Shown: in pieces, positions 1 to 64,000 of the stretch
Layout of the letters: every line of letters starts with the position of its first letter
Numbering within the stretch: position 1 is the first letter of the stretch
Virus record (IMG/VR): IMGVR_UViG_3300032236_001191
Coordinates: 1-64,000 of that record
DNA: 64,000 nucleotides
Reading direction: 5' to 3' (one strand)
Source: a virus
Position numbers and translations under genes: made by a program
Notes under the pieces: model-generated
Told to the model about the DNA's origin: nothing
The model's input: only the letters and a program-made list of their open reading frames with translations
The model's database searches: none

Positions 1-4
1 AAGG

Positions 5-32
5 GCGGGGGAAGGGAGAAGCCTCCCCCCGC
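5..32 (-). terminator. hairpin terminator after the leftward gene
   Basis: GCGGGGG (5-11) pairs with CCCCCGC (26-32) around an inner GGGAG/CTCCC-rich segment. It lies just after the stop codon of the leftward gene at 45-599. The minus-strand copy ends in CCTT, so the T-tract is weak and intrinsic termination is inferred from stem strength and position. Confidence 0.5.
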
Positions 33-44
33 TTGCTTCATCAA

Positions 45-599
45 CTATGCGTTAACGAGAGCCTTTTCTTGATTTGGTGTCGCTACTACCGCACCCTGCG
101 GTAGAAGGGCTTCCAACTCTTTGATAGCGGTGATAACGCTATCCACCATACGAGGTGTAGGGTTGGACATAGCCGCAAAAGCAACTGTCAACTGAGAGAT
201 ACGGGCGTTGATGGACTTACCCAACGCTTCGCCAGTATCACCTAGCATAAGTTTCTTAGCGGCTGATTCCTCGTTCTCAGCAGACAACGCATCATCTAGA
301 GATGTGAGTTGTGCCTTGATTGAGTTAGTGTCTGCTTTGAGGTTAATCTTGTCAGACTTCGCATAAATAGCATCTGCGAAGCCATAGACATAGTCAGCAG
401 ACAAGCCCTTATGTGCGACTAGATAACCGCCAAACTGAACTACCATCTGACGGCGATTTAGGTCAGTGAAATCAAGCGGGGAGATAGATGAGTCAGACTT
501 ATAGTAGACTGAAGCATCGTTCATACCCGCAATATAACCATCTTTACCTGAACCTAGAATAGCGTTCAGACGAGTTAGGTTTTCTTTCGCTGTGGACAT
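45..599 (-). CDS. unknown leftward phage protein, 184 aa
   Basis: This 184-residue protein is not recognised. It is hydrophilic and probably mostly helical, with no transmembrane segment, signal peptide or cysteine motif. Residues around 85-140 are rich in Ala, Ser, Lys and Glu. The start is the ATG at 599, preceded on the minus strand by AAAGGT, a plausible ribosome site. It is one of only two protein genes here that run leftward, and it is fired from its own control region at 600-972, away from the main rightward genes. The separate, strongly terminated unit suggests independent timing, possibly high expression, but no function can be assigned. Confidence 0.7.
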   Translation of the reverse strand: MSTAKENLTRLNAILGSGKDGYIAGMNDASVYYKSDSSISPLDFTDLNRRQMVVQFGGYLVAHKGLSADYVYGFADAIYAKSDKINLKADTNSIKAQLTSLDDALSAENEESAAKKLMLGDTGEALGKSINARISQLTVAFAAMSNPTPRMVDSVITAIKELEALLPQGAVVATPNQEKALVNA

Positions 600-972
600 A
601 GAACTACCTTTCTTGTAAGTGGCAGAGATTGCCGTGCCCCTGAAAGGAGTTGAACCTCACAGGGGCGACAAGATAGGCTCTAATGCTCGCTCTAACATTT
701 CGGATTTGTTCCGTTTCCCTATTGTACTTTTCCGATTTGTTTGCTTAAGTCCCCCCCGTACCCTTAAGTCCGTTTTGTCCGGTTTGTCCACCAGGTGAGA
801 CTGATTGTTGGCATCTATGATCATAGACAGTAGCCTTTTGTGTTACAAGTCGGGGGGAGTGTGATCGTCACCACATGGAGTTTATTCCCAAGGAGGTAAA
901 TTTTTTTCAAGGTCGGGGGAACTAAGGCAGTAGCTTTGGTGTAGACTAGCGTCATTACGAGAGGGAATACTA
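600..972. promoter_or_regulatory. divergent control region with palindrome and repeats
   Basis: No gene is seen in these 373 bases between two divergent genes. They hold a tRNA-like hairpin (636-666), four imperfect copies of a CCGnTTTGTyC-like motif (701-711, 732-742, 770-780, 779-789), the 9-base direct repeat CTTAAGTCC at 744-752 and 763-771, the perfect palindrome TCTATGATCATAGA at 814-827, the short inverted repeat GTGA-TCG-TCAC at 861-871, and two copies of a CAAG(G)TCGGGGG motif near 846-856 and 908-918. On the minus strand TACAAT near 721-727 could be a -10 box. The arrangement fits operators or iterons; which of these is not settled by sequence alone. Confidence 0.55.
636..666 (-). 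other. tRNA acceptor/T-arm-like minihelix in a leader
   Basis: On the minus strand GCCCCTG and CAGGGGC form a 7-bp stem that encloses GAGG-TTCAACT-CCTT, which resembles a tRNA T-arm. There is no D-arm or anticodon arm, so it is not a tRNA gene. It would lie in the 5' leader of the leftward gene at 45-599. It could be a degenerate tRNA end, a leader stability element or an attachment-like remnant. Confidence 0.45.
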
Positions 973-1458
973 ATGACTAAAGACATTTATGGTAGTCGTG
1001 TAACTGGTGGGCTAGGTCCTGCAGCTGATAACCTCTTTGATCCTGCAGCAAGAGAGGCAGCAGTAGAGCGTTCCATCCAACACTCCATTAATGAGGAGAA
1101 CGCAGGCCGTAGACCACTGATTCCTAGTGGTAGATTATTCTCATCTATATGTGGACCAGGTTACGAAGAGATTGATGCTCCTACTACTGACCCCTCTAGA
1201 CCACGAGCCCACAAGTGCTGCTACAACCCTAATGCAGGTTCGGCGGACAACTCAGGCTACTTGGCTATTATGATGCGTGATATGAGCCTTATTGGGTACG
1301 ACAACGTCACTCAGGACATGTGGGACGAGCTAAAGTCGATTGACTCTACCCATACCTTCATCAATACCACTCTAGGTGGCTGGCAGTGGGAGAAGACTTC
1401 CTATGGTCAGCTCCCCCGAACCCGTCCACAATCTTTCAATCTAGGGACACAAGAGTAG
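973..1458 (+). CDS. unknown protein, 161 aa
   Basis: This is the first rightward gene after the divergent control region. Its product is not recognised. It has three cysteines (a single one in SICGPG, then a CC pair), a Pro/Arg-rich middle and a Trp-rich segment near residue 137. There is no signal peptide or membrane helix. The ATG at 973 follows GAGAGGGAA, an adequate ribosome site. The stop is followed after about 50 bases by the HslV-like protease gene, whose ribosome site lies in a hairpin, so the two could share a transcript but be translated differently. Confidence 0.7.
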   Translation: MTKDIYGSRVTGGLGPAADNLFDPAAREAAVERSIQHSINEENAGRRPLIPSGRLFSSICGPGYEEIDAPTTDPSRPRAHKCCYNPNAGSADNSGYLAIMMRDMSLIGYDNVTQDMWDELKSIDSTHTFINTTLGGWQWEKTSYGQLPRTRPQSFNLGTQE

Positions 1459-1465
1459 CTTCTAG

Positions 1466-1505
1466 CCCTCCGGTCTGCTATGATTGACTCCTACACACCG
1501 GAGGG
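1466..1505 (+). promoter_or_regulatory. hairpin masking the protease ribosome site
   Basis: CCCTCCGGT (1466-1474) and ACCGGAGGG (1497-1505) are perfect 9-base inverted repeats with a 22-base loop. The GGAGGG of the second arm is the Shine-Dalgarno site for the ATG at 1513. If folded, the RNA would hide the ribosome site of the HslV-like gene. This points to translational control by temperature, a protein or a competing strand. A terminator is less likely since no T-tract follows. Confidence 0.6.
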
Positions 1506-1512
1506 AACTGTA

Positions 1513-2088
1513 ATGACAACTATTGCTGCTATCCAAGGAGATGGATGGGTAGTTATGGGTTCAGATACTCAAGGAACTTATAACGACTCTAAGAATCTTT
1601 ACATGGTAGGACATAAAGTTTACGATAACAATGGCATTCTAATTGCTGGTTGTGGTATGGGTCGTGGTTTAGATCTCATGCACAAGGCATGGAAGGCACC
1701 GAAGCCAACTAAGAAGTTGTCCATAGACCAGTTAGAACTCTGGATGGCACGTACATTCATCCCTAAGATGCGTCAGATGTTCATTGACTCTGGCTATGAC
1801 ATGAAAGATGACGGAGACTACGCCCAGCACGAATCCGTCTTCCTAGTTGCAGTCCAAGGAACTTTATTTATTATTGATGACGACTACTCTTTCGACCGTG
1901 ATGCCCGTGGTGTGATCACATCTGGCTCCGGCGGTGACTATGCAGCTGGAGCACTCTATGCTCTTGACTCTAAAAAAGCTAACACCGTTGAAAAAGCTAA
2001 AACGGTCCTCCGGAAAGCTGTGGATGCTGCAAAGGAGTACGACATCTATTCTGGGGGAGAAACCCGTATTTACGTACAAGAAGCGTAA
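1513..2088 (+). CDS. HslV/proteasome-beta-like Ntn-hydrolase
   Basis: This protein has the fold signature of HslV and proteasome beta subunits, N-terminal-threonine peptidases. The ATG at 1513 (not an in-frame upstream ATG at 1480) gives Met-Thr-Thr, so removal of Met exposes the Thr1 nucleophile. Counting from Thr1, the GSD motif places Asp at 17, Lys34 matches the catalytic Lys33 region, IAG falls at 43-45 as in HslV, and GSGG at 137-140 matches the HslV GSGG. Length is about 190 residues against about 175 for HslV. No HslU, Mpa or other ATPase partner is seen in the window. It sits upstream of probable virion genes. It may process virion or host proteins; with no classical prohead protease between portal and capsid genes, a head-maturation role is possible but unproven. 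Confidence 0.8.
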   Translation: MTTIAAIQGDGWVVMGSDTQGTYNDSKNLYMVGHKVYDNNGILIAGCGMGRGLDLMHKAWKAPKPTKKLSIDQLELWMARTFIPKMRQMFIDSGYDMKDDGDYAQHESVFLVAVQGTLFIIDDDYSFDRDARGVITSGSGGDYAAGALYALDSKKANTVEKAKTVLRKAVDAAKEYDIYSGGETRIYVQEA

Positions 2089-2128
2089 AGTGTGGCATTA
2101 TTAACCCATCTTCCCGAAAGGTGTGTAC

Positions 2129-2740
2129 ATGGCAACCGATGATTTAGGCAATCAAGCCGTAGCTTTTGAGTGGGGCAACCTACCAATGCAACCTAACAAT
2201 GAACGAACAGACAACTTTTATAATCAAAATAAGATTATTGGGCCTGCTCTAGGTACTGGTGACAGCCACAATATCCACGCAACTGATTGGGATAGTTTTC
2301 CCGACAGTCCTTCTGATGCTGGAAACACTCGTGTAGATGGCTCACCACTTTTTAGATGGCCTTCATACGGTACTTGCTACACAACACCTCTATCCCCTGG
2401 TGGACGTTACAACAATATGTTTGAATACCTACGCTCTGTAGGTGTAGATCCTGCTACTCTTAAGGAAGCAACCTTTACTGGAGGATCTGACCAATACGAT
2501 TGGCAAAATGGTGAGTGGGATTCAGGCATTCTTTTCTGGGCTTATATTGCAAAAGATGAAATTATTTCGATTGACTGGGGTACAGGTACTGTCTACACCG
2601 GAAAAGACTTTGATGGTCTTGTAATTGGCTCTGGCCATAGTGCGGGACAAGATGTTGCGACTGATGCTCCTGAATGGTATCACTGGTTTACTGCATTTAC
2701 AAATGACCCTGCTAAAAATAACACAGCGAATTGGTTGTAA
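2129..2740 (+). CDS. probable virion protein with shared N-terminal module, paralogue 1
   Basis: The first ~27 residues carry the pattern D-x-x-GNQAV-x-F-x-WGN-x-P-x-QPN-x-x-RT, shared with the products at 2891-3730 and 3780-4079. The rest (to residue 203) differs and is rich in Trp, Tyr, Gly and Asp, as in small beta-structured surface proteins. The ATG at 2129 is chosen over a GTG at 2123 because it aligns with both paralogues and has GAAAGG eight bases upstream. A fixed N-terminus with variable C-terminus suggests a docking module carrying different displayed domains, for example on the capsid. Function is inferred; no family is recognised. Confidence 0.7.
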   Translation: MATDDLGNQAVAFEWGNLPMQPNNERTDNFYNQNKIIGPALGTGDSHNIHATDWDSFPDSPSDAGNTRVDGSPLFRWPSYGTCYTTPLSPGGRYNNMFEYLRSVGVDPATLKEATFTGGSDQYDWQNGEWDSGILFWAYIAKDEIISIDWGTGTVYTGKDFDGLVIGSGHSAGQDVATDAPEWYHWFTAFTNDPAKNNTANWL

Positions 2741-2741
2741 T

Positions 2742-2891
2742 ATGAAACTAGAAATTAAATGCAAGTGCGGAACTGAACAATCTACTGATTTTGTTTCAGG
2801 TTTAAAAGACTTTTATAACCCATGTGAAGACTGCGGTTCTAAGCATGAAGTTAAATGGATCGAATTCACACAGAAGACAGGTGAAAAGTAA
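2742..2891 (+). CDS. small zinc-ribbon protein, 49 aa
   Basis: A 49-residue protein with a CKCG pair near the N-terminus and CEDCGS near residue 29, spaced like a zinc ribbon. The ATG at 2742 lies two bases after the previous stop, and its stop overlaps the next ATG by one base, so it is translationally coupled inside the paralogue cluster. Small zinc ribbons are common in phages and can bind nucleic acid or protein; no specific role is visible. Confidence 0.7.
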   Translation: MKLEIKCKCGTEQSTDFVSGLKDFYNPCEDCGSKHEVKWIEFTQKTGEK

Positions 2892-3730
2892 TGACTAATC
2901 CAGTAGATGATGCAGGAAATCCAAGAGTTGACTTTGTATGGGGACCATTTCCTATTCAGCCTAATGATCAAAGAACTAGCTATGGTCAGGACATTGTAAC
3001 TAACCAAGATCAAAATATGGGTTGGACAACCATTCGCCCAATCGATAGTGCTAACTTAGCTACTGGCTGGGATATTATTACTCGTAACTCTGGTGATGGC
3101 TTCTACGAAGAAATTACAAATGGCCGCCAAGAAATTACAATCTACGACAGCCACGCAGAATTTGTTATCGATGGCTACGAAGGCTACCCAGGATTCCAAA
3201 CTGGTGGGGTATTTGATGACATTATTCCTAACGTAACTATCCCTAATATTGTTGGGCTGTCAGTCTCTGAAGCTGCTAATGCTTTGGATGCTGCTAATGT
3301 GCCTTACAACAATGACGGAATTACCACAGTAGGAGCAACTAGCGGAAATAACAACTCTGTTGCTAATCAGTCTGTTGATGCAGGGCTAATATTTAATGCG
3401 GGAGATGTTCCTACAGTTCACTTCCAAACTTACCACTACGTAGTAGTAGTACCTATTAACCACAACCTTGCAGGAATTCGCCCAGATTCAGGAGATGGTG
3501 ACAATTACCGATTCCTTTATCTTATGGGACGTAATTCAGGTATCCAAGTTGGAGATCAAATTACACTCCATGACACCGGTGTAGATAACTACAATCGCCC
3601 ATTTGACGTTACCGCAGTAGCAAATGATGACTCATTTAATACAGGTGGTCAGAAGATTACTATTCGCAACGGCCTCATGGATGGCACTGGCGGAAACGTA
3701 ACTAACACAGGTACATACACAAAGCCTTAA
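2891..3730 (+). CDS. probable virion protein with PASTA domain, paralogue 2
   Basis: Residues 1-30 hold the family N-terminal module (GN-x-x-V-x-F-x-WG, then QPN-x-x-RT). Residues about 70-105 resemble the third paralogue (EEI, DSH, YPGF). Residues 117-180 look like a PASTA domain: IPNIVGLSVSEA, a central helix, then an NQS-x-x-AG segment and a VPTVHF strand. PASTA domains bind peptidoglycan or muropeptides in actinobacterial and firmicute kinases and penicillin-binding proteins. The C-terminal ~95 residues are Gly/Asn-rich beta-like sequence with an RNG..DGTGG stretch. The protein could be a capsid- or tail-exposed cell-wall binder. The PASTA call rests on the motif pattern alone. Confidence 0.65.
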   Translation: MTNPVDDAGNPRVDFVWGPFPIQPNDQRTSYGQDIVTNQDQNMGWTTIRPIDSANLATGWDIITRNSGDGFYEEITNGRQEITIYDSHAEFVIDGYEGYPGFQTGGVFDDIIPNVTIPNIVGLSVSEAANALDAANVPYNNDGITTVGATSGNNNSVANQSVDAGLIFNAGDVPTVHFQTYHYVVVVPINHNLAGIRPDSGDGDNYRFLYLMGRNSGIQVGDQITLHDTGVDNYNRPFDVTAVANDDSFNTGGQKITIRNGLMDGTGGNVTNTGTYTKP

Positions 3731-3734
3731 TATT

Positions 3735-3750
3735 CCCTTAGACGTAAGGG
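3735..3750 (+). terminator. weak hairpin between paralogues 2 and 3
   Basis: CCCTTA (3735-3740) and TAAGGG (3745-3750) form a short stem with loop GACG, followed by TCTTAA. It may attenuate transcription or stabilise the mRNA end; the stem is short, so it is listed with low confidence. Confidence 0.3.
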
Positions 3751-3779
3751 TCTTAACCAATCTATAGATAGGAAACACA

Positions 3780-4079
3780 ATGGCAGTAGATAGCTCAGGC
3801 AACCAAGCGGTTGACTTTGTATGGGGTAACATGCCTCTACAACCAAATGCAGCTCGTACAGGTTCTGGACCATCAGTTGTTGTCGGTGCAAACACGGCAC
3901 AAAATCATGGTATGTCTGGATATTCTGTATACCCTTCAACCCACCTTACTATTGGGTCTTATACAGTAAATAAAAATAATGGCATCACTGAAGAAGTTAA
4001 AGCAGATAGCCATGATATTGCAGATGGATTGTGGTCTAACTACCCAGCATTCATTCCAAACGTTGGATACCAAGACTAA
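3780..4079 (+). CDS. small virion-like protein, paralogue 3
   Basis: This 99-residue protein starts with the same module as the two preceding paralogues (GNQAVDFVWGN, QPN, RTG). Its remaining ~70 residues match the middle of the PASTA-bearing paralogue (EEV, DSH, NYPAF). It thus looks like the minimal version of the family without an added C-terminal domain. AGGAAA lies six bases before the ATG. A hairpin terminator follows the stop, closing this unit. A capsid decoration or minor structural role is inferred from context. Confidence 0.7.
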   Translation: MAVDSSGNQAVDFVWGNMPLQPNAARTGSGPSVVVGANTAQNHGMSGYSVYPSTHLTIGSYTVNKNNGITEEVKADSHDIADGLWSNYPAFIPNVGYQD

Positions 4080-4101
4080 TCTTTAAAACTAAATAGCGCA
4101 G

Positions 4102-4126
4102 AGGCCAGGAGAAATCCTGGCCTTTG
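4102..4126 (+). terminator. intrinsic terminator
   Basis: AGGCCAGGA and TCCTGGCCT form a perfect 9-bp stem with loop GAAA (4111-4114), followed by a short TTTGGC tract. It closes the transcription unit of the three-paralogue cluster. Confidence 0.7.
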
Positions 4127-4163
4127 GCATATATTCATAGTTTAATAGTGGGAGAATACGTAC

Positions 4164-4424
4164 ATGTTTGGTGACATCCAGGGCTTCAAAGCTCCTAAGA
4201 AGAAACACTACCGCCATATTGGCCGTGGTGGTATTACTGTGGGCGGGATCCCGTATTGGGAACTCTGGAATGGTATAAGCTTTCCTAATGGTAGTGGAAA
4301 TTCGGAACAGTCCGAGAATCACTCAGGCGAGGAGACAAATGAGCCAGGAGAATCAGGTACAGGATCAAACACTGTGGGCAGCACCGGAACCCCTGACGGA
4401 GGAACTAGCCCGGGTACAGTGTGA
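4164..4424 (+). CDS. unknown protein with low-complexity acidic tail, 86 aa
   Basis: The first ~45 residues are basic and aromatic (KKKHYRH, IPYWELW). The rest is a disordered Ser/Gly/Glu/Thr-rich tail. GGGAGA precedes the ATG. The last 86 bases overlap, in another frame, the start of the CxxC gene at 4339, which helps explain the low-complexity tail. No family is recognised; a small structural or assembly protein is possible. Confidence 0.55.
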   Translation: MFGDIQGFKAPKKKHYRHIGRGGITVGGIPYWELWNGISFPNGSGNSEQSENHSGEETNEPGESGTGSNTVGSTGTPDGGTSPGTV

Positions 4425-4566
4425 CGGGTGCTCTGCTAGAGCCCAAGTCATAGTAACTTTACCCTATGGCGATCTTAGCTTCTGCCTGCACCACTACAAT
4501 AAAAACGCTAATGTGCTTACAGAACAAGGCGGAATTGCTAGACTTATTAACATAGAGAAGGCTTAG
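4339..4566 (+). CDS. actinobacterial-type CxxC protein (DUF7455-like)
   Basis: This 75-residue product carries CDGCSARAQV followed by an LPYGDLSFC-x-HH segment, the layout of a small zinc-binding family widespread in Actinobacteria and their phages, which I associate with DUF7455. Candidate ligands are the two Cys of CxxC, the later Cys and His. The start is the ATG at 4339, five bases after GAGGAG; an in-frame ATG at 4288 has no comparable ribosome site. Function unknown. It is one of the host clues in the window. Confidence 0.65.
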   Translation: MSQENQVQDQTLWAAPEPLTEELARVQCDGCSARAQVIVTLPYGDLSFCLHHYNKNANVLTEQGGIARLINIEKA

Positions 4567-4580
4567 GAGATACTCCACAA

Positions 4581-5186
4581 ATGTTTAATAGAAATATAGT
4601 TCAAGCTGGAAATAGAGCCCCAGGTATGGGTCTTGCAGGTGGCCTTATGGGTTTAGTCAATACAGCAAATGCCCTTCGTTTTCACCAACTACGTGAACAG
4701 ATTACAACTTCTGAAGTTGGTAAGCGTCAGATGAGTGGAGAACTAGCTCGTACAGTTGGAGATGTTGCTCGCACACATATGGGTAACGCAGAGTATAAGC
4801 AACTTCAAGAACAATTCCACGGCGTATATCATATGCCACTTGCAGCAGATCACCCATTACGTGCGCCAGGAGTTCAATGGCGTGAAGGTGAAAGCGCTGA
4901 TGCTTTTCCACATCGCATGAATCCTGAAAGTGGAAAGATGGAACCTTACTTCCCAGGACAGACAATTGTTAACATGGGTGGTGGACGTGTAGCATCATCT
5001 AAGGGTGAAGCTTTTGTTGGTGCTAGAGAAGGTAGTAATAAGAAAAATACTGTTGGTGATGATGATGATAATAATGGTGGCGGCGGAGGCGGCGGAGGAA
5101 AGCCAAAAAAAACTAAAACTACTCCAACACCACCACCAGGTAGCAAAGGTGGAAAAGTACCTTTCAGAGCACGAGGTAGATACTAA
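4581..5186 (+). CDS. unknown, probably structural protein with Gly and Lys/Pro tail
   Basis: A 201-residue protein. Residues 1-150 include a Gly/Met-rich start and helical segments. It ends with an Asp run, a run of eight glycines, a Lys/Thr/Pro-rich linker and RARGRY. The polar tail suggests a flexible, possibly DNA- or RNA-contacting C-terminus. AGGAG lies eleven bases upstream of the ATG. Its stop overlaps the next ATG by one base, so it is coupled with the histone-tailed protein downstream. No family is recognised. Confidence 0.65.
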   Translation: MFNRNIVQAGNRAPGMGLAGGLMGLVNTANALRFHQLREQITTSEVGKRQMSGELARTVGDVARTHMGNAEYKQLQEQFHGVYHMPLAADHPLRAPGVQWREGESADAFPHRMNPESGKMEPYFPGQTIVNMGGGRVASSKGEAFVGAREGSNKKNTVGDDDDNNGGGGGGGGKPKKTKTTPTPPPGSKGGKVPFRARGRY

Positions 5187-7867
5187 TGGCTAGAAAGAAA
5201 AAAGTAGTCGATCCACGCAAAGCACGCTTACAAGCAGAAAGCGAAGCACGTCGCCCTGTTAAGAAGGCTGCCGTTAAAAAAGCTGCTGTTAAGAAGGTTG
5301 CTCCTGCAAAGAAAGCCGCTGCAGTTAAGAAAGCTGCACCTGCAAAGAAAGCATCGCCTAAAAAAGGTGGTTTAGGACCAAGCGCAAAAGATTTAGAAAG
5401 TGCATTAACTCGCTTAAATAGCGGTGGTTCTTCTGCATCTGCAGAAGCAGGCGCTACATCTGACTCAAGCGCAGCATTTGCTGCAAGTCAAGCTGCCCGT
5501 GCCAATGCAGAAATTGGTACAGAACAAGATTTAACTACACCACAACGTTTAACAGCTAATGCTTTCCGTGGCGTTGGCGAAGTAACCGCTACACCTGCCC
5601 CTGAAGATATTAAAGAACCTCCTTTAGAGGCAGACCCCCTTAGACCTAAAGTAACTCCTCTACCACTTCCTACACACGGCCAAGAAGCTCGTGCAGATCG
5701 TGCAGATATTATTCCAAGAACAGGTACTGGCGTTCCTGCTACTGTAGATGCTGAAGAAGCAAAAAGAAAAGCTGCTAAACGCAATAAGAAGGGTATGGGA
5801 ATACCTGGAAGTGAAAATGGCGTAAATGATCTTGCTATGACTCTTCACGAACGTGATCGTAAAGCAGCACAGGAATCTGGAAAAGCTGTTAACGGTGTTG
5901 AACCAGATGATCCTGAAGTAACGTCAGTAAAGCCTGAACACCAGGATTTCTATCTTGGTTACCATCGTCGTTTAGCAAAAGTATTAACACACTTTGGTGT
6001 TGATGAAGATAAGATTGATAAAATTAGCCAAGGCAGTGGAAAGACTAGAGTAGATAAGGTTAACTATCTGCACTCAGTTTTACAACGTCATTTGGATTCA
6101 CAATCCCCACAACAGGTCGATCATGAAGGTCAGGGTATTACACACTGGATTCATCCAACAACTGGTGTAGCCCACCCTATTTCTGCAAACCACCCAGAAA
6201 TGCCTAAGCGTGTAGATGATAAGGGAAATATAGTTCCTACATTTATTCGTAATAAGGGAATAAGTGAATATGTACGTAGAAATGCTGATACAGGTGAGTG
6301 GGGTCTTGATCGTAAGACAGGTAATGCTGCCTATGATAAAACTCTTGGTTGGGAACCTGATAAGCCAGAAGGTTGGAATACTGTTCAACTTAAAGGGGGA
6401 ATTAAAGCTCTTAAGTTAAATAAAGCCCCATCCGGTGGAAGCATGAAATCTTTAGTAGCACTTCATCGTGATGAGATGATGGGTGATTTTGCCCCTGCTA
6501 TTGAGGGAGAGTCACGTAGACGCCATGCAACTATTGCAACAGGACTTGTTGTAGATAGTGCTGGTGTAGATGCGCCAACCCGTAACCGCAATAAGGTAGA
6601 GACTTCCGGTAAATTAGGAGGAAAGTCAGGACAGTTTAAGATCTTACGTGCTACCGGCAGAACACAAAAGCGTTTTGTTGTTGGAAGCCCAAACACAGCT
6701 GGTGAAGGTGCCGAAGGTCCTACACAACCAGCTCAAGCAGAGATTACTACTGTACCTAAAGTTGATTTAGTTGGCCGTAACCCAGTAAGAAATCCTCGAC
6801 GTAAGAAGTCAGTTTATAACCGTAAAACTGGGATTACTATGGTTCGTCCTCCTGAGCGTGGTTTACACATTCAGCAAGGAACACCTGGTGTAAGCACTAG
6901 ACTACCACGCAATGGTGGGGTAGTAGGTGCAGGTTCTGTTACCACTGCAAGTGGAAATGAAATCAGCACATTTGATACAACTCCAACAACACCTCAAATT
7001 GAGCGTATGAAGAGGCTAACTGCTCTTCAACCTGAACACCCTACTGTAGGTGCTGTTTCAGAACCCCCTGTTGCTCTTGAGGGTGTTATCAGCCGTACGC
7101 ATCAGCATATCGGCAGAACCAACAAAGATGGCGCAATTGTTAGCGCACACACCATCACAACTGAAGTTAAGCCGGTTCTTAGTAAAAAGGGTAAGCCATC
7201 ACTTGATAAAAGTGGTAAGCCAAAAACTGTTAAGAAGATTACCTCTAAGCCTGGTATGGTAGACCAAATGCTTCCAGGAATGGAAGAGGCTGGTAAGCCT
7301 GAACAAATTCAGGGACCAGATAGAGAAGTTAGTGAATCGCAAGTAGTACAGGGCCCAGTTACAGCTGGACACTATGAAGCTAATAAGGCAGAAATTGAAC
7401 GCCTTGCTAAACCAGGTGAGAAGCGTTCTTCTAAGATCAGTAAGAAATTTGCTGGTTTAGTAACCGTCCCTGTAAAGAAAATTGTAAAGGGTGAGTTAGT
7501 AGACAAGCCTAAGGAAGAACAGCCTGAACCTATTGGTGATTTTACTGGTATGAGTGGAATTCAAATCCACCGTGCTACTAGACACCTTACCCCTGCAGGA
7601 AAGCAAGTTGCTGTAGTTCCAAAGACTAGAGAACAAGCTTTATCTTACAAGACAGGTAGGATGGAACCTGTGGGCACAGTTGCACCAAGACCTACACCTA
7701 ATCCGCCAGAGCAGATGGAATTTGAAGGTATGGAAACTGCAGGCTCAGCCCATGCTGCTGGACAGCAGTGGCTAAAGCCTAGAGACCTAAGTTCAGAGAC
7801 CCTTAACCTACAAGGAAAAGCAGGAACAGGTTTCCAGCCTCGTAGCCGAGGAAAGCAACGTAAGTAA
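5186..7867 (+). CDS. large basic protein with histone-H1-like N-terminus, 893 aa
   Basis: Residues about 15-60 are a Lys/Ala/Pro repeat array (units like VKKAA and PAKKA) typical of histone H1 tails and bacterial nucleoid proteins such as HU-like C-terminal extensions. The remainder is low in hydrophobics and rich in Lys, Pro, Gly and Thr, with a helical segment near residues 250-305 and two related C-terminal motifs (QMLPGMEEAG and QMEFEGMETAG). No catalytic motif is recognised. Size, charge and position among likely virion genes suggest an injected, DNA-binding internal virion protein or a condensation factor, which is inference. A chain of small overlapping genes follows. Confidence 0.7.
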   Translation: MARKKKVVDPRKARLQAESEARRPVKKAAVKKAAVKKVAPAKKAAAVKKAAPAKKASPKKGGLGPSAKDLESALTRLNSGGSSASAEAGATSDSSAAFAASQAARANAEIGTEQDLTTPQRLTANAFRGVGEVTATPAPEDIKEPPLEADPLRPKVTPLPLPTHGQEARADRADIIPRTGTGVPATVDAEEAKRKAAKRNKKGMGIPGSENGVNDLAMTLHERDRKAAQESGKAVNGVEPDDPEVTSVKPEHQDFYLGYHRRLAKVLTHFGVDEDKIDKISQGSGKTRVDKVNYLHSVLQRHLDSQSPQQVDHEGQGITHWIHPTTGVAHPISANHPEMPKRVDDKGNIVPTFIRNKGISEYVRRNADTGEWGLDRKTGNAAYDKTLGWEPDKPEGWNTVQLKGGIKALKLNKAPSGGSMKSLVALHRDEMMGDFAPAIEGESRRRHATIATGLVVDSAGVDAPTRNRNKVETSGKLGGKSGQFKILRATGRTQKRFVVGSPNTAGEGAEGPTQPAQAEITTVPKVDLVGRNPVRNPRRKKSVYNRKTGITMVRPPERGLHIQQGTPGVSTRLPRNGGVVGAGSVTTASGNEISTFDTTPTTPQIERMKRLTALQPEHPTVGAVSEPPVALEGVISRTHQHIGRTNKDGAIVSAHTITTEVKPVLSKKGKPSLDKSGKPKTVKKITSKPGMVDQMLPGMEEAGKPEQIQGPDREVSESQVVQGPVTAGHYEANKAEIERLAKPGEKRSSKISKKFAGLVTVPVKKIVKGELVDKPKEEQPEPIGDFTGMSGIQIHRATRHLTPAGKQVAVVPKTREQALSYKTGRMEPVGTVAPRPTPNPPEQMEFEGMETAGSAHAAGQQWLKPRDLSSETLNLQGKAGTGFQPRSRGKQRK

Positions 7868-8043
7868 TGCCTAGGAACGACTCATTTTGGGTAAACCCAG
7901 ATAATCAGGTAAAGGACAAATCCTTGCGTACACACGCACGTGAAGCGGCTGAATACCTTACTGGGTTACCTTACCTCCCTAAGCCTCTTAAAGAGGCTCC
8001 TAGACACCCTGGAAGGGGTGTTAGTGGGGAGTCTGGTAACTAA
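7867..8043 (+). CDS. small unknown protein, 58 aa
   Basis: A 58-residue gene joined by one-base overlaps to both neighbours. The sequence is Pro/basic-rich with AREAAEYLTGLPYLP in the middle. The 3' half of the gene holds two hairpins in the RNA: AGCCTCTT/AAGAGGCT (7982-7998) and CACCC/GGGTG (8005-8020). Coupling on both sides makes it a real gene despite its size. Function unknown. Confidence 0.6.
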   Translation: MPRNDSFWVNPDNQVKDKSLRTHAREAAEYLTGLPYLPKPLKEAPRHPGRGVSGESGN

Positions 8044-8333
8044 TGGGACGTTCACGCAAAGAGCTTCATTACGGCACTAGAAGCGGTAATGGGGCACCTC
8101 GTATTCGATTAGCCATATCAGATCGTACATCGCCTAGAGCTAGGCCCTGGAACCATCCAGAAGCGGTAAAGGCATCTCAGGCATATGGTGTAAACTTAAA
8201 CAGCCACAAAGAAGTTGCAAATCATGAGGATAAGTTAGAAATTGCAGGAAGTTTAAAGCCTAGCGAGCGCATGACTTGTATTCAATGTGGTAATTATAAC
8301 AAAGAGTGCGGTTGCACGGAGGAGTGGAAATGA
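8043..8333 (+). CDS. small protein with C-terminal cysteine cluster, 96 aa
   Basis: The product is basic at the start and ends with a C-x2-C and C-x-C cluster (CIQCGN, ECGC) in the last 20 residues, a likely metal-binding knuckle. It overlaps the next gene by four bases (ATGA). No family is recognised with confidence. Confidence 0.6.
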   Translation: MGRSRKELHYGTRSGNGAPRIRLAISDRTSPRARPWNHPEAVKASQAYGVNLNSHKEVANHEDKLEIAGSLKPSERMTCIQCGNYNKECGCTEEWK

Positions 8334-8635
8334 CATCACCAGCATGGCAGCGTAAAGAAGGTAAGAACCCTAAAGGCGGATTAAACGCTGCCGGTCGTGC
8401 CTCAGCTAAAAAAGAAGGTCATAATCTTAAAGCACCAGTTAAGTCTGGTGACAATCCACGACGTGCATCATTTCTAGCACGTATGGGAAATGCTAAGGGC
8501 CCAGAGCATAAGCCAAATGGTGAGCCAACTCGCCTATTGCTTTCACTACAAGCTTGGGGTGCATCATCTAAAGCCGATGCTAAAAAGAAAGCTGCGGCTA
8601 TCTCAAAGCGTAATAAGGGCAAAGGTAAGAAGTAA
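8330..8635 (+). CDS. conserved small basic phage protein (DUF6321-like)
   Basis: This ~101-residue protein has the order PAWQRKEGKNPKGGLN, GHNLKAPV, SGDNPRRASFLARMGN, then LSLQAWGASSKADAKKKA and a Lys-rich end. I recognise this arrangement from small basic proteins common in phages from aquatic samples (DUF6321-like). The ATG at 8330, with GGAGG before it, is preferred over the in-frame ATG at 8306. Function is not known; a nucleic-acid-binding or virion role is plausible from the charge. Confidence 0.65.
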   Translation: MTSPAWQRKEGKNPKGGLNAAGRASAKKEGHNLKAPVKSGDNPRRASFLARMGNAKGPEHKPNGEPTRLLLSLQAWGASSKADAKKKAAAISKRNKGKGKK

Positions 8636-8796
8636 TGGCTACTAAAAAAGTATGGGATACCCCAGACCCAAAGAAGAAAAGCAAAGGTCTTACCCCAAAG
8701 AAGAAAGCTGCTGCTAAAGCACGTGCTAAAGCTGCAGGACGCCCATACCCTAACCTTATTGATAACATGGCGGTATCTAAGAAAAAGAGTAAGTGA
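8635..8796 (+). CDS. tiny Lys/Ala-rich protein, 53 aa
   Basis: A 53-residue protein with PKKK, a Lys/Ala helix (AAAKARAKAA) and a Lys-rich end. It overlaps the genes on both sides by one base. Its composition is like short histone tails and resembles the N-terminus of the large basic protein at 5186-7867. A DNA-binding role is inferred from charge only. Confidence 0.6.
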   Translation: MATKKVWDTPDPKKKSKGLTPKKKAAAKARAKAAGRPYPNLIDNMAVSKKKSK

Positions 8797-9464
8797 TGAC
8801 TTCCAGAGAAAAAGGTAAGTCTGATGAACGTCGTAATTCATTTTTAAATGCACTTAAAAATGTTAAAGTAACCTCAAATGCAACTCCTGGTGAATTTGAC
8901 GATAGCTCTGATATTATAGGGGATCTACACCAAAAACAACTCTACAATCGAGCAGATGCGCTTGATATGTTCAGCAATTCTATTTCTAATCCTGAACATT
9001 TAAAAGCATTAAATAAAGTACATATTGATCGAAGTCCTGCTGATCCTACGGATCCTTCAGGATTATACAGATCTGTCAATAACTCTTTAATTATTAAAGT
9101 AAATAATCATAGATCAGAAGATGAATTGCACGAAACCGTAGCTCATGAACTAGGGCACCATTTGTATGAGCACGGTGTAGATGAACAGCCTGGAGATCGT
9201 ATTCCTCTTGCTAAAATAGGAAAAGAAGAGGCAGAAGCAGATTCATATGCAAATCCCCACAAACCTGTTTCTAACCTATACACACACGCTGTTGTCGGCC
9301 ATCTTTTAGGCGGCTGCTCAAAAGATCACGGACCAGAACATCCTCACGAAGCATTAGTAAATCTTGGAAAAGGATACCTGGAATCTATGAAAAATATCAA
9401 CCCTCATATAGGACGTCAGTTAGAAAATTTAGCATTTTCCAGAGGAAACAATAATGGCAACTAA
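8796..9464 (+). CDS. HExxH zinc metallopeptidase
   Basis: The 222-residue product has AHELGHH, giving the zincin motif H117-E118-x-x-H121, and a downstream acidic EEAEADSYA segment near residues 144-152 that can supply the third ligand, as in ImmA/IrrE-like and related M-family peptidases. The ATG at 8796 overlaps the previous stop; a GTG at 8793 is the alternative. Possible roles are head-protein processing, since a classical prohead protease is not seen, or cleavage of a host regulator. The catalytic call is firm; the substrate is unknown. Confidence 0.75.
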   Translation: MTSREKGKSDERRNSFLNALKNVKVTSNATPGEFDDSSDIIGDLHQKQLYNRADALDMFSNSISNPEHLKALNKVHIDRSPADPTDPSGLYRSVNNSLIIKVNNHRSEDELHETVAHELGHHLYEHGVDEQPGDRIPLAKIGKEEAEADSYANPHKPVSNLYTHAVVGHLLGGCSKDHGPEHPHEALVNLGKGYLESMKNINPHIGRQLENLAFSRGNNNGN

Positions 9465-9747
9465 GAAAAAAGAAGTAGCTAAGGGTAAAGAATACAAGGG
9501 ATCTGCCGCTAATGGTGGTCGTAAGATTATTGTAGAGCACTATAAAGACTCTAATGGTAAATGGCACACTACTTCAAAAAACGCTGCCAAGGCTAAGTAC
9601 GAAAAAAAGCATGGCAAGTTACCTAAGGGCACAGATGTTGATCATAAAGACAACAATCATGATAATGACAAGGCTAGTAACCTACGTCCATTAAAGCATG
9701 ATAAAAATACTGCTAAAGAAAACAAGCGTAGAGCCGGTAAAAAATAG
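9454..9747 (+). CDS. HNH endonuclease
   Basis: A small basic protein (97 aa) with an HNH core in residues 60-87: DVDHKDNN, then SNLR, then KHDKNTAKEN. H64, N76 and N85 are the likely HNH positions. The N-terminal half has a GKWHTTSKNAA segment. It overlaps the metallopeptidase gene by 11 bases. Phage HNH proteins can aid terminase cutting or be homing nucleases; the gene is well integrated in the operon here, favouring a phage function over a mobile one. Confidence 0.75.
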   Translation: MATKKKEVAKGKEYKGSAANGGRKIIVEHYKDSNGKWHTTSKNAAKAKYEKKHGKLPKGTDVDHKDNNHDNDKASNLRPLKHDKNTAKENKRRAGKK

Positions 9748-10235
9748 TGGGTCGTAATAACAATGACTTTTATGAGTCAACTGGCATGCCACACCGAGAT
9801 GTTGATTTAGACTCTTTTATGGCTAGATCAGCTGCTAGAGCAAAAATGACGCCAGAAGAACGAGAAAATCAAGAAATTCAAGAGTATTCGGAGTCTTCTA
9901 AAACTTATTTAGGACATTTAAATAATCTTGCTGACAAGTTTAAAAAATCAGGTACTTACGGGCAAATTAAAGATTTTCATGACGAACACATAAAGCTTGC
10001 CTCGGTACCTTGGCCAAAACCAGAAGCCTTAAATTTATCTGAAACTAGAGGTATATTAAGACCTTTTAATAAACGCCTTGGGGCCTCTTTAAATAAAAGT
10101 GATTTTAAGTACGTATCTTTAAACCATAATTCTTGTCCATTTTGCGATTATGTAGAAAACGGATATAACGATATATATGAGACTTCAGAAGCTAAAGAAA
10201 CTATGTCTAAAAGAATTGATCCACCTAAAAAGTAA
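9747..10235 (+). CDS. unknown protein with CxxC motif, 162 aa
   Basis: Translation likely starts at a GTG overlapping the previous TAG by one base. The 162-residue product is charged and helical, with one CPFC pair near residue 131. It is the last gene before the leftward tRNA/endolysin block. No terminator is seen in the two bases between it and tRNA-Gln, so the two strands converge here. No family is recognised. Confidence 0.6.
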   Translation: MGRNNNDFYESTGMPHRDVDLDSFMARSAARAKMTPEERENQEIQEYSESSKTYLGHLNNLADKFKKSGTYGQIKDFHDEHIKLASVPWPKPEALNLSETRGILRPFNKRLGASLNKSDFKYVSLNHNSCPFCDYVENGYNDIYETSEAKETMSKRIDPPKK

Positions 10236-10237
10236 AG

Positions 10238-10309
10238 CTCTCCCCCAAGGACTCGAACCTCGATAGGCGGAACCAGAATCCGCAGTCTTGCCAATTAGAC
10301 GAAGGGAGA
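10238..10309 (-). tRNA. tRNA-Gln (CTG)
   Basis: The minus strand folds into a full cloverleaf: acceptor TCTCCCT/GGGGAGA, anticodon stem GCGGA/TCCGC with loop TTCTGGT giving anticodon CTG, and T-arm CGAGG-TTCGAGT-CCTTG. It is 72 nt including the discriminator G; CCA is not encoded. It reads CAG codons and lies downstream of tRNA-Asn and the endolysin on the same strand. Confidence 0.93.
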
Positions 10310-10315
10310 AAGAAT

Positions 10316-10349
10316 GCTGGTGGGTCTACGAGCAGACTAACCCACCAGC
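10316..10349 (-). ncRNA. strong hairpin between the two tRNA genes
   Basis: GCTGGTGGGT (10316-10325) and ACCCACCAGC (10340-10349) form a perfect 10-bp stem with a 14-base loop in the 123-nt gap between the tRNAs. A second, weaker pair (GAGGC 10359-10363, GCCTC 10381-10385) follows. No tRNA T-loop is present. It could be a processing signal or a small structured RNA. Confidence 0.4.
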
Positions 10350-10432
10350 TTGATACATGAGGCTTTACATAAGCTCGTTGGCCTCCAGATGTCCCCACAG
10401 TCGACAAGGCAACCATGGCATCCTTAGTATCG

Positions 10433-10505
10433 CTGGACAACCTGGGCTCGAACCAGGGACCTGGCGATTAACAGTCGCCTGCTCTGCCAACTGAGCTATT
10501 GTCCA
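10433..10505 (-). tRNA. tRNA-Asn (GTT)
   Basis: The minus strand gives a complete cloverleaf: acceptor TGGACAA/TTGTCCA, D-arm GCTC/GAGC, anticodon stem GGCGA/TCGCC with loop CTGTTAA giving anticodon GTT, and T-arm CCTGG-TTCGAGC-CCAGG. It is 73 nt including the discriminator G; CCA is not encoded. It reads AAC and AAU codons, which are frequent in the Asn-rich fibre genes. Confidence 0.95.
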
Positions 10506-10524
10506 ATGTGAGCCTTTTTTGTTT

Positions 10525-10542
10525 GGGGCTTGCTCAGGCCCC
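10525..10542. terminator. hairpin between endolysin and tRNA-Asn
   Basis: GGGGC (10525-10529) and GCCCC (10538-10542) pair in the short gap between the endolysin stop and tRNA-Asn. An A/T tract lies on the wrong side for a leftward terminator, so it may rather be an mRNA 3'-end or tRNA processing element. Confidence 0.3.
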
Positions 10543-10547
10543 TTGCA

Positions 10548-11078
10548 CTATTTAGGAAAACTATCCAACCAGGCCGTTACAGCCGGTTCGCTAGATGATC
10601 CATCGTATGCGTTGGGGCCTACGCCCCATGATCCAAAGTCAGTTCCGTGTGCACTCATATAGTAGGCTATCTTAGCATTTGTTACTGGGTCCAGTAACTC
10701 CGCTTTAGTTTTTAGATCAAACTTAGCTAGACGGTCTATTCCTAGACTTCCTACCATGTTGATTTGAAATAGCCCGTAGGAGTCATCTCCTGTTGAGGCA
10801 TTCTTGTTGTGTGATAGAGGGTGTCCATTTGACTCCTTCATCGCTATGGCCCAAGCGATCTTCAAGGATTTACCTTGAAAACCAACTAAGCTGAGAAGGT
10901 CCTTGAGCTCTAGAGCTGTAAGCTCTGTTGCCCCGACATATTGATCAAGCCCAGTTTTTACCTGAGATGAGGTTACTGTCGAACCATCTGTTTGGGAGGC
11001 TGTAGCTGAGGCGGCTGTCAAACACGCACCTATCAAAATTGCTATGCCGAATATACTTTTTGTTTCACTAATATTCAC
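10548..11078 (-). CDS. secreted lysozyme-like endolysin
   Basis: The 176-residue product starts with an N-terminal hydrophobic helix (about residues 8-24, FGIAILIGACL) followed by ASATAS, like a signal peptide or signal-anchor. The rest is a lysozyme/transglycosylase-like domain with the likely catalytic Glu82 in AMKESNG and the GDDSYGLFQINM motif at 98-109. The same domain occurs at the C-terminus of the tape measure protein. The start is a GTG with GGGGAAG upstream on the minus strand. It probably cuts host peptidoglycan at lysis, with export via the host Sec system. It lies on the opposite strand from most genes, together with two tRNAs. Confidence 0.8.
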   Translation of the reverse strand: MNISETKSIFGIAILIGACLTAASATASQTDGSTVTSSQVKTGLDQYVGATELTALELKDLLSLVGFQGKSLKIAWAIAMKESNGHPLSHNKNASTGDDSYGLFQINMVGSLGIDRLAKFDLKTKAELLDPVTNAKIAYYMSAHGTDFGSWGVGPNAYDGSSSEPAVTAWLDSFPK

Positions 11079-11286
11079 ATCTTCCCCTAGGATAGAAGGC
11101 CAAACCTAACTGTTCTCTAACTGTCACTTAGAGTCTAGCAACCTGGCCTCTGTCTGCCAAGTTGGCTTGCAACCTTTGTACTTCGTGGTAATGCGTGGTC
11201 TAATCTTATCAGTAGTTACACGGTGCAGAACACCTAGAATGCACGATAGACTATTCTTTTAATTAGGAATAATTTAGGGGGTATTT
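11079..11286. promoter_or_regulatory. divergent promoter region
   Basis: These 208 bases separate the leftward endolysin from the rightward packaging genes. No gene is seen. The right end is AT-rich (TTTTAATTAGGAATAATTTAG) with AATAAT as a possible -10 box for the gene at 11287, and an imperfect inverted repeat AAGTTG..CAACCTT lies near 11158-11177. Promoters in both directions are expected from gene order; their exact sites are not clear. Confidence 0.45.
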
Positions 11287-11559
11287 ATGCGGATTGAACG
11301 TATAATCACAAAGCAAGGCCATCCTGTGCCTAAACAAGCGACAAGTCCAAAAGGTCCGTTTCCTCCCGAATTGTTCCGTAGTGCTCCTGTAGTGTCTGAT
11401 TATATACCACAACCTGATAGTGGAGACATAGATATACCAATTGGGGCCACAGCACAAAATAATTTTCAACCTATTCAATGGTACTCATGCAATGTATGCA
11501 ATGCAACTATTAACGAGCGTGAACTTGAAAGACACGGGTGTTTACTAGAAGATGGCTAA
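11287..11559 (+). CDS. small C2HC zinc-finger-like protein, 90 aa
   Basis: The C-terminal ~22 residues contain CNVC, then H and C about 14 residues on (ERHGC), a C2HC zinc-binding layout. The first 65 residues are Pro-rich and probably flexible. A GGGGG tract precedes the ATG. It opens the packaging operon and overlaps the next gene by eight bases. It may help terminase recognise DNA, but this is only a guess from position. Confidence 0.6.
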   Translation: MRIERIITKQGHPVPKQATSPKGPFPPELFRSAPVVSDYIPQPDSGDIDIPIGATAQNNFQPIQWYSCNVCNATINERELERHGCLLEDG

Positions 11560-11845
11560 GACAAGAGATATAGGGCCTCTCTACTGGCATTTTATGGTTT
11601 ATCCAGTTAAACCCCCAGTTCTGTGGGAAAAAGCAGAGACTCAAGAGATTGATGGTCAATTTAGATTTGGATCCGGGTTTGCCTTACGCCTACCATTTAC
11701 TAGACTATCTATAATCATTGGGAGATGGGTTAGGCAATTAAGTGAAAGTCAAGCACTAACAAATGCCATAAAAGGCCGTGCTATGACCGAGGATGAAGTA
11801 AACTGGGACCATGTAAGATTCGGTGCAATGGAAGTGGATTCATAA
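11552..11845 (+). CDS. unknown protein, 97 aa
   Basis: A 97-residue protein in the TerL operon, overlapping both neighbours. It has aromatic/Pro-rich N-terminal sequence and a hydrophobic LSIIIGRWVRQL segment that could be an amphipathic helix. No family is recognised. Confidence 0.6.
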   Translation: MAKTRDIGPLYWHFMVYPVKPPVLWEKAETQEIDGQFRFGSGFALRLPFTRLSIIIGRWVRQLSESQALTNAIKGRAMTEDEVNWDHVRFGAMEVDS

Positions 11846-12081
11846 TGTGGAGATCTAAAGAAAAGAAGCAAGAACGACAAAGAACTCGTATTGAAAAGCG
11901 AGTAGACTCTTTGCCTTCAGCAGAACTTTTTCCATGGGCAGAGCAGTCTATCTATGCATTGGGTAGAAATCTATCCGGGTGGCAAAAGACTGGAGATGCT
12001 TTTTACCTTGAAGAAGCCCGTGTTGCTTCTGAGGTTGTCAATACAATTGTTACAACGCTAAATAAAAGGATTGCTCCGTGA
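11845..12081 (+). CDS. small helical protein before TerL, 78 aa
   Basis: A 78-residue helical, basic protein directly upstream of the large terminase and overlapping it by four bases. Its place suits a small-terminase or terminase-accessory role, yet no helix-turn-helix motif is evident, so this remains positional inference. Confidence 0.6.
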   Translation: MWRSKEKKQERQRTRIEKRVDSLPSAELFPWAEQSIYALGRNLSGWQKTGDAFYLEEARVASEVVNTIVTTLNKRIAP

Positions 12082-13667
12082 ACGAATTTGAAGATGAAGA
12101 GCTATTCGACGAGGATGAGCCCTTAATCGAAGAAGATGATGAGGCGCTGTTTCCTGATGACACTCAGGTAGAGCTTGATGAGTTATCAAAAGAATTTGTA
12201 AACCAGCTCATCGATAAGATCATGGCTTTTATGGAGTTGCTTGTAGGACACAAGCTTCACCCGTATCAGGCGCCTTTGGCACGTCGAATCATTGAATCTA
12301 TCATCATCAACGATGGCGAAGAAGTTACCGCCCTGGCTGCTCGTCAGTCTGGTAAATCAGAGACTATCGCTAATACCGTAGCTACTCTTATGGTTATTCT
12401 ACCCCGCCTAGCTAAGATGTTCCCAGAGCTACTTGGTAAATTTGGTGATGGCATTTGGGTAGGAATGTTTGCCCCTATTCAATCACAGGTAGAAACCCTG
12501 TATGCTCGTACGGTTTCCCGCCTAACTAGCGAACATGCCCTTTCTATTTTGGGCGATGCTGAAATTGACGATAGCGTAGGTAAGAGTCCTGGAGTTACCC
12601 GTAACATCCGACTAAAAAACTCAGGGTCATCCCTTATGATGATGACAGCTAACCCACGAGCTAAGATTGAATCTAAGTCTTTCCATTTGATCATTATCGA
12701 CGAATGTCAAGAAGCAGACGACTTTGTGGTTGCAAAGTCAATCTCACCTATGGGTGCGTACTACAACGCCACCATGGTCAAGACAGGAACACCTACAACC
12801 TCTAAGAATAATTTTTATAAAGCTATTCAGCTAAACAAACGTCGTCAGACTTCTAGATCCGCCCGACAAAACCATTTTCAATGGGACTGGCGAGATGTGG
12901 CTAAGTTCAACGAAAACTACCAAAAGTTTATTAAAAAGGAAATGCTCCGTATTGGGGAGGACTCAGATGAATTTCAAATGTCGTACAACTGTAAGTGGCT
13001 GTTGGAAAGAGGAATGTTCGTTACATCCAACATCATGGATGAGCTTGGGGACACCTCAGCAGAAACGGTTAAGTCTCATTTCGGTTCTCCGGTTGTGGTC
13101 GGCATCGACCCAGCCCGCAAGATGGACTCAACGGTCGTCACGGTCGTTTGGGTAGACTGGGATCGACCAGATGAGTTTGGGTACTACGACCACCGTGTCT
13201 TAAACTGGCTAGAGCTTCAGGGAGATGACTGGGAGGAACAGTACTTCCAGATTGTTAACTTCCTATCAAGCTATGACGTTTTAGCTATTGGCGTAGATGC
13301 TAACGGTGTTGGAGATGCTGTTGCAGGCCGTCTAAAGATCCTTATGCCTAGAGTTGAGGTAGTGTCGGTATCTTCTAGCCCATCCGAGCAATCACGTCGT
13401 TGGAAGCACCTACAAGCCTTAATTCAACGTCGTATGGTTTCTTGGCCAGCGCACGCAAAAACACGTCGTTTACGTATTTGGAAGAAGTTTTACCAGCAAA
13501 TGACTGACGCCGAAGTAAAGTACAAAGGCCCTAACTTCTCAGTGGCGGCCCCAGAGGAAGCTCATGCCCACGACGACTTTGTTGACTCGTTAGCTTTAGC
13601 CTGTTCTCTAACCCAGGAAATGGTTATGCCAACTATTGAAGTAAGCGCCTCACCATTTTTTTCCTAG
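12078..13667 (+). CDS. terL: terminase large subunit
   Basis: The 529-residue protein is the packaging motor and nuclease. After an acidic N-terminus (residues 1-40), the ATPase domain has Walker A ARQSGKSET and Walker B LIIIDECQEA, then a TGTPTT coupling motif. The RNase-H-like nuclease domain has the acidic residues in GIDPARKMDST, GVDANGVGDAV and AHDDFVDSLA. Start is a GTG in a four-base GTGA overlap with the previous gene. Domain order and length match phage large terminases. Portal, scaffold and capsid genes follow in the usual order. Confidence 0.95.
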   Translation: MNEFEDEELFDEDEPLIEEDDEALFPDDTQVELDELSKEFVNQLIDKIMAFMELLVGHKLHPYQAPLARRIIESIIINDGEEVTALAARQSGKSETIANTVATLMVILPRLAKMFPELLGKFGDGIWVGMFAPIQSQVETLYARTVSRLTSEHALSILGDAEIDDSVGKSPGVTRNIRLKNSGSSLMMMTANPRAKIESKSFHLIIIDECQEADDFVVAKSISPMGAYYNATMVKTGTPTTSKNNFYKAIQLNKRRQTSRSARQNHFQWDWRDVAKFNENYQKFIKKEMLRIGEDSDEFQMSYNCKWLLERGMFVTSNIMDELGDTSAETVKSHFGSPVVVGIDPARKMDSTVVTVVWVDWDRPDEFGYYDHRVLNWLELQGDDWEEQYFQIVNFLSSYDVLAIGVDANGVGDAVAGRLKILMPRVEVVSVSSSPSEQSRRWKHLQALIQRRMVSWPAHAKTRRLRIWKKFYQQMTDAEVKYKGPNFSVAAPEEAHAHDDFVDSLALACSLTQEMVMPTIEVSASPFFS

Positions 13668-13727
13668 TTTAAGGGCACAAATACCGAAATAAACGGCAGA
13701 CTTATACCTGAGGACCTCAATCCCAAA

Positions 13728-13739
13728 CCTATGCATAGG
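13728..13739 (+). promoter_or_regulatory. palindrome overlapping a ribosome site
   Basis: CCTATGCATAGG is a perfect 12-base palindrome whose 3' end supplies the AGG of the AGGAGA ribosome site for the gene at 13750. It could be an operator or a weak RNA element. Confidence 0.3.
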
Positions 13740-13749
13740 AGAAAAAACA

Positions 13750-14157
13750 ATGGCAGTAGAAAATATCGCCCCAACACCAGGATTCCCTGAAAAAGTTGGC
13801 GCAACTTACGAGCGTAAAATGTCCCCAGCGACACCAGGACTTCGTGGTCCACTACGCTTTGAAGAAGGAATTGCAACAGACACAGATGTCCCTTCAGACT
13901 TCCAGCTTGGACTTGACCAGGGTTACGACACCCCAGCAGGTCGCCCAAACCACAACGTTAACGTTATGGAAAAGTACGCTGATGAAACAATGCAGCAGCG
14001 TGCTCACGTTGGTTCAGCAGCTTGGGTAGAAGCTCCAACATACCTTGGTGAATTTGCTCAGGGTAATTTCGGAGATCACTCACAGGTTGTTATTGAAGAA
14101 GTAATTCGCAATGGTGCTCACCAGTACCGTGTGAATCCAGCACAAGTTAACGACTAA
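13750..14157 (+). CDS. unknown, probable virion protein, 135 aa
   Basis: A 135-residue protein between TerL and portal with its own ribosome site and terminator. It is rich in Pro, Gly and Asn with no membrane segment, and its start codon is followed by short-codon sequence like that of the capsid gene. Good ribosome site and strong terminator suggest high expression, so a minor capsid or decoration protein is likely. Confidence 0.6.
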   Translation: MAVENIAPTPGFPEKVGATYERKMSPATPGLRGPLRFEEGIATDTDVPSDFQLGLDQGYDTPAGRPNHNVNVMEKYADETMQQRAHVGSAAWVEAPTYLGEFAQGNFGDHSQVVIEEVIRNGAHQYRVNPAQVND

Positions 14158-14176
14158 GTAGTATATACTTAAGAGG

Positions 14177-14220
14177 CTGGTAAACCCCGTTCCCCCTTCG
14201 ACGGGGTTTCCAGTCCTTAT
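14177..14220 (+). terminator. intrinsic terminator
   Basis: CTGG plus AAACCCCGT (14177-14190, one bulged T) pairs with ACGGGGTTT plus CCAG (14201-14213), then TCCTTAT. It ends the unit with the gene at 13750. Confidence 0.75.
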
Positions 14221-14232
14221 GAGGGGATAGCA

Positions 14233-14505
14233 ATGGCTCAAGGTGTACCAGAGAATCAAAAACTGTACGATCAGATTTTGAATCAAGCCAAAGCAAAATA
14301 TCCCTCTCATAGAAGAGTTGGCGCTACTACACCAGCAGCTAACAGTTACGTAACACAACAGTATGCTGCAGCTGGTGGAAAGTATGTGGATTCCAAAAAG
14401 CAAGTGCCGCCTCAGTTTGTAGACGTAAAGAAAAACGAAGAGGATGCTGAAAAACGCAAGACACAACAAGATAAGCGTAAAAGACAGCAACAAGGTTTCA
14501 TCTAA
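14233..14505 (+). CDS. small basic/coiled protein before portal, 90 aa
   Basis: A 90-residue charged protein. Its second half is a Lys/Gln/Arg-rich helix (EEDAEKRKTQQDKRKRQQQ). GAGGGGA precedes the ATG by about six bases. Position just before the portal gene is conserved for small head proteins in many phages; no family is identified. Confidence 0.6.
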   Translation: MAQGVPENQKLYDQILNQAKAKYPSHRRVGATTPAANSYVTQQYAAAGGKYVDSKKQVPPQFVDVKKNEEDAEKRKTQQDKRKRQQQGFI

Positions 14506-14543
14506 TATATGTTGGGGGCAAATATGAAGTCAGGGAGTAACCT

Positions 14544-16265
14544 GTGAGTGGTGGTATGGATTTTAGTCCTCCGTCGTATAGAGCGGCGTCGAGTGACTTA
14601 ACAATCTCGATTTCTCCACTAGGTCTTGTAGAACTAGCGGACGAAGAGTTTGAAGTTCATGGACCACGCCTAAACCGTTATTCACTTAACTGGGCTATGT
14701 ATCTTGGACACCACTGGTCTTATCGCCGTGAAATTGGCGAATCACAGATGGTATACAACTATTACCGTGCTTTTACTGACTACATCATTAACTTTACATT
14801 TGGCCGTGGCGTTTCGTTCCGTAGCCCAAATGAAACAGAAGCTATCGTTCCAGACATCCTACAGCGTGCTTGGGAAGTAGATAACGATAAGCATGGCGTT
14901 CTATGGGAGATGGGCCAGCAAGGCGGAGTTTCAGGAGACTGCTTTGTTAAGGTAGCCTATGAAGAAGCGTATCAAGATAGCGTTGGCCGTATGCATGCAG
15001 GACGTGTACGTATCCTACCCCTTAACTCTTCTTTCTGTTTTCCAGAGTTTCACCCGCACGATCGTTCTCGCCTAATTCGTTTTAAGCTTAAGTATCGTTT
15101 CTGGGGTACATCCACAGAAGGTACACGTCAGGTTTATACCTACACTGAAATTCTTACCGATGATCGTATTGAAGAATACATCAACGATGAGCTTATTGAC
15201 TCACGACCTAACCCAATTGGTGTAGTTCCAATTGTTCACATCCCTAACGTACGAGTTTCTGGATCCCCATGGGGTCTTGCAGATTGCCACGACGTTATTG
15301 TTTTGAACAGAAACTATAATGAAGTTGCTACAGATGTTGCAGATATCATTAACTACCATGCGGCGCCCGTAACAGTAATCACCGGCGCTAAGGCCTCGTC
15401 CCTAGAAAAGGGACCTAAAAAGGTCTGGGGCGGTCTACCAAAAGACGCCCAAGTCTTTAACCTCGAAGGAGGCGGTCAAGGTCTACAAGGTGCTATGGAG
15501 TACCTTAAGATCATTAAGACTGCTATGCATGAGATGGTTGGAGTTCCAGAGTCAGCTCTAGGACAAGTCCAAGCAATCTCTAACACTTCAGGTGTAGCAC
15601 TTGCGATTCAGTTCCAGCCTTTGATGAACCGTTACCAGCAGAAGCTTGTAACATACAGCGAAGGTATTCGTAGAATTAATGAGCTCGTGCTTTCTACGCT
15701 AGCGTTTAAAGAACCAGAGCTATTTACTTACAACCCAGTTTTCAACGGTCCTATTAAGCCTACGCAGTTGCCTCAGCTTAATCTAGCCGACCCTATTACT
15801 TACCAGTCTCAAACTCACTTCCCACCTCCACTACCTTTGGATAAGCTTATTGTGCTTAATGAAATACAAACTAAAATGGGTATGGGTCTTGAAAGCCGTG
15901 AAGGTGCTCTACGTCAGCTGGGCGAGGAGTTCCCAGATGAGAAGCTTGAAGAAATTCGTGCAGAGCTCATTAATGACGCCAAGGCTGACGGAGCTCTACA
16001 GCTCATTAAGAATCAAATTAACGCATCTATTGCATCCCTTACCGGCATGCTTCCAGATGGTACCCCGCCTCCAGGTGCACAACCTGGCGCAGGTGTTGGA
16101 CCTGGTCCATTCGGTCAGCCTGGCGTAATCAGTCCTCTCGAGAAGGACGTCATCGAACAGCTTCAGCAAGTACAGGTAGATCTAGTTTCAGAAGCCTACA
16201 GTGCAAAGGTTCCTTTGCTAAAGACTCCTGAATCAGATACACCTAACTCTGAAGAAAATAAGTAG
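14544..16265 (+). CDS. portal protein
   Basis: The 573-residue protein is the dodecameric DNA gateway at the capsid vertex. It carries the characteristic portal features: an N-terminal NYYRAFTDYI segment, an alpha/beta domain with ISISPLG and IPNVRVSGSPWG, a long helical stem with HEMVGVPESALG and NTSGVALAIQF, and a C-terminal helical region. The TSGVALxxxF pattern is typical of SPP1/T4-type portals. It starts with a GTG after AGGGAG. It is followed by the scaffold and capsid genes. Confidence 0.9.
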   Translation: MSGGMDFSPPSYRAASSDLTISISPLGLVELADEEFEVHGPRLNRYSLNWAMYLGHHWSYRREIGESQMVYNYYRAFTDYIINFTFGRGVSFRSPNETEAIVPDILQRAWEVDNDKHGVLWEMGQQGGVSGDCFVKVAYEEAYQDSVGRMHAGRVRILPLNSSFCFPEFHPHDRSRLIRFKLKYRFWGTSTEGTRQVYTYTEILTDDRIEEYINDELIDSRPNPIGVVPIVHIPNVRVSGSPWGLADCHDVIVLNRNYNEVATDVADIINYHAAPVTVITGAKASSLEKGPKKVWGGLPKDAQVFNLEGGGQGLQGAMEYLKIIKTAMHEMVGVPESALGQVQAISNTSGVALAIQFQPLMNRYQQKLVTYSEGIRRINELVLSTLAFKEPELFTYNPVFNGPIKPTQLPQLNLADPITYQSQTHFPPPLPLDKLIVLNEIQTKMGMGLESREGALRQLGEEFPDEKLEEIRAELINDAKADGALQLIKNQINASIASLTGMLPDGTPPPGAQPGAGVGPGPFGQPGVISPLEKDVIEQLQQVQVDLVSEAYSAKVPLLKTPESDTPNSEENK

Positions 16266-16267
16266 CT

Positions 16268-16303
16268 TTAGCCTGACAAATCACTCAATATTTGAAAGGC
16301 TAA
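16268..16303 (+). terminator. weak hairpin after portal gene
   Basis: TTAGCCT (16268-16274) and AGGCTAA (16297-16303) form a 7-bp stem with a 22-base loop in the portal-scaffold gap. No T-tract follows; it may be an mRNA-processing or stability element. Confidence 0.3.
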
Positions 16304-16373
16304 GACCACACAAATCCGCAGGTCATCGTGGCATTAAATCGGACAACGACCTCTTACACCTAAGGACTCAACC

Positions 16374-17138
16374 ATGTCAGAAACGACTAACATTGTTGAT
16401 ACTCCGGAAGCACAGCAAGCATTCCTTACTGACTTCCCAGTAGCAACAGAATCAAAAGTAACTCCAGTAGCTGCACCAGATGCACCAAAAGGCTACACAG
16501 AAGAAGATCTTAAAAAAGTTCGTGAACAAGAAAAGTCAAAACTGTACCCACAGATTGATTCTCTTAAGGAAGAACTTACTCTTCTTAAGAAGGAACGTGA
16601 AGAACGTCTAGCAGAAGCAACAGCTCGTGAAGCTGCAGCTCAAGAAGAAGCTCGTAAGAAGGCTGAATCTGAAATGGATGTTCGACAACTTCTTGAAACA
16701 AAAGAAAAAGAGTGGGCAGAAAAGCTAGATGCAGAGCGTCTAGAACGTGAAAAAGCTTTTACACTCCTAGAGCGTGAGCGTCAGTATTCAGAGTTATCTG
16801 AGTATCGTAATCGCCGCCTAGAAGATGAACGGGATAATATTATCCCTGAGCTCGTAGATCTCATTTCGGGTAACACCCCAGACGAGATTGAGAATAGTAT
16901 TACAGGACTTAGAGAGCGTAGCTCCCGAATCTTGGAATCGGCGCAGGCTGCAATGCAGAATGCCCGCAAAGAAATGACAGGTACGAGAGTAACATCTCCG
17001 GCCCCAATGGAAAACAATTCGGATCAACAACAGTTCACAGCGGAGCAAATCGCTTCCATGTCGGTTACCGAATACGCAAAATACCGTGATCGTTTGCTTC
17101 CTCGAGCAAATGTTCGCAATAAAGGAATCTTGGGATAA
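16374..17138 (+). CDS. capsid scaffolding protein
   Basis: The 254-residue protein has a long Glu/Lys/Arg/Ala-rich coiled coil (about residues 45-150), a disordered N-terminus with repeated Pro/Val/Ala, and a short basic C-terminal region. This composition and its position between portal and capsid genes match phage scaffolds that direct procapsid assembly and are then removed. No protease domain is fused to it, unlike some phages. CTAAGGAC precedes the ATG. Confidence 0.85.
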   Translation: MSETTNIVDTPEAQQAFLTDFPVATESKVTPVAAPDAPKGYTEEDLKKVREQEKSKLYPQIDSLKEELTLLKKEREERLAEATAREAAAQEEARKKAESEMDVRQLLETKEKEWAEKLDAERLEREKAFTLLERERQYSELSEYRNRRLEDERDNIIPELVDLISGNTPDEIENSITGLRERSSRILESAQAAMQNARKEMTGTRVTSPAPMENNSDQQQFTAEQIASMSVTEYAKYRDRLLPRANVRNKGILG

Positions 17139-17179
17139 ACCCCAAACAACCCAATTACTAACTAAGGAGTAAGACCGAC

Positions 17180-18256
17180 ATGGCATCAGCCGTAACAGGT
17201 ACCGGCAATCTCGCCGCAGCCCCAACAGCGTATTCTGGCGCTAACAGCCAGCTTACACAAGCAATCCAGACCATCTGGTCTAAGGAAATTCTTTTCCAGT
17301 CAATGCCAATTCTACGCTTCGAACAGTTCGCTGTTAAGAAGACAGAACTAGGAGTTGCACCTGGTCTCCAGATCAACTTCATGCGTTACAACAACCTCGG
17401 CTTCGCATCAGCGCTTGTTGAAGGTGTTCGTATGTCAACAAACGCATTGACAGCACAGCAGTTCTCAATCACTGTTGCTGAGCACGGATACGCAATCGCA
17501 GTATCAGAGCTCCTACTTAACGCATCATTCGATGACGTTATGGCATCAGCTTCACGTCTTCTCGGACGTAACATGGCTCTCTACCTTGATGGCCAGGCTC
17601 GTGACACACTTATGGCAGCATCTTCTGTCATCTACGGTTACGACCGCACATCTGCTAACGCAGTTAACAACTGGTATGACTACGGTACAAAGGGCACAAA
17701 CCGTGCTTCAATGACCGGTAACTTCGCTCTCACAACTGCAACCGTTAAGGACGCAGTCGAGACACTTGCAACCAAGAACATCCCTCGCTTGGGTGAGACA
17801 TACGTTGCATTCGTTCACCCACACCAGAGCCGTAAGCTTCGTGACAACCCAGAGTTCATCGAAGTAACAAAGTACGCAGCTCCAGGTAACTTCATGCTCG
17901 GTGAAATCGGTCGTCTATACGACACAGTATTCATCGAAACTACACAGATCCAGAAGGTCCCAGGCGGAGCAGGAGCTGGCTATTCAGCTGACTCAACTGT
18001 TGCACCAGGATCAATCGTTTACCCAACTGGTGGAGGATACACATCTCCAACAACAAAGACAGGTAACGGAGCAGCAGATCGCTACTCAGCTATCTTCATT
18101 GGTGACAACGCATTCGGACACGCAATTTCACTTCCTGTGGAACTTCGTGATGGTGGTATTCTTGACTTCGGTCGTGAGCACGCACTTGCTTGGTATGCAA
18201 TCTACGGTCTTGGTCTTATTACAGATCAGTCTGTTGTTATCGCAGAAACCAACTAA
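17180..18256 (+). CDS. major capsid protein
   Basis: The 358-residue protein forms the head shell. It follows portal and scaffold, has a strong ribosome site (AAGGAG) and strongly biased codons, and contains motifs seen in N4-gp56-like coat proteins: ITVAEHGYAIAVSELL, a helix NMALYLDGQARDTL and FVHPHQSRKLRDNPEF. The N-terminus is a short mobile arm with no large propeptide. A perfect GC-rich hairpin follows the stop, which should stabilise the abundant mRNA. Assignment as coat protein is firm; the subfamily is a pattern-based guess. Confidence 0.9.
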   Translation: MASAVTGTGNLAAAPTAYSGANSQLTQAIQTIWSKEILFQSMPILRFEQFAVKKTELGVAPGLQINFMRYNNLGFASALVEGVRMSTNALTAQQFSITVAEHGYAIAVSELLLNASFDDVMASASRLLGRNMALYLDGQARDTLMAASSVIYGYDRTSANAVNNWYDYGTKGTNRASMTGNFALTTATVKDAVETLATKNIPRLGETYVAFVHPHQSRKLRDNPEFIEVTKYAAPGNFMLGEIGRLYDTVFIETTQIQKVPGGAGAGYSADSTVAPGSIVYPTGGGYTSPTTKTGNGAADRYSAIFIGDNAFGHAISLPVELRDGGILDFGREHALAWYAIYGLGLITDQSVVIAETN

Positions 18257-18266
18257 TTTAAATAGA

Positions 18267-18292
18267 TTGGGGGCAGGGAAACCTGCCCCCAA
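18267..18292 (+). terminator. GC-rich hairpin after the capsid gene
   Basis: TTGGGGGCAGG and CCTGCCCCCAA are a perfect 11-bp stem with a GAAA tetraloop. No T-tract follows (CACAAACATT), so partial termination or 3'-end mRNA protection is more likely than full stop. Confidence 0.65.
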
Positions 18293-18319
18293 CACAAACA
18301 TTACAGGAGAATAATAATC

Positions 18320-18685
18320 GTGGCAAAAGCAAAAGTAACAGACGTCACAGGACGTCAGCGTGAAGAAATGATCAAGGCTAATGCGGAAGCACTAGCTGAT
18401 CGGGCAAACGAAATGTCAATGGCTACTATGGAGGCCCAGTCTCGTCTTGAGACAGAAATCATTGACCTTTCATCACCGGCTCAACCTACTGTCATTGACG
18501 AGGTTGAAGTTCTCGGAGTTGACCTAGCAGACGATATGCAAGTCATTCGTGTTGCTGAGGATCTAGATTTTGTAACAATTGGCGCTGGAAACCATTTCTC
18601 GTTTAAAGCAGGCCAAAAGTATAAGGTCGCTAAGTATGTAGCTCAACACCTTCAGGAAAAGGGTTACCTCTACGACCGTATGTAA
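18320..18685 (+). CDS. capsid-associated protein, 121 aa
   Basis: A 121-residue protein right after the capsid gene. The first half is helical and acidic/Met-rich; the end has SFKAGQKYKVAKYVAQHLQEKG, a segment I know from small phage head proteins that follow the coat gene. GTG start after AGGAGA. It may be a head-completion or capsid-accessory protein. A strong terminator follows. Confidence 0.65.
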   Translation: MAKAKVTDVTGRQREEMIKANAEALADRANEMSMATMEAQSRLETEIIDLSSPAQPTVIDEVEVLGVDLADDMQVIRVAEDLDFVTIGAGNHFSFKAGQKYKVAKYVAQHLQEKGYLYDRM

Positions 18686-18701
18686 CAACATAGAGATTGC
18701 T

Positions 18702-18745
18702 CACTCCGACAACTGCCCTCCTGTCGGAGTGGGCCCTTTCTTTGT
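18702..18745 (+). terminator. intrinsic terminator after head genes
   Basis: CACTCCGACA (18702-18711) and TGTCGGAGTG (18722-18731) form a perfect 10-bp stem, followed by a T/C-rich tract (CCCTTTCTTTG). It closes the head transcription unit. Confidence 0.8.
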
Positions 18746-18769
18746 TTAGCCTGACTATTGGACTAATAT
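18742..18769 (+). promoter_or_regulatory. possible promoter for the fibre region
   Basis: TTGTTT (18742-18747) and TAATAT (18764-18769) are spaced by 16 bases and lie just after the terminator and 37 bases before the next gene. This fits a sigma-70-like promoter starting the fibre operon; the match is moderate. Confidence 0.4.
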
Positions 18770-18805
18770 ATAAGATTATTAGCCTATAGCTTAGTTGGAG
18801 GATTA

Positions 18806-19900
18806 GTGGCAAATATTCAAACCCTAGCCAATAGGCTTAGAGCTGAGATTGGCGATGTTGGCCGCTCTTTTGAGGAGACCTTCACAGGAGACGGAACCAC
18901 TAAACGTTTCCAGCTCGCCTTTGCCCCTCTAAAGGGATACACACTTAGAATTTACGTAGACGGTGTCGATGTATCATCCACCGCAGCTATTGAAGAAGTC
19001 AGTGGATTATTTCAACTTCACAACACCCCAGCTAATAACTCAATTATTAAAGTCTCTGGCGTAACCTATAAATACTTTACAGACACAGAGATTCAGTACT
19101 ATGTTAGTACAGCCTTCTTTGAGCACTCCCACACAGCTACAACCACAGCGGGTGCCACAGTAACTCTACAAACTCTTCCCTTAGTTGAAGAGTACCCACT
19201 TGTTATCCTTGCATCTACCATGGCCCTATATACCCTGGCTACAGATGCCTCATTTGATATTGACATTCTTTCTCCAGACGGTGTGAACATCCCACGTTCT
19301 GAACGTTATCGTCAGCTATCACAGGTTATTCAGGAACGTAAAGAGCAGTATCGTGAACTATGTTCATTGTTAGGTATTGGACTATACCGCATTGAAGTTC
19401 AGACGCTACGTCGCATTAGCCGTGGAACAAATCGCTATGTTCCTATTTATCGTCCACAAGAAGTCGACGATGGTTCTATTCCACAGCGTGTTTACCTTTC
19501 CCTACCTTCTTATTGGGATCAGACTCCTCCAGGACCTGCTATGCCTAAAGATCTTGAATTTATGGCTGGCGATGATTTCATGGAGAAGTTTTACTTTGAC
19601 CATGATTTAACTGACTGGACTCCTCTTGCTCAGATTCGCCTATACCCACAGCTACCTGCAGATCAAGTTGGCCCACTTCTACTAGGAACCTTTAATATTA
19701 CTAAGGCTTCCTCTAAGAATAATGGGACTTTAGATACTTTGGTACTTACCCTACCAGGATCAGTAACTAAAGAACTTCCACGCACTTCTTATTGGGATCT
19801 ACAATTAACTTCTACCGCAGGCATTACAAAAACATATTTAACTGGTAAAATCTTTACGAAAGCCCAGATAACAACAACAAACGGGGATTACCATGTCTAA
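18806..19900 (+). CDS. probable neck/adaptor protein, 364 aa
   Basis: The 364-residue product has an N-terminal helix ([15 protein letters not shown]), a beta region with [17 protein letters not shown] (a pattern common in virion proteins) and a central helical part. The C-terminal ~110 residues begin [20 protein letters not shown] and run as beta strands, resembling domains of phage upper-baseplate and adaptor proteins. It starts with GTG after TTGGAGG, opens the fibre operon and overlaps the collagen-like gene by eight bases. Head-tail adaptor or fibre-attachment protein are both possible. Confidence 0.55.
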
Positions 19901-21551
19901 TTACGATGCACCAAATTTAATTGGTATGCCATCTGATGATAACAATGACCCTAGTGTTTATCTATTAGGTGCTCAAGGTTCTCTCCCAGCTGCAGGTCCA
20001 ACTGGCCCAACAGGTCCTAATGGCGCAACAGGCCCAACAGGTTCTCGTGGAGCAACAGGACCTACAGGTGCTGGTGTAACCGGTGCTACAGGCGCCACAG
20101 GCGCAGCTGGAGCTACTGGAACAACTGGTCCTAAAGGTGACATGGGTCTTACTGGTGACATTGGTCCCACAGGTGCACAAGGAAACATTGGACCTACAGG
20201 TGCAACTGGAGCAGACTCTACAGTCCCTGGACCACAAGGAGATACCGGACCACAAGGTCCTACAGGTTCTCGTGGACCTAAAGGTGATACAGGTATTCAA
20301 GGCCCTAAGGGCGATCAAGGTGTAACAGGCCCAACTGGTGCTACAGGCGTTGGCGTAACTGGACCAACTGGTTCACAAGGTATTCAAGGTGCAACTGGAA
20401 ATACTGGAGCAACCGGTGCTACCGGTGCTAAGGGCGCAACTGGTGCGGATAGTACAGTAGCCGGCCCACAAGGTCCACAAGGACCAACAGGTTTAACTGG
20501 TGTTAAAGGTGATAAAGGCGACACTGGTGCAAAAGGTGATACCGGAGCAACTGGTAACACAGGTGCGACAGGTGCTACAGGTTATGGCGCACAAGGTAAT
20601 ACTGGTGCTACAGGACCTAAGGGCGATGCTGGTGCAACAGGACCACAAGGTAATACAGGTCCACAAGGTTTGCCAGGTCCAGTAGGTGCTACTGGTGCAA
20701 CTGGTATTGAAGGACCTGCGTCTACAGTTCAAGGACCAACTGGTCCACAAGGACCTACAGGTCCACAAGGTGTTTCTATTAAATACCAGGGAATGCTTGC
20801 AAATACTGCAGCATTGCAAGCGATTACCGGACAAAAGATTAATGATGCATACATCATTGGTAAAGATCTTTGGGTTTGGGAAGGCAGTACTTGGGATAAT
20901 GTTGGTGCAATTGTCGGACCTACAGGTCCACAAGGACAAGTTGGACCTACTGGAGCAACAGGCGCAACTGGTGCACAAGGAAATAGTATTACTGGTCCTA
21001 CCGGTGCAACAGGTGCTGACAGCACAGTAGCCGGACCAACTGGAGCGACTGGTGCAACTGGAGCTCAAGGACCTACTGGAGCAACTGGAACAGCTGGATT
21101 AAATGGAGCAACTGGAGCGACAGGTTTAACTGGCGCTACTGGAGCTACAGGTCCAACTGGAGCAACAGGTGCTGCATCTACAGTAGCTGGACCTCAAGGT
21201 CCAACAGGTGCAACTGGCGCAACAGGAGCTTCTGTAACTGGAGCTACTGGAGCGACTGGCGCTACAGGATCAACTGGTGCTACCGGTTCAACTGGGGCCA
21301 CAGGTTCAACTGGGGCAACTGGTCCAACAGGAGCCGCTGGAACTAATGGATTAAATGGAGCTACCGGTGCAACTGGAGCAACTGGATCCACTGGTGCCAC
21401 TGGTGCTACAGGAGCTGCGGGCGTATCAAATATTCCGGGTCCACAAGGACCAACAGGCCCTCAAGGTGCTAGTATTATCAACATTGATGGTGGAACACCA
21501 ACAACTAATTATGGTGGAATTTCGAACGTGGATCTCGGAGGAGTTAACTGA
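19893..21551 (+). CDS. collagen-like fibre protein
   Basis: The 552-residue protein is mostly Gly-x-y triplets, especially GPT, GAT, GPQ and GPK, with well over a hundred triplets. They start near residue 35. A non-collagen insert at about residues 295-345 ([17 protein letters not shown]) resembles small beta domains in phage fibres that punctuate collagen stems. The C-terminus is short ([14 protein letters not shown]). Such triple helices form trimeric rods on phage heads or tails. Start ATG overlaps the previous gene. The repeat DNA invites slippage and recombination. Confidence 0.85.
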
Positions 21552-21958
21552 TGTCAGTTCAATTTCAATTTAGACGTGGTCTAGCGTCCGAATGGTCTAC
21601 TGCAAACACTATACTTGCTGATGGTGAACTTGGTTTAGAAACCGATAGCCGTAAGTTTAAGATTGGTAATGGCGTCCTTGGTTGGAATGCGTTACCTTAT
21701 GCTTCAGGAGCTGCTGGTGCAACCGGCGCTACTGGTGCAGCTGGTACTGCTGGTGCAGCAGGAGCTACAGGACCTACCGGATCAGCAGGAGCTACAGGAG
21801 CTACTGGTGCAGCAGGTCCAGCAGGAACTCCTGGAGATACCGGCTTAAATAGAAAAGTAATTGATGATGCATTTCTTGGAACTAGCTTTTACTTCAACAA
21901 GCAGTTCTTAACTTCAACAGTTGCTCAAACCACTATCGCACCAATTACGTTAATTTAG
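21551..21958 (+). CDS. short fibre protein with Mtd-like N-terminus and collagen repeat
   Basis: Residues 1-50 (FQFRRGLASEWS, LADGELGLETDSRKFKIGNG, WNALPYA) match the N-terminal domain seen in the Bordetella-phage major tropism determinant and many phage fibres. A Gly-Ala-Thr collagen segment follows, then ~45 residues with SFYFNKQFL. At 135 residues it is a short fibre or a fibre cap and could co-assemble with the collagen-like protein encoded just upstream. Its ATG overlaps the preceding stop. Confidence 0.75.
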   Translation: MSVQFQFRRGLASEWSTANTILADGELGLETDSRKFKIGNGVLGWNALPYASGAAGATGATGAAGTAGAAGATGPTGSAGATGATGAAGPAGTPGDTGLNRKVIDDAFLGTSFYFNKQFLTSTVAQTTIAPITLI

Positions 21959-21970
21959 GAAGGACGTTAA

Positions 21971-24900
21971 GTGTCAAGAAACGTATTACTGGAGTCTGAT
22001 TACACATTTAATCCGTCTACCTACACCCTAACACTTCGCAATAAGTGGATCCCACAAGAGCGTATTATGCTCATTACCAACGTAACTCGTAACGTTGTTT
22101 ACTATAACTTTTCAGATTCAACAAAGTCACTTACTTCTGTAACTAAGCTTGATACTGGTGATGGACTTCTCCACACAGTTATCGTTCTTAACTCAGCTTT
22201 GTTCTCAGGAACAACCCAGCTTTCTACAGATAAGATTCAAATTTACATTGATGAATATGCTCAGACATTTATTCCTGAAGAAACCTTTACAGATGCGGCT
22301 CAAAAGCAGCGTGTAACAACCCCACAGTCTCTTATTGATACTGACTTTGAATACTCAATTCAGCCATCTAAGTGGGAAACTATCTTCCTAACAAATAACT
22401 ATCCTTCATACTTCCCTAAGCCTAACGGTGGTAACGCCATCACAGCTACCTCCATCTCAGGTGATGGTGCTTCTCCACGTTCATTGATCACAGTAACCTC
22501 AACATTGCCTCATGGTTTTGTAACCGGTAACATTATAAACGTTCAGGAAACTCTTAATGCTCGTGTAGAAGGAACTTTTCTTATTACATCAGTTCCTTCA
22601 ATATATTCCTTTACCTACCGTGCTCGTGGTGTAGTATCTGGCGAACAGATTTACCAGGGTCTTACTACAGTATACGGTGGAGACGTTTATGACGGAGCAC
22701 ACATTCCTGGAGGTAACTACCCAGGTCTTGGAGCTATCCCAGGCGCACCAAACACTCTAGATAACTCTTGGTTAGTTTCTACAGACGCTGCGTCACCTTC
22801 TAACATCACTCTTACTTTTAAGTACCCACACGGAATGCTTCCAGGGCAGTCGCTTACTATTGCTGGAACAAACAGCTTTGATGGTGACTTTATCATCCAT
22901 ACTGTTCCTAGCATGACTCAGCTTATATTCCAGGCAACAACTTACCTACCGTCTGTAAACAACGCAGGTGGTACTGGCCGTGTTATTGCTAAGTCTGATG
23001 GTTATGTAATTCACCGTCCTTATGACGCTGGTGTTGCAATCACAACATACAATAACGTTCCAGGACTTCAGACTATTCGTCAGACTCGCCGTTACTTCCG
23101 CTATCAAGCTGGTAAGGGTATGCAGTTCTCAACAGGTGCAAAGCTAACACCTACATTCAATATTGATAGCATTTCTTCTAGCACAGGCGTTTCTGGTCAG
23201 ACAGCTTTAGTTACTGTTACAACCATGGAAGATCATGGTATGCAGGCAGGAGCCACAGTATACGTAGAAAACGTTCAGGTTACAAACGTTCCGCAGTATA
23301 ACCCTTACAATGGTTCTTTTGTTGTAGCAAGCGTACTTAACTCAAACGTATTCACATACCAGGTAACTCTTACACAGAACCTACCTACAACAGATCTTAC
23401 ACCTAACGGCCAGAGCTCTTATGCTCACTGTACTGCTTGGGTTGGAGCTGAAACTCGTGCAGGAATGTACGACGAGCAGAATGGTTTTTATTTCTCATTT
23501 AACGGTACCAACCTTGCAGTTAACCGTCGTCACTCCGAAAAGGTTCTTTCTGGACGTATCAACCTTACACAGAACAGCCCATTAGTAACTGGTACTGGAA
23601 CACAGTTCCGTAAACAGCTTGTAGTTGGTAACAAAATTGTTATTAAGGGTTCTTCTTACCTTATTACCGCAATCTCATCTGATACCCAGCTTTATGTTGC
23701 CCCAGCCTATAAGGGCCTAAACGCTACAGGTCAGCGTGCAACTATTACACAAAACATCCAGTATCCACAATCTTCTTGGAACATGGATAAGTGCGATGGT
23801 ACAGGCCCTTCAGGCTACACAATTGATACTAAGCGTATGCAGATGATCTACATCGATTACTCATGGTACGGTGCAGGAACTATCCGCTTTGGTGTTCGTG
23901 GCCCTCGTGGTAATATCATTTACGTACACCGTATTGTTAACTCTAATACTAACCAGCTTGCTTATCAGAAGTCTGGTAACTTGCCTGCTCGTTACGAAGT
24001 AGATAACGCACCTATTACTTTCAGCCGTTTAACCTCAGGTGGAGCGGGTGTAGAAGGCGCACAGCTTAATGCCACAGATTCAGTTCTTTATGTAGATAAC
24101 GTAACAAACTGGGCAACCTCAGGTTACCTACTAGTTAAAGATGATACAAATATTGAAATCATGACCTATAACGGAATTGGCGCATACAACACAGCTGCGT
24201 TTGGTTACCCAGTAACCCTTACAGGACGTCGTCAATCAATTAGCTTGATCTATCCAGATCAGCCATTTACATTCAAAGCCACTACTCAGAATCAGCTCTT
24301 TACACCAGATTCATCAATTACTGGTGTCGGTGGATCTGCTCAAGTAGCCGTACAGCCAATCAACCAAACTTGTGCCCCGATCATTCAGCACTGGGGATCT
24401 TCTGTGGTTATGGACGGAGGCTACCAGCAAGACTTGCTCGCAGTCTTTACCGGTGGTATGACTAAGTACCAGACTATCGCTGCAGGTATTACACGTCCGC
24501 TTCTTGCAATTCGTCCAGCACCTTCTGTGGATAACGCAATTGCACGTAACTACGGTATCCGTGAACTTATTAACCGCATGGCTCTGAACCTTCAGTCTAT
24601 CGGAGTTCAGACTAATGGTTCTTACCGTATCGACGTTATCTTGAACCCTTCATACCTTGGATACACCAACTGGACAACAGCCCAGCTTACAGTAACCCGT
24701 TCTTCAGTATCTGGTACCTCAGGTAACAACTTCTTCCTAGTTAACGATACCGGTACTATCAACATCGCTGGTGTAACAGGTCTTGGTGTTGGTATGTTTG
24801 TTACTGGTTCTGGTGTTCAGGCTAATACCTACATCACTAACATCCAGGGTAACATCGTAACCCTAAGCACCAACTTGACAGGTAACACTACCGGTTCATA

Positions 24901-25291
24901 TACCTTTACCCCAACCACACCATTCACTGGACTTCCTAACGACTGGGCCCGTGACTCTGTTGGCCAGTCTTCCCTAGCTCAGGTACTATACTTTGACAAC
25001 GCTGGTTCAGGTCAGGGTAACATTCAGACCGCCTCAGGCATTATTACCGGTGGTGATTCGATCTTCTCCTTCTATACCGAAAACGGTGGAGGTGCTTCGA
25101 ACTACAACTCCTCAATCTACTCCCTCGTAGGTGCAAAGGATATCGGAAACTCCTATATGTCCGGAAACGGTAACGTTTCTACCCCAGGATTCCCTAATGG
25201 CCCTGACGTAATCGTTATTCAGGCAACCAATATCGGTATCGCCTCATCCCAGATCTCAGCTCGTATCTCTTGGACAGAGGCTCAGGCTTAA
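21971..25291 (+). CDS. large virion fibre/adhesin protein, 1106 aa
   Basis: A 1106-residue beta-rich protein starting with GTG after AGGAAGGA. It has repeated segments of the type T-x-PHG..G-x-x-x-x-V-x-G (about residues 175-320), a GTGTQF segment near 545 and, near residue 915-980, one copy of the repeat domain found also in the proteins at 26027 and 30962 (GVGMFVTGSGV, then TLSTNLTG). Size and place between fibre genes suggest a tail- or capsid-attached structural protein. No enzyme motif is seen. Confidence 0.7.
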   Translation: MSRNVLLESDYTFNPSTYTLTLRNKWIPQERIMLITNVTRNVVYYNFSDSTKSLTSVTKLDTGDGLLHTVIVLNSALFSGTTQLSTDKIQIYIDEYAQTFIPEETFTDAAQKQRVTTPQSLIDTDFEYSIQPSKWETIFLTNNYPSYFPKPNGGNAITATSISGDGASPRSLITVTSTLPHGFVTGNIINVQETLNARVEGTFLITSVPSIYSFTYRARGVVSGEQIYQGLTTVYGGDVYDGAHIPGGNYPGLGAIPGAPNTLDNSWLVSTDAASPSNITLTFKYPHGMLPGQSLTIAGTNSFDGDFIIHTVPSMTQLIFQATTYLPSVNNAGGTGRVIAKSDGYVIHRPYDAGVAITTYNNVPGLQTIRQTRRYFRYQAGKGMQFSTGAKLTPTFNIDSISSSTGVSGQTALVTVTTMEDHGMQAGATVYVENVQVTNVPQYNPYNGSFVVASVLNSNVFTYQVTLTQNLPTTDLTPNGQSSYAHCTAWVGAETRAGMYDEQNGFYFSFNGTNLAVNRRHSEKVLSGRINLTQNSPLVTGTGTQFRKQLVVGNKIVIKGSSYLITAISSDTQLYVAPAYKGLNATGQRATITQNIQYPQSSWNMDKCDGTGPSGYTIDTKRMQMIYIDYSWYGAGTIRFGVRGPRGNIIYVHRIVNSNTNQLAYQKSGNLPARYEVDNAPITFSRLTSGGAGVEGAQLNATDSVLYVDNVTNWATSGYLLVKDDTNIEIMTYNGIGAYNTAAFGYPVTLTGRRQSISLIYPDQPFTFKATTQNQLFTPDSSITGVGGSAQVAVQPINQTCAPIIQHWGSSVVMDGGYQQDLLAVFTGGMTKYQTIAAGITRPLLAIRPAPSVDNAIARNYGIRELINRMALNLQSIGVQTNGSYRIDVILNPSYLGYTNWTTAQLTVTRSSVSGTSGNNFFLVNDTGTINIAGVTGLGVGMFVTGSGVQANTYITNIQGNIVTLSTNLTGNTTGSYTFTPTTPFTGLPNDWARDSVGQSSLAQVLYFDNAGSGQGNIQTASGIITGGDSIFSFYTENGGGASNYNSSIYSLVGAKDIGNSYMSGNGNVSTPGFPNGPDVIVIQATNIGIASSQISARISWTEAQA

Positions 25292-25362
25292 TTATGGTTA
25301 GGGAATTCAATAGTTCTAAATCTGCTATACTTCGAGAAACCTTGGAAAGTAGGTAACCCACA

Positions 25363-25701
25363 ATGGCTAACTATGCCGCTCTGAGTAGCCAAATCACTCA
25401 GTTAACAAACGATATGACCACCAGCCTTACAGGTGGAACATATACTTCTCAGGACTATGCGTACTATGCAAATGCGCTTAATACCTTGGGAACAATGCTT
25501 GGTGTCAACGACATTGTGGCTGCCACATCTAACCAAGTAACACTTATCACCACAGCAGGAACCACTCAGACTGGTCTTGTAAACACAGCAGGATCAACGC
25601 AGGTTGGTCTAGTAAACTCTGCGGGAAGCACACAGCTTTCAGCAATCAACTCAACAGCAACTAACCTACAGATTCTAGCTTACATGGGAGTTCTAGCATA
25701 A
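25363..25701 (+). CDS. small repeat protein, 112 aa
   Basis: The C-terminal half contains three tandem units of the kind TAGTTQTGLV, TAGSTQVGLV, SAGSTQLSAI, an 11-residue helical or beta repeat. The N-terminus is helical and Thr/Asn-rich. No Cys or membrane segment. It overlaps the next gene by one base. It may be a short trimeric coiled-coil or beta-helix connector between fibre proteins. Confidence 0.6.
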   Translation: MANYAALSSQITQLTNDMTTSLTGGTYTSQDYAYYANALNTLGTMLGVNDIVAATSNQVTLITTAGTTQTGLVNTAGSTQVGLVNSAGSTQLSAINSTATNLQILAYMGVLA

Positions 25702-26003
25702 TGGCAACTACAGTAACACTTATTCGCCGTGGTACCGCAGGCACCACAGATGCAGGTTATACTATCACCGGTGTAACTAACGCAATCATCACTAACGTAA
25801 TTTTGTCTAACAAGACATCAAACACACGCTACGCAACAGTAACTGTTGGTGGCTACTCATTCTGCACGAACCTTCAGATTCCTGCAAATGGTACAGTTAA
25901 CTTTGACGCTCGTCTAGTAGCTAACAACAATGACGTTGTCGTTGTTACAGCTGATCAGGCAGCAGCAGTTGACTTCTTCATCTCTGGCGTTTATAACTCC
26001 TAA
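25701..26003 (+). CDS. small beta-sandwich virion protein, 100 aa
   Basis: A 100-residue all-beta-looking protein with alternating hydrophobic strands and no charged clusters (TITNVILSNKTSN, IPANGTVNFDARLV). It resembles the product at 32894-33238 in strand pattern, and small proteins of this kind are found among phage fibre genes as adaptor or decoration subunits. Confidence 0.6.
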   Translation: MATTVTLIRRGTAGTTDAGYTITGVTNAIITNVILSNKTSNTRYATVTVGGYSFCTNLQIPANGTVNFDARLVANNNDVVVVTADQAAAVDFFISGVYNS

Positions 26004-26026
26004 TAACTAAGGACAGGTAACTACTT

Positions 26027-29000
26027 ATGGCAATCTCCGCATATAAAGACGTAATCGTCTTCCCGAATGATAACTCGGGTCGTGTTAACATTAAAGAGCA
26101 GGCGTTTACTGCCAGTGGTACCTGGACAGCACCATCCGGCGTTACAGCTGCACAAGTTATTCTTGTTGGTGCAGGCGGCGGTGGAGGTGGAGGATCTACC
26201 TCAGTAGCCGGCGGTGGTGGCGGTGGAGGCCAGGTTGTTGTACAGAATCTTTCTGTCACACCAGGAACTTCATACCAGATTAACATCGGTGCTGGTGGAC
26301 AAGGTGGACAGACTTCCCTTATCTCAGCAACTGATACAACCTCAACACTTCCAGGCGCAAACGGTGGAACTACTACATTTGGTGCTACAACTGTTTGGAA
26401 CTACCTAACAAACCCAGACTTTGATTACAACATTCTTGGTTGGGATCCTGAAGTTCAATACCGCTTTGTAACAGGTGTGAGTGCTCAGACATCAGTTCAA
26501 GTATTTCCTAACTCAGCTGGTCTTGTTGTTGGTATGTATCTTCTTGGTACAAGCCTTGGTTCGCTTACCCAAATCACAGCGATTACAGGTAACGTTCTAA
26601 CCCTTTCTGTAGCTAACTCTGGAGCGGTTAACACACTTGCTCGTTTTGATATGAACAACTCTCAGCTTGTTCCAGCTAATACAACTATTAACGTAATTAG
26701 CTCAGCTGGTGTGGATGCAATCACAGGTACTAACACATTCGCTGTTAACACCCCAGGATCTCCTTACACCAACACATTGACTGGTACAACACAGCCACAG
26801 ATTCTTTCAAACAACTTGATGCCAGCACGTTTGGCTCAGCTTGAAGATCCTACGCTTGTATCAGGTTCATATATTATTACCCAGGGTGTTAACGCACCTA
26901 CACTATCTGTTACTAACGCTGGTATGCCTGCAAAGATCACCCCAGAAATGACTGGTGCGGTCACAACTACAGCTACAGCTGCTAACGGTGCTACAACAAT
27001 TACAGTAGCCAACGCTTTTGGTATCTATGCAAATATGTTTATCTTTGCATCATCAGGTATTGCTACAGGTACCTATGTACTCTCAGTAAGCGGTACATCT
27101 GTAACTCTCAGCGCTGGTGTAACAGGTACACTTTCAGCATCAACTGTTTACTTCTCATATAACTCAACAGTTGGTAACAATGCTCTTCTAGCTGTAACAG
27201 GTGCTGCAGTTTCAGCTGCTAACCCAGGTTGGATTAACTTCTCAACTGTTAACAACACCTCTAACAACTCAGGCTCTTCATCCTACGTCGGTGGTTACCA
27301 GGGTATCCCATGGATCCCAGGCGCAACATACACAGTATCTGCGTATGTTTCAACTAACTCTAACGTATCAACTTCAACACCAATCATCTTCCAGCTTCGT
27401 TCTGCTGGTTGGTCTTACATGGCACAGTCCAACATCAACTACCTTGGTGGTACAGGTACTTATACACCTAACACTAACACAATTGATTCTGGTACAGCTA
27501 ACGGATTCTTCGTCCGTCAGGCTACTGCAGCTGCTATGACTAACTACGGTGCTTCAGTAACTTCAACTGCTACTGGTTCAAGCGGATCTACACAGTTCGT
27601 AGTTGCTAACGCAGCCGGTGTTTATGTCGGTATGACAATCACAGCAGTTGGTGTGACTGTTGGTACAACTGTTACATCTATTACAGGTTCAACAGGTTCA
27701 CAGACAGTAACAATGTCTGCAGTATCTACAGCCCCACTATCTAATACCTCAGTAACATTTGCAATGCCTTCAGGTGTTCAGATCCTAGGATCTACTGTTA
27801 CAACAGGTCAGACCGGATGGCGCCGTATTTACGCAACAATCACAACACCTTCGATCTCAGCTGTTTCAGCAACTGCTACAAACAACATCTACGGTCTAGG
27901 TTCTACACCACAGTTTATCTACCCAACTATCGTTCTAGAACAGCCTAATACATCGTTCTGGTTTGATAATATCCAGGTAGAACTTGGCTCAATCCCTACA
28001 ACATGGCAGCCACCTGTTTACCAGCAAATCTCATCAGTTTCTGTACAGTCAGTTTCTAATACCACAGGTAACCTTGAAACTGCACACCGTCCAGTTCGTG
28101 TAAACGCTGGTTCACCTTACTCAGGCTCTATGTACGTAACAGCTCTTGGTACAAACCCACTTTACTACCCAATTGCAGCATTCCTTGAGTGGATGGATTC
28201 AGACTTTAACGTGATCTCACGTACAGTCGGTTCAAACAACTTCCTACCACTTCTTGCTCAGCAGACCGCAACAGTGCAGATGCCAAATACAACTTACCCA
28301 GTTCGTATTGGTGTTACTGGTTCAGCTCCTGCTACAGCTTCTTGGGTACGTCTCGGATTCTCTGTATACCAGGGTGCTCGTGGTGCTGCAACAGCAATTC
28401 AGTACAACATGTTCTACCCAGTACTCGAAGCTGGTTCAAACAGCTTTACACAGCCAAAGCGTCCAGACGGTATTAACTACTTCTGGTCAGGTCAGCCTGG
28501 TGCATCAGCCCTCATTAGCGGTTGGACACTAGCTGCTGAAGGAGGCGGTGGAGGTGGAACTTACAACTCTAACAACCTACATTGGCAGTATGGCCTTGAA
28601 GGCGGAAACAACGGCGGACACTCTGCTGTAAACGCTTACAACGCACTTACACTTGCCGGTGGCGGTGGAGGTTCATTCTCTGCTGGTATGCCTGGTCAAG
28701 CTTGGGGTACTTCAGGTACTAACAACACAACTAACAACCCAGGCTCTTCTACAGCTCGTACAGCCGGTCTTTACAGCCACACATTCCCACTTCGTGGAAA
28801 TCTTGGCGGTTTTGCTCACTGGGATGGTGGAGCTAACTCACCTTACATCGTTGGACAAGGTGGAGACGGTGGACTTGGTCAGCAGATTTCAGGTCTTACC
28901 TCAGGTTCAGCTCTTGGCCTCACCCTTGGCGGTGGCGGTGGCGGAGCTGGTTGGGGATCAACCGGTTCAAACCAGACTTACCCAGGCCGTGGAAACGGTG

Positions 29001-29773
29001 GCGGTGGTAAGGGTGGCGGAACATTTATTGTTGACGAATTCAACAACCAGATGTACTTTGCTCGTGGCCTAGATGCTACACCTAACACCGGTGGCGGTGG
29101 AGGTGGTGGTGGTTCACTTCAGAACAACCTTCCATATACCCCTGTTACACATACTTCTGCAACAAACGCAGCAACATTTGAAAACTGGAACTCTGATTAC
29201 TACAAGTGGACAGGTTTGTATAACGCAACACCTATCCAGTCTTCTTCAGCAGCTATCGTTGCTGGTACATACGGAATGCAGGTTACCATCGGTGACGCTG
29301 GTGCAGCTAAGGTAGTATCTAACTGGCAGGAATTCCCAATTCTTCCTCGCACAATTCTTTACTTCCCAGCTGTAGGTTTCTACCTTGCAACTGCTCCATC
29401 AGGTGTAACAAGCCCATTGTTCCCAGGATTGTCAAAGCGCTGCCGTCCAACAGTACGTTGGAAGGATGCAACTAACACAATCATCCGTGAAGATCGCCCA
29501 GCATATGATGCGACATTCACATCACTATCACAGACCACTTACCTTGGACCTACAGCAGGTTACACACAGTCTGGTGGTTGGGCAACATTGCAGGCTCCTG
29601 CAAATGCTTACTTCTTTGATATGACTTACGAATTTGATTACTTTGACGGTGGTGACGTTGTCTACGTAGATAACGCAACAGCTGCTGTACAGTATCTTGG
29701 ATACGTAGGCGTCGGTGGTAACGGTGCTGATGGTTACGCTGTTGTTCGTTACTTCGACAAGACTTCACTCTAA
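26027..29773 (+). CDS. giant glycine-rich adhesin, 1248 aa
   Basis: The 1248-residue protein has an N-terminal beta domain (AFTASGTWTAPSGV) followed by glycine runs near residues 50-70, and a second long Gly-rich region near 840-1030 with many GGGGG runs. Between them lie a carbohydrate-binding-like jelly-roll (NPDFDYNILGW to FDNIQVELG) and two or more copies of the GMxxTGxG-type repeat. The C-terminal ~200 residues are another beta domain. Glycine runs of this kind form polyglycine sandwich tips in some phage adhesins, so host recognition is likely. Strong ribosome site and biased codons suggest high expression. Confidence 0.75.
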   Translation: MAISAYKDVIVFPNDNSGRVNIKEQAFTASGTWTAPSGVTAAQVILVGAGGGGGGGSTSVAGGGGGGGQVVVQNLSVTPGTSYQINIGAGGQGGQTSLISATDTTSTLPGANGGTTTFGATTVWNYLTNPDFDYNILGWDPEVQYRFVTGVSAQTSVQVFPNSAGLVVGMYLLGTSLGSLTQITAITGNVLTLSVANSGAVNTLARFDMNNSQLVPANTTINVISSAGVDAITGTNTFAVNTPGSPYTNTLTGTTQPQILSNNLMPARLAQLEDPTLVSGSYIITQGVNAPTLSVTNAGMPAKITPEMTGAVTTTATAANGATTITVANAFGIYANMFIFASSGIATGTYVLSVSGTSVTLSAGVTGTLSASTVYFSYNSTVGNNALLAVTGAAVSAANPGWINFSTVNNTSNNSGSSSYVGGYQGIPWIPGATYTVSAYVSTNSNVSTSTPIIFQLRSAGWSYMAQSNINYLGGTGTYTPNTNTIDSGTANGFFVRQATAAAMTNYGASVTSTATGSSGSTQFVVANAAGVYVGMTITAVGVTVGTTVTSITGSTGSQTVTMSAVSTAPLSNTSVTFAMPSGVQILGSTVTTGQTGWRRIYATITTPSISAVSATATNNIYGLGSTPQFIYPTIVLEQPNTSFWFDNIQVELGSIPTTWQPPVYQQISSVSVQSVSNTTGNLETAHRPVRVNAGSPYSGSMYVTALGTNPLYYPIAAFLEWMDSDFNVISRTVGSNNFLPLLAQQTATVQMPNTTYPVRIGVTGSAPATASWVRLGFSVYQGARGAATAIQYNMFYPVLEAGSNSFTQPKRPDGINYFWSGQPGASALISGWTLAAEGGGGGGTYNSNNLHWQYGLEGGNNGGHSAVNAYNALTLAGGGGGSFSAGMPGQAWGTSGTNNTTNNPGSSTARTAGLYSHTFPLRGNLGGFAHWDGGANSPYIVGQGGDGGLGQQISGLTSGSALGLTLGGGGGGAGWGSTGSNQTYPGRGNGGGGKGGGTFIVDEFNNQMYFARGLDATPNTGGGGGGGGSLQNNLPYTPVTHTSATNAATFENWNSDYYKWTGLYNATPIQSSSAAIVAGTYGMQVTIGDAGAAKVVSNWQEFPILPRTILYFPAVGFYLATAPSGVTSPLFPGLSKRCRPTVRWKDATNTIIREDRPAYDATFTSLSQTTYLGPTAGYTQSGGWATLQAPANAYFFDMTYEFDYFDGGDVVYVDNATAAVQYLGYVGVGGNGADGYAVVRYFDKTSL

Positions 29774-29786
29774 GGAGAACATATAA

Positions 29787-30086
29787 ATGGCTAACTACGC
29801 TCTACTATCAAACAATAAGGTGGTACACCACCACATTGCAGCATCACTAGCTGATCTTGGAAACGATGCCCTAATCTACGAAGTTGTAGATGTATCAGGT
29901 ATTTATCCACAGCCTTCAGTTGGTTGGACACGTGAAGACGGCGTTTGGTTCCCACCACGCACCGTTGACAAGACTGACCTAATTGACGCTGAAGATATCT
30001 TCTCTAACCCAGCAGCTATCGCAGCAGCAGTTGCTTCAATCGAAGCCCCAAAGTCAGAATCATCAGAAGAAAAGAAGACTAAGTAA
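29787..30086 (+). CDS. small fibre-associated protein, 99 aa
   Basis: A 99-residue protein beginning ANYALLSNNKVV and containing VGWTREDGVWFPP, the layout of small proteins found next to phage fibre genes, some of which act as fibre chaperones. The C-terminus is disordered and Lys/Glu-rich. AAGGAG precedes the ATG. It may help assemble or cap the giant adhesin. Confidence 0.6.
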   Translation: MANYALLSNNKVVHHHIAASLADLGNDALIYEVVDVSGIYPQPSVGWTREDGVWFPPRTVDKTDLIDAEDIFSNPAAIAAAVASIEAPKSESSEEKKTK

Positions 30087-30087
30087 A

Positions 30088-30498
30088 ATGTCAGTTACGT
30101 CTGTACCCGGTACGCTTGTTCAAAGCCAAGACACGGTCATTAGTAGTGCCCAGTCATCCCGGGTACAGACGTTCCCAAATTGCTCAGGAACCTTTAATAT
30201 TAACCCAACTGATGGTTCGTTTATTCAGCTGAACTCAATTGCAGCTAATACAACAATCAACTTTATCGGACTTCCTGGACAGTATACAAACTCTTCTGGA
30301 GTAACTTCCTACCGACCAACTGTTTGGTACGTAGAAGTTACAAACCGTGGTTCTAATACCGTAACGTTTAACGGTGTAACATGGGATGGTGGCTCAGCCC
30401 CAACTATCGTAACCACAGGACGTACAACACTAGTATTTACTTCGTTCTTTGGTAACACCATTAACGGAGCTGCGCTTTATAATAACCTAGCTTCTTAA
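30088..30498 (+). CDS. beta fibre protein, tandem paralogue A
   Basis: The ATG at 30088 gives 136 residues. Protein sequence is beta-rich with VTFNGVTWDGGSAPT near the C-terminus. The same W-D-G-G-x-A-P block followed by a hydrophobic Y/F-F-x-x-DG strand is found in the next gene and, more divergently, in the one after. An in-frame ATG at 29983 lies inside the preceding gene and is not used. This looks like a triplicated fibre-tip domain family. Confidence 0.6.
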   Translation: MSVTSVPGTLVQSQDTVISSAQSSRVQTFPNCSGTFNINPTDGSFIQLNSIAANTTINFIGLPGQYTNSSGVTSYRPTVWYVEVTNRGSNTVTFNGVTWDGGSAPTIVTTGRTTLVFTSFFGNTINGAALYNNLAS

Positions 30499-30506
30499 GG
30501 AGTACC

Positions 30507-30962
30507 GTGCCTTTTTCATCATATCCTGATCTTTACGTTGCAGGCACCCTTGCGTACAATACCTCGGCAGCTTCAGCTCAAAAGACTACATTTACAAATC
30601 CAAGTGCAAACCAGACTGTAAATCCTTTGGCTACCCCCTATGTCAAGGTCTTTAAGCCAACCACAGCTATTACTCTTAACTACGATATTGCATCTAACTT
30701 TGTTGGGCCACAGGCGTATATCCCACTAAGAAACGTAACTTACACAACTAGCTCAACAGCTACTGGTTACTCTTGGACAGTTGAATACGTACCTAATACT
30801 TCAGGTCAAACACTAAGCTTTGGCGTAACACTTCCTGCTTCAGGAACATCTATCGTATGGGATGGCGGTTCTGCACCTTCTGGACCAACAACATACGCTG
30901 TATATCAGTTCTACACTCTTGATGGCCTTAACATTAAAGCAAAGGTATTGGTGAACTACTAA
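30507..30962 (+). CDS. beta fibre protein, tandem paralogue B
   Basis: GTG start after AAGGAG. The 151-residue product is Thr/Ser/Asn-rich and beta-like, ending with IVWDGGSAPSG and QFYTLDGLNIKAKVLVNY. It shares the C-terminal block with the neighbouring genes and overlaps the next ATG by one base. Confidence 0.6.
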   Translation: MPFSSYPDLYVAGTLAYNTSAASAQKTTFTNPSANQTVNPLATPYVKVFKPTTAITLNYDIASNFVGPQAYIPLRNVTYTTSSTATGYSWTVEYVPNTSGQTLSFGVTLPASGTSIVWDGGSAPSGPTTYAVYQFYTLDGLNIKAKVLVNY

Positions 30963-31807
30963 TGGGTCTTACCTCATATCCACAGCCAGTACAAAAGAGT
31001 ACCCAGGCTTACATTAACGCTGGAACTACCTACACAGGTCAGTATTCAGTAAACAGCTCTCCTGTAGGCTCATCTATTACTTTGTCTAACCCTGCTTCAG
31101 GTTACGGATACTACTCAATCCCAACAAGCATAACAACAACCTTGTCTTGGGGTACACAGCTTAACCAGACTTACGGCTCAACTTGGTATGCAGAAATCTA
31201 TGTGCCTACATTGACTGTATCCACTACTGTTGCTACTTCAGTAACAGCCACTGTTAACGCAACTGTAAACTCAGGAGCTACAACTTTTACGGTAGCTAAC
31301 GCAACAGGTATTGCCTCAGGCTTAGTTGTAACTGGCCCGGGTATTGCTAACGCTACTACTGTTTCCTCTGTTGTTGGTACAACAGTTACAATTAATAATG
31401 CTACAACTGTAACCCTATTTCCAGGAGCTCAGCTTAACTTTACCCCTTCAGGTACAACTTGGCCAATTGGAACTACAGCCCTTCCCCTAACAAGCACATC
31501 TAACATCGTTACTGCTGCTACATACGGAACTCAGCCAACCTGTACAGGTCTTGCTACAAACAGCTATGTTACAAGCACAGGTAATAACGCTGTTGCATTG
31601 TCAGCTGCTACAACAGGTACCGTTACAATCGGAGCTACCTTTACAGCTACCCCAAGCATTACTTGGACTGGCGTTCTATGGCACAACAACGTTGTTCCAA
31701 CTCAAGCTCTTGGAGCACGTAGCCTTTACGAATTTTTCTCACCAGATAACGGCACAACTATCTACGGTCGCCAGATTATGGCTAACCTAGCTGGAGCTGG
31801 TCTCTAA
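30962..31807 (+). CDS. beta fibre protein, tandem paralogue C with repeat domain
   Basis: The 281-residue product combines the C-terminal block of its two upstream neighbours in divergent form (GVLWHNNVVP, YEFFSPDNGTTIYGR) with an internal copy of the repeat (NATGIASGLVVTGPGI, TVSSVVGTTVTI) shared with the large proteins at 21971 and 26027. Domain swapping between fibre genes is thus visible. No enzyme motif. Confidence 0.6.
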   Translation: MGLTSYPQPVQKSTQAYINAGTTYTGQYSVNSSPVGSSITLSNPASGYGYYSIPTSITTTLSWGTQLNQTYGSTWYAEIYVPTLTVSTTVATSVTATVNATVNSGATTFTVANATGIASGLVVTGPGIANATTVSSVVGTTVTINNATTVTLFPGAQLNFTPSGTTWPIGTTALPLTSTSNIVTAATYGTQPTCTGLATNSYVTSTGNNAVALSAATTGTVTIGATFTATPSITWTGVLWHNNVVPTQALGARSLYEFFSPDNGTTIYGRQIMANLAGAGL

Positions 31808-31825
31808 CATATTAAGCGGGGGCGC

Positions 31826-32884
31826 ATGAAAGTAGCAGTATACTCGATTGCTCTAAACGAAGAAAAGTTCGTTGAGCGTTGGTATGAAACAGCCAAAGAA
31901 GCAGACTACCTATTGATAGCAGATACGGGGTCTACTGACCGTACCGTAGAGCTGGCACGTGAGCTTGGAATTGTTTGTGTTGAGATCTCTGTTAAACCAT
32001 GGAGATTTGATGACGCACGTAACGCTAGCCTAGCTTTACTACCTGCTGATATAGATTACTGCATAGCTTTAGACCTAGATGAGACCATACAACCAGGCTG
32101 GAGAGCAGAGCTTGAGGACGCCCACAGAAGGGGTCTTACAAGGCCTAGGTACATGTTTACAACGACTTTTAACGCCGATGGTAGTCCAGGCCTACAGTTC
32201 AGCGGAATACGCATCCACGCCCGTCATGGGTACCGTTGGGTCTATCCTATCCATGAGCTTCCTGAGGCCTACCGTATAGATGAAAAGTCCGGTTGGACTA
32301 ACATTAATATCGAGCATCATCCGGATCCTAGTAAATCTCGGAGCCAGTATCTCCCATTACTCTTAGAAGCTGCACAAGAAAATCCTGAAGATGATCGCTG
32401 TGCTTTTTACCTTGGGCGTGAACTTTACTTTGCGGGTTTATACGAGCAAGCTACGTCAGAGTTTAAACGGCATCTAGGATTAGAAAAAGCTACCTGGGCA
32501 CCAGAGCGATCAGCTAGCTGCAGGTATCTTGCAATGACGGATATAGAAAACGCAGAACAATGGTTATTAAGAGCTCACCATGAGGATCCTAGCCGCAGAG
32601 AACCTCTTGTAAAGCTAGCTCAGTACTACTATGATCATAAAGACTTTGGAGCAGTAAAGCATTGGGCACAACTAGCGCTAGAGATCTTGGAAAAAAGCTT
32701 AGATTATTTTTGTGAGGCTTGGGCGTGGGATGCTACCCCGCATGACCTGCTAGCTTTGGGGGCATACTACACCGAAGATTACAAATTAGCCTATAAACAC
32801 GGTGAAATTGCTCTGGGGTTAGACCCGTCAAACGAGCGTTTTAAAGTTAATATGGGATACTATCTGAGCAAGATTTCTTCATAA
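31826..32884 (+). CDS. family 2 glycosyltransferase with TPR-like tail
   Basis: The 352-residue protein has the GT-A start AVYSIALNEE, the DTGSTDRT motif (33-40) and a DLDET metal-binding motif (83-87), matching GT2 enzymes. Residues ~190-345 are helical repeats like TPRs (PEDDRCAFYLGRELYFAG, LGAYYTEDYKLAYKHG). It could glycosylate phage fibres or host surface glycans; since it lies inside the fibre operon, fibre modification is the simpler inference. Its start is an ATG preceded by a GCGGGGG stretch rather than a classic AGGAGG. Confidence 0.8.
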   Translation: MKVAVYSIALNEEKFVERWYETAKEADYLLIADTGSTDRTVELARELGIVCVEISVKPWRFDDARNASLALLPADIDYCIALDLDETIQPGWRAELEDAHRRGLTRPRYMFTTTFNADGSPGLQFSGIRIHARHGYRWVYPIHELPEAYRIDEKSGWTNINIEHHPDPSKSRSQYLPLLLEAAQENPEDDRCAFYLGRELYFAGLYEQATSEFKRHLGLEKATWAPERSASCRYLAMTDIENAEQWLLRAHHEDPSRREPLVKLAQYYYDHKDFGAVKHWAQLALEILEKSLDYFCEAWAWDATPHDLLALGAYYTEDYKLAYKHGEIALGLDPSNERFKVNMGYYLSKISS

Positions 32885-32893
32885 GGAGCTTCA

Positions 32894-33238
32894 ATGGCTA
32901 CCAGCTATCTAATTCTTGGGCAAGCAGCCCCAACATCAGGAAACACAGATCTTTACTCTAGCCCAGCGGCTACTCAGACTGTAGTTTCTACTATTACTAT
33001 CACAAACGTAACAGGTACCTCTGCTAACGCAAGCATCTATGTTCGTAAAGCTACCGGAACTACCCCAGCAACAGCCTCAGCAGCTAATGCCATAGCCCTT
33101 GCGATGCCAGTCCCAGCTAACTCACTTCAGACTATTACTATCGGTTTAACTCTTGGCGCATATGACACCATCTCAGTTGGATCAGGAACATCAAGTGCGC
33201 TTACATTCCAAGCATTTGGAAGCCAGGTAACTGCATAA
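32894..33238 (+). CDS. small beta-sandwich virion protein, 114 aa
   Basis: Alternating Thr/Ser/Ala-rich beta strands, without charged clusters, including VVSTITITNVTG and VPANSLQTITIGLTLG. The same strand pattern occurs in the protein at 25701-26003. AAGGAG precedes the ATG. Probably a fibre adaptor or decoration subunit. Confidence 0.6.
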   Translation: MATSYLILGQAAPTSGNTDLYSSPAATQTVVSTITITNVTGTSANASIYVRKATGTTPATASAANAIALAMPVPANSLQTITIGLTLGAYDTISVGSGTSSALTFQAFGSQVTA

Positions 33239-33444
33239 TGTCACGCCGTCAATTTCCTGAAAGTGAAGAGCGCCTGGTAGTTGATCAAACAACCAGTAAC
33301 GTTATTGCTGATCCTACAGCTACAAAGGTAGTATCACCAGCAACACCTACAACCGGTGCCCTTCGCAATATTTATGCATCTACCTCTGCACCCTCAGACT
33401 CTACCGATGGAGCAGATGGGGATATCTGGATTCAGTACGCCTAA
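33238..33444 (+). CDS. short fibre-module protein, 68 aa
   Basis: A 68-residue protein, coupled to the previous gene by a one-base overlap. It ends with ASTSAPSDSTDGADGDIWIQYA, a tail motif common in phage fibre-associated proteins where the GDIWxxY end leads into a beta fibre domain. Written in shorter form the core is GADGDIWIQY. It may be a linker subunit of the cysteine-rich protein just downstream. Confidence 0.55.
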   Translation: MSRRQFPESEERLVVDQTTSNVIADPTATKVVSPATPTTGALRNIYASTSAPSDSTDGADGDIWIQYA

Positions 33445-34569
33445 ATGCCAGCAAAAATAAAGGTAAACGGTACCTGGAAAACCTTCGGCATTGCCGACGT
33501 TAAAGTTAACGGTCAATGGAAGGTCACTAGCGCTGCCTTTATAAAAGTAGGCGGTAAGTGGAAAAAGTTTCTTCAAGGAAGCCTTAGAGATTTATTTGCT
33601 CGTACAGCCTCATCTTTAGGTACAAGTGACTCTGGAGCAGTCTGGACAGCAGTAAATGGAACTTGGTTTACAAATGGTTCTGCTGCACAATCAGACGATT
33701 CAGCCTCAAACTACTCTCTTGCAACTCTTCCCCTAGGATCTACTAGCGGCACCGTAGCTGCAAATGTTAGCCCGGGTACAGGAGTATCTTGGTGGGTAAG
33801 CTCTGCAGGATCTTGGTGGGCTAGTTACGCAACCGTAACAACTACCAGTACTGGTGGCTCAACTTGTAATAATGGTGCATGTTCAGGTAGCGAAAACTAC
33901 GCCTGTTATCAGGGCTATTCTACTTGCGATAATGGTGCTTGCTCAGGAACATACACTGTACCTACTCAGTATGGAACTTGTCAGTCTAGTCAAACTCCAA
34001 CTACAACGGGTGCGGGTAGTTATTCAGATTCTAACTTTAATGGTAATAGTGCTGCCTGTGCAGCACTTCAATCAAGCGTAGGAACTAACTGCACGTATTA
34101 TTTTAATGGTTTTGCAGGAAGATGCTCAATTAACTGTGCAGGAACAACAACTAACGTAACTACTTGGAACTATAATGGGTGTAGTTATAATGGGCAAGTA
34201 GTGGCTATTGGGGGTGGAGGAGTTCAAAACTGTTCTTGTGGTTCATACGCAACAACCTGCTCTAGAAGCTGTTCTTGTAGCTATTCTTCTTCTAGCACTT
34301 ATGCACTAAACATTGTAAGCTCAGTAAGCGGTAGCGTAACCTCTCAGGCTAGCGTAGCTCTTAGCGCACAGGCCGCAGCTCTTAGCGCCGTAGTTACCCC
34401 AAGCTCGATTACAGTTACGGCATACTCAGATTCTGTTGGAGGAACCTCTGTGGGTACTGCAACAACTACCCCATCATTCCCCATAACAACCGGAAGCTAT
34501 GGTATTATTAAGGCACCAAGTACTTCATCTCAAGGATCAACAGTTTCTAACTTTTCGGCACACCCATAG
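33445..34569 (+). CDS. cysteine-rich virion protein, 374 aa
   Basis: The N-terminus has three copies of a VK-V-x-G-x-WK motif (residues 4-42), known from phage minor tail proteins. The middle (about residues 137-285) has 16 cysteines in units such as CNNGACSG, CDNGACSG, CSINC and CSCGSY, with a Ser/Thr/Asn/Gly-rich background. The C-terminal ~90 residues are beta-like. Disulfides or metal binding would stiffen an exposed fibre. No export signal is present, so disulfides would form after lysis. The ATG follows the previous stop directly with no clear ribosome site, which suggests translational coupling. Confidence 0.6.
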   Translation: MPAKIKVNGTWKTFGIADVKVNGQWKVTSAAFIKVGGKWKKFLQGSLRDLFARTASSLGTSDSGAVWTAVNGTWFTNGSAAQSDDSASNYSLATLPLGSTSGTVAANVSPGTGVSWWVSSAGSWWASYATVTTTSTGGSTCNNGACSGSENYACYQGYSTCDNGACSGTYTVPTQYGTCQSSQTPTTTGAGSYSDSNFNGNSAACAALQSSVGTNCTYYFNGFAGRCSINCAGTTTNVTTWNYNGCSYNGQVVAIGGGGVQNCSCGSYATTCSRSCSCSYSSSSTYALNIVSSVSGSVTSQASVALSAQAAALSAVVTPSSITVTAYSDSVGGTSVGTATTTPSFPITTGSYGIIKAPSTSSQGSTVSNFSAHP

Positions 34570-34578
34570 GAGAACTAA

Positions 34579-34824
34579 ATGGATAATCAAAGACCCGCAC
34601 GTCCGTGGGACTTATTCAATAAAAATATTGGAAGAGTTCAAACTGAAGTGGCAGCAGAAAGATTTGAGATCTGCAAGGCCTGCCCAGAGTATATTAAGAC
34701 AACGCACCAATGCAAAGAATGCGGCTGTATTATGAATGCAAAGGTAAAGTTACCAAATGCTTTTTGCCCACTAGGTAAGTGGGATGCAGTAACAGGACTC
34801 TACAAGGAGGAAACAAATGGCTGA
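34579..34824 (+). CDS. zinc-ribbon protein (DUF6171-like)
   Basis: The 81-residue product has ICKACPEY, QCKECGC and a later AFCPLGKW segment, giving four to five cysteines arranged as a zinc ribbon. I recognise this layout from small DUF6171-like proteins in phages. AGGAGA precedes the ATG. It lies in the fibre operon; function unknown. Confidence 0.7.
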   Translation: MDNQRPARPWDLFNKNIGRVQTEVAAERFEICKACPEYIKTTHQCKECGCIMNAKVKLPNAFCPLGKWDAVTGLYKEETNG

Positions 34825-35089
34825 TGCACCTCAGTTGCCACCTATGCCGCCAATCAAGCTTGCCCTTATTTTAGATAATACAGTGGTAGATGTTCTGCAT
34901 GTTGATGAGCGTCTTGCTGCTATCTTTTTAAGCGACCCTATCATTAAGGACGTAACAACTACAGATGGCGTTTTAATTGCAGACGTTTACTGGAAGTATG
35001 ATCCAGAAACTAACTCATATATCCGCCCAGAAGTAGAAGACCTTAATTCCCATCCGGATATAGATTTACTTATAACAAATAAGGATTAA
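34817..35089 (+). CDS. small fibre-operon protein, 90 aa
   Basis: A 90-residue acidic protein with a Pro-rich start and KLALILDNTVVDVLHVDERLAA, then YWKYDPETNSYIRPE. Small proteins with a similar plan (a strand-rich core ending in Y-D-P-x-T) occur beside phage fibre genes and are sometimes chaperones. It overlaps the previous gene by eight bases. Confidence 0.55.
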   Translation: MADAPQLPPMPPIKLALILDNTVVDVLHVDERLAAIFLSDPIIKDVTTTDGVLIADVYWKYDPETNSYIRPEVEDLNSHPDIDLLITNKD

Positions 35090-35091
35090 AG

Positions 35092-35748
35092 ATGCGTGGT
35101 GAACAGCGTGAGGGGCGTTTTGACATTATGAGCGAACGTGCCTCAATCATTAAAGGCACCACTGTAGAGCTCGTACGTACCGTTGGAAACACTGTTGAAT
35201 GGTGGATCTACGATGCCGAGGGTAGCCATATTGACCATATCTACGATGTTGGTTCTTCTATGCCCAATAGCGGTGGACGTCGTTGGATGGGACCCCTTAT
35301 CCTTCCGGTTATTAACTCTACCCTTACACAGGGCGCTACTATGCAAAACGACCGTGGTTTTTACAACACTGACGTTTTGAGCCTTACTATCAATATGGAT
35401 ATTATTGAAAAGGGAACTGACCTAGTTGGCTCTAATGCAGCTACTATGCCACATTTTCAAGATCTCCCAGATAATCCTGATGAGTTCTTGCGTGATCGAA
35501 TTGTATTTAAGGGTGAAGTATTTAGCCCTATTAAAATGAAACCTATGGGTATCTTGACTAATCAGTACACAGTATGGGGCGTAGATTGTGCCCAGGTTAA
35601 TGCTGAAGAAATGGTTAATGATATTCAGTTTCAAAAATATGCGGGATATATTGCTTTTGCTGACAATGTACTATCCACTGTTGATGAAGACCCAATAGTG
35701 CCTATAACTACGCCGGTAAATAATCAACGTTCCGAACTAAACCCTTAG
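35092..35748 (+). CDS. unknown virion protein, 218 aa
   Basis: An all-beta-looking 218-residue protein with WWIYDAEGSH, GGRRWMGPLILP and VFKGEVFSPIKMKPMG. No catalytic motif or membrane segment. The ATG at 35092 and the later in-frame ATG at 35128 (before SERASIIKG) are both possible. It lies among fibre and neck genes and may be a structural connector. Confidence 0.5.
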   Translation: MRGEQREGRFDIMSERASIIKGTTVELVRTVGNTVEWWIYDAEGSHIDHIYDVGSSMPNSGGRRWMGPLILPVINSTLTQGATMQNDRGFYNTDVLSLTINMDIIEKGTDLVGSNAATMPHFQDLPDNPDEFLRDRIVFKGEVFSPIKMKPMGILTNQYTVWGVDCAQVNAEEMVNDIQFQKYAGYIAFADNVLSTVDEDPIVPITTPVNNQRSELNP

Positions 35749-35756
35749 GAGAATAT

Positions 35757-36035
35757 ATGTCCATATCGCATTTACGAGTACTGGTTGATACAGCTACTCC
35801 AACTATCTTGTCACTACCAGGTGATGAAGGTGGCCTTAACCTAACACTTCAAATTCAAAATCTTGGAACAGATGTTTTATACATAGGCGGTGCTGATTTA
35901 AGCCCAACAAGTTATGGCGTAAGTATTGTTCCTGGCGGAGCGGTTACCATCGATAACTTATCTCCAACAGATGAGGTATACGCACTAGCAAAGATTTCTG
36001 GTACATATGCTGCAGTGTTGAAGGTTCATCGCTAA
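35757..36035 (+). CDS. small beta decoration-like protein, 92 aa
   Basis: A 92-residue all-beta protein with [22 protein letters not shown] and [11 protein letters not shown], a pattern shared with small phage proteins that lie near fibre or collar genes. AGGAGA precedes the ATG. It is coupled to the collagen-like gene that follows. Confidence 0.6.
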
Positions 36036-37336
36036 TGGCAAATATTCACTATTCAAATTCAGGCGGAGTAGGTCCACAAGGACCAGTAGGAGCTAAAGGT
36101 GACCAAGGAAATACTGGACCTCAAGGTGCTACAGGAAGCGTGGGACCAACGGGAGCGACTGGACCTAATGGGGCTACGGGAAATGTGGGAGCGACTGGAC
36201 CAACTGGTGCCACCGGATCCCCAGGAACAATAGGTGTTACTGGACCAACTGGTTCGCAAGGACTTTCCATCACAGGACCGACTGGTCCTACGGGAGCTAC
36301 GGGTCCAATCGGATACACAGGACAAACATCAACTGTTCCGGGACCAACTGGTCCAACTGGACCTACAGGTCCTGCGGGCGTAACCAATGTTCACGCTGCG
36401 GTTGTTGCTGCCACCACTGCACCCCTTAGCGGTGTTTGGACTTACCATGCAGGTAGTGGAGGCGCTGATGGTGGAACCGGTGTTGGTGCAAACTTTACAT
36501 CCACGACTGCAGGAACTATCGGCCTTGACGGACAAAATATTGCACAAAATGATCGAGTACTTATTAAGAACCAGGCAGATGCTAAGCAAAATGGTATTTA
36601 TGTAGCAACCCGTATGGGCGCTGGAGTAACTCCCATCCTTACCCGTGCTACAGATTATGACAACAGCACTGAAGGTCAAGTAGCTCAAGGTGATCAAATA
36701 CTTGTTCTTAATGGAACGCTAAACGGAAACAAAACTTTCTTTGAAAGTCTGACCGGAACTATGTCCGATTACAGCATTAAGATTGGCACCGACAATATTG
36801 TTTTTGCTCAAGCAGCCAGCCTTAATAACATCTCTACGGACGTACTTCCTGCCCTAGATAACACCTACAATTTAGGTTCAGATGCCCTTCGTTGGAAGTC
36901 TGTACACATTGGACCTGGAACACTATTTATTACAGATCAAACTACAAATACCCCAGCTAGTTTGACGGTTAATAACTCCATTCTTAATATCAACGGTATC
37001 TCTAACCTTAGCGCTCAATCAATTACTACAGGCGTTAGAACCACAACATCTAACACTGTACAGATTGACTACCTAGTTGACTCTATTGTCTTTGTTAGCG
37101 TAGCTGGGGGAGCCGTTACCTTTACCCATACTAACTACACTGCGGGTAAGGTAGTTAAGGTTATTGTTAACCGATATGCCTACACATCTGGGGCTCAAGA
37201 TAACCACGGAGTTGGCAGTACTCACGCCACCTCTGGAAACTCGTTCTTCTTGCCTACCCATAACACAGCAGAGTATGAGTTCACTTGCCTAGACGGTTCT
37301 AATGCAAACGTCTTTGTATCGGGAAAAATTAGCTAA
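36035..37336 (+). CDS. collagen-stemmed tail fibre, 433 aa
   Basis: Residues ~9-115 are Gly-x-y triplets (GPQ, GAT, GPT). Then comes a domain with [17 protein letters not shown] and [12 protein letters not shown], found in many phage fibre proteins, a segment [17 protein letters not shown] that is also common in fibres, and a C-terminal beta domain ending in VFVSGKIS. It is likely a trimeric fibre with a receptor-binding tip. The start overlaps the previous stop by one base. Confidence 0.75.
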
Positions 37337-37476
37337 TGCCTTTTAAGTCCCAGTCTCAGCGTAAATGGATGTATGCTAACGATCCCAAGATGGCAGAAAA
37401 GTGGGAAGAACATACCCCCAAGGGTAAGAAGCTTCCTAAGAAGGTGAAGAAGAAGAGTGGCAAAAGTAAAGGTTAG
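37336..37476 (+). CDS. tiny conserved phage protein, 46 aa
   Basis: A 46-residue basic protein with FKSQSQRKWMYAND and EKWEEHTPKGKKLPKKV, a small protein conserved across many phages and often found near structural genes. It overlaps the previous stop by one base and the next gene by 20 bases. Function unknown. Confidence 0.75.
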   Translation: MPFKSQSQRKWMYANDPKMAEKWEEHTPKGKKLPKKVKKKSGKSKG

Positions 37477-37666
37477 TGGCAAGGTCCACGTAGTAAAGAA
37501 GAATAAAAAAGGCGATGTTATCGTAGACCATGCGGGTAAAAATGATCCTAAATGGGATAAGATTAACCTCACTAAAGTAGCTGGGTCTAAGACTATTAAG
37601 GCTGGGGTTAAAGCAACCAAGGCCTACCATAAGACCCATCCCCACAAGAAGACAGGAACAAAATGA
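37457..37666 (+). CDS. small basic protein, 69 aa
   Basis: A GTG-started, Lys-rich 69-residue protein (VKVSGKVHVVKKNKKGD, ending HKTHPHKKTGTK). It overlaps both neighbours in the chain of tiny genes at 37336-38285. Nucleic-acid binding is inferred from charge. Confidence 0.6.
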   Translation: MAKVKVSGKVHVVKKNKKGDVIVDHAGKNDPKWDKINLTKVAGSKTIKAGVKATKAYHKTHPHKKTGTK

Positions 37667-37854
37667 CAGAAGAATTTACACCTATTGAAGGTGAGACAGT
37701 ATCTGAGGACGGTTTAGCTCATTTTGATATTACAGCTGGCCCAGATGTAGAACTTGATACTAACGCTAAGCTAGAGGATGTTGAAGCCGCTGAGGAATCT
37801 GCAGAAGCTCTAGAGGAAGAAGATATCGATGGAGAAGAAGAAGAAGTCGAGTAA
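37663..37854 (+). CDS. small acidic protein, 63 aa
   Basis: A strongly acidic 63-residue protein (long Glu/Asp runs, EEEDIDGEEEEVE at the end), overlapping its basic neighbours by four and 26 bases. An acidic partner in a run of basic proteins could neutralise or chaperone them. Confidence 0.6.
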   Translation: MTEEFTPIEGETVSEDGLAHFDITAGPDVELDTNAKLEDVEAAEESAEALEEEDIDGEEEEVE

Positions 37855-38002
37855 GAAGCATCCTGGATTTGAAAAGGTCCAGGATAAGATTGCCGATAAA
37901 GAGGGCGTCTCTAAGAAGGCTGCTGGGGCTATCCTAGCCGCTTCTTCCCGTGGGGCGTCTAAAGCAGCTAAACGTAAAAACCCAGCCCTAAAGAAAGTAT
38001 AA
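37829..38002 (+). CDS. tiny conserved basic phage protein, 57 aa
   Basis: A 57-residue protein with KHPGFEKVQDKIADKEGVSKKAAGAILA in its first half and a KRKNPALKKV end; this arrangement is conserved in small proteins of many phages. Its first 26 bases overlap the acidic gene in another frame. Function unknown; DNA contact is plausible. Confidence 0.7.
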   Translation: MEKKKKSSKKHPGFEKVQDKIADKEGVSKKAAGAILAASSRGASKAAKRKNPALKKV

Positions 38003-38010
38003 GGTATACT

Positions 38011-38091
38011 ATGTGCAAATCATGTGGATGCGGATGCTCCAAGCCAAACTGCAAGGGTGCTTGCAAGAAGAAAAAAGGCGGTAAGAAATAA
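38011..38091 (+). CDS. 26-residue cysteine/lysine mini-protein
   Basis: A 26-residue open frame with five cysteines (CKSCGCGC, C, C) and a Lys-rich end, placed between coupled genes and overlapping the next ATG by one base. The gene order and overlap argue that it is real; it looks like a metal-binding peptide. A ribosome site (AAGGTA) is nine bases upstream. Confidence 0.5.
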   Translation: MCKSCGCGCSKPNCKGACKKKKGGKK

Positions 38092-38285
38092 TGTCACATC
38101 ACAAGGAATCTGCTAAGGAAAAGAAGGCAGATAAGAAGCAAGATAAGAAGCTTGAAAAGGGTATGACCCCGGCTCAAAAGAAGAAGTTTGAAGCTGCAGA
38201 TAAGAAGATGGATAAGAAGAAACCATCTCGTAAGGCAGATGAAAAGATGGACAAGGCTTTGGCCAAGAAGGTCAAAAAGAAGTAA
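38091..38285 (+). CDS. lysine-rich protein, 64 aa
   Basis: A 64-residue protein that is about 40 percent Lys, in units like KKEKKADKKQDKK and DEKMDKALAKK. It ends the chain of tiny genes and is followed by a strong terminator. Charge suggests DNA or RNA binding. Confidence 0.6.
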   Translation: MSHHKESAKEKKADKKQDKKLEKGMTPAQKKKFEAADKKMDKKKPSRKADEKMDKALAKKVKKK

Positions 38286-38288
38286 GCT

Positions 38289-38318
38289 TAGGGCCCCGAA
38301 AGGGGCCCTTTTGCTTTA
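38289..38318 (+). terminator. intrinsic terminator
   Basis: GGGCCCC (38291-38297), GAA loop, GGGGCCC and then TTTTGCTTTA: a textbook intrinsic terminator closing the fibre and tiny-gene unit before the tail genes. Confidence 0.85.
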
Positions 38319-38389
38319 GTATTGTCTATGACGCCGGAGTAATCCGGAACCCTGCAGCTGTACCCAATGCGCCTTCATTTGGAGGAATT

Positions 38390-38551
38390 ATGATCTTTTT
38401 AGCCCAGCGGCTAAACCGTCTAGAGACGGATGCCGATAAACAAGAGTTCATTCGAGGTGCCGTCGGTCTTAAGACTGGTGGCGAAAAGAAAGCTGCAGCA
38501 GTATTCATCGCCAGCTACTTGCTCTCGAAGGCTCTAAGAAAAAATGGCTAA
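38390..38551 (+). CDS. small protein before tail genes, 53 aa
   Basis: A 53-residue helical protein (MIFLAQRLNRLETDADKQEF, ending LLSKALRKNG) with a strong ribosome site (GGAGGA) before the ATG. It overlaps the next gene by eight bases. No family is recognised. Confidence 0.6.
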   Translation: MIFLAQRLNRLETDADKQEFIRGAVGLKTGGEKKAAAVFIASYLLSKALRKNG

Positions 38552-38816
38552 GACTTTAAAACAGATCATTCATAGTCATATTGGTGCAGACGCAGATCGA
38601 CACACTGCAACTATTCGCAGACATGCTCTTGAAGCCGGTTGGCCTAAGCATTTAGCAAATTCTATTTCCGTAGCGGTTACCCATAAGGGTACTTACCGAA
38701 TGGATTATCCCCCACATTTAGAAGACGATATTCTACGTCTTGAGTACGGTACGCAAGATGTACCCCCATCACCAATCATGCGAAATTACTTCTCACATAT
38801 TGGGGTGGCAATCTAA
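38544..38816 (+). CDS. tail/neck completion-like protein, 90 aa
   Basis: A 90-residue protein with ADRHTATIRRHALEAGWP and DDILRLEYGTQDVPPSP, followed by an NYFS end. Proteins with the LEYGTxxxPPxP motif occur upstream of tail terminator and sheath genes in contractile phages. A role in head-tail joining is inferred. Confidence 0.6.
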   Translation: MAKTLKQIIHSHIGADADRHTATIRRHALEAGWPKHLANSISVAVTHKGTYRMDYPPHLEDDILRLEYGTQDVPPSPIMRNYFSHIGVAI

Positions 38817-39412
38817 TGCCCTTTATTACTAACGAAGACGAAGCCCTTAAGACTCTTTTAAAGGGTATTACAGTATCCGATTCAGGAAACCCTAAGCGTT
38901 CTGTAGGCGTATGGTTTGGGCAACCTGACAAGGAAATTCGTCAGCAGTCCTACCCATATATCACCATAGATTTGATTGGCATGTCTGAAGCCGGGGAGCG
39001 TGTGCAATCCGGAGTTGTAGATCTGCAGTACACCCCTGAAGGATATGATGGTACTATTGACTATCAGACTTACTACCCTATGCCTGTTAATCTTGATTAT
39101 CAGGTAGCTACATACTCACGTCAGCCTAACCATGATCGACAGATTATGGGAGCACTATTCCAAATAGGCAGACTGCCAGTTAGATTTGGATCCCTGTACG
39201 TTCCTCAAGACAATACATTGCGTCGTTTGGATGTGCTAGGTTTTTCAAAAAGAGATACGACTGAAGCAGACAAGCGTCTCTTCGTGAATATCTATACCAT
39301 TCGAGTTAGTTCGGAAATCTTCCGTACAAGCTTGTTTGAAAAAGATACGGCCCCTGTTTCAGGTACCAGTATCTCTGTTAATAATACGAACCTTAATACG
39401 TCACACAATTAG
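38816..39412 (+). CDS. probable tail terminator protein
   Basis: A 198-residue protein directly before the sheath gene, where T4 gp15-like tail terminators lie. It has a KSSYPYITIDLIGMSE-like segment (QQSYPYITIDL), a YPMPVNLDYQV strand and a central helical part. Function is inferred from gene order and beta-rich pattern. Confidence 0.6.
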   Translation: MPFITNEDEALKTLLKGITVSDSGNPKRSVGVWFGQPDKEIRQQSYPYITIDLIGMSEAGERVQSGVVDLQYTPEGYDGTIDYQTYYPMPVNLDYQVATYSRQPNHDRQIMGALFQIGRLPVRFGSLYVPQDNTLRRLDVLGFSKRDTTEADKRLFVNIYTIRVSSEIFRTSLFEKDTAPVSGTSISVNNTNLNTSHN

Positions 39413-39465
39413 CCTAAAACTTCGACCCCCCAGTAAATAATACTATAGATCAAGGAGAAAACCTA

Positions 39466-41043
39466 ATGGCTACATTCAGTAGACCAGGCGTCTTTATCCA
39501 GGAAGTGGAACTTCCACAGACCATTGAATTGGCAGAAGGCGGCGCAGCTATTGGTGCGTTCGTTGGAGCTCTTGCAAAGGGTCCTACTAACGTTCCAGTA
39601 CTTCTTAGCACTTGGGCTCAATTTACCAAGACTTTTGGAAACCTACAAGACGCATACCCAACAACTTGGGCTGCTTACAACTTTTTTGCTAACGGTGGAC
39701 GCCAGCTTTATGTTAAGCGTGTTACAGGTGCAAATGCTGCAGCAGCTTCAGTAATGCTTACAGATCGTTCAAGCTCACACCTAAACACAATCCTAGTTCA
39801 AGCAGCTAATGCTGGAACATGGGGAAACAACCTAGCTGTTCAAATTCGTGCAGCAGGAAGCGCAAGCCGTTTTGGTATTGCTGTTTACGGATCACCAATT
39901 AATGTTGGAAACCCAACATCTAATTACCTTGAAGGATACACAGACCTTAGCATGGACAAAACAGATCCTCGCTACTTTGCATCTGTTATCAACTCAAGCT
40001 CACCGTATATTCACGTATTTGATCAAAACTCAGCATCAACTCCAAATGACAACATGCCTGTAGTAGGCTCTTTGCTTTATGCTTTGGGTTCAACTACGGC
40101 TGGTGCAGACGGAGATGCTCCTACACGTTCTAACTACGCTGCAGGACTTAGTAGCTTTGATCCAATTCAAACACCACTAGTGTTTAATATTCCAGCTCTT
40201 GGATATCTATACACACCTACTGGAAGCAATAACGATCGTACTAACGTACTTGATATTACTTCAGACCTAGTTGCATACTGCGCTAGCCGTGGAGATGCAT
40301 TTGCTGTTTTGGATACTCCATCAGGACTTGCAGTCTCAGAAGCACAAGCTTTTGCAGCGGATCTTTCCTCTGAATTTGCTGCATCTTCAACAGGTGACGT
40401 AGCAGCTATCTACTACCCATGGTACTTAATCCCAGATACACTTCGTGCATCTCGTGGAGCTACACGTCTTCAGGCACCTGGTGCTGGCGTTGTAGGACAG
40501 TTCCTAGCTACTGATGCATCTCGTGGAGTTCAAAAGACTCCAGCTGGTTTGCAGAACCGCATTGCTCTTGCCGTAGACACAGAACACCAGTTCACAAATG
40601 CTGAACTTGATGCTCTTAACACAGGCGTTGACCCAATCAACCCTATCCGTAACGTTCCTGGTGCAGGAATTGTTATCATGGGTGGACGTACATTGGACAA
40701 CTCTGCAGGCAAGCGCTATATCAATATCCGTCGTTCATTGACCTATATTGAAAAAGAACTAAAGGATAGAATTGCATTTGCTGTATTTGAAAACAATGAC
40801 TCACGTCTTTGGGATCAAATTCGTACAGTATGTAGCTCATTCCTTGGTGCATACTGGCAGCAGGGTGGTCTCCGTGGAGCAACCCCAATCCAGGCCTACT
40901 TCGTAAAATGTGACTCAACAACAACTACAGATGCTGACATTCTTAATGGTCAGATCAACATTGAAATTGGCGTCGCTCTAGAATACCCTGCAGAGTTTAT
41001 TGTGATCAAGCTTGGTCAAATAACCGGCAGCGCTACAGCCTAA
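39466..41043 (+). CDS. tail sheath protein
   Basis: The 525-residue protein is the contractile sheath. It shows the sheath N-terminus (SRPGVFIQEVELPQ), FVGALAKGP, YNFFANGGRQLYVKRV, and the C-terminal fold with FLGAYWQQGGLRGATP and ALEYPAEFIVIKLGQ, which form the inter-subunit handshake in T4 gp18-type sheaths. AAGGAG precedes the ATG. It is followed immediately by the tube gene, as usual in myoviruses. Confidence 0.95.
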   Translation: MATFSRPGVFIQEVELPQTIELAEGGAAIGAFVGALAKGPTNVPVLLSTWAQFTKTFGNLQDAYPTTWAAYNFFANGGRQLYVKRVTGANAAAASVMLTDRSSSHLNTILVQAANAGTWGNNLAVQIRAAGSASRFGIAVYGSPINVGNPTSNYLEGYTDLSMDKTDPRYFASVINSSSPYIHVFDQNSASTPNDNMPVVGSLLYALGSTTAGADGDAPTRSNYAAGLSSFDPIQTPLVFNIPALGYLYTPTGSNNDRTNVLDITSDLVAYCASRGDAFAVLDTPSGLAVSEAQAFAADLSSEFAASSTGDVAAIYYPWYLIPDTLRASRGATRLQAPGAGVVGQFLATDASRGVQKTPAGLQNRIALAVDTEHQFTNAELDALNTGVDPINPIRNVPGAGIVIMGGRTLDNSAGKRYINIRRSLTYIEKELKDRIAFAVFENNDSRLWDQIRTVCSSFLGAYWQQGGLRGATPIQAYFVKCDSTTTTDADILNGQINIEIGVALEYPAEFIVIKLGQITGSATA

Positions 41044-41058
41044 GGAGATATATAAATC

Positions 41059-41682
41059 ATGGCACTTTCAATTGACAATGTATCAAGAACTTTGGCTACG
41101 GATCCAGTCCGTACCTTTAAGTTCCTTGTTTCTTTCAAACCACAGACTAATGATCAGAATTGGGGCGGACTAACAGGATCTATGGGTTTTGTGTCTGTAT
41201 CAGGACTTAGTGTTTCTACTGAGCCGATCGCTTATCGTGAAGGTGGATACAATACTAACGTCCATCAGATCCCTGGTCAGTCTTCATTTACACCACTTAC
41301 TCTTTCTCGTGGCGTAATGATCTCTTCCGGAAATGATGCAAACGCACTATGGATGAAGCGTTTGTTCTCACTCCTAACACCAACAGCTACTTCAGGCGTA
41401 GGCGCAAACTTTCGCTGCACAGTAGACATCGCAGTACTTAGCCATCCAAATCCAAAGGGTTTGACTGCTGAAGGCGGAAAGACTTCTGACAGCGATGCTG
41501 GCCAGCACGTCTCAATGCGCTTCCGTGTGTACAACGCTTGGATCGCAAACCTTGCATACAGCAACTTGGATGCAGGACAGAGCACACTAATGGTTGAAGA
41601 ATTGACACTTGTACACGAGGGATTTGACGTCTCTTATGCTACAAACTACAAGGCTTCAGCAGGCGCTCTTCTAGACAACTAA
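41059..41682 (+). CDS. tail tube protein
   Basis: The 207-residue protein follows the sheath gene by 15 bases. It matches gp19-type tubes: RTFKFLVSFKP, VSGLSVSTEPIAYREGGYN, HQIPGQSSFTPLTLSRG and a C-terminal strand region. It should form the inner tube through which DNA passes. AAGGAG precedes the ATG. Confidence 0.93.
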   Translation: MALSIDNVSRTLATDPVRTFKFLVSFKPQTNDQNWGGLTGSMGFVSVSGLSVSTEPIAYREGGYNTNVHQIPGQSSFTPLTLSRGVMISSGNDANALWMKRLFSLLTPTATSGVGANFRCTVDIAVLSHPNPKGLTAEGGKTSDSDAGQHVSMRFRVYNAWIANLAYSNLDAGQSTLMVEELTLVHEGFDVSYATNYKASAGALLDN

Positions 41683-41708
41683 ACTTCTAAACGTAAAAGG
41701 TAAACAAT

Positions 41709-42533
41709 ATGACTAATGATATCGAGACAATCAGTGCGATGGATAATCCCGTCGCTGCCAACCAACTAATAGAAGCTGCTCTTTCTGATCAGGAGGTAAA
41801 GGCGCCGAAGGTTAAAACCTCGATTCCTTTGCCTCCTGATACAGAGATCAAACTTCCAGGAGGCTTGTATGACCCATTTGATGGCGTCATTAAGACTGCA
41901 GAAGTTAGGGAGCTAACTGGCGCAGATGAAGAGGCTATTGCCCGAATCTCTGATCCAGCTAAAGCTTTGTTAACTATCTTGGAACGAGCCGTAGTAAAGA
42001 TTGGCGATAAGCCAGCCTCTAAAGAACTACTAGACGTTATGCTAGCTGGAGATCGTGAAATGCTACTCCTAGCTATTCGTCGCTTTACCTTCGGAGATAA
42101 GACCGAAGTAGGTCCAGGAATCTGTAACGAATGTGAGTTCGAACAGACCTTTGAAATTGACCTTGATACAGATGTAAACATTAAAGAATTAAATGAGGAT
42201 GATCGAGTATTTACCCTAGACTGCAAGGTTGGGCAGGTAGTTGTATCACTTCCAAATGGAGCTGTTCAAAAAGCTCTAGTAAACGCTACAAATAAGAACT
42301 CAGCTGAGCTAGATACAATCTTGCTTAAGGGCTGCATTTCTTCTATCAATGAGATCCCAATTATGAATGTTCAACAGGTCAAAGACCTGAGCATCAAGGA
42401 TCGTCGTGATATCCTAACAGCTATAACATCTCGCAACCCTGGCCCACTACTCAGCGAAATCAAGAAACCATGCGCTTCTTGCGGCGTGGAGGTACCGCTT
42501 CCGCTTACTCTAGCGGAATTGTTTCAAGGCTGA
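41709..42533 (+). CDS. tail assembly chaperone, zero-frame product
   Basis: The 274-residue protein lies between the tube and tape measure genes. It has a helical N-terminal half and two CxxC pairs (GICNEC near residue 140 and CASCG near residue 258) that could form one zinc ribbon, as in T4-type baseplate hub assembly or tail chaperone proteins. The 3' end holds a likely +1 frameshift site at 42522-42525 which adds a C-terminal extension. Such frameshifted chaperones wrap the tape measure during tail assembly. Confidence 0.75.
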   Translation: MTNDIETISAMDNPVAANQLIEAALSDQEVKAPKVKTSIPLPPDTEIKLPGGLYDPFDGVIKTAEVRELTGADEEAIARISDPAKALLTILERAVVKIGDKPASKELLDVMLAGDREMLLLAIRRFTFGDKTEVGPGICNECEFEQTFEIDLDTDVNIKELNEDDRVFTLDCKVGQVVVSLPNGAVQKALVNATNKNSAELDTILLKGCISSINEIPIMNVQQVKDLSIKDRRDILTAITSRNPGPLLSEIKKPCASCGVEVPLPLTLAELFQG

Positions 42534-42666
42534 ACTAAGCTACGAAATGCTTATTGAGACGTACGATGTACTCTCAATGTTGTACCCCGGATGGAGCTTG
42601 GAAGAAATACGATCGTTTTCTTTTAGAGAACGAACTATGTGGTTAATACAAAACCGTAATCGTTAA
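42514..42666 (+). CDS. tail chaperone frameshift extension (+1 frame)
   Basis: The +1 frame is open from a TAG at 42511-42513 to TAA at 42664-42666 and encodes KAELSYEMLIETYDVL, then LYPGWSLEEIRSFSFRE, which looks like the second part of tail chaperones that are made by frameshifting. At the overlap, TTT-C (42522-42525) lets a Phe tRNA re-pair from TTT to TTC just before the zero-frame TGA. A separate start at ATG 42547 is possible but lacks a good ribosome site. The fused product would run from 41709 to 42666. Confidence 0.65.
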   Translation, partial: RNCFKAELSYEMLIETYDVLSMLYPGWSLEEIRSFSFRERTMWLIQNRNR

Positions 42667-42679
42667 GGTGGTGAGTTAA

Positions 42680-45616
42680 GTGGCAGCAACGCAAAATATG
42701 ATGACTCCTGGTCAAAACCCTGATGCAAATGAGCAGGGTATGATTGAGGTGCTTGAAAAGAAGCTGCCTGGAATCTTAAAGATCTTTGAAAAGATTACGG
42801 AACAAACTAAAAAACAGTTTAACTATACCCAAAAGACCATGGGTAACTTTAATGGTGGGGATGCTGGTGGGGGCAAACTTGGCTTAGGTTCATTTGGTTT
42901 AAGCAGAGGCCAAGTTGCTCTTGGTATGGGTGTGATGGCTGGTGCCTCATACATGAGTATGGCACCTAATACTATGTCTGCGGTAACTCAGCGCATGAGT
43001 GCAGACTCTATGTCTGGACGCATGAATAGTGCAGGCATGACTTCAAGAAGTATTATTGCCCAGTCTAATAAATTAGTTGCAGGTGGCGCTACAAGCGCTA
43101 TGGGCCCTACGATGGCCGCTATGAACCTTTCTTACCAGGGTGGTTACTCAGTAAGCTCCCTTAGCTCTAAGAACGTTATGGCAAGCCTAGGAGGCCTTAG
43201 CGCCCTTACTGGTGGGTCTAACGAGCAGGTAGCTTCTACCATGGCCGGTATGAACGGTATGGGATTTTTACGTGCCGGAATTAACATCCGTGACTCAAAG
43301 GGACAACTTCTTCCAATCCCTCAAATTGTAAACCAAGTTTATAAAGTTTTGTACGGTGGTCGTACACCTACAGCTGATCAAGCTAATATGCTTCTTAACC
43401 CTAACTCAAAGGGTTGGAAGACACTTATGATGATTACTGGCGGAGATGCAAATCTTAGCCAGACTATTGCTATGGCCGTTCGTGATCGTGCTGCTAATGG
43501 TAAAGACCTTGCTAACAACGCATACTCAAGCGCCCAGGGTACTTTAGACCGTATGGGTGTAAGTAAAGACGCACCTACTAGAGCTAACTTTAGATTTAAT
43601 AGCAGTGAGAATAAAGTATTACAGGCTACTGAAAAAGGATTAGTAGGCGGATATAACGCATCTCTTAACACAGCAGCTGGACTAAACAATGGTTTTGCAC
43701 AGCTAGCAAGTCTTCTTGGACCGGTTAACGATGGGTTGATGACTCTTAAAGGCATACTCCAAACATTTCCTAATGCAGGTAATATGGGCGGAACTGTTTC
43801 TGGACTTACTGCTATGGGATCAAACTTAGCTGGTAGCGCACTTCAATACGGAATGATGAGTAAAGCATTTGGTGGAGGAGCTGCTGGTTCTGGAGCGTTA
43901 GCTGCTACAGAAGAAGCCGCTGTAGTAGGCGGGTCTATGATGAGTCGTCTTAAAGGTGGATTTGGAAAAGTAGGGTCTAACTTATTTAAGGGTGGACTTG
44001 GAAAACTTTTTAAAGGTGGTTTAATTTCTTTAGGCGGAAACCTTGTTGGAGATGTTGTTAAAGGACATTCTGCAAAAGGTAGTGGACGCTCAAGAGCAGG
44101 TAATGCTCTTAAGACTGGCGCTTCTTGGGCTGCAATGGCAAGTTTATTTGCCCCTGAAACTTTTGGTTTATCTACAGCAATTGCAGGAATTGCAGGCGGT
44201 ATTTATGGAGCATTTCAGGGTGGTCCTAATGATGGCATGACCTTAAGTAACCCATCAGATTCTAAGAGCCAAGCTTCAGGATCTGCAACTATGGCATTAC
44301 CAGTTCCTAAAGGAACTCCTATTACATCTCCTTTTGGACACCGTAAAGGTGGGCAAGGCATTTCAAGTAACCACCAAGGTATTGACTATGGCGTTGCCGA
44401 GAATACAAATATTACCGCTGCAGCAGATGGTGTTGTTACTGAAGTAGGTAACGGTGGTGGTTACGGTAACTATATTATTATTAAGCACGGAAATAAATCA
44501 ACTCTTTATGCTCACTTAAATACAGCTTTAGTTAGCAAAGGTCAGTCCGTAAAAAAGGGAACTGTAATTGCTAAGTCTGGTGGTAAAAAGGGTGCGCCTG
44601 GTGCAGGCCACTCTACTGGTCCACACCTTCACTTTGAGTTGCGTGATAATGGTGGTCGTGGTGCAGGTGGCCGTGTTAACCCTTCAAACTGGTTTGGAAA
44701 AACTGCCGGTTGGATTGGTAACCTAGCAAGTAAAGCTTTTGGGTTTGTAAAGAGTGTATTAACTGGGCATGACCCATTTGCTTCCCATAGTGGAAGCGTA
44801 TTGTCACACAATAACAACCCACAATTTAAAGGTCTTTCTGATTTAAGTAGTCCTGGAATTTCTGGATTACTTTCACAAAATGTTTCTCGTGGTAGACCTA
44901 TTGGGTGGGAAGATATTGTCAACAAAGTTGGCGCTAAAAATATTGCAAAGCTAAAGGGCAATCCAAACTCTGTGGGCGATGTATATACCCCTGCAGATGG
45001 AGATGCGGGCCATATGGTTGGTGGCAGCCGTAAGGGTCTTATGAAAATGCTCTATGCCCAAGGCTTCAGAGGGGCTGGTTTAGAGACTGCGTTTGCTGTA
45101 GCACTTGCTGAGTCTGGTGGAGTAAGCCGAAGAAACTATAGCCTTAAAACTGGTGATGATTCTTATGGCGCATTTCAGATTAATATGCTTGGGTCATTAG
45201 GTCCTGCACGTAGAAAGAAATTTGGTCTTAGTAAAGACTCTGACCTTCTTGACGGTAAAACCAACTTAAGAGTTGCGTATACAATGTCCCATGAAGGAAA
45301 TAATTTTAAAGCTTGGTCCACATACAAGAACGGTAAATTTGCTTCCTACCTAGACGATGCCTATAAAACTGAAAAAGCTGCAGGTATCGGTGGCGGCACA
45401 CAAGCTGTCGGTGTGGGTAGTATGCCAGAGCACAACATGTCTCATGGCAGGTCTGGTGGGGGAGCCCACCTCAGTGCCAACACAAACATAGAGGTTAAAG
45501 TTAATATGCAAGTGCATATTGAACGCTCTAGTTTCCAAGAAGCGGATAAGATGTTTAAGCAATTTGCCCACCGTATTGAGACAGATTTACGACACCACAT
45601 TGGAGGAACTTACTAA
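42680..45616 (+). CDS. tape measure protein with M23 peptidase and lysozyme-like domains
   Basis: The 978-residue protein sets tail length and passes down the tube at infection. Residues 1-520 are Ala/Gly/Met/Ser-rich helical sequence with hydrophobic stretches. Residues ~540-675 form an M23 peptidase: H565 and D569 (NHQGIDYG), then HLHFE (H649, H651), all zinc or catalytic ligands present. Residues ~780-910 form a lysozyme-like domain with likely catalytic Glu811 (ALAESGG) and GDDSYGAFQINM. Starts with GTG. The C-terminal ~60 residues are helical. The two domains would open the cell wall during DNA entry. Confidence 0.9.
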   Translation: MAATQNMMTPGQNPDANEQGMIEVLEKKLPGILKIFEKITEQTKKQFNYTQKTMGNFNGGDAGGGKLGLGSFGLSRGQVALGMGVMAGASYMSMAPNTMSAVTQRMSADSMSGRMNSAGMTSRSIIAQSNKLVAGGATSAMGPTMAAMNLSYQGGYSVSSLSSKNVMASLGGLSALTGGSNEQVASTMAGMNGMGFLRAGINIRDSKGQLLPIPQIVNQVYKVLYGGRTPTADQANMLLNPNSKGWKTLMMITGGDANLSQTIAMAVRDRAANGKDLANNAYSSAQGTLDRMGVSKDAPTRANFRFNSSENKVLQATEKGLVGGYNASLNTAAGLNNGFAQLASLLGPVNDGLMTLKGILQTFPNAGNMGGTVSGLTAMGSNLAGSALQYGMMSKAFGGGAAGSGALAATEEAAVVGGSMMSRLKGGFGKVGSNLFKGGLGKLFKGGLISLGGNLVGDVVKGHSAKGSGRSRAGNALKTGASWAAMASLFAPETFGLSTAIAGIAGGIYGAFQGGPNDGMTLSNPSDSKSQASGSATMALPVPKGTPITSPFGHRKGGQGISSNHQGIDYGVAENTNITAAADGVVTEVGNGGGYGNYIIIKHGNKSTLYAHLNTALVSKGQSVKKGTVIAKSGGKKGAPGAGHSTGPHLHFELRDNGGRGAGGRVNPSNWFGKTAGWIGNLASKAFGFVKSVLTGHDPFASHSGSVLSHNNNPQFKGLSDLSSPGISGLLSQNVSRGRPIGWEDIVNKVGAKNIAKLKGNPNSVGDVYTPADGDAGHMVGGSRKGLMKMLYAQGFRGAGLETAFAVALAESGGVSRRNYSLKTGDDSYGAFQINMLGSLGPARRKKFGLSKDSDLLDGKTNLRVAYTMSHEGNNFKAWSTYKNGKFASYLDDAYKTEKAAGIGGGTQAVGVGSMPEHNMSHGRSGGGAHLSANTNIEVKVNMQVHIERSSFQEADKMFKQFAHRIETDLRHHIGGTY

Positions 45617-47370
45617 TGGCCGTAGATTACTACTACACTCAATATCTTCAGCAGGCAGTAAATCAAACATATGAGAGTATTGATATTCCCAATGTTTCTG
45701 TATCTTGGTCTGACTTTTTAGTTAATACAGGCGGAGTGGCTGGCACAAATCAAGCAGGAAGCTATACTGGAAATTACAACCTTTTAGGTTGGGTTATAAA
45801 GGTATACAAAAAAGAAAGCCCTAGTTCTCCTGCTGTTTTAATGACCTCAGATGATGTTACCGTACGCTTTGGTGCTCCAGACGGTCCTTTAGCCCAATAC
45901 TACAAAGGCGTTAAGATTACTAATGGGGGTAAAGCTTTTTATATTGAAGTTAACTATGACAATGTACTAGCTGCAAAAAAACCTTTAGTACTTAAGCCTG
46001 TAATGGCAGTAACTCTAAAGTCTAACGGTAACCACGTATCTTATAGCAAATCCGCTTCTGGTATAGATCTGCAAAGCGTTACTTTTACCCAAAGTCAAAC
46101 TTATCCACCTATACCTACAGCGTTAATTGCTGCTGTAAGCCCGGGTTATGACCCAGGATTAAATAATGGAAACACATCTAATATTCATTATAATTTTGCT
46201 ACCAAGCAGTATGTAGGCATTCAAATGGTTACAGACAGCAAAACAAATACAACGTCTTATTATGCACTTTATTACGACCCAAAAACTAAAAAACAAGTTG
46301 GGGATAAAGTATACCTTGGAAAAGAAAAAGCAAACTCTAGGGGTAAAGTTTGGGCAAAAGGACAAGCTCTTTTAATTGATGCTATTGATAGCCAAAATAA
46401 GACAAGTGCTGTTGGAGACTCTACAAAACGCTATCATGATAGTGTAGTCCCAGATCAACCTGCAGCTACCTCTCCTGCCCCACCGTACCCTACAGACTCA
46501 AATAGATGGAATCCTCCTACCCACCTATACACTAAAAACTTTTCAACAGGGTTGTTTTTAAATAGTTTAATTAAAAATGATAAACAACTTTTAGATAGTA
46601 CCCTTAATAATAGCGAGATTCTTCCAGGTATGGAATTTCTTTCTACAAACTATAGCGTTCCTAGCACCCTATACAGCATTAATACTAATCTTTTTGAACC
46701 TAGTTTAGGTCATATTGGTAATATGTACCAAGATGCTGCTACTGCAAAAGCTATTAACCAAGACCACCCAGATAAACAATGGGGATTTAGGTTTATGTAT
46801 AATCCTAATCAAATTGGGTATAGCAATACTGCGGATAATAGTGTTGACTATACACTTGGTCAGGCAGATCCAGCTAACCTATTAGCTGGCAATATGACGG
46901 TTAATTTTCAACTGTATATTAATAGAATTATCGATATGTCATATCTTCGGGGTACTCAAGCCCCTGGACAAATGGGGTATGCAAGACAGCTTACCCAAGA
47001 TGAAAAAGACGGGTTAACGTACCGTGGTACTGAATATGACCTAGAATTTTTATACCGAGTTCTTGGTGGAGATCCAATTAAAAATAACGCAACAATTGGT
47101 GCCGCAGGAAACTTAGGAGTAAGCGCAGATATTGGGCTTATTAAAGCTGTTCCTATATGGTTGTCTATTAACCCTGTGTATAAACTTTTTGGTGCTGTAG
47201 CTAGTATGTCCGTAAACCATGTTTTATTTACTATGGATATGGTACCTATGTTAACTACTGTAGACATTACCTTTAACCGTTTTCCTGCCTTATTTAACCT
47301 TGCGGATAGCGATCCAAAGTCTGATTCACGTCAAGCCTTTAAAAAGTTTATTACCGGAAAGGCGCAGTAG
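45616..47370 (+). CDS. tail/baseplate structural protein, 584 aa
   Basis: The 584-residue protein follows the tape measure gene. The N-terminal half is beta-rich with a YTGNYNLLGW segment. The C-terminal half contains WGFRFMYNPNQIGYS, GNMTVNFQLYINRI and GLTYRGTEYDLEFLYRVLGG, typical of proteins that dock between tape measure and LysM-like hub components in contractile tails. Its ATG overlaps the preceding stop. The exact role (hub adaptor) is inferred from order. Confidence 0.65.
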   Translation: MAVDYYYTQYLQQAVNQTYESIDIPNVSVSWSDFLVNTGGVAGTNQAGSYTGNYNLLGWVIKVYKKESPSSPAVLMTSDDVTVRFGAPDGPLAQYYKGVKITNGGKAFYIEVNYDNVLAAKKPLVLKPVMAVTLKSNGNHVSYSKSASGIDLQSVTFTQSQTYPPIPTALIAAVSPGYDPGLNNGNTSNIHYNFATKQYVGIQMVTDSKTNTTSYYALYYDPKTKKQVGDKVYLGKEKANSRGKVWAKGQALLIDAIDSQNKTSAVGDSTKRYHDSVVPDQPAATSPAPPYPTDSNRWNPPTHLYTKNFSTGLFLNSLIKNDKQLLDSTLNNSEILPGMEFLSTNYSVPSTLYSINTNLFEPSLGHIGNMYQDAATAKAINQDHPDKQWGFRFMYNPNQIGYSNTADNSVDYTLGQADPANLLAGNMTVNFQLYINRIIDMSYLRGTQAPGQMGYARQLTQDEKDGLTYRGTEYDLEFLYRVLGGDPIKNNATIGAAGNLGVSADIGLIKAVPIWLSINPVYKLFGAVASMSVNHVLFTMDMVPMLTTVDITFNRFPALFNLADSDPKSDSRQAFKKFITGKAQ

Positions 47371-47373
47371 TAA

Positions 47374-47667
47374 ATGGCTAAAACTAATATCGAAAGAGTT
47401 TCTAGGTATAACGATGGACCACTACTTCAGCTGCCGTATGAGCATACCAACACCTATGCAATCAGCGTATACCGCAATTGGGTTAAATCTAAGACAGTAA
47501 GCTATAAAGAGTATACCTGGGTATCAGGAGATACTTTGGCCAGCCTTGCAGTTAAGTACTGTGGCGGCGCTAAATACTGGTGGGAAATTATGGATATCAA
47601 CCCTGAAATTACAGACCCTTTTTATATCGATCCTGGCACAATTATAAGAGTTCCATATGGCAACTAA
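47374..47667 (+). CDS. LysM-type baseplate hub protein, 97 aa
   Basis: A 97-residue protein whose C-terminal 50 residues form a LysM-like fold: WVSGDTLASLAVKYCG, KYWWEIMDINPEI and PGTIIRVP. This resembles the gp53/tail protein X family, which joins the tube to the baseplate. It overlaps the hub gene by 11 bases. Confidence 0.8.
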   Translation: MAKTNIERVSRYNDGPLLQLPYEHTNTYAISVYRNWVKSKTVSYKEYTWVSGDTLASLAVKYCGGAKYWWEIMDINPEITDPFYIDPGTIIRVPYGN

Positions 47668-48514
47668 TTTTTCTAATGTACCGGTTTACCTGCCATATCC
47701 TTGGCGAGATCAAACTCTTAATTCTGATTTTAAGGTTAGATTCCCAGACTTTGCAGAACAGCCTAAGATTATCTTTACCGGAGCAGATCTTACACAAACT
47801 CAAGCTGAACATGATAGATTAGTTCTTTATGTTAAAGGTAAACCGTTTAGACTTGAGGACACCGTTAAATCGGAAGATCTTGTTGTTTTTACCTATACAA
47901 CAGATAAAAATGTAGTTGAGTGGCATGGGTATGTAACTAGCATTGAACAAAACTCTGATATTCAAGGCGTAGCGCAAACCTTTATTAATTGTATTGGTGC
48001 ATCCTATGTATTTAAAGATACTGATCAAAAGATTTATAGGGATGTTACGGCAGACCAGGTTGTTGCTAGGGTATGCCAAAAGCATTCTTTTTCTGCCAAT
48101 ACTCAACGGCATCCTCGTGTAAAATCTTCTATCTCTCAAACTGGTCAATCAGATTGGCAGTTTCTTAGGTCTTTGGCTATGCAAACAGGGTACGCTTTAC
48201 GGGCAGATAATACTACCATTACCTTTTGCTCTAAAAATAAAATTACTGATGCTAAAAAAACATCTGCCCCATACTTTTACTATATAGACTCACCTACTGG
48301 TGGAAACGTACCTACTACTCTTAGAACTCTTGGAAGCATAGTTGCCTTTAAACCTATTATCTCTGATTACTCCCCTGAAATGGGTGTTACTGTAGATAGG
48401 GTAGTAAGTGGATTTAACATAGCTGCACAGACCACTGTAAAAACTACACACCCACATTTTGTTAATACTTCAGGTAAAGGTGCTGTAACTCCAAGTCAGG
48501 ATTACTTCTCATGA
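47657..48514 (+). CDS. baseplate hub protein, N-terminal part
   Basis: A 285-residue protein that looks like the first three-quarters of gp27/GPD-type hubs: DFKVRFPDF-like start, DRLVLYVKG, YVTSIEQNSD, a helical CQKHSF region and SDWQFLRSLAMQTGYALRAD. The canonical C-terminal domain is missing and appears to be encoded in the next gene, which begins in a four-base ATGA overlap. Confidence 0.75.
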   Translation: MATNFSNVPVYLPYPWRDQTLNSDFKVRFPDFAEQPKIIFTGADLTQTQAEHDRLVLYVKGKPFRLEDTVKSEDLVVFTYTTDKNVVEWHGYVTSIEQNSDIQGVAQTFINCIGASYVFKDTDQKIYRDVTADQVVARVCQKHSFSANTQRHPRVKSSISQTGQSDWQFLRSLAMQTGYALRADNTTITFCSKNKITDAKKTSAPYFYYIDSPTGGNVPTTLRTLGSIVAFKPIISDYSPEMGVTVDRVVSGFNIAAQTTVKTTHPHFVNTSGKGAVTPSQDYFS

Positions 48515-49110
48515 CAAGTGCGTTTTCTAATCCTAATCCTAAAGCTAAATTTAAAAAGCATTATGTTCATGAGGTAGTTGCAAATGCTAATGACTCTAAG
48601 CTTCTTGCCCTTGACATGGCAAATACGCATAGATATCAGTATAGAGCTACTGTTACAGTTGCCGGTAATTCTTTAGTTAAACCTTATGATCCAATATACC
48701 TGGATGGCTTGCCAAATGGTATGTCTGGTTACTGGACAGTAATATCAGTAACCCATGGTTTTGGTGGTATGGATGGATACTACATAATGACTCTTACTGT
48801 TGGAACTGATGTGCTGGGGGATGTAAATCCAGACGCTGCTACCGCTATTCCAAAAAGAGATGTTGAAGGAGAGTTGGCTGGAACCTCTTTAGAAACTTAT
48901 GACACGATGATTTCTAAATACTCTACTTCGCCAAACTCTTCAGACTTTCCAGCAATATACACCGATGCGGTAAGCCCAAAGGTAACCCCACCCCATACAA
49001 CCATTCCTAACCCAACTCAGGATATTTATGCAGTAACCCCACCCACGTTTAAATCTGGTAAACGTGCTGTAAAATGGACCTCTACAAGTTCTGGGAGGGT
49101 TATTCGATGA
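48511..49110 (+). CDS. baseplate hub protein, C-terminal part
   Basis: A 199-residue protein with the closing domain of gp27/GPD-type hubs: ATVTVAGNSLVKPYDPIYL, GYWTVISVTHGFG and GYYIMTLTVGTDVLG. The tail (residues 110-199) is a Pro/Thr/Ser linker. It is translationally coupled to the N-terminal hub gene by ATGA and to the spike gene by ATGA. Confidence 0.7.
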   Translation: MTSAFSNPNPKAKFKKHYVHEVVANANDSKLLALDMANTHRYQYRATVTVAGNSLVKPYDPIYLDGLPNGMSGYWTVISVTHGFGGMDGYYIMTLTVGTDVLGDVNPDAATAIPKRDVEGELAGTSLETYDTMISKYSTSPNSSDFPAIYTDAVSPKVTPPHTTIPNPTQDIYAVTPPTFKSGKRAVKWTSTSSGRVIR

Positions 49111-49634
49111 ATGCCGATTTACAACAAAATTTGCAGTACTCTATGGATCCTTTAGGCAGAGTACGTTTTTATGGTATCTATCCTGGGGTAGTGACTGATA
49201 ATAATGATCCCCTAAAAAAGAATCGATTAAAGATTCAGGTGCTTCAACCTACAGGTGGTGAGGTTAGTAATTGGGCTGAAGCCTGCATGCCAGTTACAAG
49301 CATCTCAAACCATCCCGATCATCAAGAGCATACCGCCTCACAAATCGCAGCTTTGCTAACCACTTCATCAGTATCTGCCTCTGATCCTCAGGGAGGATCC
49401 ATTACTATCCCTGCGTTAACGGTGGTAGCAAAAGCTGGAGCAGGTACACTTAAGCATACCCATAAGTCAGATGCCAACTCTGCCCAGAAATGGAATGATA
49501 AGGCTGAGCTAGCTTTGGCCTCTACAGCGGAGCATACGCCCCACCGTTTAGTGCCAAATATTGGACAGACTGTGTGGGTTATGTTTATTGCCGGAGACCC
49601 TGATTACCCTGTATGGATGGGAGTAAAACTATGA
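49107..49634 (+). CDS. baseplate spike protein with OB-fold (gp5/VgrG-like)
   Basis: The 175-residue protein has an OB-fold N-terminus (RVRFYGIYPGVVTDNNDP, RLKIQVLQP) and a C-terminal VPNIGQTVWVMFIAGDPDYPVWMG, the signature of gp5/gpV-type central spikes and VgrG. A central HTHKSDANSAQ region is unusual and could be a short linker or metal site. No lysozyme or beta-helix needle is fused. The ATG at 49107, with GGGAGG upstream, overlaps the previous stop; the earlier in-frame ATG at 49074 lies inside that gene. Confidence 0.85.
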   Translation: MNADLQQNLQYSMDPLGRVRFYGIYPGVVTDNNDPLKKNRLKIQVLQPTGGEVSNWAEACMPVTSISNHPDHQEHTASQIAALLTTSSVSASDPQGGSITIPALTVVAKAGAGTLKHTHKSDANSAQKWNDKAELALASTAEHTPHRLVPNIGQTVWVMFIAGDPDYPVWMGVKL

Positions 49635-50044
49635 GTGCTATTTCGTATCCATTTACCTTGGATTCTATCGGTGTACTTACAGCTACTAACAATCCTGCAA
49701 AAATTTATTTGGATAGGCTTCTTACGCTACTTTCTACTGAAATTGGTTCTAGACCTATGTCCCCTACATACGGCATAGATCTTCAAAGATTTTTGTTTGA
49801 AAATGATAGCATTCATATTGGCGGTCTTAATAACTCTTTAGGAAAATCTATAGACGCAGCTATCAGGTCTGCGGTAAACATTTGGATGCCTGACATTAGC
49901 GTTGAGGCTATTAACTATGGAGCACCAAATTTTGATGGTATAGCCACTGTGTCTATCCTAATAAGGCTCCCTAATGATTTGACTACAAGTTTAGATATAA
50001 CTACGGCAGTATTTCTTAATACAGGAACGGTGACAAAACTATAA
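49631..50044 (+). CDS. baseplate wedge protein, gp25-like
   Basis: The 138-residue protein (ATG at 49631 in a four-base overlap) has the gp25 family features: IYLDRLLTLLSTEIGSRPMSPTYGIDL, a helical core and EAINYGAPNFDGIATVSILIR. It is the wedge initiator that contacts the sheath in contractile tails. It precedes the gp6-like wedge gene as in other myoviruses. Confidence 0.85.
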   Translation: MSAISYPFTLDSIGVLTATNNPAKIYLDRLLTLLSTEIGSRPMSPTYGIDLQRFLFENDSIHIGGLNNSLGKSIDAAIRSAVNIWMPDISVEAINYGAPNFDGIATVSILIRLPNDLTTSLDITTAVFLNTGTVTKL

Positions 50045-51597
50045 TGAGCGAAATTCAAATTGACTATACCTCTAGAGATTATGCTGCTCTTAAGTCGGAC
50101 CTTATTAATCTTATCAGTACTAATACCGGTAAAGCTTGGACTCCCACAGATAGCTCTGACCTAGGCAACGTATTAGTAGAAAGCTTTGCATATATGGGCG
50201 ACATTATGTCGTACTATATTGACCGAGTTGCTAATGAAACCACCGTTGCTTCTGCCGTTAAAACAGATACCCTACTTGGGTTTGCATCTCTTTACGGATT
50301 TAAACCTTCTGGCCCAACTCCAGCTACAGTTACCCTAAACTTTACAAATAATGCAGCCTATTCTGTTGACCTACCTATCGGCACTCAAGTAATGGCCCCA
50401 CTTACTTACGGACCATTTGCTCAAGCCTACTTTGAAACTACCCAAGCCTATACAGCTGTTCAACCTGGCCAATCAGTTAATATAACAGCTGTAGAAGGTA
50501 AAACAGTAAATACCGATAAAGAAGACTTTATTGATGCCGTATTCCACAAGCCGCTGCCAGCTAATATTGGTACATCCGATGGTTCAGCCAACCAAGAGTT
50601 TGTAATCTTAGATAAGTATATTGTAGATAGCTCTTTAACTGTGTATGTTGGACAAGGTATTGCGTTTTCTCCATGGAAGTATGTGGATACATTAGTGGAG
50701 TATGGCCCAAATGATCTTGTCTTTACAACACAACAAAATGCTGACAATACGCTTACAGTAATGTTTGGTGACGGAGTAAATGGTTCTATACCACCTTCAA
50801 ACCAGTTAATCAGCGCTTTGTATAAAGTTAGCGTAGGAAAGTATGGCAATATTGTTTCTGGTGCTGTTACTGAACTTACCTTTGTACCTGGAAATGTTGA
50901 TCCTCAAGTTATTACTTACTTTACCGTAACTAACAGCGCTGCAGCTATCGGGGGTTCAGATTCTGATGATACCACCCAACTAAGAAAGAAGATTAAAGCT
51001 GCTGTCGTAGCTCGTCGTAGAGCGGTAACGCTTTCAGACTATGAGTACTTGGCATCTCAAGTTAGCCTTGTAGGTAGAGCTAAAGCATCTGCTTCAGTCT
51101 ATAGCTCTGTTAATATTTATATTCAATCTCAAAATGATGGGTCTGTTACTCCAGGCCTTGTTTCAGGTATTCCTACACCTGCTTGGACTAATCTTCAAAC
51201 GGCTGTTCAAAATTATATGGCTGATAAGGTACCGGTAGGAACTACAGTTACTGTACTACAGCCTACATATGTTCCTATTTATTTAACTGTAAACGTATCT
51301 ATTCAGGCAGCTCAAAAACAAAGCACTATGAAACTTGCTGTATATAAAGCTCTTCTTACAGCAGACACTGGTCTTTTCTCATATGCTAAGAATGAGTTTG
51401 GTCGTTCTATTGTTAAGTCCTCTATTATTTCTACTATCCTTGGAATAACCGGCGGTAGCGTATTAGATGCTACGGTGACCCAGTTAAACATCGATAACGG
51501 AAGTAGCGCAAACTCAATCGTACTCAGTCCTAACCAAATTCCGTACCTTACACCGGCAAACCTCACAATTAACATCACCGGCGGAATCGCCCTCTAA
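50044..51597 (+). CDS. baseplate wedge protein, gp6/J-like
   Basis: The 517-residue protein has the Baseplate_J (gp6-like) layout: IDYTSRDYAALKSDLI start, FAYMGDIMSYYIDRVANETTVAS, the central NPVIMFGDGVNGSIPPSNQ-like segment (VMFGDGVNGSIPP), and the C-terminal GGSDSDDTTQLRKKIKAAVVARRRAVTLSDYE region. It forms the wedge ring with gp25 and the I-like protein. Its ATG overlaps the previous stop by one base. Confidence 0.9.
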   Translation: MSEIQIDYTSRDYAALKSDLINLISTNTGKAWTPTDSSDLGNVLVESFAYMGDIMSYYIDRVANETTVASAVKTDTLLGFASLYGFKPSGPTPATVTLNFTNNAAYSVDLPIGTQVMAPLTYGPFAQAYFETTQAYTAVQPGQSVNITAVEGKTVNTDKEDFIDAVFHKPLPANIGTSDGSANQEFVILDKYIVDSSLTVYVGQGIAFSPWKYVDTLVEYGPNDLVFTTQQNADNTLTVMFGDGVNGSIPPSNQLISALYKVSVGKYGNIVSGAVTELTFVPGNVDPQVITYFTVTNSAAAIGGSDSDDTTQLRKKIKAAVVARRRAVTLSDYEYLASQVSLVGRAKASASVYSSVNIYIQSQNDGSVTPGLVSGIPTPAWTNLQTAVQNYMADKVPVGTTVTVLQPTYVPIYLTVNVSIQAAQKQSTMKLAVYKALLTADTGLFSYAKNEFGRSIVKSSIISTILGITGGSVLDATVTQLNIDNGSSANSIVLSPNQIPYLTPANLTINITGGIAL

Positions 51598-51611
51598 GAT
51601 AGGTAGGTAAA

Positions 51612-52160
51612 ATGGCAGCCTCATACCCAACGCAACCGGCAAACTTTATTGCCAAAGTTGACGTACAAGATACGGTTTATGCAGACCATATCAACACTCT
51701 TCAAAATGAAGTGTATGCAATTGAAACTATTGTTGGAAGCAACCCAAATGTTTCTAATTATACGGGTTCATTTTCTTTAACAAATACATGGACTAGCCTT
51801 ACTGATCGCATTACCAATATTGAACGTGGTTTGGTAAACGGCGTTGGCGGTACCAGCCCTTATTTTGTTAAGACTGGCGATTCAATTACCAGCTCTGTGG
51901 GACAAGTTGGAATTACCGTACGCCCAGTTACAAACAACACTTCAGACCTCATTCAAACCCAAGCTACAGACGGAACAGTAGGGTTTAAAGTAGACTATAC
52001 TGGTAAACCTAAAGTGGGAACATATAACGTGCTGTATGTAAACAGTACAGACTATGCGTCTTTATTAGCGGCAATTGCTAACGCTAATGCGGCGGCAGCT
52101 GCTGCTGCTACCGCTGCGGCTGCAAACCCATTTAATCCATTCCTACTCGGAGGGCTTTAA
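51612..52160 (+). CDS. baseplate-linked fibre protein, 182 aa
   Basis: A 182-residue protein with an N-terminal helix (DTVYADHINTLQNEVYAIETIV) common in phage fibre heads, a beta segment with GQVGITVRPVTN and DGTVGFKVDYTGKPKVG (a repeat unit of trimeric tail fibres), and a poly-Ala C-terminal helix. It probably forms a short fibre at the baseplate. Confidence 0.65.
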   Translation: MAASYPTQPANFIAKVDVQDTVYADHINTLQNEVYAIETIVGSNPNVSNYTGSFSLTNTWTSLTDRITNIERGLVNGVGGTSPYFVKTGDSITSSVGQVGITVRPVTNNTSDLIQTQATDGTVGFKVDYTGKPKVGTYNVLYVNSTDYASLLAAIANANAAAAAAATAAAANPFNPFLLGGL

Positions 52161-52169
52161 TACTAGATT

Positions 52170-55100
52170 ATGTCAAAATATGGTATTGGTATATATGGTG
52201 TAGACACCACTAGGTACGGCGATAAAGAAGCCGGCCGTACTTACTATGCGTCTAATATCAAAGCTTTATCATATGGATATAATAGTGTTTCCTTGGTTTG
52301 GAACTCAATCATTCCAGACCCTGCAGATGTAGACCGTGGGTATTCGCCAACCCACTGGAGATTGATCAAAAGCTTTTCTGGTACTCCAGATAACCCCATT
52401 GATGGAACCTTGGTTTACGGAAGTACTTTTGTTCCGGTAAACAACGTAGGTGGATTTAAAAACTCTTGGGTAGATGAAAACGTATCAGTTTTGGATACTC
52501 AGGTAGTTTATTCTATTTGGGTTTATAACGGTGAATCTTGGATTAATTGTGGTGAAGTATCTACAATCATAGTTCAAGAAACTGAAACAACCTCCTTGAT
52601 TGCTAAATGGCTACCTAAAGCTTGGCTTAACTACTCTAACGGTTTTGGTGATGCAACCGGAGAAATAGAAGACAATGATCTATACAAAGTTCTTAAAGCC
52701 TATAGTTTAATCTATGACCGTCTTCGTGCTGAGGCAAATATTCTACAGCAGTCCTCTTCCCAAAAGCAAATTCACAATAGCTTGTTACGAGCAAGTCTTG
52801 ATCAGCTAGGTTTTGGTTACGAGCCTTCTCTTGGTGACTCTTATCATAGATCTCTTTACAAAGCTGGAAATACTATTAATGCTCTTAAAGGAACTGCAAA
52901 ATCTATTAGCGCCTATGTAACCGGCTTGACACATTTGGGTAATGATATAGTAATCGGCCATAATGAGCTACTTGACTATAATGATTCTTCTTTTGAAGAA
53001 AGCACGGGCCATTGGGGTCTTGACGTAGGAACTTTGGTACAACATACTTATGCAGGTACCGGTACTGGTACAGCCTACGGTGATTTAGGTGTGACAGTGG
53101 CTACGCCTGTAGTTCCTCTATACGATCCTTTAAGCCCACCACGTATGGCTGGATTTGCATCTGTTGCTATGCCTGCTGCACCAAGTGTTGCTAATCCCAC
53201 CCCACAAACTTCTACGCTATCCCTTCCCGCAGTAGGATTGAGCGTTACTAATTACGGAGTTCCAGTAAAGCCAAAAACTCGCTATCTATTTTCTGGCTGG
53301 GCAAAGCATTTAGATAACCCAGCAACAGTTTCAGCATACATAACTTGGTACGCATACAATGGAAATGTTATCTCAACTACTGCTGCCCCAACTACTTTGA
53401 CCACAACTACATCATGGGCTGAGTTTACCTCTAAAAATGATGTCGGACGAAATGGGGTTTTATCTCCAGACACTGCAGTTTATGCAACCATCAGGGTAGT
53501 GGTAGTGCCAACAACTTTGCTAGCTAGTACATGCTTGTTTGATCTGTTTCAATTATCAGATGCAAGTAAGAGCTTAGAGTTTGAAGATGCTAGAAAAGTT
53601 AGAGTGTATCTTCGTGGAGAACGTGAGAACTTCCTTCACAACCCAGATTTTGAAGAAGGTTCTGGCGGATGGATTGCCTCTGATAACGGGTCGTTTGCAC
53701 AAGACCCTACGGTGTACAACACCTCAATCTATCATGGCTCATGTCTTGGAGAACTGACAGTTGTTACCCCAGGCCTAGCGTACGTATCTTCTGACTGGTT
53801 TGTTGTAGAGCCTGGACAAAACTATACGTTTAGCGGTTGGATTAGTAGCCACTATCCAAATATTGGCCATGTCAAGGCACGTATTGAATTTTCTAACCGT
53901 GAGTCAATCGATAAACAAACTCAAATCTTAAATGATTCAGATGGGTACTATTACGAAAACCAAGCCTACTATGTAGACTCTGATCCTTACCTACTATCTG
54001 CTCACACAGTTTTAGATGATAACGGCAACGTAATCGTAGATGCTTTTGAACCAGGAACTCCTCCGCAGTATGTGCCTACAAAGGTACAAGTTTCTGTAAC
54101 GGGTATCGCACCCCAGTATACACGTGATTCCGGAATGCCTATGGCTAAGGTATCTATTGTGCTATTAGATGCAGCAAACGCTGAACCTAGCTGGACTGTA
54201 TACATGGATGGTTTTTCCGTTCAAGCAGCTACCACAGCAGTTCCTTTCTTTTCAGGAAATGGTGCACCACTTCCTGTTGATCCTGTAAATGATTTGTTCT
54301 TTCCTGCTGGAGATACTTTCTGGGAAACTAAGAACATTATTAATTTAATCCAGAACCCTTCATTTGAAACTACTAGTAACTGGACAACAGCTACTGGAAC
54401 AACTTTGACTACTGATACAGGTGGAATGGCAGCGGTTAGAGCTGTGCTTCCTAACGGTACTCTTGAAAATGCTATCGGACCAGAGCCGTATGGACCAAAG
54501 TTTGGTACCAAGATTGGCAAGGTTGCCTATTCTCCAACTGTTGGTGGATCCATCAGCACTACCGTTTATCTTCCATCTCCGGCAGTTGGTGGAGAAGACT
54601 TTGTGGTATCAGCATCTGTTCGTGCTGCAGAAGGAGTTTATGTAATCTCTACTTCTGGTAACGGTGCCACCTCACAAAACAGTATCGAAGTTTATCAGCA
54701 TGACCAGTATCAGTGGATTCGTATTGCTGCTGTTCGTCAGCTAGTGCCTGGTGAAACTTCATTTACAGTAACTTTAGGCATTACCCCACCACCACCATTC
54801 TTTCCAGGTGGACCGGCTGGATATACTATTGGACCTACAAGTTTTTTCCATGTTGATGGTTTTCAAGCAGAGTATGGCCGAATTCCTAATGGTTTCTTAG
54901 ACCCAGCCCTTACATCTACCCACACTGTTTCTAACCCGGGTAACCCTTCTACGTTAATGTACGTGGGACAAACTCAAAGTAAAAATGGTGGTAAGAGTAG
55001 CTTTATATATAACTATGGGGTTAAAACAGCTAGACTAAGAGAATCCCTAGGATTAATTATGCCTAGCGGAAGTTCTTGGTGCATTAAGTCAGGAATTCCT

Positions 55101-55661
55101 ACAGAGGAATACCCAGAGTTAATTGAGTCGTTAATTCCATCTGCATCTTTTGAAAAAGACCTTGGTTCTTGGACGGGTACTAACTCAACTCTTGCTAGAG
55201 TTATCTCTAGAGGATCTTTGTTTAATGAGTTTGTAACTCATGGAGCTGCCTATGCTTTGGTAAAAACTTCTGGAACAAACAATGCCACAAAGTCATTTGG
55301 TATTTCTACTGGACATGTAACCGTCTTGCCAGGTCGTGGATACTACGCATCTGTAGCTATACGACCAGCTAACTCTGATTCTTTGGGTTCTTATACTCTG
55401 AGAGTTGACTTCTATAATGCTAGCGGAGGACTAATCCCAGTATATAAGACAGTCAATAACGCACAAGTTTTGGCTACTGATGAATATCGTTCAGTAACTA
55501 TTAACGTTACGCATACAGACCGTTGGGCATATATTGCCAAAGTCTTGCCAGCCTTTACGACTTTGACAGCCTCATATGCTATACTTACCGTTACATATAA
55601 CCCAACAAGTTATGTGGCAGGTCAAGCTTTCCATATTGACAGGGCTGTATTTAGAGAGTAG
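52170..55661 (+). CDS. receptor-binding baseplate protein with four jelly-roll domains, 1163 aa
   Basis: The N-terminal ~130 residues resemble a fibronectin-type fold (VSLVWNSIIPDP). Residues ~150-260 match the baseplate wedge I-like region (DNDLYKVLKAYSLIYDRLRAEANIL). Then four carbohydrate-binding jelly-roll-like domains start near residues 270, 490, 729 and 990, each with an N-x-SFE or equivalent (SSFEES, NPDFEEG, NPSFETT, ASFEKD) and a Trp soon after. Total 1163 residues. The layout fits a baseplate protein whose C-terminal part recognises cell-surface sugars. Ribosome site is weak. Confidence 0.75.
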   Translation: MSKYGIGIYGVDTTRYGDKEAGRTYYASNIKALSYGYNSVSLVWNSIIPDPADVDRGYSPTHWRLIKSFSGTPDNPIDGTLVYGSTFVPVNNVGGFKNSWVDENVSVLDTQVVYSIWVYNGESWINCGEVSTIIVQETETTSLIAKWLPKAWLNYSNGFGDATGEIEDNDLYKVLKAYSLIYDRLRAEANILQQSSSQKQIHNSLLRASLDQLGFGYEPSLGDSYHRSLYKAGNTINALKGTAKSISAYVTGLTHLGNDIVIGHNELLDYNDSSFEESTGHWGLDVGTLVQHTYAGTGTGTAYGDLGVTVATPVVPLYDPLSPPRMAGFASVAMPAAPSVANPTPQTSTLSLPAVGLSVTNYGVPVKPKTRYLFSGWAKHLDNPATVSAYITWYAYNGNVISTTAAPTTLTTTTSWAEFTSKNDVGRNGVLSPDTAVYATIRVVVVPTTLLASTCLFDLFQLSDASKSLEFEDARKVRVYLRGERENFLHNPDFEEGSGGWIASDNGSFAQDPTVYNTSIYHGSCLGELTVVTPGLAYVSSDWFVVEPGQNYTFSGWISSHYPNIGHVKARIEFSNRESIDKQTQILNDSDGYYYENQAYYVDSDPYLLSAHTVLDDNGNVIVDAFEPGTPPQYVPTKVQVSVTGIAPQYTRDSGMPMAKVSIVLLDAANAEPSWTVYMDGFSVQAATTAVPFFSGNGAPLPVDPVNDLFFPAGDTFWETKNIINLIQNPSFETTSNWTTATGTTLTTDTGGMAAVRAVLPNGTLENAIGPEPYGPKFGTKIGKVAYSPTVGGSISTTVYLPSPAVGGEDFVVSASVRAAEGVYVISTSGNGATSQNSIEVYQHDQYQWIRIAAVRQLVPGETSFTVTLGITPPPPFFPGGPAGYTIGPTSFFHVDGFQAEYGRIPNGFLDPALTSTHTVSNPGNPSTLMYVGQTQSKNGGKSSFIYNYGVKTARLRESLGLIMPSGSSWCIKSGIPTEEYPELIESLIPSASFEKDLGSWTGTNSTLARVISRGSLFNEFVTHGAAYALVKTSGTNNATKSFGISTGHVTVLPGRGYYASVAIRPANSDSLGSYTLRVDFYNASGGLIPVYKTVNNAQVLATDEYRSVTINVTHTDRWAYIAKVLPAFTTLTASYAILTVTYNPTSYVAGQAFHIDRAVFRE

Positions 55662-55666
55662 GCAAA

Positions 55667-55933
55667 ATGACCAACGTTATACTTGCGGGAATGGCAACTG
55701 CGCTTATCCTAAACGTAGTTGAGACATTTATATACTCATTGGGCAAATGGCGGGGTCTATTGGCCCTAGGAGCCGCTTTTGGTGGTTTGGGTACCTTGGG
55801 TATCAAATTGTCTTATTTGCCCGTCTATGGCCTTGCTACGACCTTTTTAGGGCTAGTTCTGTCCCTATCCGTAGAACAAATTTTTTCCGGGGTTGATGCA
55901 AAGCAGCTTCCTAAAAGGATCCCAGTACGATAA
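55667..55933 (+). CDS. three-helix membrane protein, holin candidate
   Basis: The 88-residue protein has three hydrophobic segments (about residues 2-22, 30-48 and 51-73) and a basic C-terminus, as in class I holins. It is the last gene of the tail operon, far from the endolysin at 10548-11078. Holin function is inferred from topology alone; a membrane-bound accessory is the alternative. Confidence 0.55.
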   Translation: MTNVILAGMATALILNVVETFIYSLGKWRGLLALGAAFGGLGTLGIKLSYLPVYGLATTFLGLVLSLSVEQIFSGVDAKQLPKRIPVR

Positions 55934-55939
55934 TCTTTA

Positions 55940-55956
55940 CCTCCTGAGACAGGAGG
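55940..55956 (+). promoter_or_regulatory. hairpin masking the replication-gene ribosome site
   Basis: CCTCCTG (55940-55946) and CAGGAGG (55950-55956) are a perfect 7-bp stem around an AGA loop. The second arm contains the AGGAGG ribosome site of the ATG at 55962, so the folded RNA would block translation of the first replication gene. Opening by a protein or an RNA partner would give control over replication. Confidence 0.6.
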
Positions 55957-55961
55957 GTCTT

Positions 55962-56873
55962 ATGAAACAACCACCATCGTGGGATGACAAACGCTTTTCG
56001 CTAAGAGCAAAAGCAATCTACAACATCTACATCCAATACGGACGTGTGCTATCTGCAGATGAACTTGTGTCACAGCTCAAAGAAGGCCGTGACGCTATTC
56101 AGACTGCCATAAATGAACTTAAAGCTTATAACTACATTCGTGTAACCCGACGACAAATTAACGGCCAGTACATTAGTCACCTTAAGTTTGTGGAAAGTCA
56201 GGCCCTGGAAACCAGGACCGGAAACTCAGGGCACCTATACATAGATAGCTTACAAGCTAATAGCTTAAGTAATAGTATAGATATAGATACTAACGTATCT
56301 ATATCTATAGGGGCTGCGCCCCTTGAGAAGAAGGAGTCTGAAATGGCATGGCCAGGTTTTGAAGAAGAAGTTGTTACGCCTAAGAAGAACCTTCGTGCGA
56401 AGCTGGACTCAGACGATGACTCAGGCGCCGTAGGCAAGGTTGTAGACAAAGCTGCTTTACGCAGACTGAAATACAAAAAGACAACTTTTGAATCCACACC
56501 ACGCTCAGCCAAGCGCCACGACCTTCCAGAAGAAGAGTGGGCTAGTCCTGAGCTTGTAGGTGAGTTCTACGACTTGATGCGTGAGAAAGCTACAGGTGCC
56601 CCAAACCAAGTTAACGGTTCAGACCTTGGAAGTTGGATCAACAAGCAAAAAGGTTCCGGCACAGAGTACGTATCAATTCTCAAAGCCATACGAATGTTCT
56701 TTGCTGATCCAAGAAACTTGCACGATGTTGGCACAGGTCCTTCATTAATGCACCGCTTTATGGCATACTATGGAACTGTATGGGGAATTGTCACAAAGGA
56801 CGTGAAGTCTAAGTACGAAGACGACGAGCTACTTGCAAGTCAGGAACGTATGCTTAAACTATTGGAGGGGTAA
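55962..56873 (+). CDS. replication initiator-like winged-helix protein
   Basis: The 303-residue product starts at ATG 55962. Residues ~8-70 form a winged helix-turn-helix (RFSLRAKAIYNIYIQ, SADELVSQL, DAIQTAINELKAYNYIRVTRRQ). The middle is polar and disordered. The C-terminal ~120 residues are helical with SGTEYVSILKAIRMFFADPRNL, reminiscent of replisome-organiser/DnaD-type domains. Placed before a DnaC-like helicase loader gene (one-base overlap), it is likely the origin-binding replication protein. Confidence 0.7.
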   Translation: MKQPPSWDDKRFSLRAKAIYNIYIQYGRVLSADELVSQLKEGRDAIQTAINELKAYNYIRVTRRQINGQYISHLKFVESQALETRTGNSGHLYIDSLQANSLSNSIDIDTNVSISIGAAPLEKKESEMAWPGFEEEVVTPKKNLRAKLDSDDDSGAVGKVVDKAALRRLKYKKTTFESTPRSAKRHDLPEEEWASPELVGEFYDLMREKATGAPNQVNGSDLGSWINKQKGSGTEYVSILKAIRMFFADPRNLHDVGTGPSLMHRFMAYYGTVWGIVTKDVKSKYEDDELLASQERMLKLLEG

Positions 56874-57553
56874 TGTATAAACTCGATGAATTGCCAGGAT
56901 CCATCAAGTCACAGATTCGCCGTTCCAATGTCCCAATGAAAAGCATCGGTTTAGAATTTTCAGATTTAGATCCCAGCCCTACTCTGGACGCCGTACAACT
57001 ATGGGTAGAGCAAGTGAAAGCAGGGAAGATCATCCAGGCATCAGGAGAGCCAAGCTGTGGACTCGGCTTACTTCTGATTGGTGAACCCGGTCATGGGAAG
57101 ACAACAATCGCATCAACAACGCTACAGACTCTGGTTCGGACTGTACCAAGGTTGATGTGGGGTAATCCGGAGGGCACAGTAAGGCGTCAAACTTACTTTT
57201 CGGATTATCCAAAACTTTTACGTCTACAGAAATATCTGTGGAATGCTGAAGACGATGACGACTCAAACTTGCTTATGCAGGGTCTTCATGGAGACGCAGG
57301 TAAAGAAAACAATGTACCAGTATTTGTCTTAGATGATATTGGTAAAGAGTACCGAACTGCAAACGGTTGGGCAGAAAATACGTTTGATTCAATTTTGAGA
57401 TCACGATTTAATGCTGGACTTCCAACCATCGTTACGACAAATGTCCCCCTAAAAGACTGGGGTACAGTGTATGGTGAACCAATGGGCAGTTTTGCTCATG
57501 AAGCTTTTATACCACTTGTGGTAAAATCTAGTCGAGGGGATCGTAGAAAATGA
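56873..57553 (+). CDS. DnaC-like helicase loader ATPase
   Basis: The 226-residue AAA+ ATPase has Walker A IGEPGHGKTTIA (about residue 66), Walker B VFVLDDIGKEYR and a sensor region PTIVTTNVPLKDWG. The order matches DnaC/IstB-type loaders, which place the replicative helicase on DNA. The preceding winged-helix gene and a DnaB-like helicase downstream complete the loading set. Confidence 0.85.
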   Translation: MYKLDELPGSIKSQIRRSNVPMKSIGLEFSDLDPSPTLDAVQLWVEQVKAGKIIQASGEPSCGLGLLLIGEPGHGKTTIASTTLQTLVRTVPRLMWGNPEGTVRRQTYFSDYPKLLRLQKYLWNAEDDDDSNLLMQGLHGDAGKENNVPVFVLDDIGKEYRTANGWAENTFDSILRSRFNAGLPTIVTTNVPLKDWGTVYGEPMGSFAHEAFIPLVVKSSRGDRRK

Positions 57554-57846
57554 GGACGTCAATGAATCAGTGGCAAGCCACGCAGTTATTCTTGTCTGAT
57601 ACAGGTGTGCACGAGGTTGAGGTAAACCTTGGCAGCCACCGTCTACGATGCAACTGTAATGGCTACAGTGCCAGATCAAACTGTAAGCACACTAGGTTTG
57701 TAAAAGAGAAGATGGATAACAACGGTGGAGTTTATCCAACCGAAGTTTCAACACGTATCTCTAAGATCGAAACTATGGTTGCTAGCCAAGATCCAGAAGC
57801 TTTTAGAAAGATGCTGATTAACTACGGCAAAATAGAAGTGGTTTAA
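57550..57846 (+). CDS. SWIM zinc-finger protein
   Basis: A 98-residue protein with the SWIM pattern CxC-xn-CxH at about residues 37-50 (RCNCNGYSARSNCKH), inside LGSHRLRCNC. SWIM domains occur in proteins that act with DNA and recombination partners. The ATG at 57550 overlaps the loader stop; the second ATG at 57562 also has a good ribosome site. Role in replication is inferred from neighbours. Confidence 0.75.
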   Translation: MRTSMNQWQATQLFLSDTGVHEVEVNLGSHRLRCNCNGYSARSNCKHTRFVKEKMDNNGGVYPTEVSTRISKIETMVASQDPEAFRKMLINYGKIEVV

Positions 57847-57848
57847 TC

Positions 57849-58250
57849 GTGCGAGGGGGCGACATTTCAAATGAAGTTCCTCTTCGTGTTCTAGTAACGC
57901 TAGATTGCATCATAGACCGAAAACCAACTTTTAAACGAGTACTGGGTATTCCGGTTATGGGTGAAGAGACTACTTATAACAGACAAGCACTTGCACACTT
58001 TTGGCGTTTCAGCGAAAAGCATGACTATACTTTTGAGTTAGTTGGTTTTGAGTACACGCAAAAAGAAATGGAACGAGTACTAGAAGATCTTGACAATCTA
58101 GGTACCAATCCATTTAATTATGCAAAGGCATATAACGTAGTTGCAGATTTGGTTGGAGAACTTCCTTATCGTCCTGAGGTAAAAGGGGTAGTAGATATAC
58201 CCTCTCGTGCGCTAAGATACGGCAGTAAATATATGGAGACGGGGGCATAA
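57849..58250 (+). CDS. unknown replication-module protein, 133 aa
   Basis: A GTG-started 133-residue protein with VLVTLDCIIDRKP, a helical HFWRFSEKHDYTFELVGFEY segment and VVDIPSRALRYGS at the end. It lies between the SWIM and helicase genes and overlaps the helicase ATG by one base. A phosphatase/nuclease-like start (LDCIID) is suggestive but not convincing. Confidence 0.5.
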   Translation: MRGGDISNEVPLRVLVTLDCIIDRKPTFKRVLGIPVMGEETTYNRQALAHFWRFSEKHDYTFELVGFEYTQKEMERVLEDLDNLGTNPFNYAKAYNVVADLVGELPYRPEVKGVVDIPSRALRYGSKYMETGA

Positions 58251-59485
58251 TGGCAGCAGATAATGAGGTTAGACTATTATCTAGAGCTATTCGTACTAGA
58301 GATATTTCAGCGTTACTAGAAGCCGGTATAGATAGCGATTGGTTCTTTGTTGAGGACAATCGCCAAGTTTGGCGTTTCTTAAAACAGCACTGGACTAAGT
58401 ACCAGGAAGTTCCTACAGCCGTTACGGTTAAGGATAACTTCCCCACATACAATCTTCTTGCCGTAGACGACTCTATTGAATACCTAGTTGATCAGCTAGT
58501 TGAGTACCGTAGACGTCAAAGTGCAATCACTGTAATTCAGACTGCTTCTGATCTTATCGCTACCGGAGATCATGACGCAGCTATTGCATCTATGAACCAA
58601 GGCATCGCAAAGATTGCTGATGAGGGTGTTCGTCAAAGTACAGATATTGATCTTACTCATGACGCTATGGCTCGTTTTGAAGAGTACCGAGAAATCAAGA
58701 CTCGTCCAAACGGTTTGCTTGGCATGGCTACAGGGTTTCCAACAATTGATAAAGCTACCGCTGGACTACAGGGCGGTCAGCTTGTAACAATCATTGCTCC
58801 TCCAAAGACAGGTAAATCTGTACTTGCTTTGCAGATGGCAGTTAACATTCACAACGACGGTTTTGTTCCTATGTTTCAGTCTTTTGAAATGAACAATATT
58901 GAGCAACAACATCGTCATGACTCTATGAGAGCTAAGATTGCACACTCACGTCTTGTGCGTGGAAGTCTTAACCCAGATGAAGAACGCCGATACAAAGCTA
59001 CCCTGGCGCATATGGAAACTATGCACAAGTTTTATCTTAGCGATTCCGTAACTGCTTTGACGGTCAGCGGATTGGGTGCAAAGATCGACAAGCTTCGTCC
59101 TGACGTAGTGTTTGTTGACGGTGTTTATCTTATGGTTGACGAGGTTAGTGGTGAGCAGAATAGCCCACAGGCATTGACCAACATTACCCGTTCCCTAAAA
59201 CAACTTGCTCAGGCAAAGAATATCCCAGTCGTTATCAGTACCCAGGTTTTGCTATGGAAGATGAAGGGCAAGAAAGTATCTGCGGATGCTATCGGTTATT
59301 CTTCGTCTTTCTATCAAGACTCTGACGTAATCTTTGGTTTGCAACGCCAGGATGAAGAAGATGACACTACTCGTGAATTAAAGATTGTTGCTAGTCGTAA
59401 CAGCGGACCTGCCGCTACCGATCTCCTTTGGGATTGGGAAGAGGGAAAGTTTGAGGAATATGGTACCTTCGGCATCACCATTTGA
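58250..59485 (+). CDS. DnaB-like replicative helicase
   Basis: The 411-residue protein has a RecA-like core: Walker A IAPPKTGKSVLALQMA, Walker B DVVFVDGVYLMVDE, and QLAQAKNIPVVISTQV, as in DnaB/gp41-type helicases. A short N-terminal domain (1-125) precedes it. The start overlaps the previous stop. The gene carries the start of whiB in its 3' end. Confidence 0.85.
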   Translation: MAADNEVRLLSRAIRTRDISALLEAGIDSDWFFVEDNRQVWRFLKQHWTKYQEVPTAVTVKDNFPTYNLLAVDDSIEYLVDQLVEYRRRQSAITVIQTASDLIATGDHDAAIASMNQGIAKIADEGVRQSTDIDLTHDAMARFEEYREIKTRPNGLLGMATGFPTIDKATAGLQGGQLVTIIAPPKTGKSVLALQMAVNIHNDGFVPMFQSFEMNNIEQQHRHDSMRAKIAHSRLVRGSLNPDEERRYKATLAHMETMHKFYLSDSVTALTVSGLGAKIDKLRPDVVFVDGVYLMVDEVSGEQNSPQALTNITRSLKQLAQAKNIPVVISTQVLLWKMKGKKVSADAIGYSSSFYQDSDVIFGLQRQDEEDDTTRELKIVASRNSGPAATDLLWDWEEGKFEEYGTFGITI

Positions 59486-59741
59486 TGGCAGCCAGCTATG
59501 TGCTCAAGTAGACAAAGACTGGTTTTTTCCAGACGAAGTTGACGATGAGGTAGAAGTGTTTAGTCTTAAAGAACTAAATGCCAAAGCCGTATGTCTTATG
59601 TGTCCTCTGAGTAAAGCTTGCCTGGACTATGCTCTTAAGACTCCATCACTAGAGGGAATCTGGGGAGGAACTACAAAGCATGAGAGAAAGCTTATGCGAC
59701 GTAGATTACGTGCAAGGGAGCTAAAGCTTGCTAGATCTTAG
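59460..59741 (+). CDS. WhiB-family iron-sulfur transcription regulator
   Basis: The 93-residue protein has the four WhiB cysteines (C14, C45, C48, C54), GIWGG at 66-70 and a basic C-terminus (RRRLRARELKL). These ligate a 4Fe-4S cluster and contact the host sigma factor. WhiB proteins are restricted to Actinobacteria and their phages, so this is the best host clue. The ATG at 59460, with GAGG upstream, overlaps the helicase gene by 26 bases. It may redirect host transcription to phage promoters. Confidence 0.9.
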   Translation: MVPSASPFDGSQLCAQVDKDWFFPDEVDDEVEVFSLKELNAKAVCLMCPLSKACLDYALKTPSLEGIWGGTTKHERKLMRRRLRARELKLARS

Positions 59742-59904
59742 AGATAAAGAAAATCCTTTAGAGGTTTGTATATGCGGATCCACTTTGTGGAAAGTGCAGG
59801 CAATGTTTGAAGAAGGTGAGATAAGCCTTTATATGCTAGATATGGAGTGTGCGTTATGCGGAGCTTTAGCTACCGCACCAACGCCAATTGATTATAGGAG
59901 TTGA
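59728..59904 (+). CDS. small zinc-ribbon protein, 58 aa
   Basis: A 58-residue TTG-started gene with AGGGAG seven bases upstream. It encodes CICG in the first part, then a W-x-x-x-x-x-x-EEGEISLYMLD segment and CALCGA, then ATAPTPIDY. Two CxxC-type pairs and an aromatic/acidic middle make a convincing zinc ribbon. It overlaps whiB and the next gene's ribosome site. Confidence 0.65.
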   Translation: MLDLRDKENPLEVCICGSTLWKVQAMFEEGEISLYMLDMECALCGALATAPTPIDYRS

Positions 59905-59906
59905 AT

Positions 59907-60089
59907 ATGGTAACATTTTTAATGGGTTTAATTATGGGGGCTTACTTTACGTGGGCAATTTTAACTAGAGATATTGACCCAAGAGACAAAGCTGACGGGG
60001 TAGATGTTATATGCTACGGCTGTGGTAGAAAGTATTGGATCAGTTATGAAAACTTTAGAACGTCTAACTACTGTACACAGTGTAAATAA
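59907..60089 (+). CDS. membrane-anchored zinc-ribbon protein, 60 aa
   Basis: The N-terminal ~18 residues are hydrophobic (FLMGLIMGAYFTWAIL), followed by CYGC and CTQC pairs, giving a membrane helix joined to a zinc ribbon. The ATG at 59907 follows AGGAG; an upstream TTG at 59901 is the alternative. It could tether a partner to the host membrane. Confidence 0.65.
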   Translation: MVTFLMGLIMGAYFTWAILTRDIDPRDKADGVDVICYGCGRKYWISYENFRTSNYCTQCK

Positions 60090-60099
60090 AGGAGTCACC

Positions 60100-60201
60100 A
60101 TGTGTCATCTATGCGGATCAACAGAAAAGACTGAACTATTTGGTGTGACTCAGATCTATCTTTGCAAGAACTGCTGGTCAAATAACTCTAAGGGAGAATA
60201 A
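60100..60201 (+). CDS. 33-residue zinc-ribbon mini-protein
   Basis: The ATG at 60100, preceded by AAAGGAG, gives 33 residues with CHLCGS and CKNCWS pairs: the minimal zinc-ribbon unit. It overlaps the primase ATG by one base. The upstream in-frame extension to 60004 lies within the preceding gene and has no ribosome site. Confidence 0.65.
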   Translation: MCHLCGSTEKTELFGVTQIYLCKNCWSNNSKGE

Positions 60202-61166
60202 TGTACAAAGAGGGTGACGTAGAACAAGTACTTCTACGTTTGGGTATTGATGCCAATCAGCGCAATTCAGAGCTGACTGGCTATTGCCCTATGCACCTAG
60301 AACGTGTAGGCCGGGAAGATAGCAATCCTTCCTGGTCTATCAACGTTGAGACCGGTGTACACCATTGCTTCTCCTGTGGCTATAAAGGTAGCCTATTAAG
60401 CCTTGTAGCGGACATTAACGAGTTTTTAACCCAGTGGGGACGTTACGACTACGACGCAGCTAAAGACTGGCTTAGAAGCCAGATTGAGGTTGATTTTGAG
60501 GCACTCAAGAAACATTTAGAAGAGCTTAGAAATTCTTACGTAGCTCCTACCAAGCCTCTAGAAATGAGTGAAGCTCGTCTTGCGGTATTTACTGAACCTA
60601 TTCAAGAAGCTTTAGATGCTCGTGCGTTGACTGCAGAAGCTTGCGAGCTTTATGGGGTTAAATGGGAGCTTAAGAATAACCTTTGGATTACTCCTATTCG
60701 TGAGCCTAAAACATTTAAGTTACTTGGGTGGCAAGAAAAAGGGCAGAAAAGCCGTACCTTTAGAAACCGTCCTATGGGCGTTGTGAAGTCCAGCACACTC
60801 TTTGGAATTGACACCTGGAAAGGTGGCACAATGATCATTGTAGAGTCGCCTTTAGATGCCGTGCATCTAGCTAGTTGTGGGTATACCGGTGGACTTGCAA
60901 CCTTTGGGGCTTCTATCTCAGAGGCACAGATTGACCTAATGCGAATGGCTGATAGACTTATCATTGCATTTGATAATCCTAAGATTGATGCTGCTGGGGA
61001 AAAAGCCTCAAAAGCTATTCTTAGTACCCCAGGACTAGAACCTATCTTCTTTAGCTATGGTGACCTAGGGGTAAAAGATATTGGGGATATGACTGCTGAA
61101 ATGATTGGTGCTGGCCTTGAAAATGCCAAGCATTGTGTCTACGGAGAGAAAGCTATCTACTCATGA
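60201..61166 (+). CDS. DNA primase
   Basis: The 321-residue primase begins with a CHC2-type zinc finger (C29, H32, C56, C59) and then a Toprim domain with IIVESPLDAVHL (Glu ~215) and the acidic pair in AFDNPKIDAAG (~257). No helicase domain is fused; the separate DnaB-like protein at 58250 would fill that role. GGGAGA precedes the ATG. It overlaps the helicase gene downstream by four bases. Confidence 0.85.
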   Translation: MYKEGDVEQVLLRLGIDANQRNSELTGYCPMHLERVGREDSNPSWSINVETGVHHCFSCGYKGSLLSLVADINEFLTQWGRYDYDAAKDWLRSQIEVDFEALKKHLEELRNSYVAPTKPLEMSEARLAVFTEPIQEALDARALTAEACELYGVKWELKNNLWITPIREPKTFKLLGWQEKGQKSRTFRNRPMGVVKSSTLFGIDTWKGGTMIIVESPLDAVHLASCGYTGGLATFGASISEAQIDLMRMADRLIIAFDNPKIDAAGEKASKAILSTPGLEPIFFSYGDLGVKDIGDMTAEMIGAGLENAKHCVYGEKAIYS

Positions 61167-62716
61167 CCTTTACAGGCACTCTTTTACCTTATCAGGTTGA
61201 CGCCGTAGAAGCTATGGTTGAGAAGAAAAAGATGCTTGTAGCCTACGATTTAGGTTTAGGTAAAACAGTATTAACAATCGCAGCAATTGAGGCTTTAAAG
61301 GACCAAGAAAAGATCGTTGGGCCTGGTATAGTTATCTGCTTATCAAGCCTCAAGTATCAGTGGGCAGAACAAATCAGAAAGTTTACAAATGGATCTTCAA
61401 ACCCTTTGGTCATTGACGGAACGCCAAAACAAAGGCAAGCACAATATATCGAAGCGCTCGACTGGGGCCATTCGCTTGTTGACTACGTCATTATTAACTA
61501 CGAGCAAGTTGTTAACGACTGGGACTACATACAACAACTCTCAACAGAGTTCATCATCTGTGACGAAGCCACAGCAATCAAATCTTTCAAATCAAAACGA
61601 TCCAAAGCTGTAAAGAAACTTAAGAGTCCGGTACGCTTTGCACTAACCGGTACGCCTGTAGAAAATGGTAAGCCAGAAGAGCTTTACTCAATCATGCAGT
61701 TTGTAGACTCTAAAGTCTTAGGGCGCTTTGATCTATTTGACCAAACATTTATTGTACGCAATCGTTTTGGTGGTGTAGAAAAGTATCGCAACCTTTCCAC
61801 ACTGAACAAAGCTCTCTCCGGTTCATGCGTCAGAAAGAAGCAGTCGGATCCGGATGTAGCCCCATATCTTCCGGATTCAATCTTTGCGGAGCCCATTTTG
61901 GTTCAATTTGACAGAGCCGGTGCCGTACTGTATAAGAGTATTGTTAATGATCTTTTAACTGACCTTGATGAGGCCCTAGAATCTTACGGCGCATCCTTTA
62001 ACATCTTTAGCCACTATGGGCAGCAAGAAGACGAGGGTGCACAGGCTGTCAAGGGTAAGATCATGTCTAAGCTAACTACACTGCGTATGCTCTGCGATCA
62101 TCCGGATCTGGTAAAGATGTCGGTAAATACCTCTGGGTATGCTGAGAGTCTTGACAATGATAATAGATTGGACAAGCTTTCTGCGTCTCCAAAACTCTCT
62201 GCTCTTAAAGAGTTTGTCTCTAACTTTCTTTCTGAATACGATGGTAACAAAGTTGTTATCTTCACAAGCTATGTAAACATGGTTGATCTTATCCGTGAGG
62301 AAATCAGCTATGAAAGTCGTCCGTACACTGGAGCCATGAATGCTAAAGATAAAGAGGCGGCTAAAGTCGCTTTCCAAACCGATCCAAGTATTCGTATACT
62401 TGTTAGTAGTGACGCCGGTGGGTATGGCGTTGATCTTCCTCAAGCTAATCTTCTTATTAACTATGATCTCCCGTGGAACGCAGGCCTCGCACTTCAACGT
62501 AATGGACGAATCAGAAGAGCATCCAGCACATGGCCCTCAATCGTAATCCAGGACTTTCTTATGGAGGGCTCCGTCGAAGAACGTCAGCATGCTATGCTCC
62601 AACAAAAGATGGCTATTGCTAACGCTATCGTGGATGGGGAAGGCATAAATCTTGAGGGTGGAATTGATTTAACTGTTGGGACACTTCGCTCCTTTTTGGG
62701 CAACTTTACGGTGTAG
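61163..62716 (+). CDS. SNF2-family DNA helicase/translocase
   Basis: The 517-residue protein has the SNF2-type order: LLPYQVDAVEAM, Walker A LGLGKTVLT, a DEAT (motif II) box, ALTGTPVENG (motif III), VVIFTSYVNMVD, and motifs V-VI in SSDAGGYGVDLPQANLLINYDLPW and QRNGRIRRASS. The ATG at 61163 (ATGA overlap with the primase stop) gives the full N-terminus; the longer reading from 61133 overlaps primase without reason. In phages such enzymes act in replication, recombination or host-DNA remodelling. Confidence 0.85.
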   Translation: MTFTGTLLPYQVDAVEAMVEKKKMLVAYDLGLGKTVLTIAAIEALKDQEKIVGPGIVICLSSLKYQWAEQIRKFTNGSSNPLVIDGTPKQRQAQYIEALDWGHSLVDYVIINYEQVVNDWDYIQQLSTEFIICDEATAIKSFKSKRSKAVKKLKSPVRFALTGTPVENGKPEELYSIMQFVDSKVLGRFDLFDQTFIVRNRFGGVEKYRNLSTLNKALSGSCVRKKQSDPDVAPYLPDSIFAEPILVQFDRAGAVLYKSIVNDLLTDLDEALESYGASFNIFSHYGQQEDEGAQAVKGKIMSKLTTLRMLCDHPDLVKMSVNTSGYAESLDNDNRLDKLSASPKLSALKEFVSNFLSEYDGNKVVIFTSYVNMVDLIREEISYESRPYTGAMNAKDKEAAKVAFQTDPSIRILVSSDAGGYGVDLPQANLLINYDLPWNAGLALQRNGRIRRASSTWPSIVIQDFLMEGSVEERQHAMLQQKMAIANAIVDGEGINLEGGIDLTVGTLRSFLGNFTV

Positions 62717-62725
62717 AATATTCCT

Positions 62726-62878
62726 ATGCCCAATTCACCTAAGACTCCGACACGTACTATCCGTGTGGCCACTGAATTGTGGACTTCCGTAAAAGAAAAG
62801 GCCGCTTCCGAGGGCCGCACAGTGACGGACGTTATTATTGAGGCATTGAAAAAGTATGTGGAGGAACAGGTCCTCTAA
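62726..62878 (+). CDS. ribbon-helix-helix DNA-binding protein, 50 aa
   Basis: A 50-residue protein with TRTIRVATELWTSVKEKA, then EGRTVTDVIIEALKKYV: the beta-strand, helix, turn, helix layout of CopG/Arc-type repressors. The ATG at 62726 lies ten bases after the SNF2 stop. No toxin gene follows, so it is more likely a phage regulator than an antitoxin. A terminator follows the stop. Confidence 0.7.
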   Translation: MPNSPKTPTRTIRVATELWTSVKEKAASEGRTVTDVIIEALKKYVEEQVL

Positions 62879-62891
62879 GTACAGCAACACC

Positions 62892-62914
62892 AGACCTGCC
62901 CAAATGGGAGGTCT
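62892..62914 (+). terminator. intrinsic terminator before hsp20
   Basis: AGACCT (62892-62897) pairs with AGGTCT (62909-62914), and CCCA with TGGG inside, with one bulged G; TTTAACTAGTT follows. It ends the replication unit. Confidence 0.65.
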
Positions 62915-62946
62915 TTAACTAGTTATCGTCTAAGGAGATAATTATT

Positions 62947-63447
62947 ATGGCAACACCATTTTCAAATCCAAAGGGCTATCCAGATCACGACTGGACTACA
63001 AAACGACCAGCCCCAGTAACACCCCCAGATCCATTTGCACTACTACGTCCATTTCTACAATCGTGGACAGTAGGCTTTGATCATCAATTTGAGTTGTTAG
63101 AAGACTTGCGTAAAAATGCAAAGACTACAACTTATCCTCCGTACAATATCAAGGAAATCGAAGAAGGCTCCTGCTATGAAATTGAGATGGCAGTTGCAGG
63201 CTTTGCTAAAGAAGATGTAACCATCAGCGTACAGGACAGCACCCTTACAGTATCCGGTGGCTCAAAAGAGTCTAAGGCAGATACTTATGTACACAAGGGT
63301 ATTGCAGCACGAACCTTCGAACAAAAGTTTGGTCTAGCTGAATACGTTGAGGTTTCAAATGCAACTCTTGAAAACGGAATCCTAACTATTACCTTAAAGC
63401 GAGAACTCCCTGAGGAGAAGAAGCCAAAGGTTATCGAGATCAAGTAA
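62947..63447 (+). CDS. Hsp20-family small heat-shock protein
   Basis: The 166-residue protein has the alpha-crystallin domain at ~60-165: YEIEMAVAGFAKEDVTISVQD, STLTVSGG and a closing LENGILTITLKRELP, followed by KPKVIEIK. Small Hsp20 chaperones are common in phages that infect photosynthetic and aquatic bacteria, where they may help virion folding. TAAGGAG precedes the ATG. The gene has its own unit bounded by hairpins. Confidence 0.9.
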   Translation: MATPFSNPKGYPDHDWTTKRPAPVTPPDPFALLRPFLQSWTVGFDHQFELLEDLRKNAKTTTYPPYNIKEIEEGSCYEIEMAVAGFAKEDVTISVQDSTLTVSGGSKESKADTYVHKGIAARTFEQKFGLAEYVEVSNATLENGILTITLKRELPEEKKPKVIEIK

Positions 63448-63454
63448 AAATCTG

Positions 63455-63487
63455 TGGGGATCCCTGGCATAAGTCCGGGGATCCCCA
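63455..63487 (+). terminator. hairpin after hsp20
   Basis: TGGGGATCCC (63455-63464) and GGGATCCCCA (63478-63487) are perfect 10-base arms around a 13-base loop. The downstream sequence is A/T-rich rather than T-rich, so termination is probable but not certain. Confidence 0.6.
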
Positions 63488-63499
63488 TAGTAAATCGAC

Positions 63500-63505
63500 T
63501 ATAAT
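63500..63505 (+). promoter_or_regulatory. possible -10 box for the next unit
   Basis: TATAAT lies 25 bases before the ATG at 63530, after the hairpin, and matches the sigma-70 -10 consensus. No good -35 element is seen 17 bases upstream, so it may be an extended or activator-dependent promoter. Confidence 0.4.
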
Positions 63506-63529
63506 TCATACATAACTAGGGGGTATAAA

Positions 63530-63973
63530 ATGGATATTATCGAATCAACACGTAATTTTGGAAAGCCTGAAGAGGATACTACTCTTAACAAGGTTAAGCG
63601 TTTCCTTATGCTTAAGCGTCAAATTGATGACCTTAGCAAAGAACAGGGCGTACTTAAAACCTACCTATCTGAATTGGTAGATGTAGAGGGTGAACCAGAT
63701 GAAAAGGGTCACTTGTTCTACCCACTGCCAGAAGAGGTAGACGGTTACAAATCTTTACAGCGTCAACGACGTGTATCACAAAAGCTTGATGAAGCTGCAG
63801 CTGAACGCATCCTTAAGGAAAAAGGTCTGGAGACCAAGTGCTACCAGATGCTTCCGGTATTGGATGAGGCTGCTGTTATGGCTGCTCTCTACGAGGGTTT
63901 GCTTACAGAAGAAGAAGTTGATACAATGTTCCCTAAGACAGAAACTTGGGCATTCCTACCAGTAAAGGCATAG
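63530..63973 (+). CDS. unknown helical protein, 147 aa
   Basis: A 147-residue charged protein, mainly helical, with two Leu/Lys/Glu-rich stretches. It starts after AGGGGG and its own -10-like box. No cysteine pair, membrane segment or known motif is seen. The neighbouring early genes suggest a host-takeover or replication accessory role, but nothing in the sequence shows it. Confidence 0.6.
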   Translation: MDIIESTRNFGKPEEDTTLNKVKRFLMLKRQIDDLSKEQGVLKTYLSELVDVEGEPDEKGHLFYPLPEEVDGYKSLQRQRRVSQKLDEAAAERILKEKGLETKCYQMLPVLDEAAVMAALYEGLLTEEEVDTMFPKTETWAFLPVKA

Positions 63974-63974
63974 C

Positions 63975-64000
63975 ATGGACGACGCAGTTGACAAGATGTT
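63975..64000 (+). CDS. partial gene cut off by the window end
   Basis: An ATG at 63975 begins two bases after the previous stop and reads MDDAVDKM before the window ends. It is expected to be a full gene continuing beyond 64000; no function can be given. Confidence 0.4.

Follow-up and report, generated by a model that had tools for sequence, protein, structure and literature searches.

The window analyzed here, a stretch of 64,000 nucleotides from a viral record of 100,557 bp, carries near its 5′ end an open reading frame predicted to encode an N-terminal threonine peptidase related to HslV and to the proteasome beta subunits (Table 1). The terminase gene lies about 10 kb further downstream and is followed by the portal, probable scaffold and capsid genes; the capsid family, PHROG 1357, also occurs in L052, a relative that carries the peptidase gene within its head module. 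Between the peptidase and terminase genes we found three related open reading frames (2123-4079) of a single family, present at 19 loci, that share an N-terminal motif approximating FxWGxxPxQPNxxRT, the homologue in L012 having apparent PASTA repeats. The same region contains a gene for an 893-amino acid protein with a lysine/alanine-rich, histone-like N terminus and no PHROG match (5186-7867), a gene for a candidate IrrE/M78-like zinc metallopeptidase (8793-9464; PHROG 87, E=2e-10; Pfam below cut-off) and, next to a lysozyme-like (SLT_3) gene, minus-strand genes for tRNA-Gln(CTG) and tRNA-Asn(GTT) (10237-10505). The host is taken to be actinobacterial because the record encodes, outside the window, a WhiB transcription factor (record positions 69430-69795; L082:5430-5795), a marker of actinobacterial hosts, because the nearest isolate match to the window peptidase comes from Actinomycetia phage DSL-LC01, and because relatives of the portal occur in Streptomyces phages.

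Table 1. Coordinates of the peptidase gene, its predicted functional residues and the head genes in the window (mature numbering, initiator Met removed, for the catalytic residues).
Feature	Position	Strand	Basis or conservation
Shine-Dalgarno sequence GGAGGG, 7 nt 5′ of the start codon	1500..1505	+	Direct sequence reading
HslV/proteasome-beta-like N-terminal threonine peptidase (predicted)	1513..2088	+	191 aa, Met + mature Thr1
Catalytic Thr1 codon (residue 2)	1516..1518	+	Invariant, 61/61 close relatives
Asp17 codon (residue 18)	1564..1566	+	60/61, one Glu; 122/123 in wider set
Lys34 codon (residue 35), equivalent to proteasome Lys33	1615..1617	+	61/61; 123/123
Gly47 codon (residue 48), oxyanion-hole glycine	1654..1656	+	61/61; 119/123
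Acidic loop, residues 93-108 (SGYDMKDDGDYAQHES), proteasome pore-loop position	1789..1836	+	AF2 model
GSGG motif with active-site serine, mature 137-140	1924..1935	+	Conservation in relatives
Terminase large subunit	12078..13667	+	
Portal protein (SPP1-like)	14544..16265	+	
Probable scaffold gene	16374..17138	+	Position between portal and capsid; no Pfam/PHROG match
Major capsid protein	17180..18256	+	PHROG 1357

The product of the open reading frame matched PF00227 (E=2e-7, 31.1 bits against a gathering cut-off of 22.4) and, over residues 1-189, the PHROG 1040 “peptidase HslV family” profile (E=1.5e-23); a six-frame search of the record with PF00227 gave a single best stretch of 20.7 bits, under the cut-off. 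An AF2 model built from 52 aligned sequences reached a mean pLDDT of 90.4 and a pTM of 0.88, and a second prediction of this protein from a more inclusive alignment, serving as a repeat, gave 91.1 and 0.88. Foldseek returned 1196 PDB matches for this model at E<=0.001, the best being 20S beta subunits, HslV and BPH, the betaproteobacterial proteasome homologue, each with a probability of 1.0 and TM-scores (by query) of 0.59-0.71; the top match in the viral library was an “HslV” of an uncultured phage (30% identical, TM 0.86). The model has the four-layer Ntn-hydrolase fold, including helices at residues 50-59 and 71-92. The claim of the original prediction that this is an HslV/proteasome-like Ntn-hydrolase is therefore borne out by two profiles, the model and the structural matches, which also rule out a chance open reading frame. 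Structure prediction was the check that had been proposed for this claim, with a fold lacking the four-layer core as the outcome that would speak against it, and the Ntn fold was recovered.

Conservation was assessed in 61 distinct close relatives (the window peptidase and its IMG/VR relatives) and in a wider set of 123 diverse sequences that includes isolated phages. The window peptidase combines an N-terminal Thr1 with Asp17, the equivalent of Lys33, Gly47 and GSG, and Thr1-Thr2, Asp17, Lys34 and GSGG at 137-140 are located exactly where the original prediction had placed them. In addition to the counts of Table 1, Ser138 is kept in 59 of the 61 close relatives, while Thr1 is present in 121 of the 123 diverse sequences (one Ser, one gap) and the GSG glycines are present in all of them. 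This near-invariance, together with the purifying selection on the gene described below, upholds the proposal of an intact active site, as far as conserved residues can predict it. However, the expectation that the enzyme would process itself did not hold, as there is no propeptide: the ATG stands directly before the Thr codon, behind the Shine-Dalgarno sequence, and the Met-Thr-Thr start is common to the relatives, with G-rich ribosome-binding sites 5′ of the same start. Host methionine aminopeptidase should consequently suffice to expose Thr1, as it does in HslV, where removal of Met by this enzyme exposes the N-terminal Thr. We rejected a propeptide initiated at the upstream ATG at 1480, which has no ribosome-binding site, unlike the conserved start. 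At L025:4260 and L031:3042 the homologue seemingly begins with ATC rather than ATG before Thr-Thr, behind a good ribosome-binding site, which reflects either an uncommon initiation codon or the limits of the sequencing.

The enzyme resembles several known systems without coinciding with any of them. It shares with members of PHROG 1040, such as those of Tenacibaculum phage pT24, Geobacillus phage E3, Moorella phage MTATph1 and Vibrio phage 2.058.O, the fold, a Met-Thr (or Met-Ser) start, Asp17, Lys33 and GSG, yet it is only 24-30% identical to these isolates, several of which have the gene in nucleotide-metabolism regions. Likeness to HslV (ClpQ) lies in the order and spacing of the catalytic residues, the Thr immediately after the initiator Met and the Foldseek match, whereas the window peptidase falls far under the cut-off of the HslV equivalog model TIGR03692 (34.1 bits against 157.75), comes without HslU and has a longer acidic loop. 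Its profile match to BPH (PDB 5OVS/5OVT) extends over residues 2-185 with TM-scores of 0.65-0.70, although identity is ~20% and the window peptidase is known from its sequence and a monomer model. Two further groups of phage-borne, HslV-related proteasome homologues, AAH and PPH, were described by Fuchs et al. 2021, who knew of neither an AAA+ partner nor a genomic context for them (PMC8665760). PPH proteins have ~140 amino acids and lack the second helix H2 (PMC8665760), unlike the 191-residue window peptidase with its helix at 50-59 and long helix at 71-92. AAH was linked with actinobacteria, without any actinobacteria-specific phage carrying it being found (PMC8665760), and can be likened to the window peptidase by description, as phage-borne and of actinobacterial connection. 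Scans of genome contigs revealed no bacterial relatives; plasmid matches in rhizobia and Paraburkholderia are distant, and the two plasmid homologues examined have 196 amino acids, a Met-Thr-Cys start and a match to PHROG 1040.

The acidic loop connects the helix at 71-92 to the strand at 109-114 and has the lowest pLDDT of the model. Its GYD.K signature is invariant in A1, and the fuller form GYDMKDDGD is peculiar to the clade of the window peptidase and its sister clades when compared with the PHROG 1040 isolates. BPH likewise has a longer acidic loop, and no unfoldase is known for it (PMC8665760). By analogy, the conserved acidic stretch of the window peptidase supports action without an unfoldase.

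The position of the gene differs from one clade to the next. In the window clade it lies ~5-10 kb upstream of the terminase gene, and in clade C 1.4 kb upstream of a terminase gene. Near the peptidase gene of clade C phages, and adjoining the terminase gene, we also observed a gene for a histone-deacetylase-family protein (L036:3370-4320; PF00850, E=6e-54). The clade D gene stands alone on the opposite strand amid replication and lysis genes, and in isolated phages the gene is surrounded by nucleotide-metabolism or unassigned genes. In the ~40-kb contigs of clade B it begins ~15 bp behind the portal gene, with the terminase ~2 kb upstream and the capsid ~9 kb downstream, an arrangement found at 84 of the 96 loci assigned to this clade (some contigs being counted twice). 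One locus, L013, crosses these boundaries: its peptidase is 67% identical to that of the window and belongs to the window clade on the tree, but occupies the portal-adjacent slot next to a portal of clade B.

So that the sample would not be biased toward carriers of the peptidase, we drew contigs by their portal protein, which gave 80 loci. An HslV-like open reading frame directly follows the portal gene at 68 of them, and at nine the slot is filled instead by an open reading frame of 73-79 amino acids (L234:5217-5444, L235, L236, L246, L247, L250, L252, L254 and L278); the remaining three end too early to be judged, two of these beginning with Met-Thr-Thr. For seven of the nine loci lacking the peptidase the whole contig was searched, two being near full length, and no HslV-like gene was found. 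The 73-79-residue protein is highly charged and of no recognised family, and never accompanies the peptidase at the loci examined. In Streptomyces phages that share the portal-149aa-1600aa order, the slot is taken by other small open reading frames.

The peptidases that occupy this slot belong to types only ~30% identical to each other. In 14 head modules drawn from longer contigs, gene order from portal to capsid is nearly constant and the identities of portal, scaffold and capsid correlate with one another at ~0.8 (portal-capsid, 0.80). Peptidase identity, on the contrary, is uncorrelated with that of the portal, capsid and scaffold (rho 0.03, 0.01 and -0.07, respectively). Among 50 dereplicated portal loci, HslV and portal identities are weakly correlated (rho 0.26, Mantel p 0.0005), and portals up to 96.8% identical stand beside peptidases 35% identical. 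The peptidase can also be missing from a closely related module, as in L283, whose capsid and scaffold are 87% and 84% identical to those of the carrier L288. This analysis of swaps and losses rests on uncultured contigs, and the residual correlation among the dereplicated ones indicates that exchange is frequent rather than free.

These observations bear directly on the suggestion, made in the original prediction, that the enzyme might be a head-maturation protease, one that is produced alongside the head proteins, becomes trapped inside the prohead and cuts scaffold or capsid before packaging. Adjacency to the portal in the ~40-kb relatives, the classical place for such a gene at most of the clade B and portal-sampled loci, first strengthened this idea, which also draws on the homology between the window capsid and the capsids of these relatives and the failure to find an S78 or ClpP-like protease in the tested ~40-kb members or in the record of the window. 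The accompanying remark that no protease is visible between the portal and capsid genes of the window also stands, none having been recognised there, the record-wide search covering the S78 and ClpP-like families. The test of exchange and loss then weakened the head-protease idea. A dedicated head protease should stay with its substrates, and the peptidase gene does not: its type changes, or it disappears, for the most part without matching changes in portal, scaffold or capsid, as L283 illustrates. Location between portal and capsid is moreover confined to the ~40-kb relatives, the window gene being far from its head genes and the clade D gene solitary, and in Vibrio phage 2.058.O and DSL-LC01 the peptidase coexists with an S78 protease that scores above cut-off. 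The head-maturation reading is thus not supported, and we judge it quite improbable; a broad, non-specific degradation of the scaffold by the peptidase may nevertheless occur.

Alternatively, the protein could supply the peptidase component of an ATP-dependent protease. The absence of HslU, originally noted for the window, extends to the whole 100.6-kb record, as TIGR00390 found no match there or in 29 other carrier records, so that the unfoldase would have to be a host ATPase or the pair of MoxR-type AAA+ and VWA-domain proteins encoded outside the window on the minus strand (record positions 91121-94471; L083:7122-10471). An AAA_2 match at 93.5 kb proved to be this MoxR-type AAA_5 protein and not a Clp-type unfoldase. 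HslV-like enzymes are poor proteases without an ATPase partner, and AAA_5 proteins above cut-off are encoded by each of the seven large contigs of the window clade that were tested, as well as by DSL-LC01, L172, L174, L175 and L043; in several related phages the distance to the peptidase gene is often no more than ~10 kb. Against this, the AAA+ and peptidase genes do not adjoin each other, we know of no case in which MoxR proteins feed peptidase rings, and the ~40-kb carriers encode no AAA_5 protein that scores above cut-off, which indicates that the MoxR/VWA pair is not a required partner. We therefore regard a different AAA+ partner as unlikely, though worth keeping in mind. The swapping of ~30% identical types at a fixed locus between nearly identical head genes, and the replacement of the peptidase by an unrelated 73-79-residue open reading frame in other phages, could also be read as the mark of a protease that serves counter-defence or host takeover by eliminating particular host proteins, its rapid exchange reflecting either an arms race or a partner that differs between hosts. 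Selection on the gene within one type is strongly purifying, not diversifying (dN/dS ~0.03-0.10 for pairs unsaturated at synonymous sites), and we know of no defence target; we give this reading little credence.

We favor, with moderate confidence, an active, self-compartmentalising accessory threonine peptidase that is exchanged between actinophages and operates without HslU, rather than a dedicated head-maturation protease. Translation would start at ATG 1513, and host deformylase and methionine aminopeptidase would remove the formyl-methionine to expose Thr1. The subunits may build a single or double ring like those of HslV and BPH, a proposal drawn from the fold. Thr1 would attack the peptide bond with the help of Asp17, Lys34 and Ser138, Gly47 providing the oxyanion hole, and the conserved acidic loop may control entry to the chamber. 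Given that no HslU was found in the phage, substrates would be small or unfolded, or would be delivered by a different ATPase; most likely, the enzyme breaks down host proteins, or proteins no longer needed, in the course of infection. Its gene would have entered actinobacteriophage genomes at a small number of favored positions, within late or early modules that differ between phages.

The accessory and exchangeable nature of the peptidase is probable in view of the clade-specific neighbourhoods, the slot filled either by divergent types or by the small open reading frame, the uncorrelated identities and the arrangement in L013. Several observations weigh against it: the peptidase is present at ~88% of the judgeable portal-sampled loci, a high proportion for a dispensable cargo gene, and the weak correlation with portal identity remains. 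A location behind the portal gene would also entail late co-expression with the head genes, needless for a pure host-takeover enzyme. A more speculative version, which we consider decidedly unlikely, would make it an interchangeable proteasome-like peptidase in a fixed slot, produced late, perhaps carried in the virion, independent of an unfoldase and swapped as new hosts or defences are met.

The peptidase family, and the fact that phages carry it, were already known from the PHROG 1040 annotation and from Fuchs 2021. New, as far as the searched sources show, are its clade in actinophages, its fixed site next to the portal gene and the pattern of swaps and losses; in the open-licence literature we found no paper tying HslV-like proteins to actinophages or to a prohead role. 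Phage proteasome homologues had been catalogued without function or genomic context (PMC8665760), and the portal-adjacent slot provides such a context for those of one large group of uncultured actinophages. Our results also indicate that phages of actinobacteria are carriers, unlike the outcome of that survey for AAH (PMC8665760). The slot offers natural swaps and losses that can be used as experiments, and these weigh against the obvious guess of a role in head maturation.
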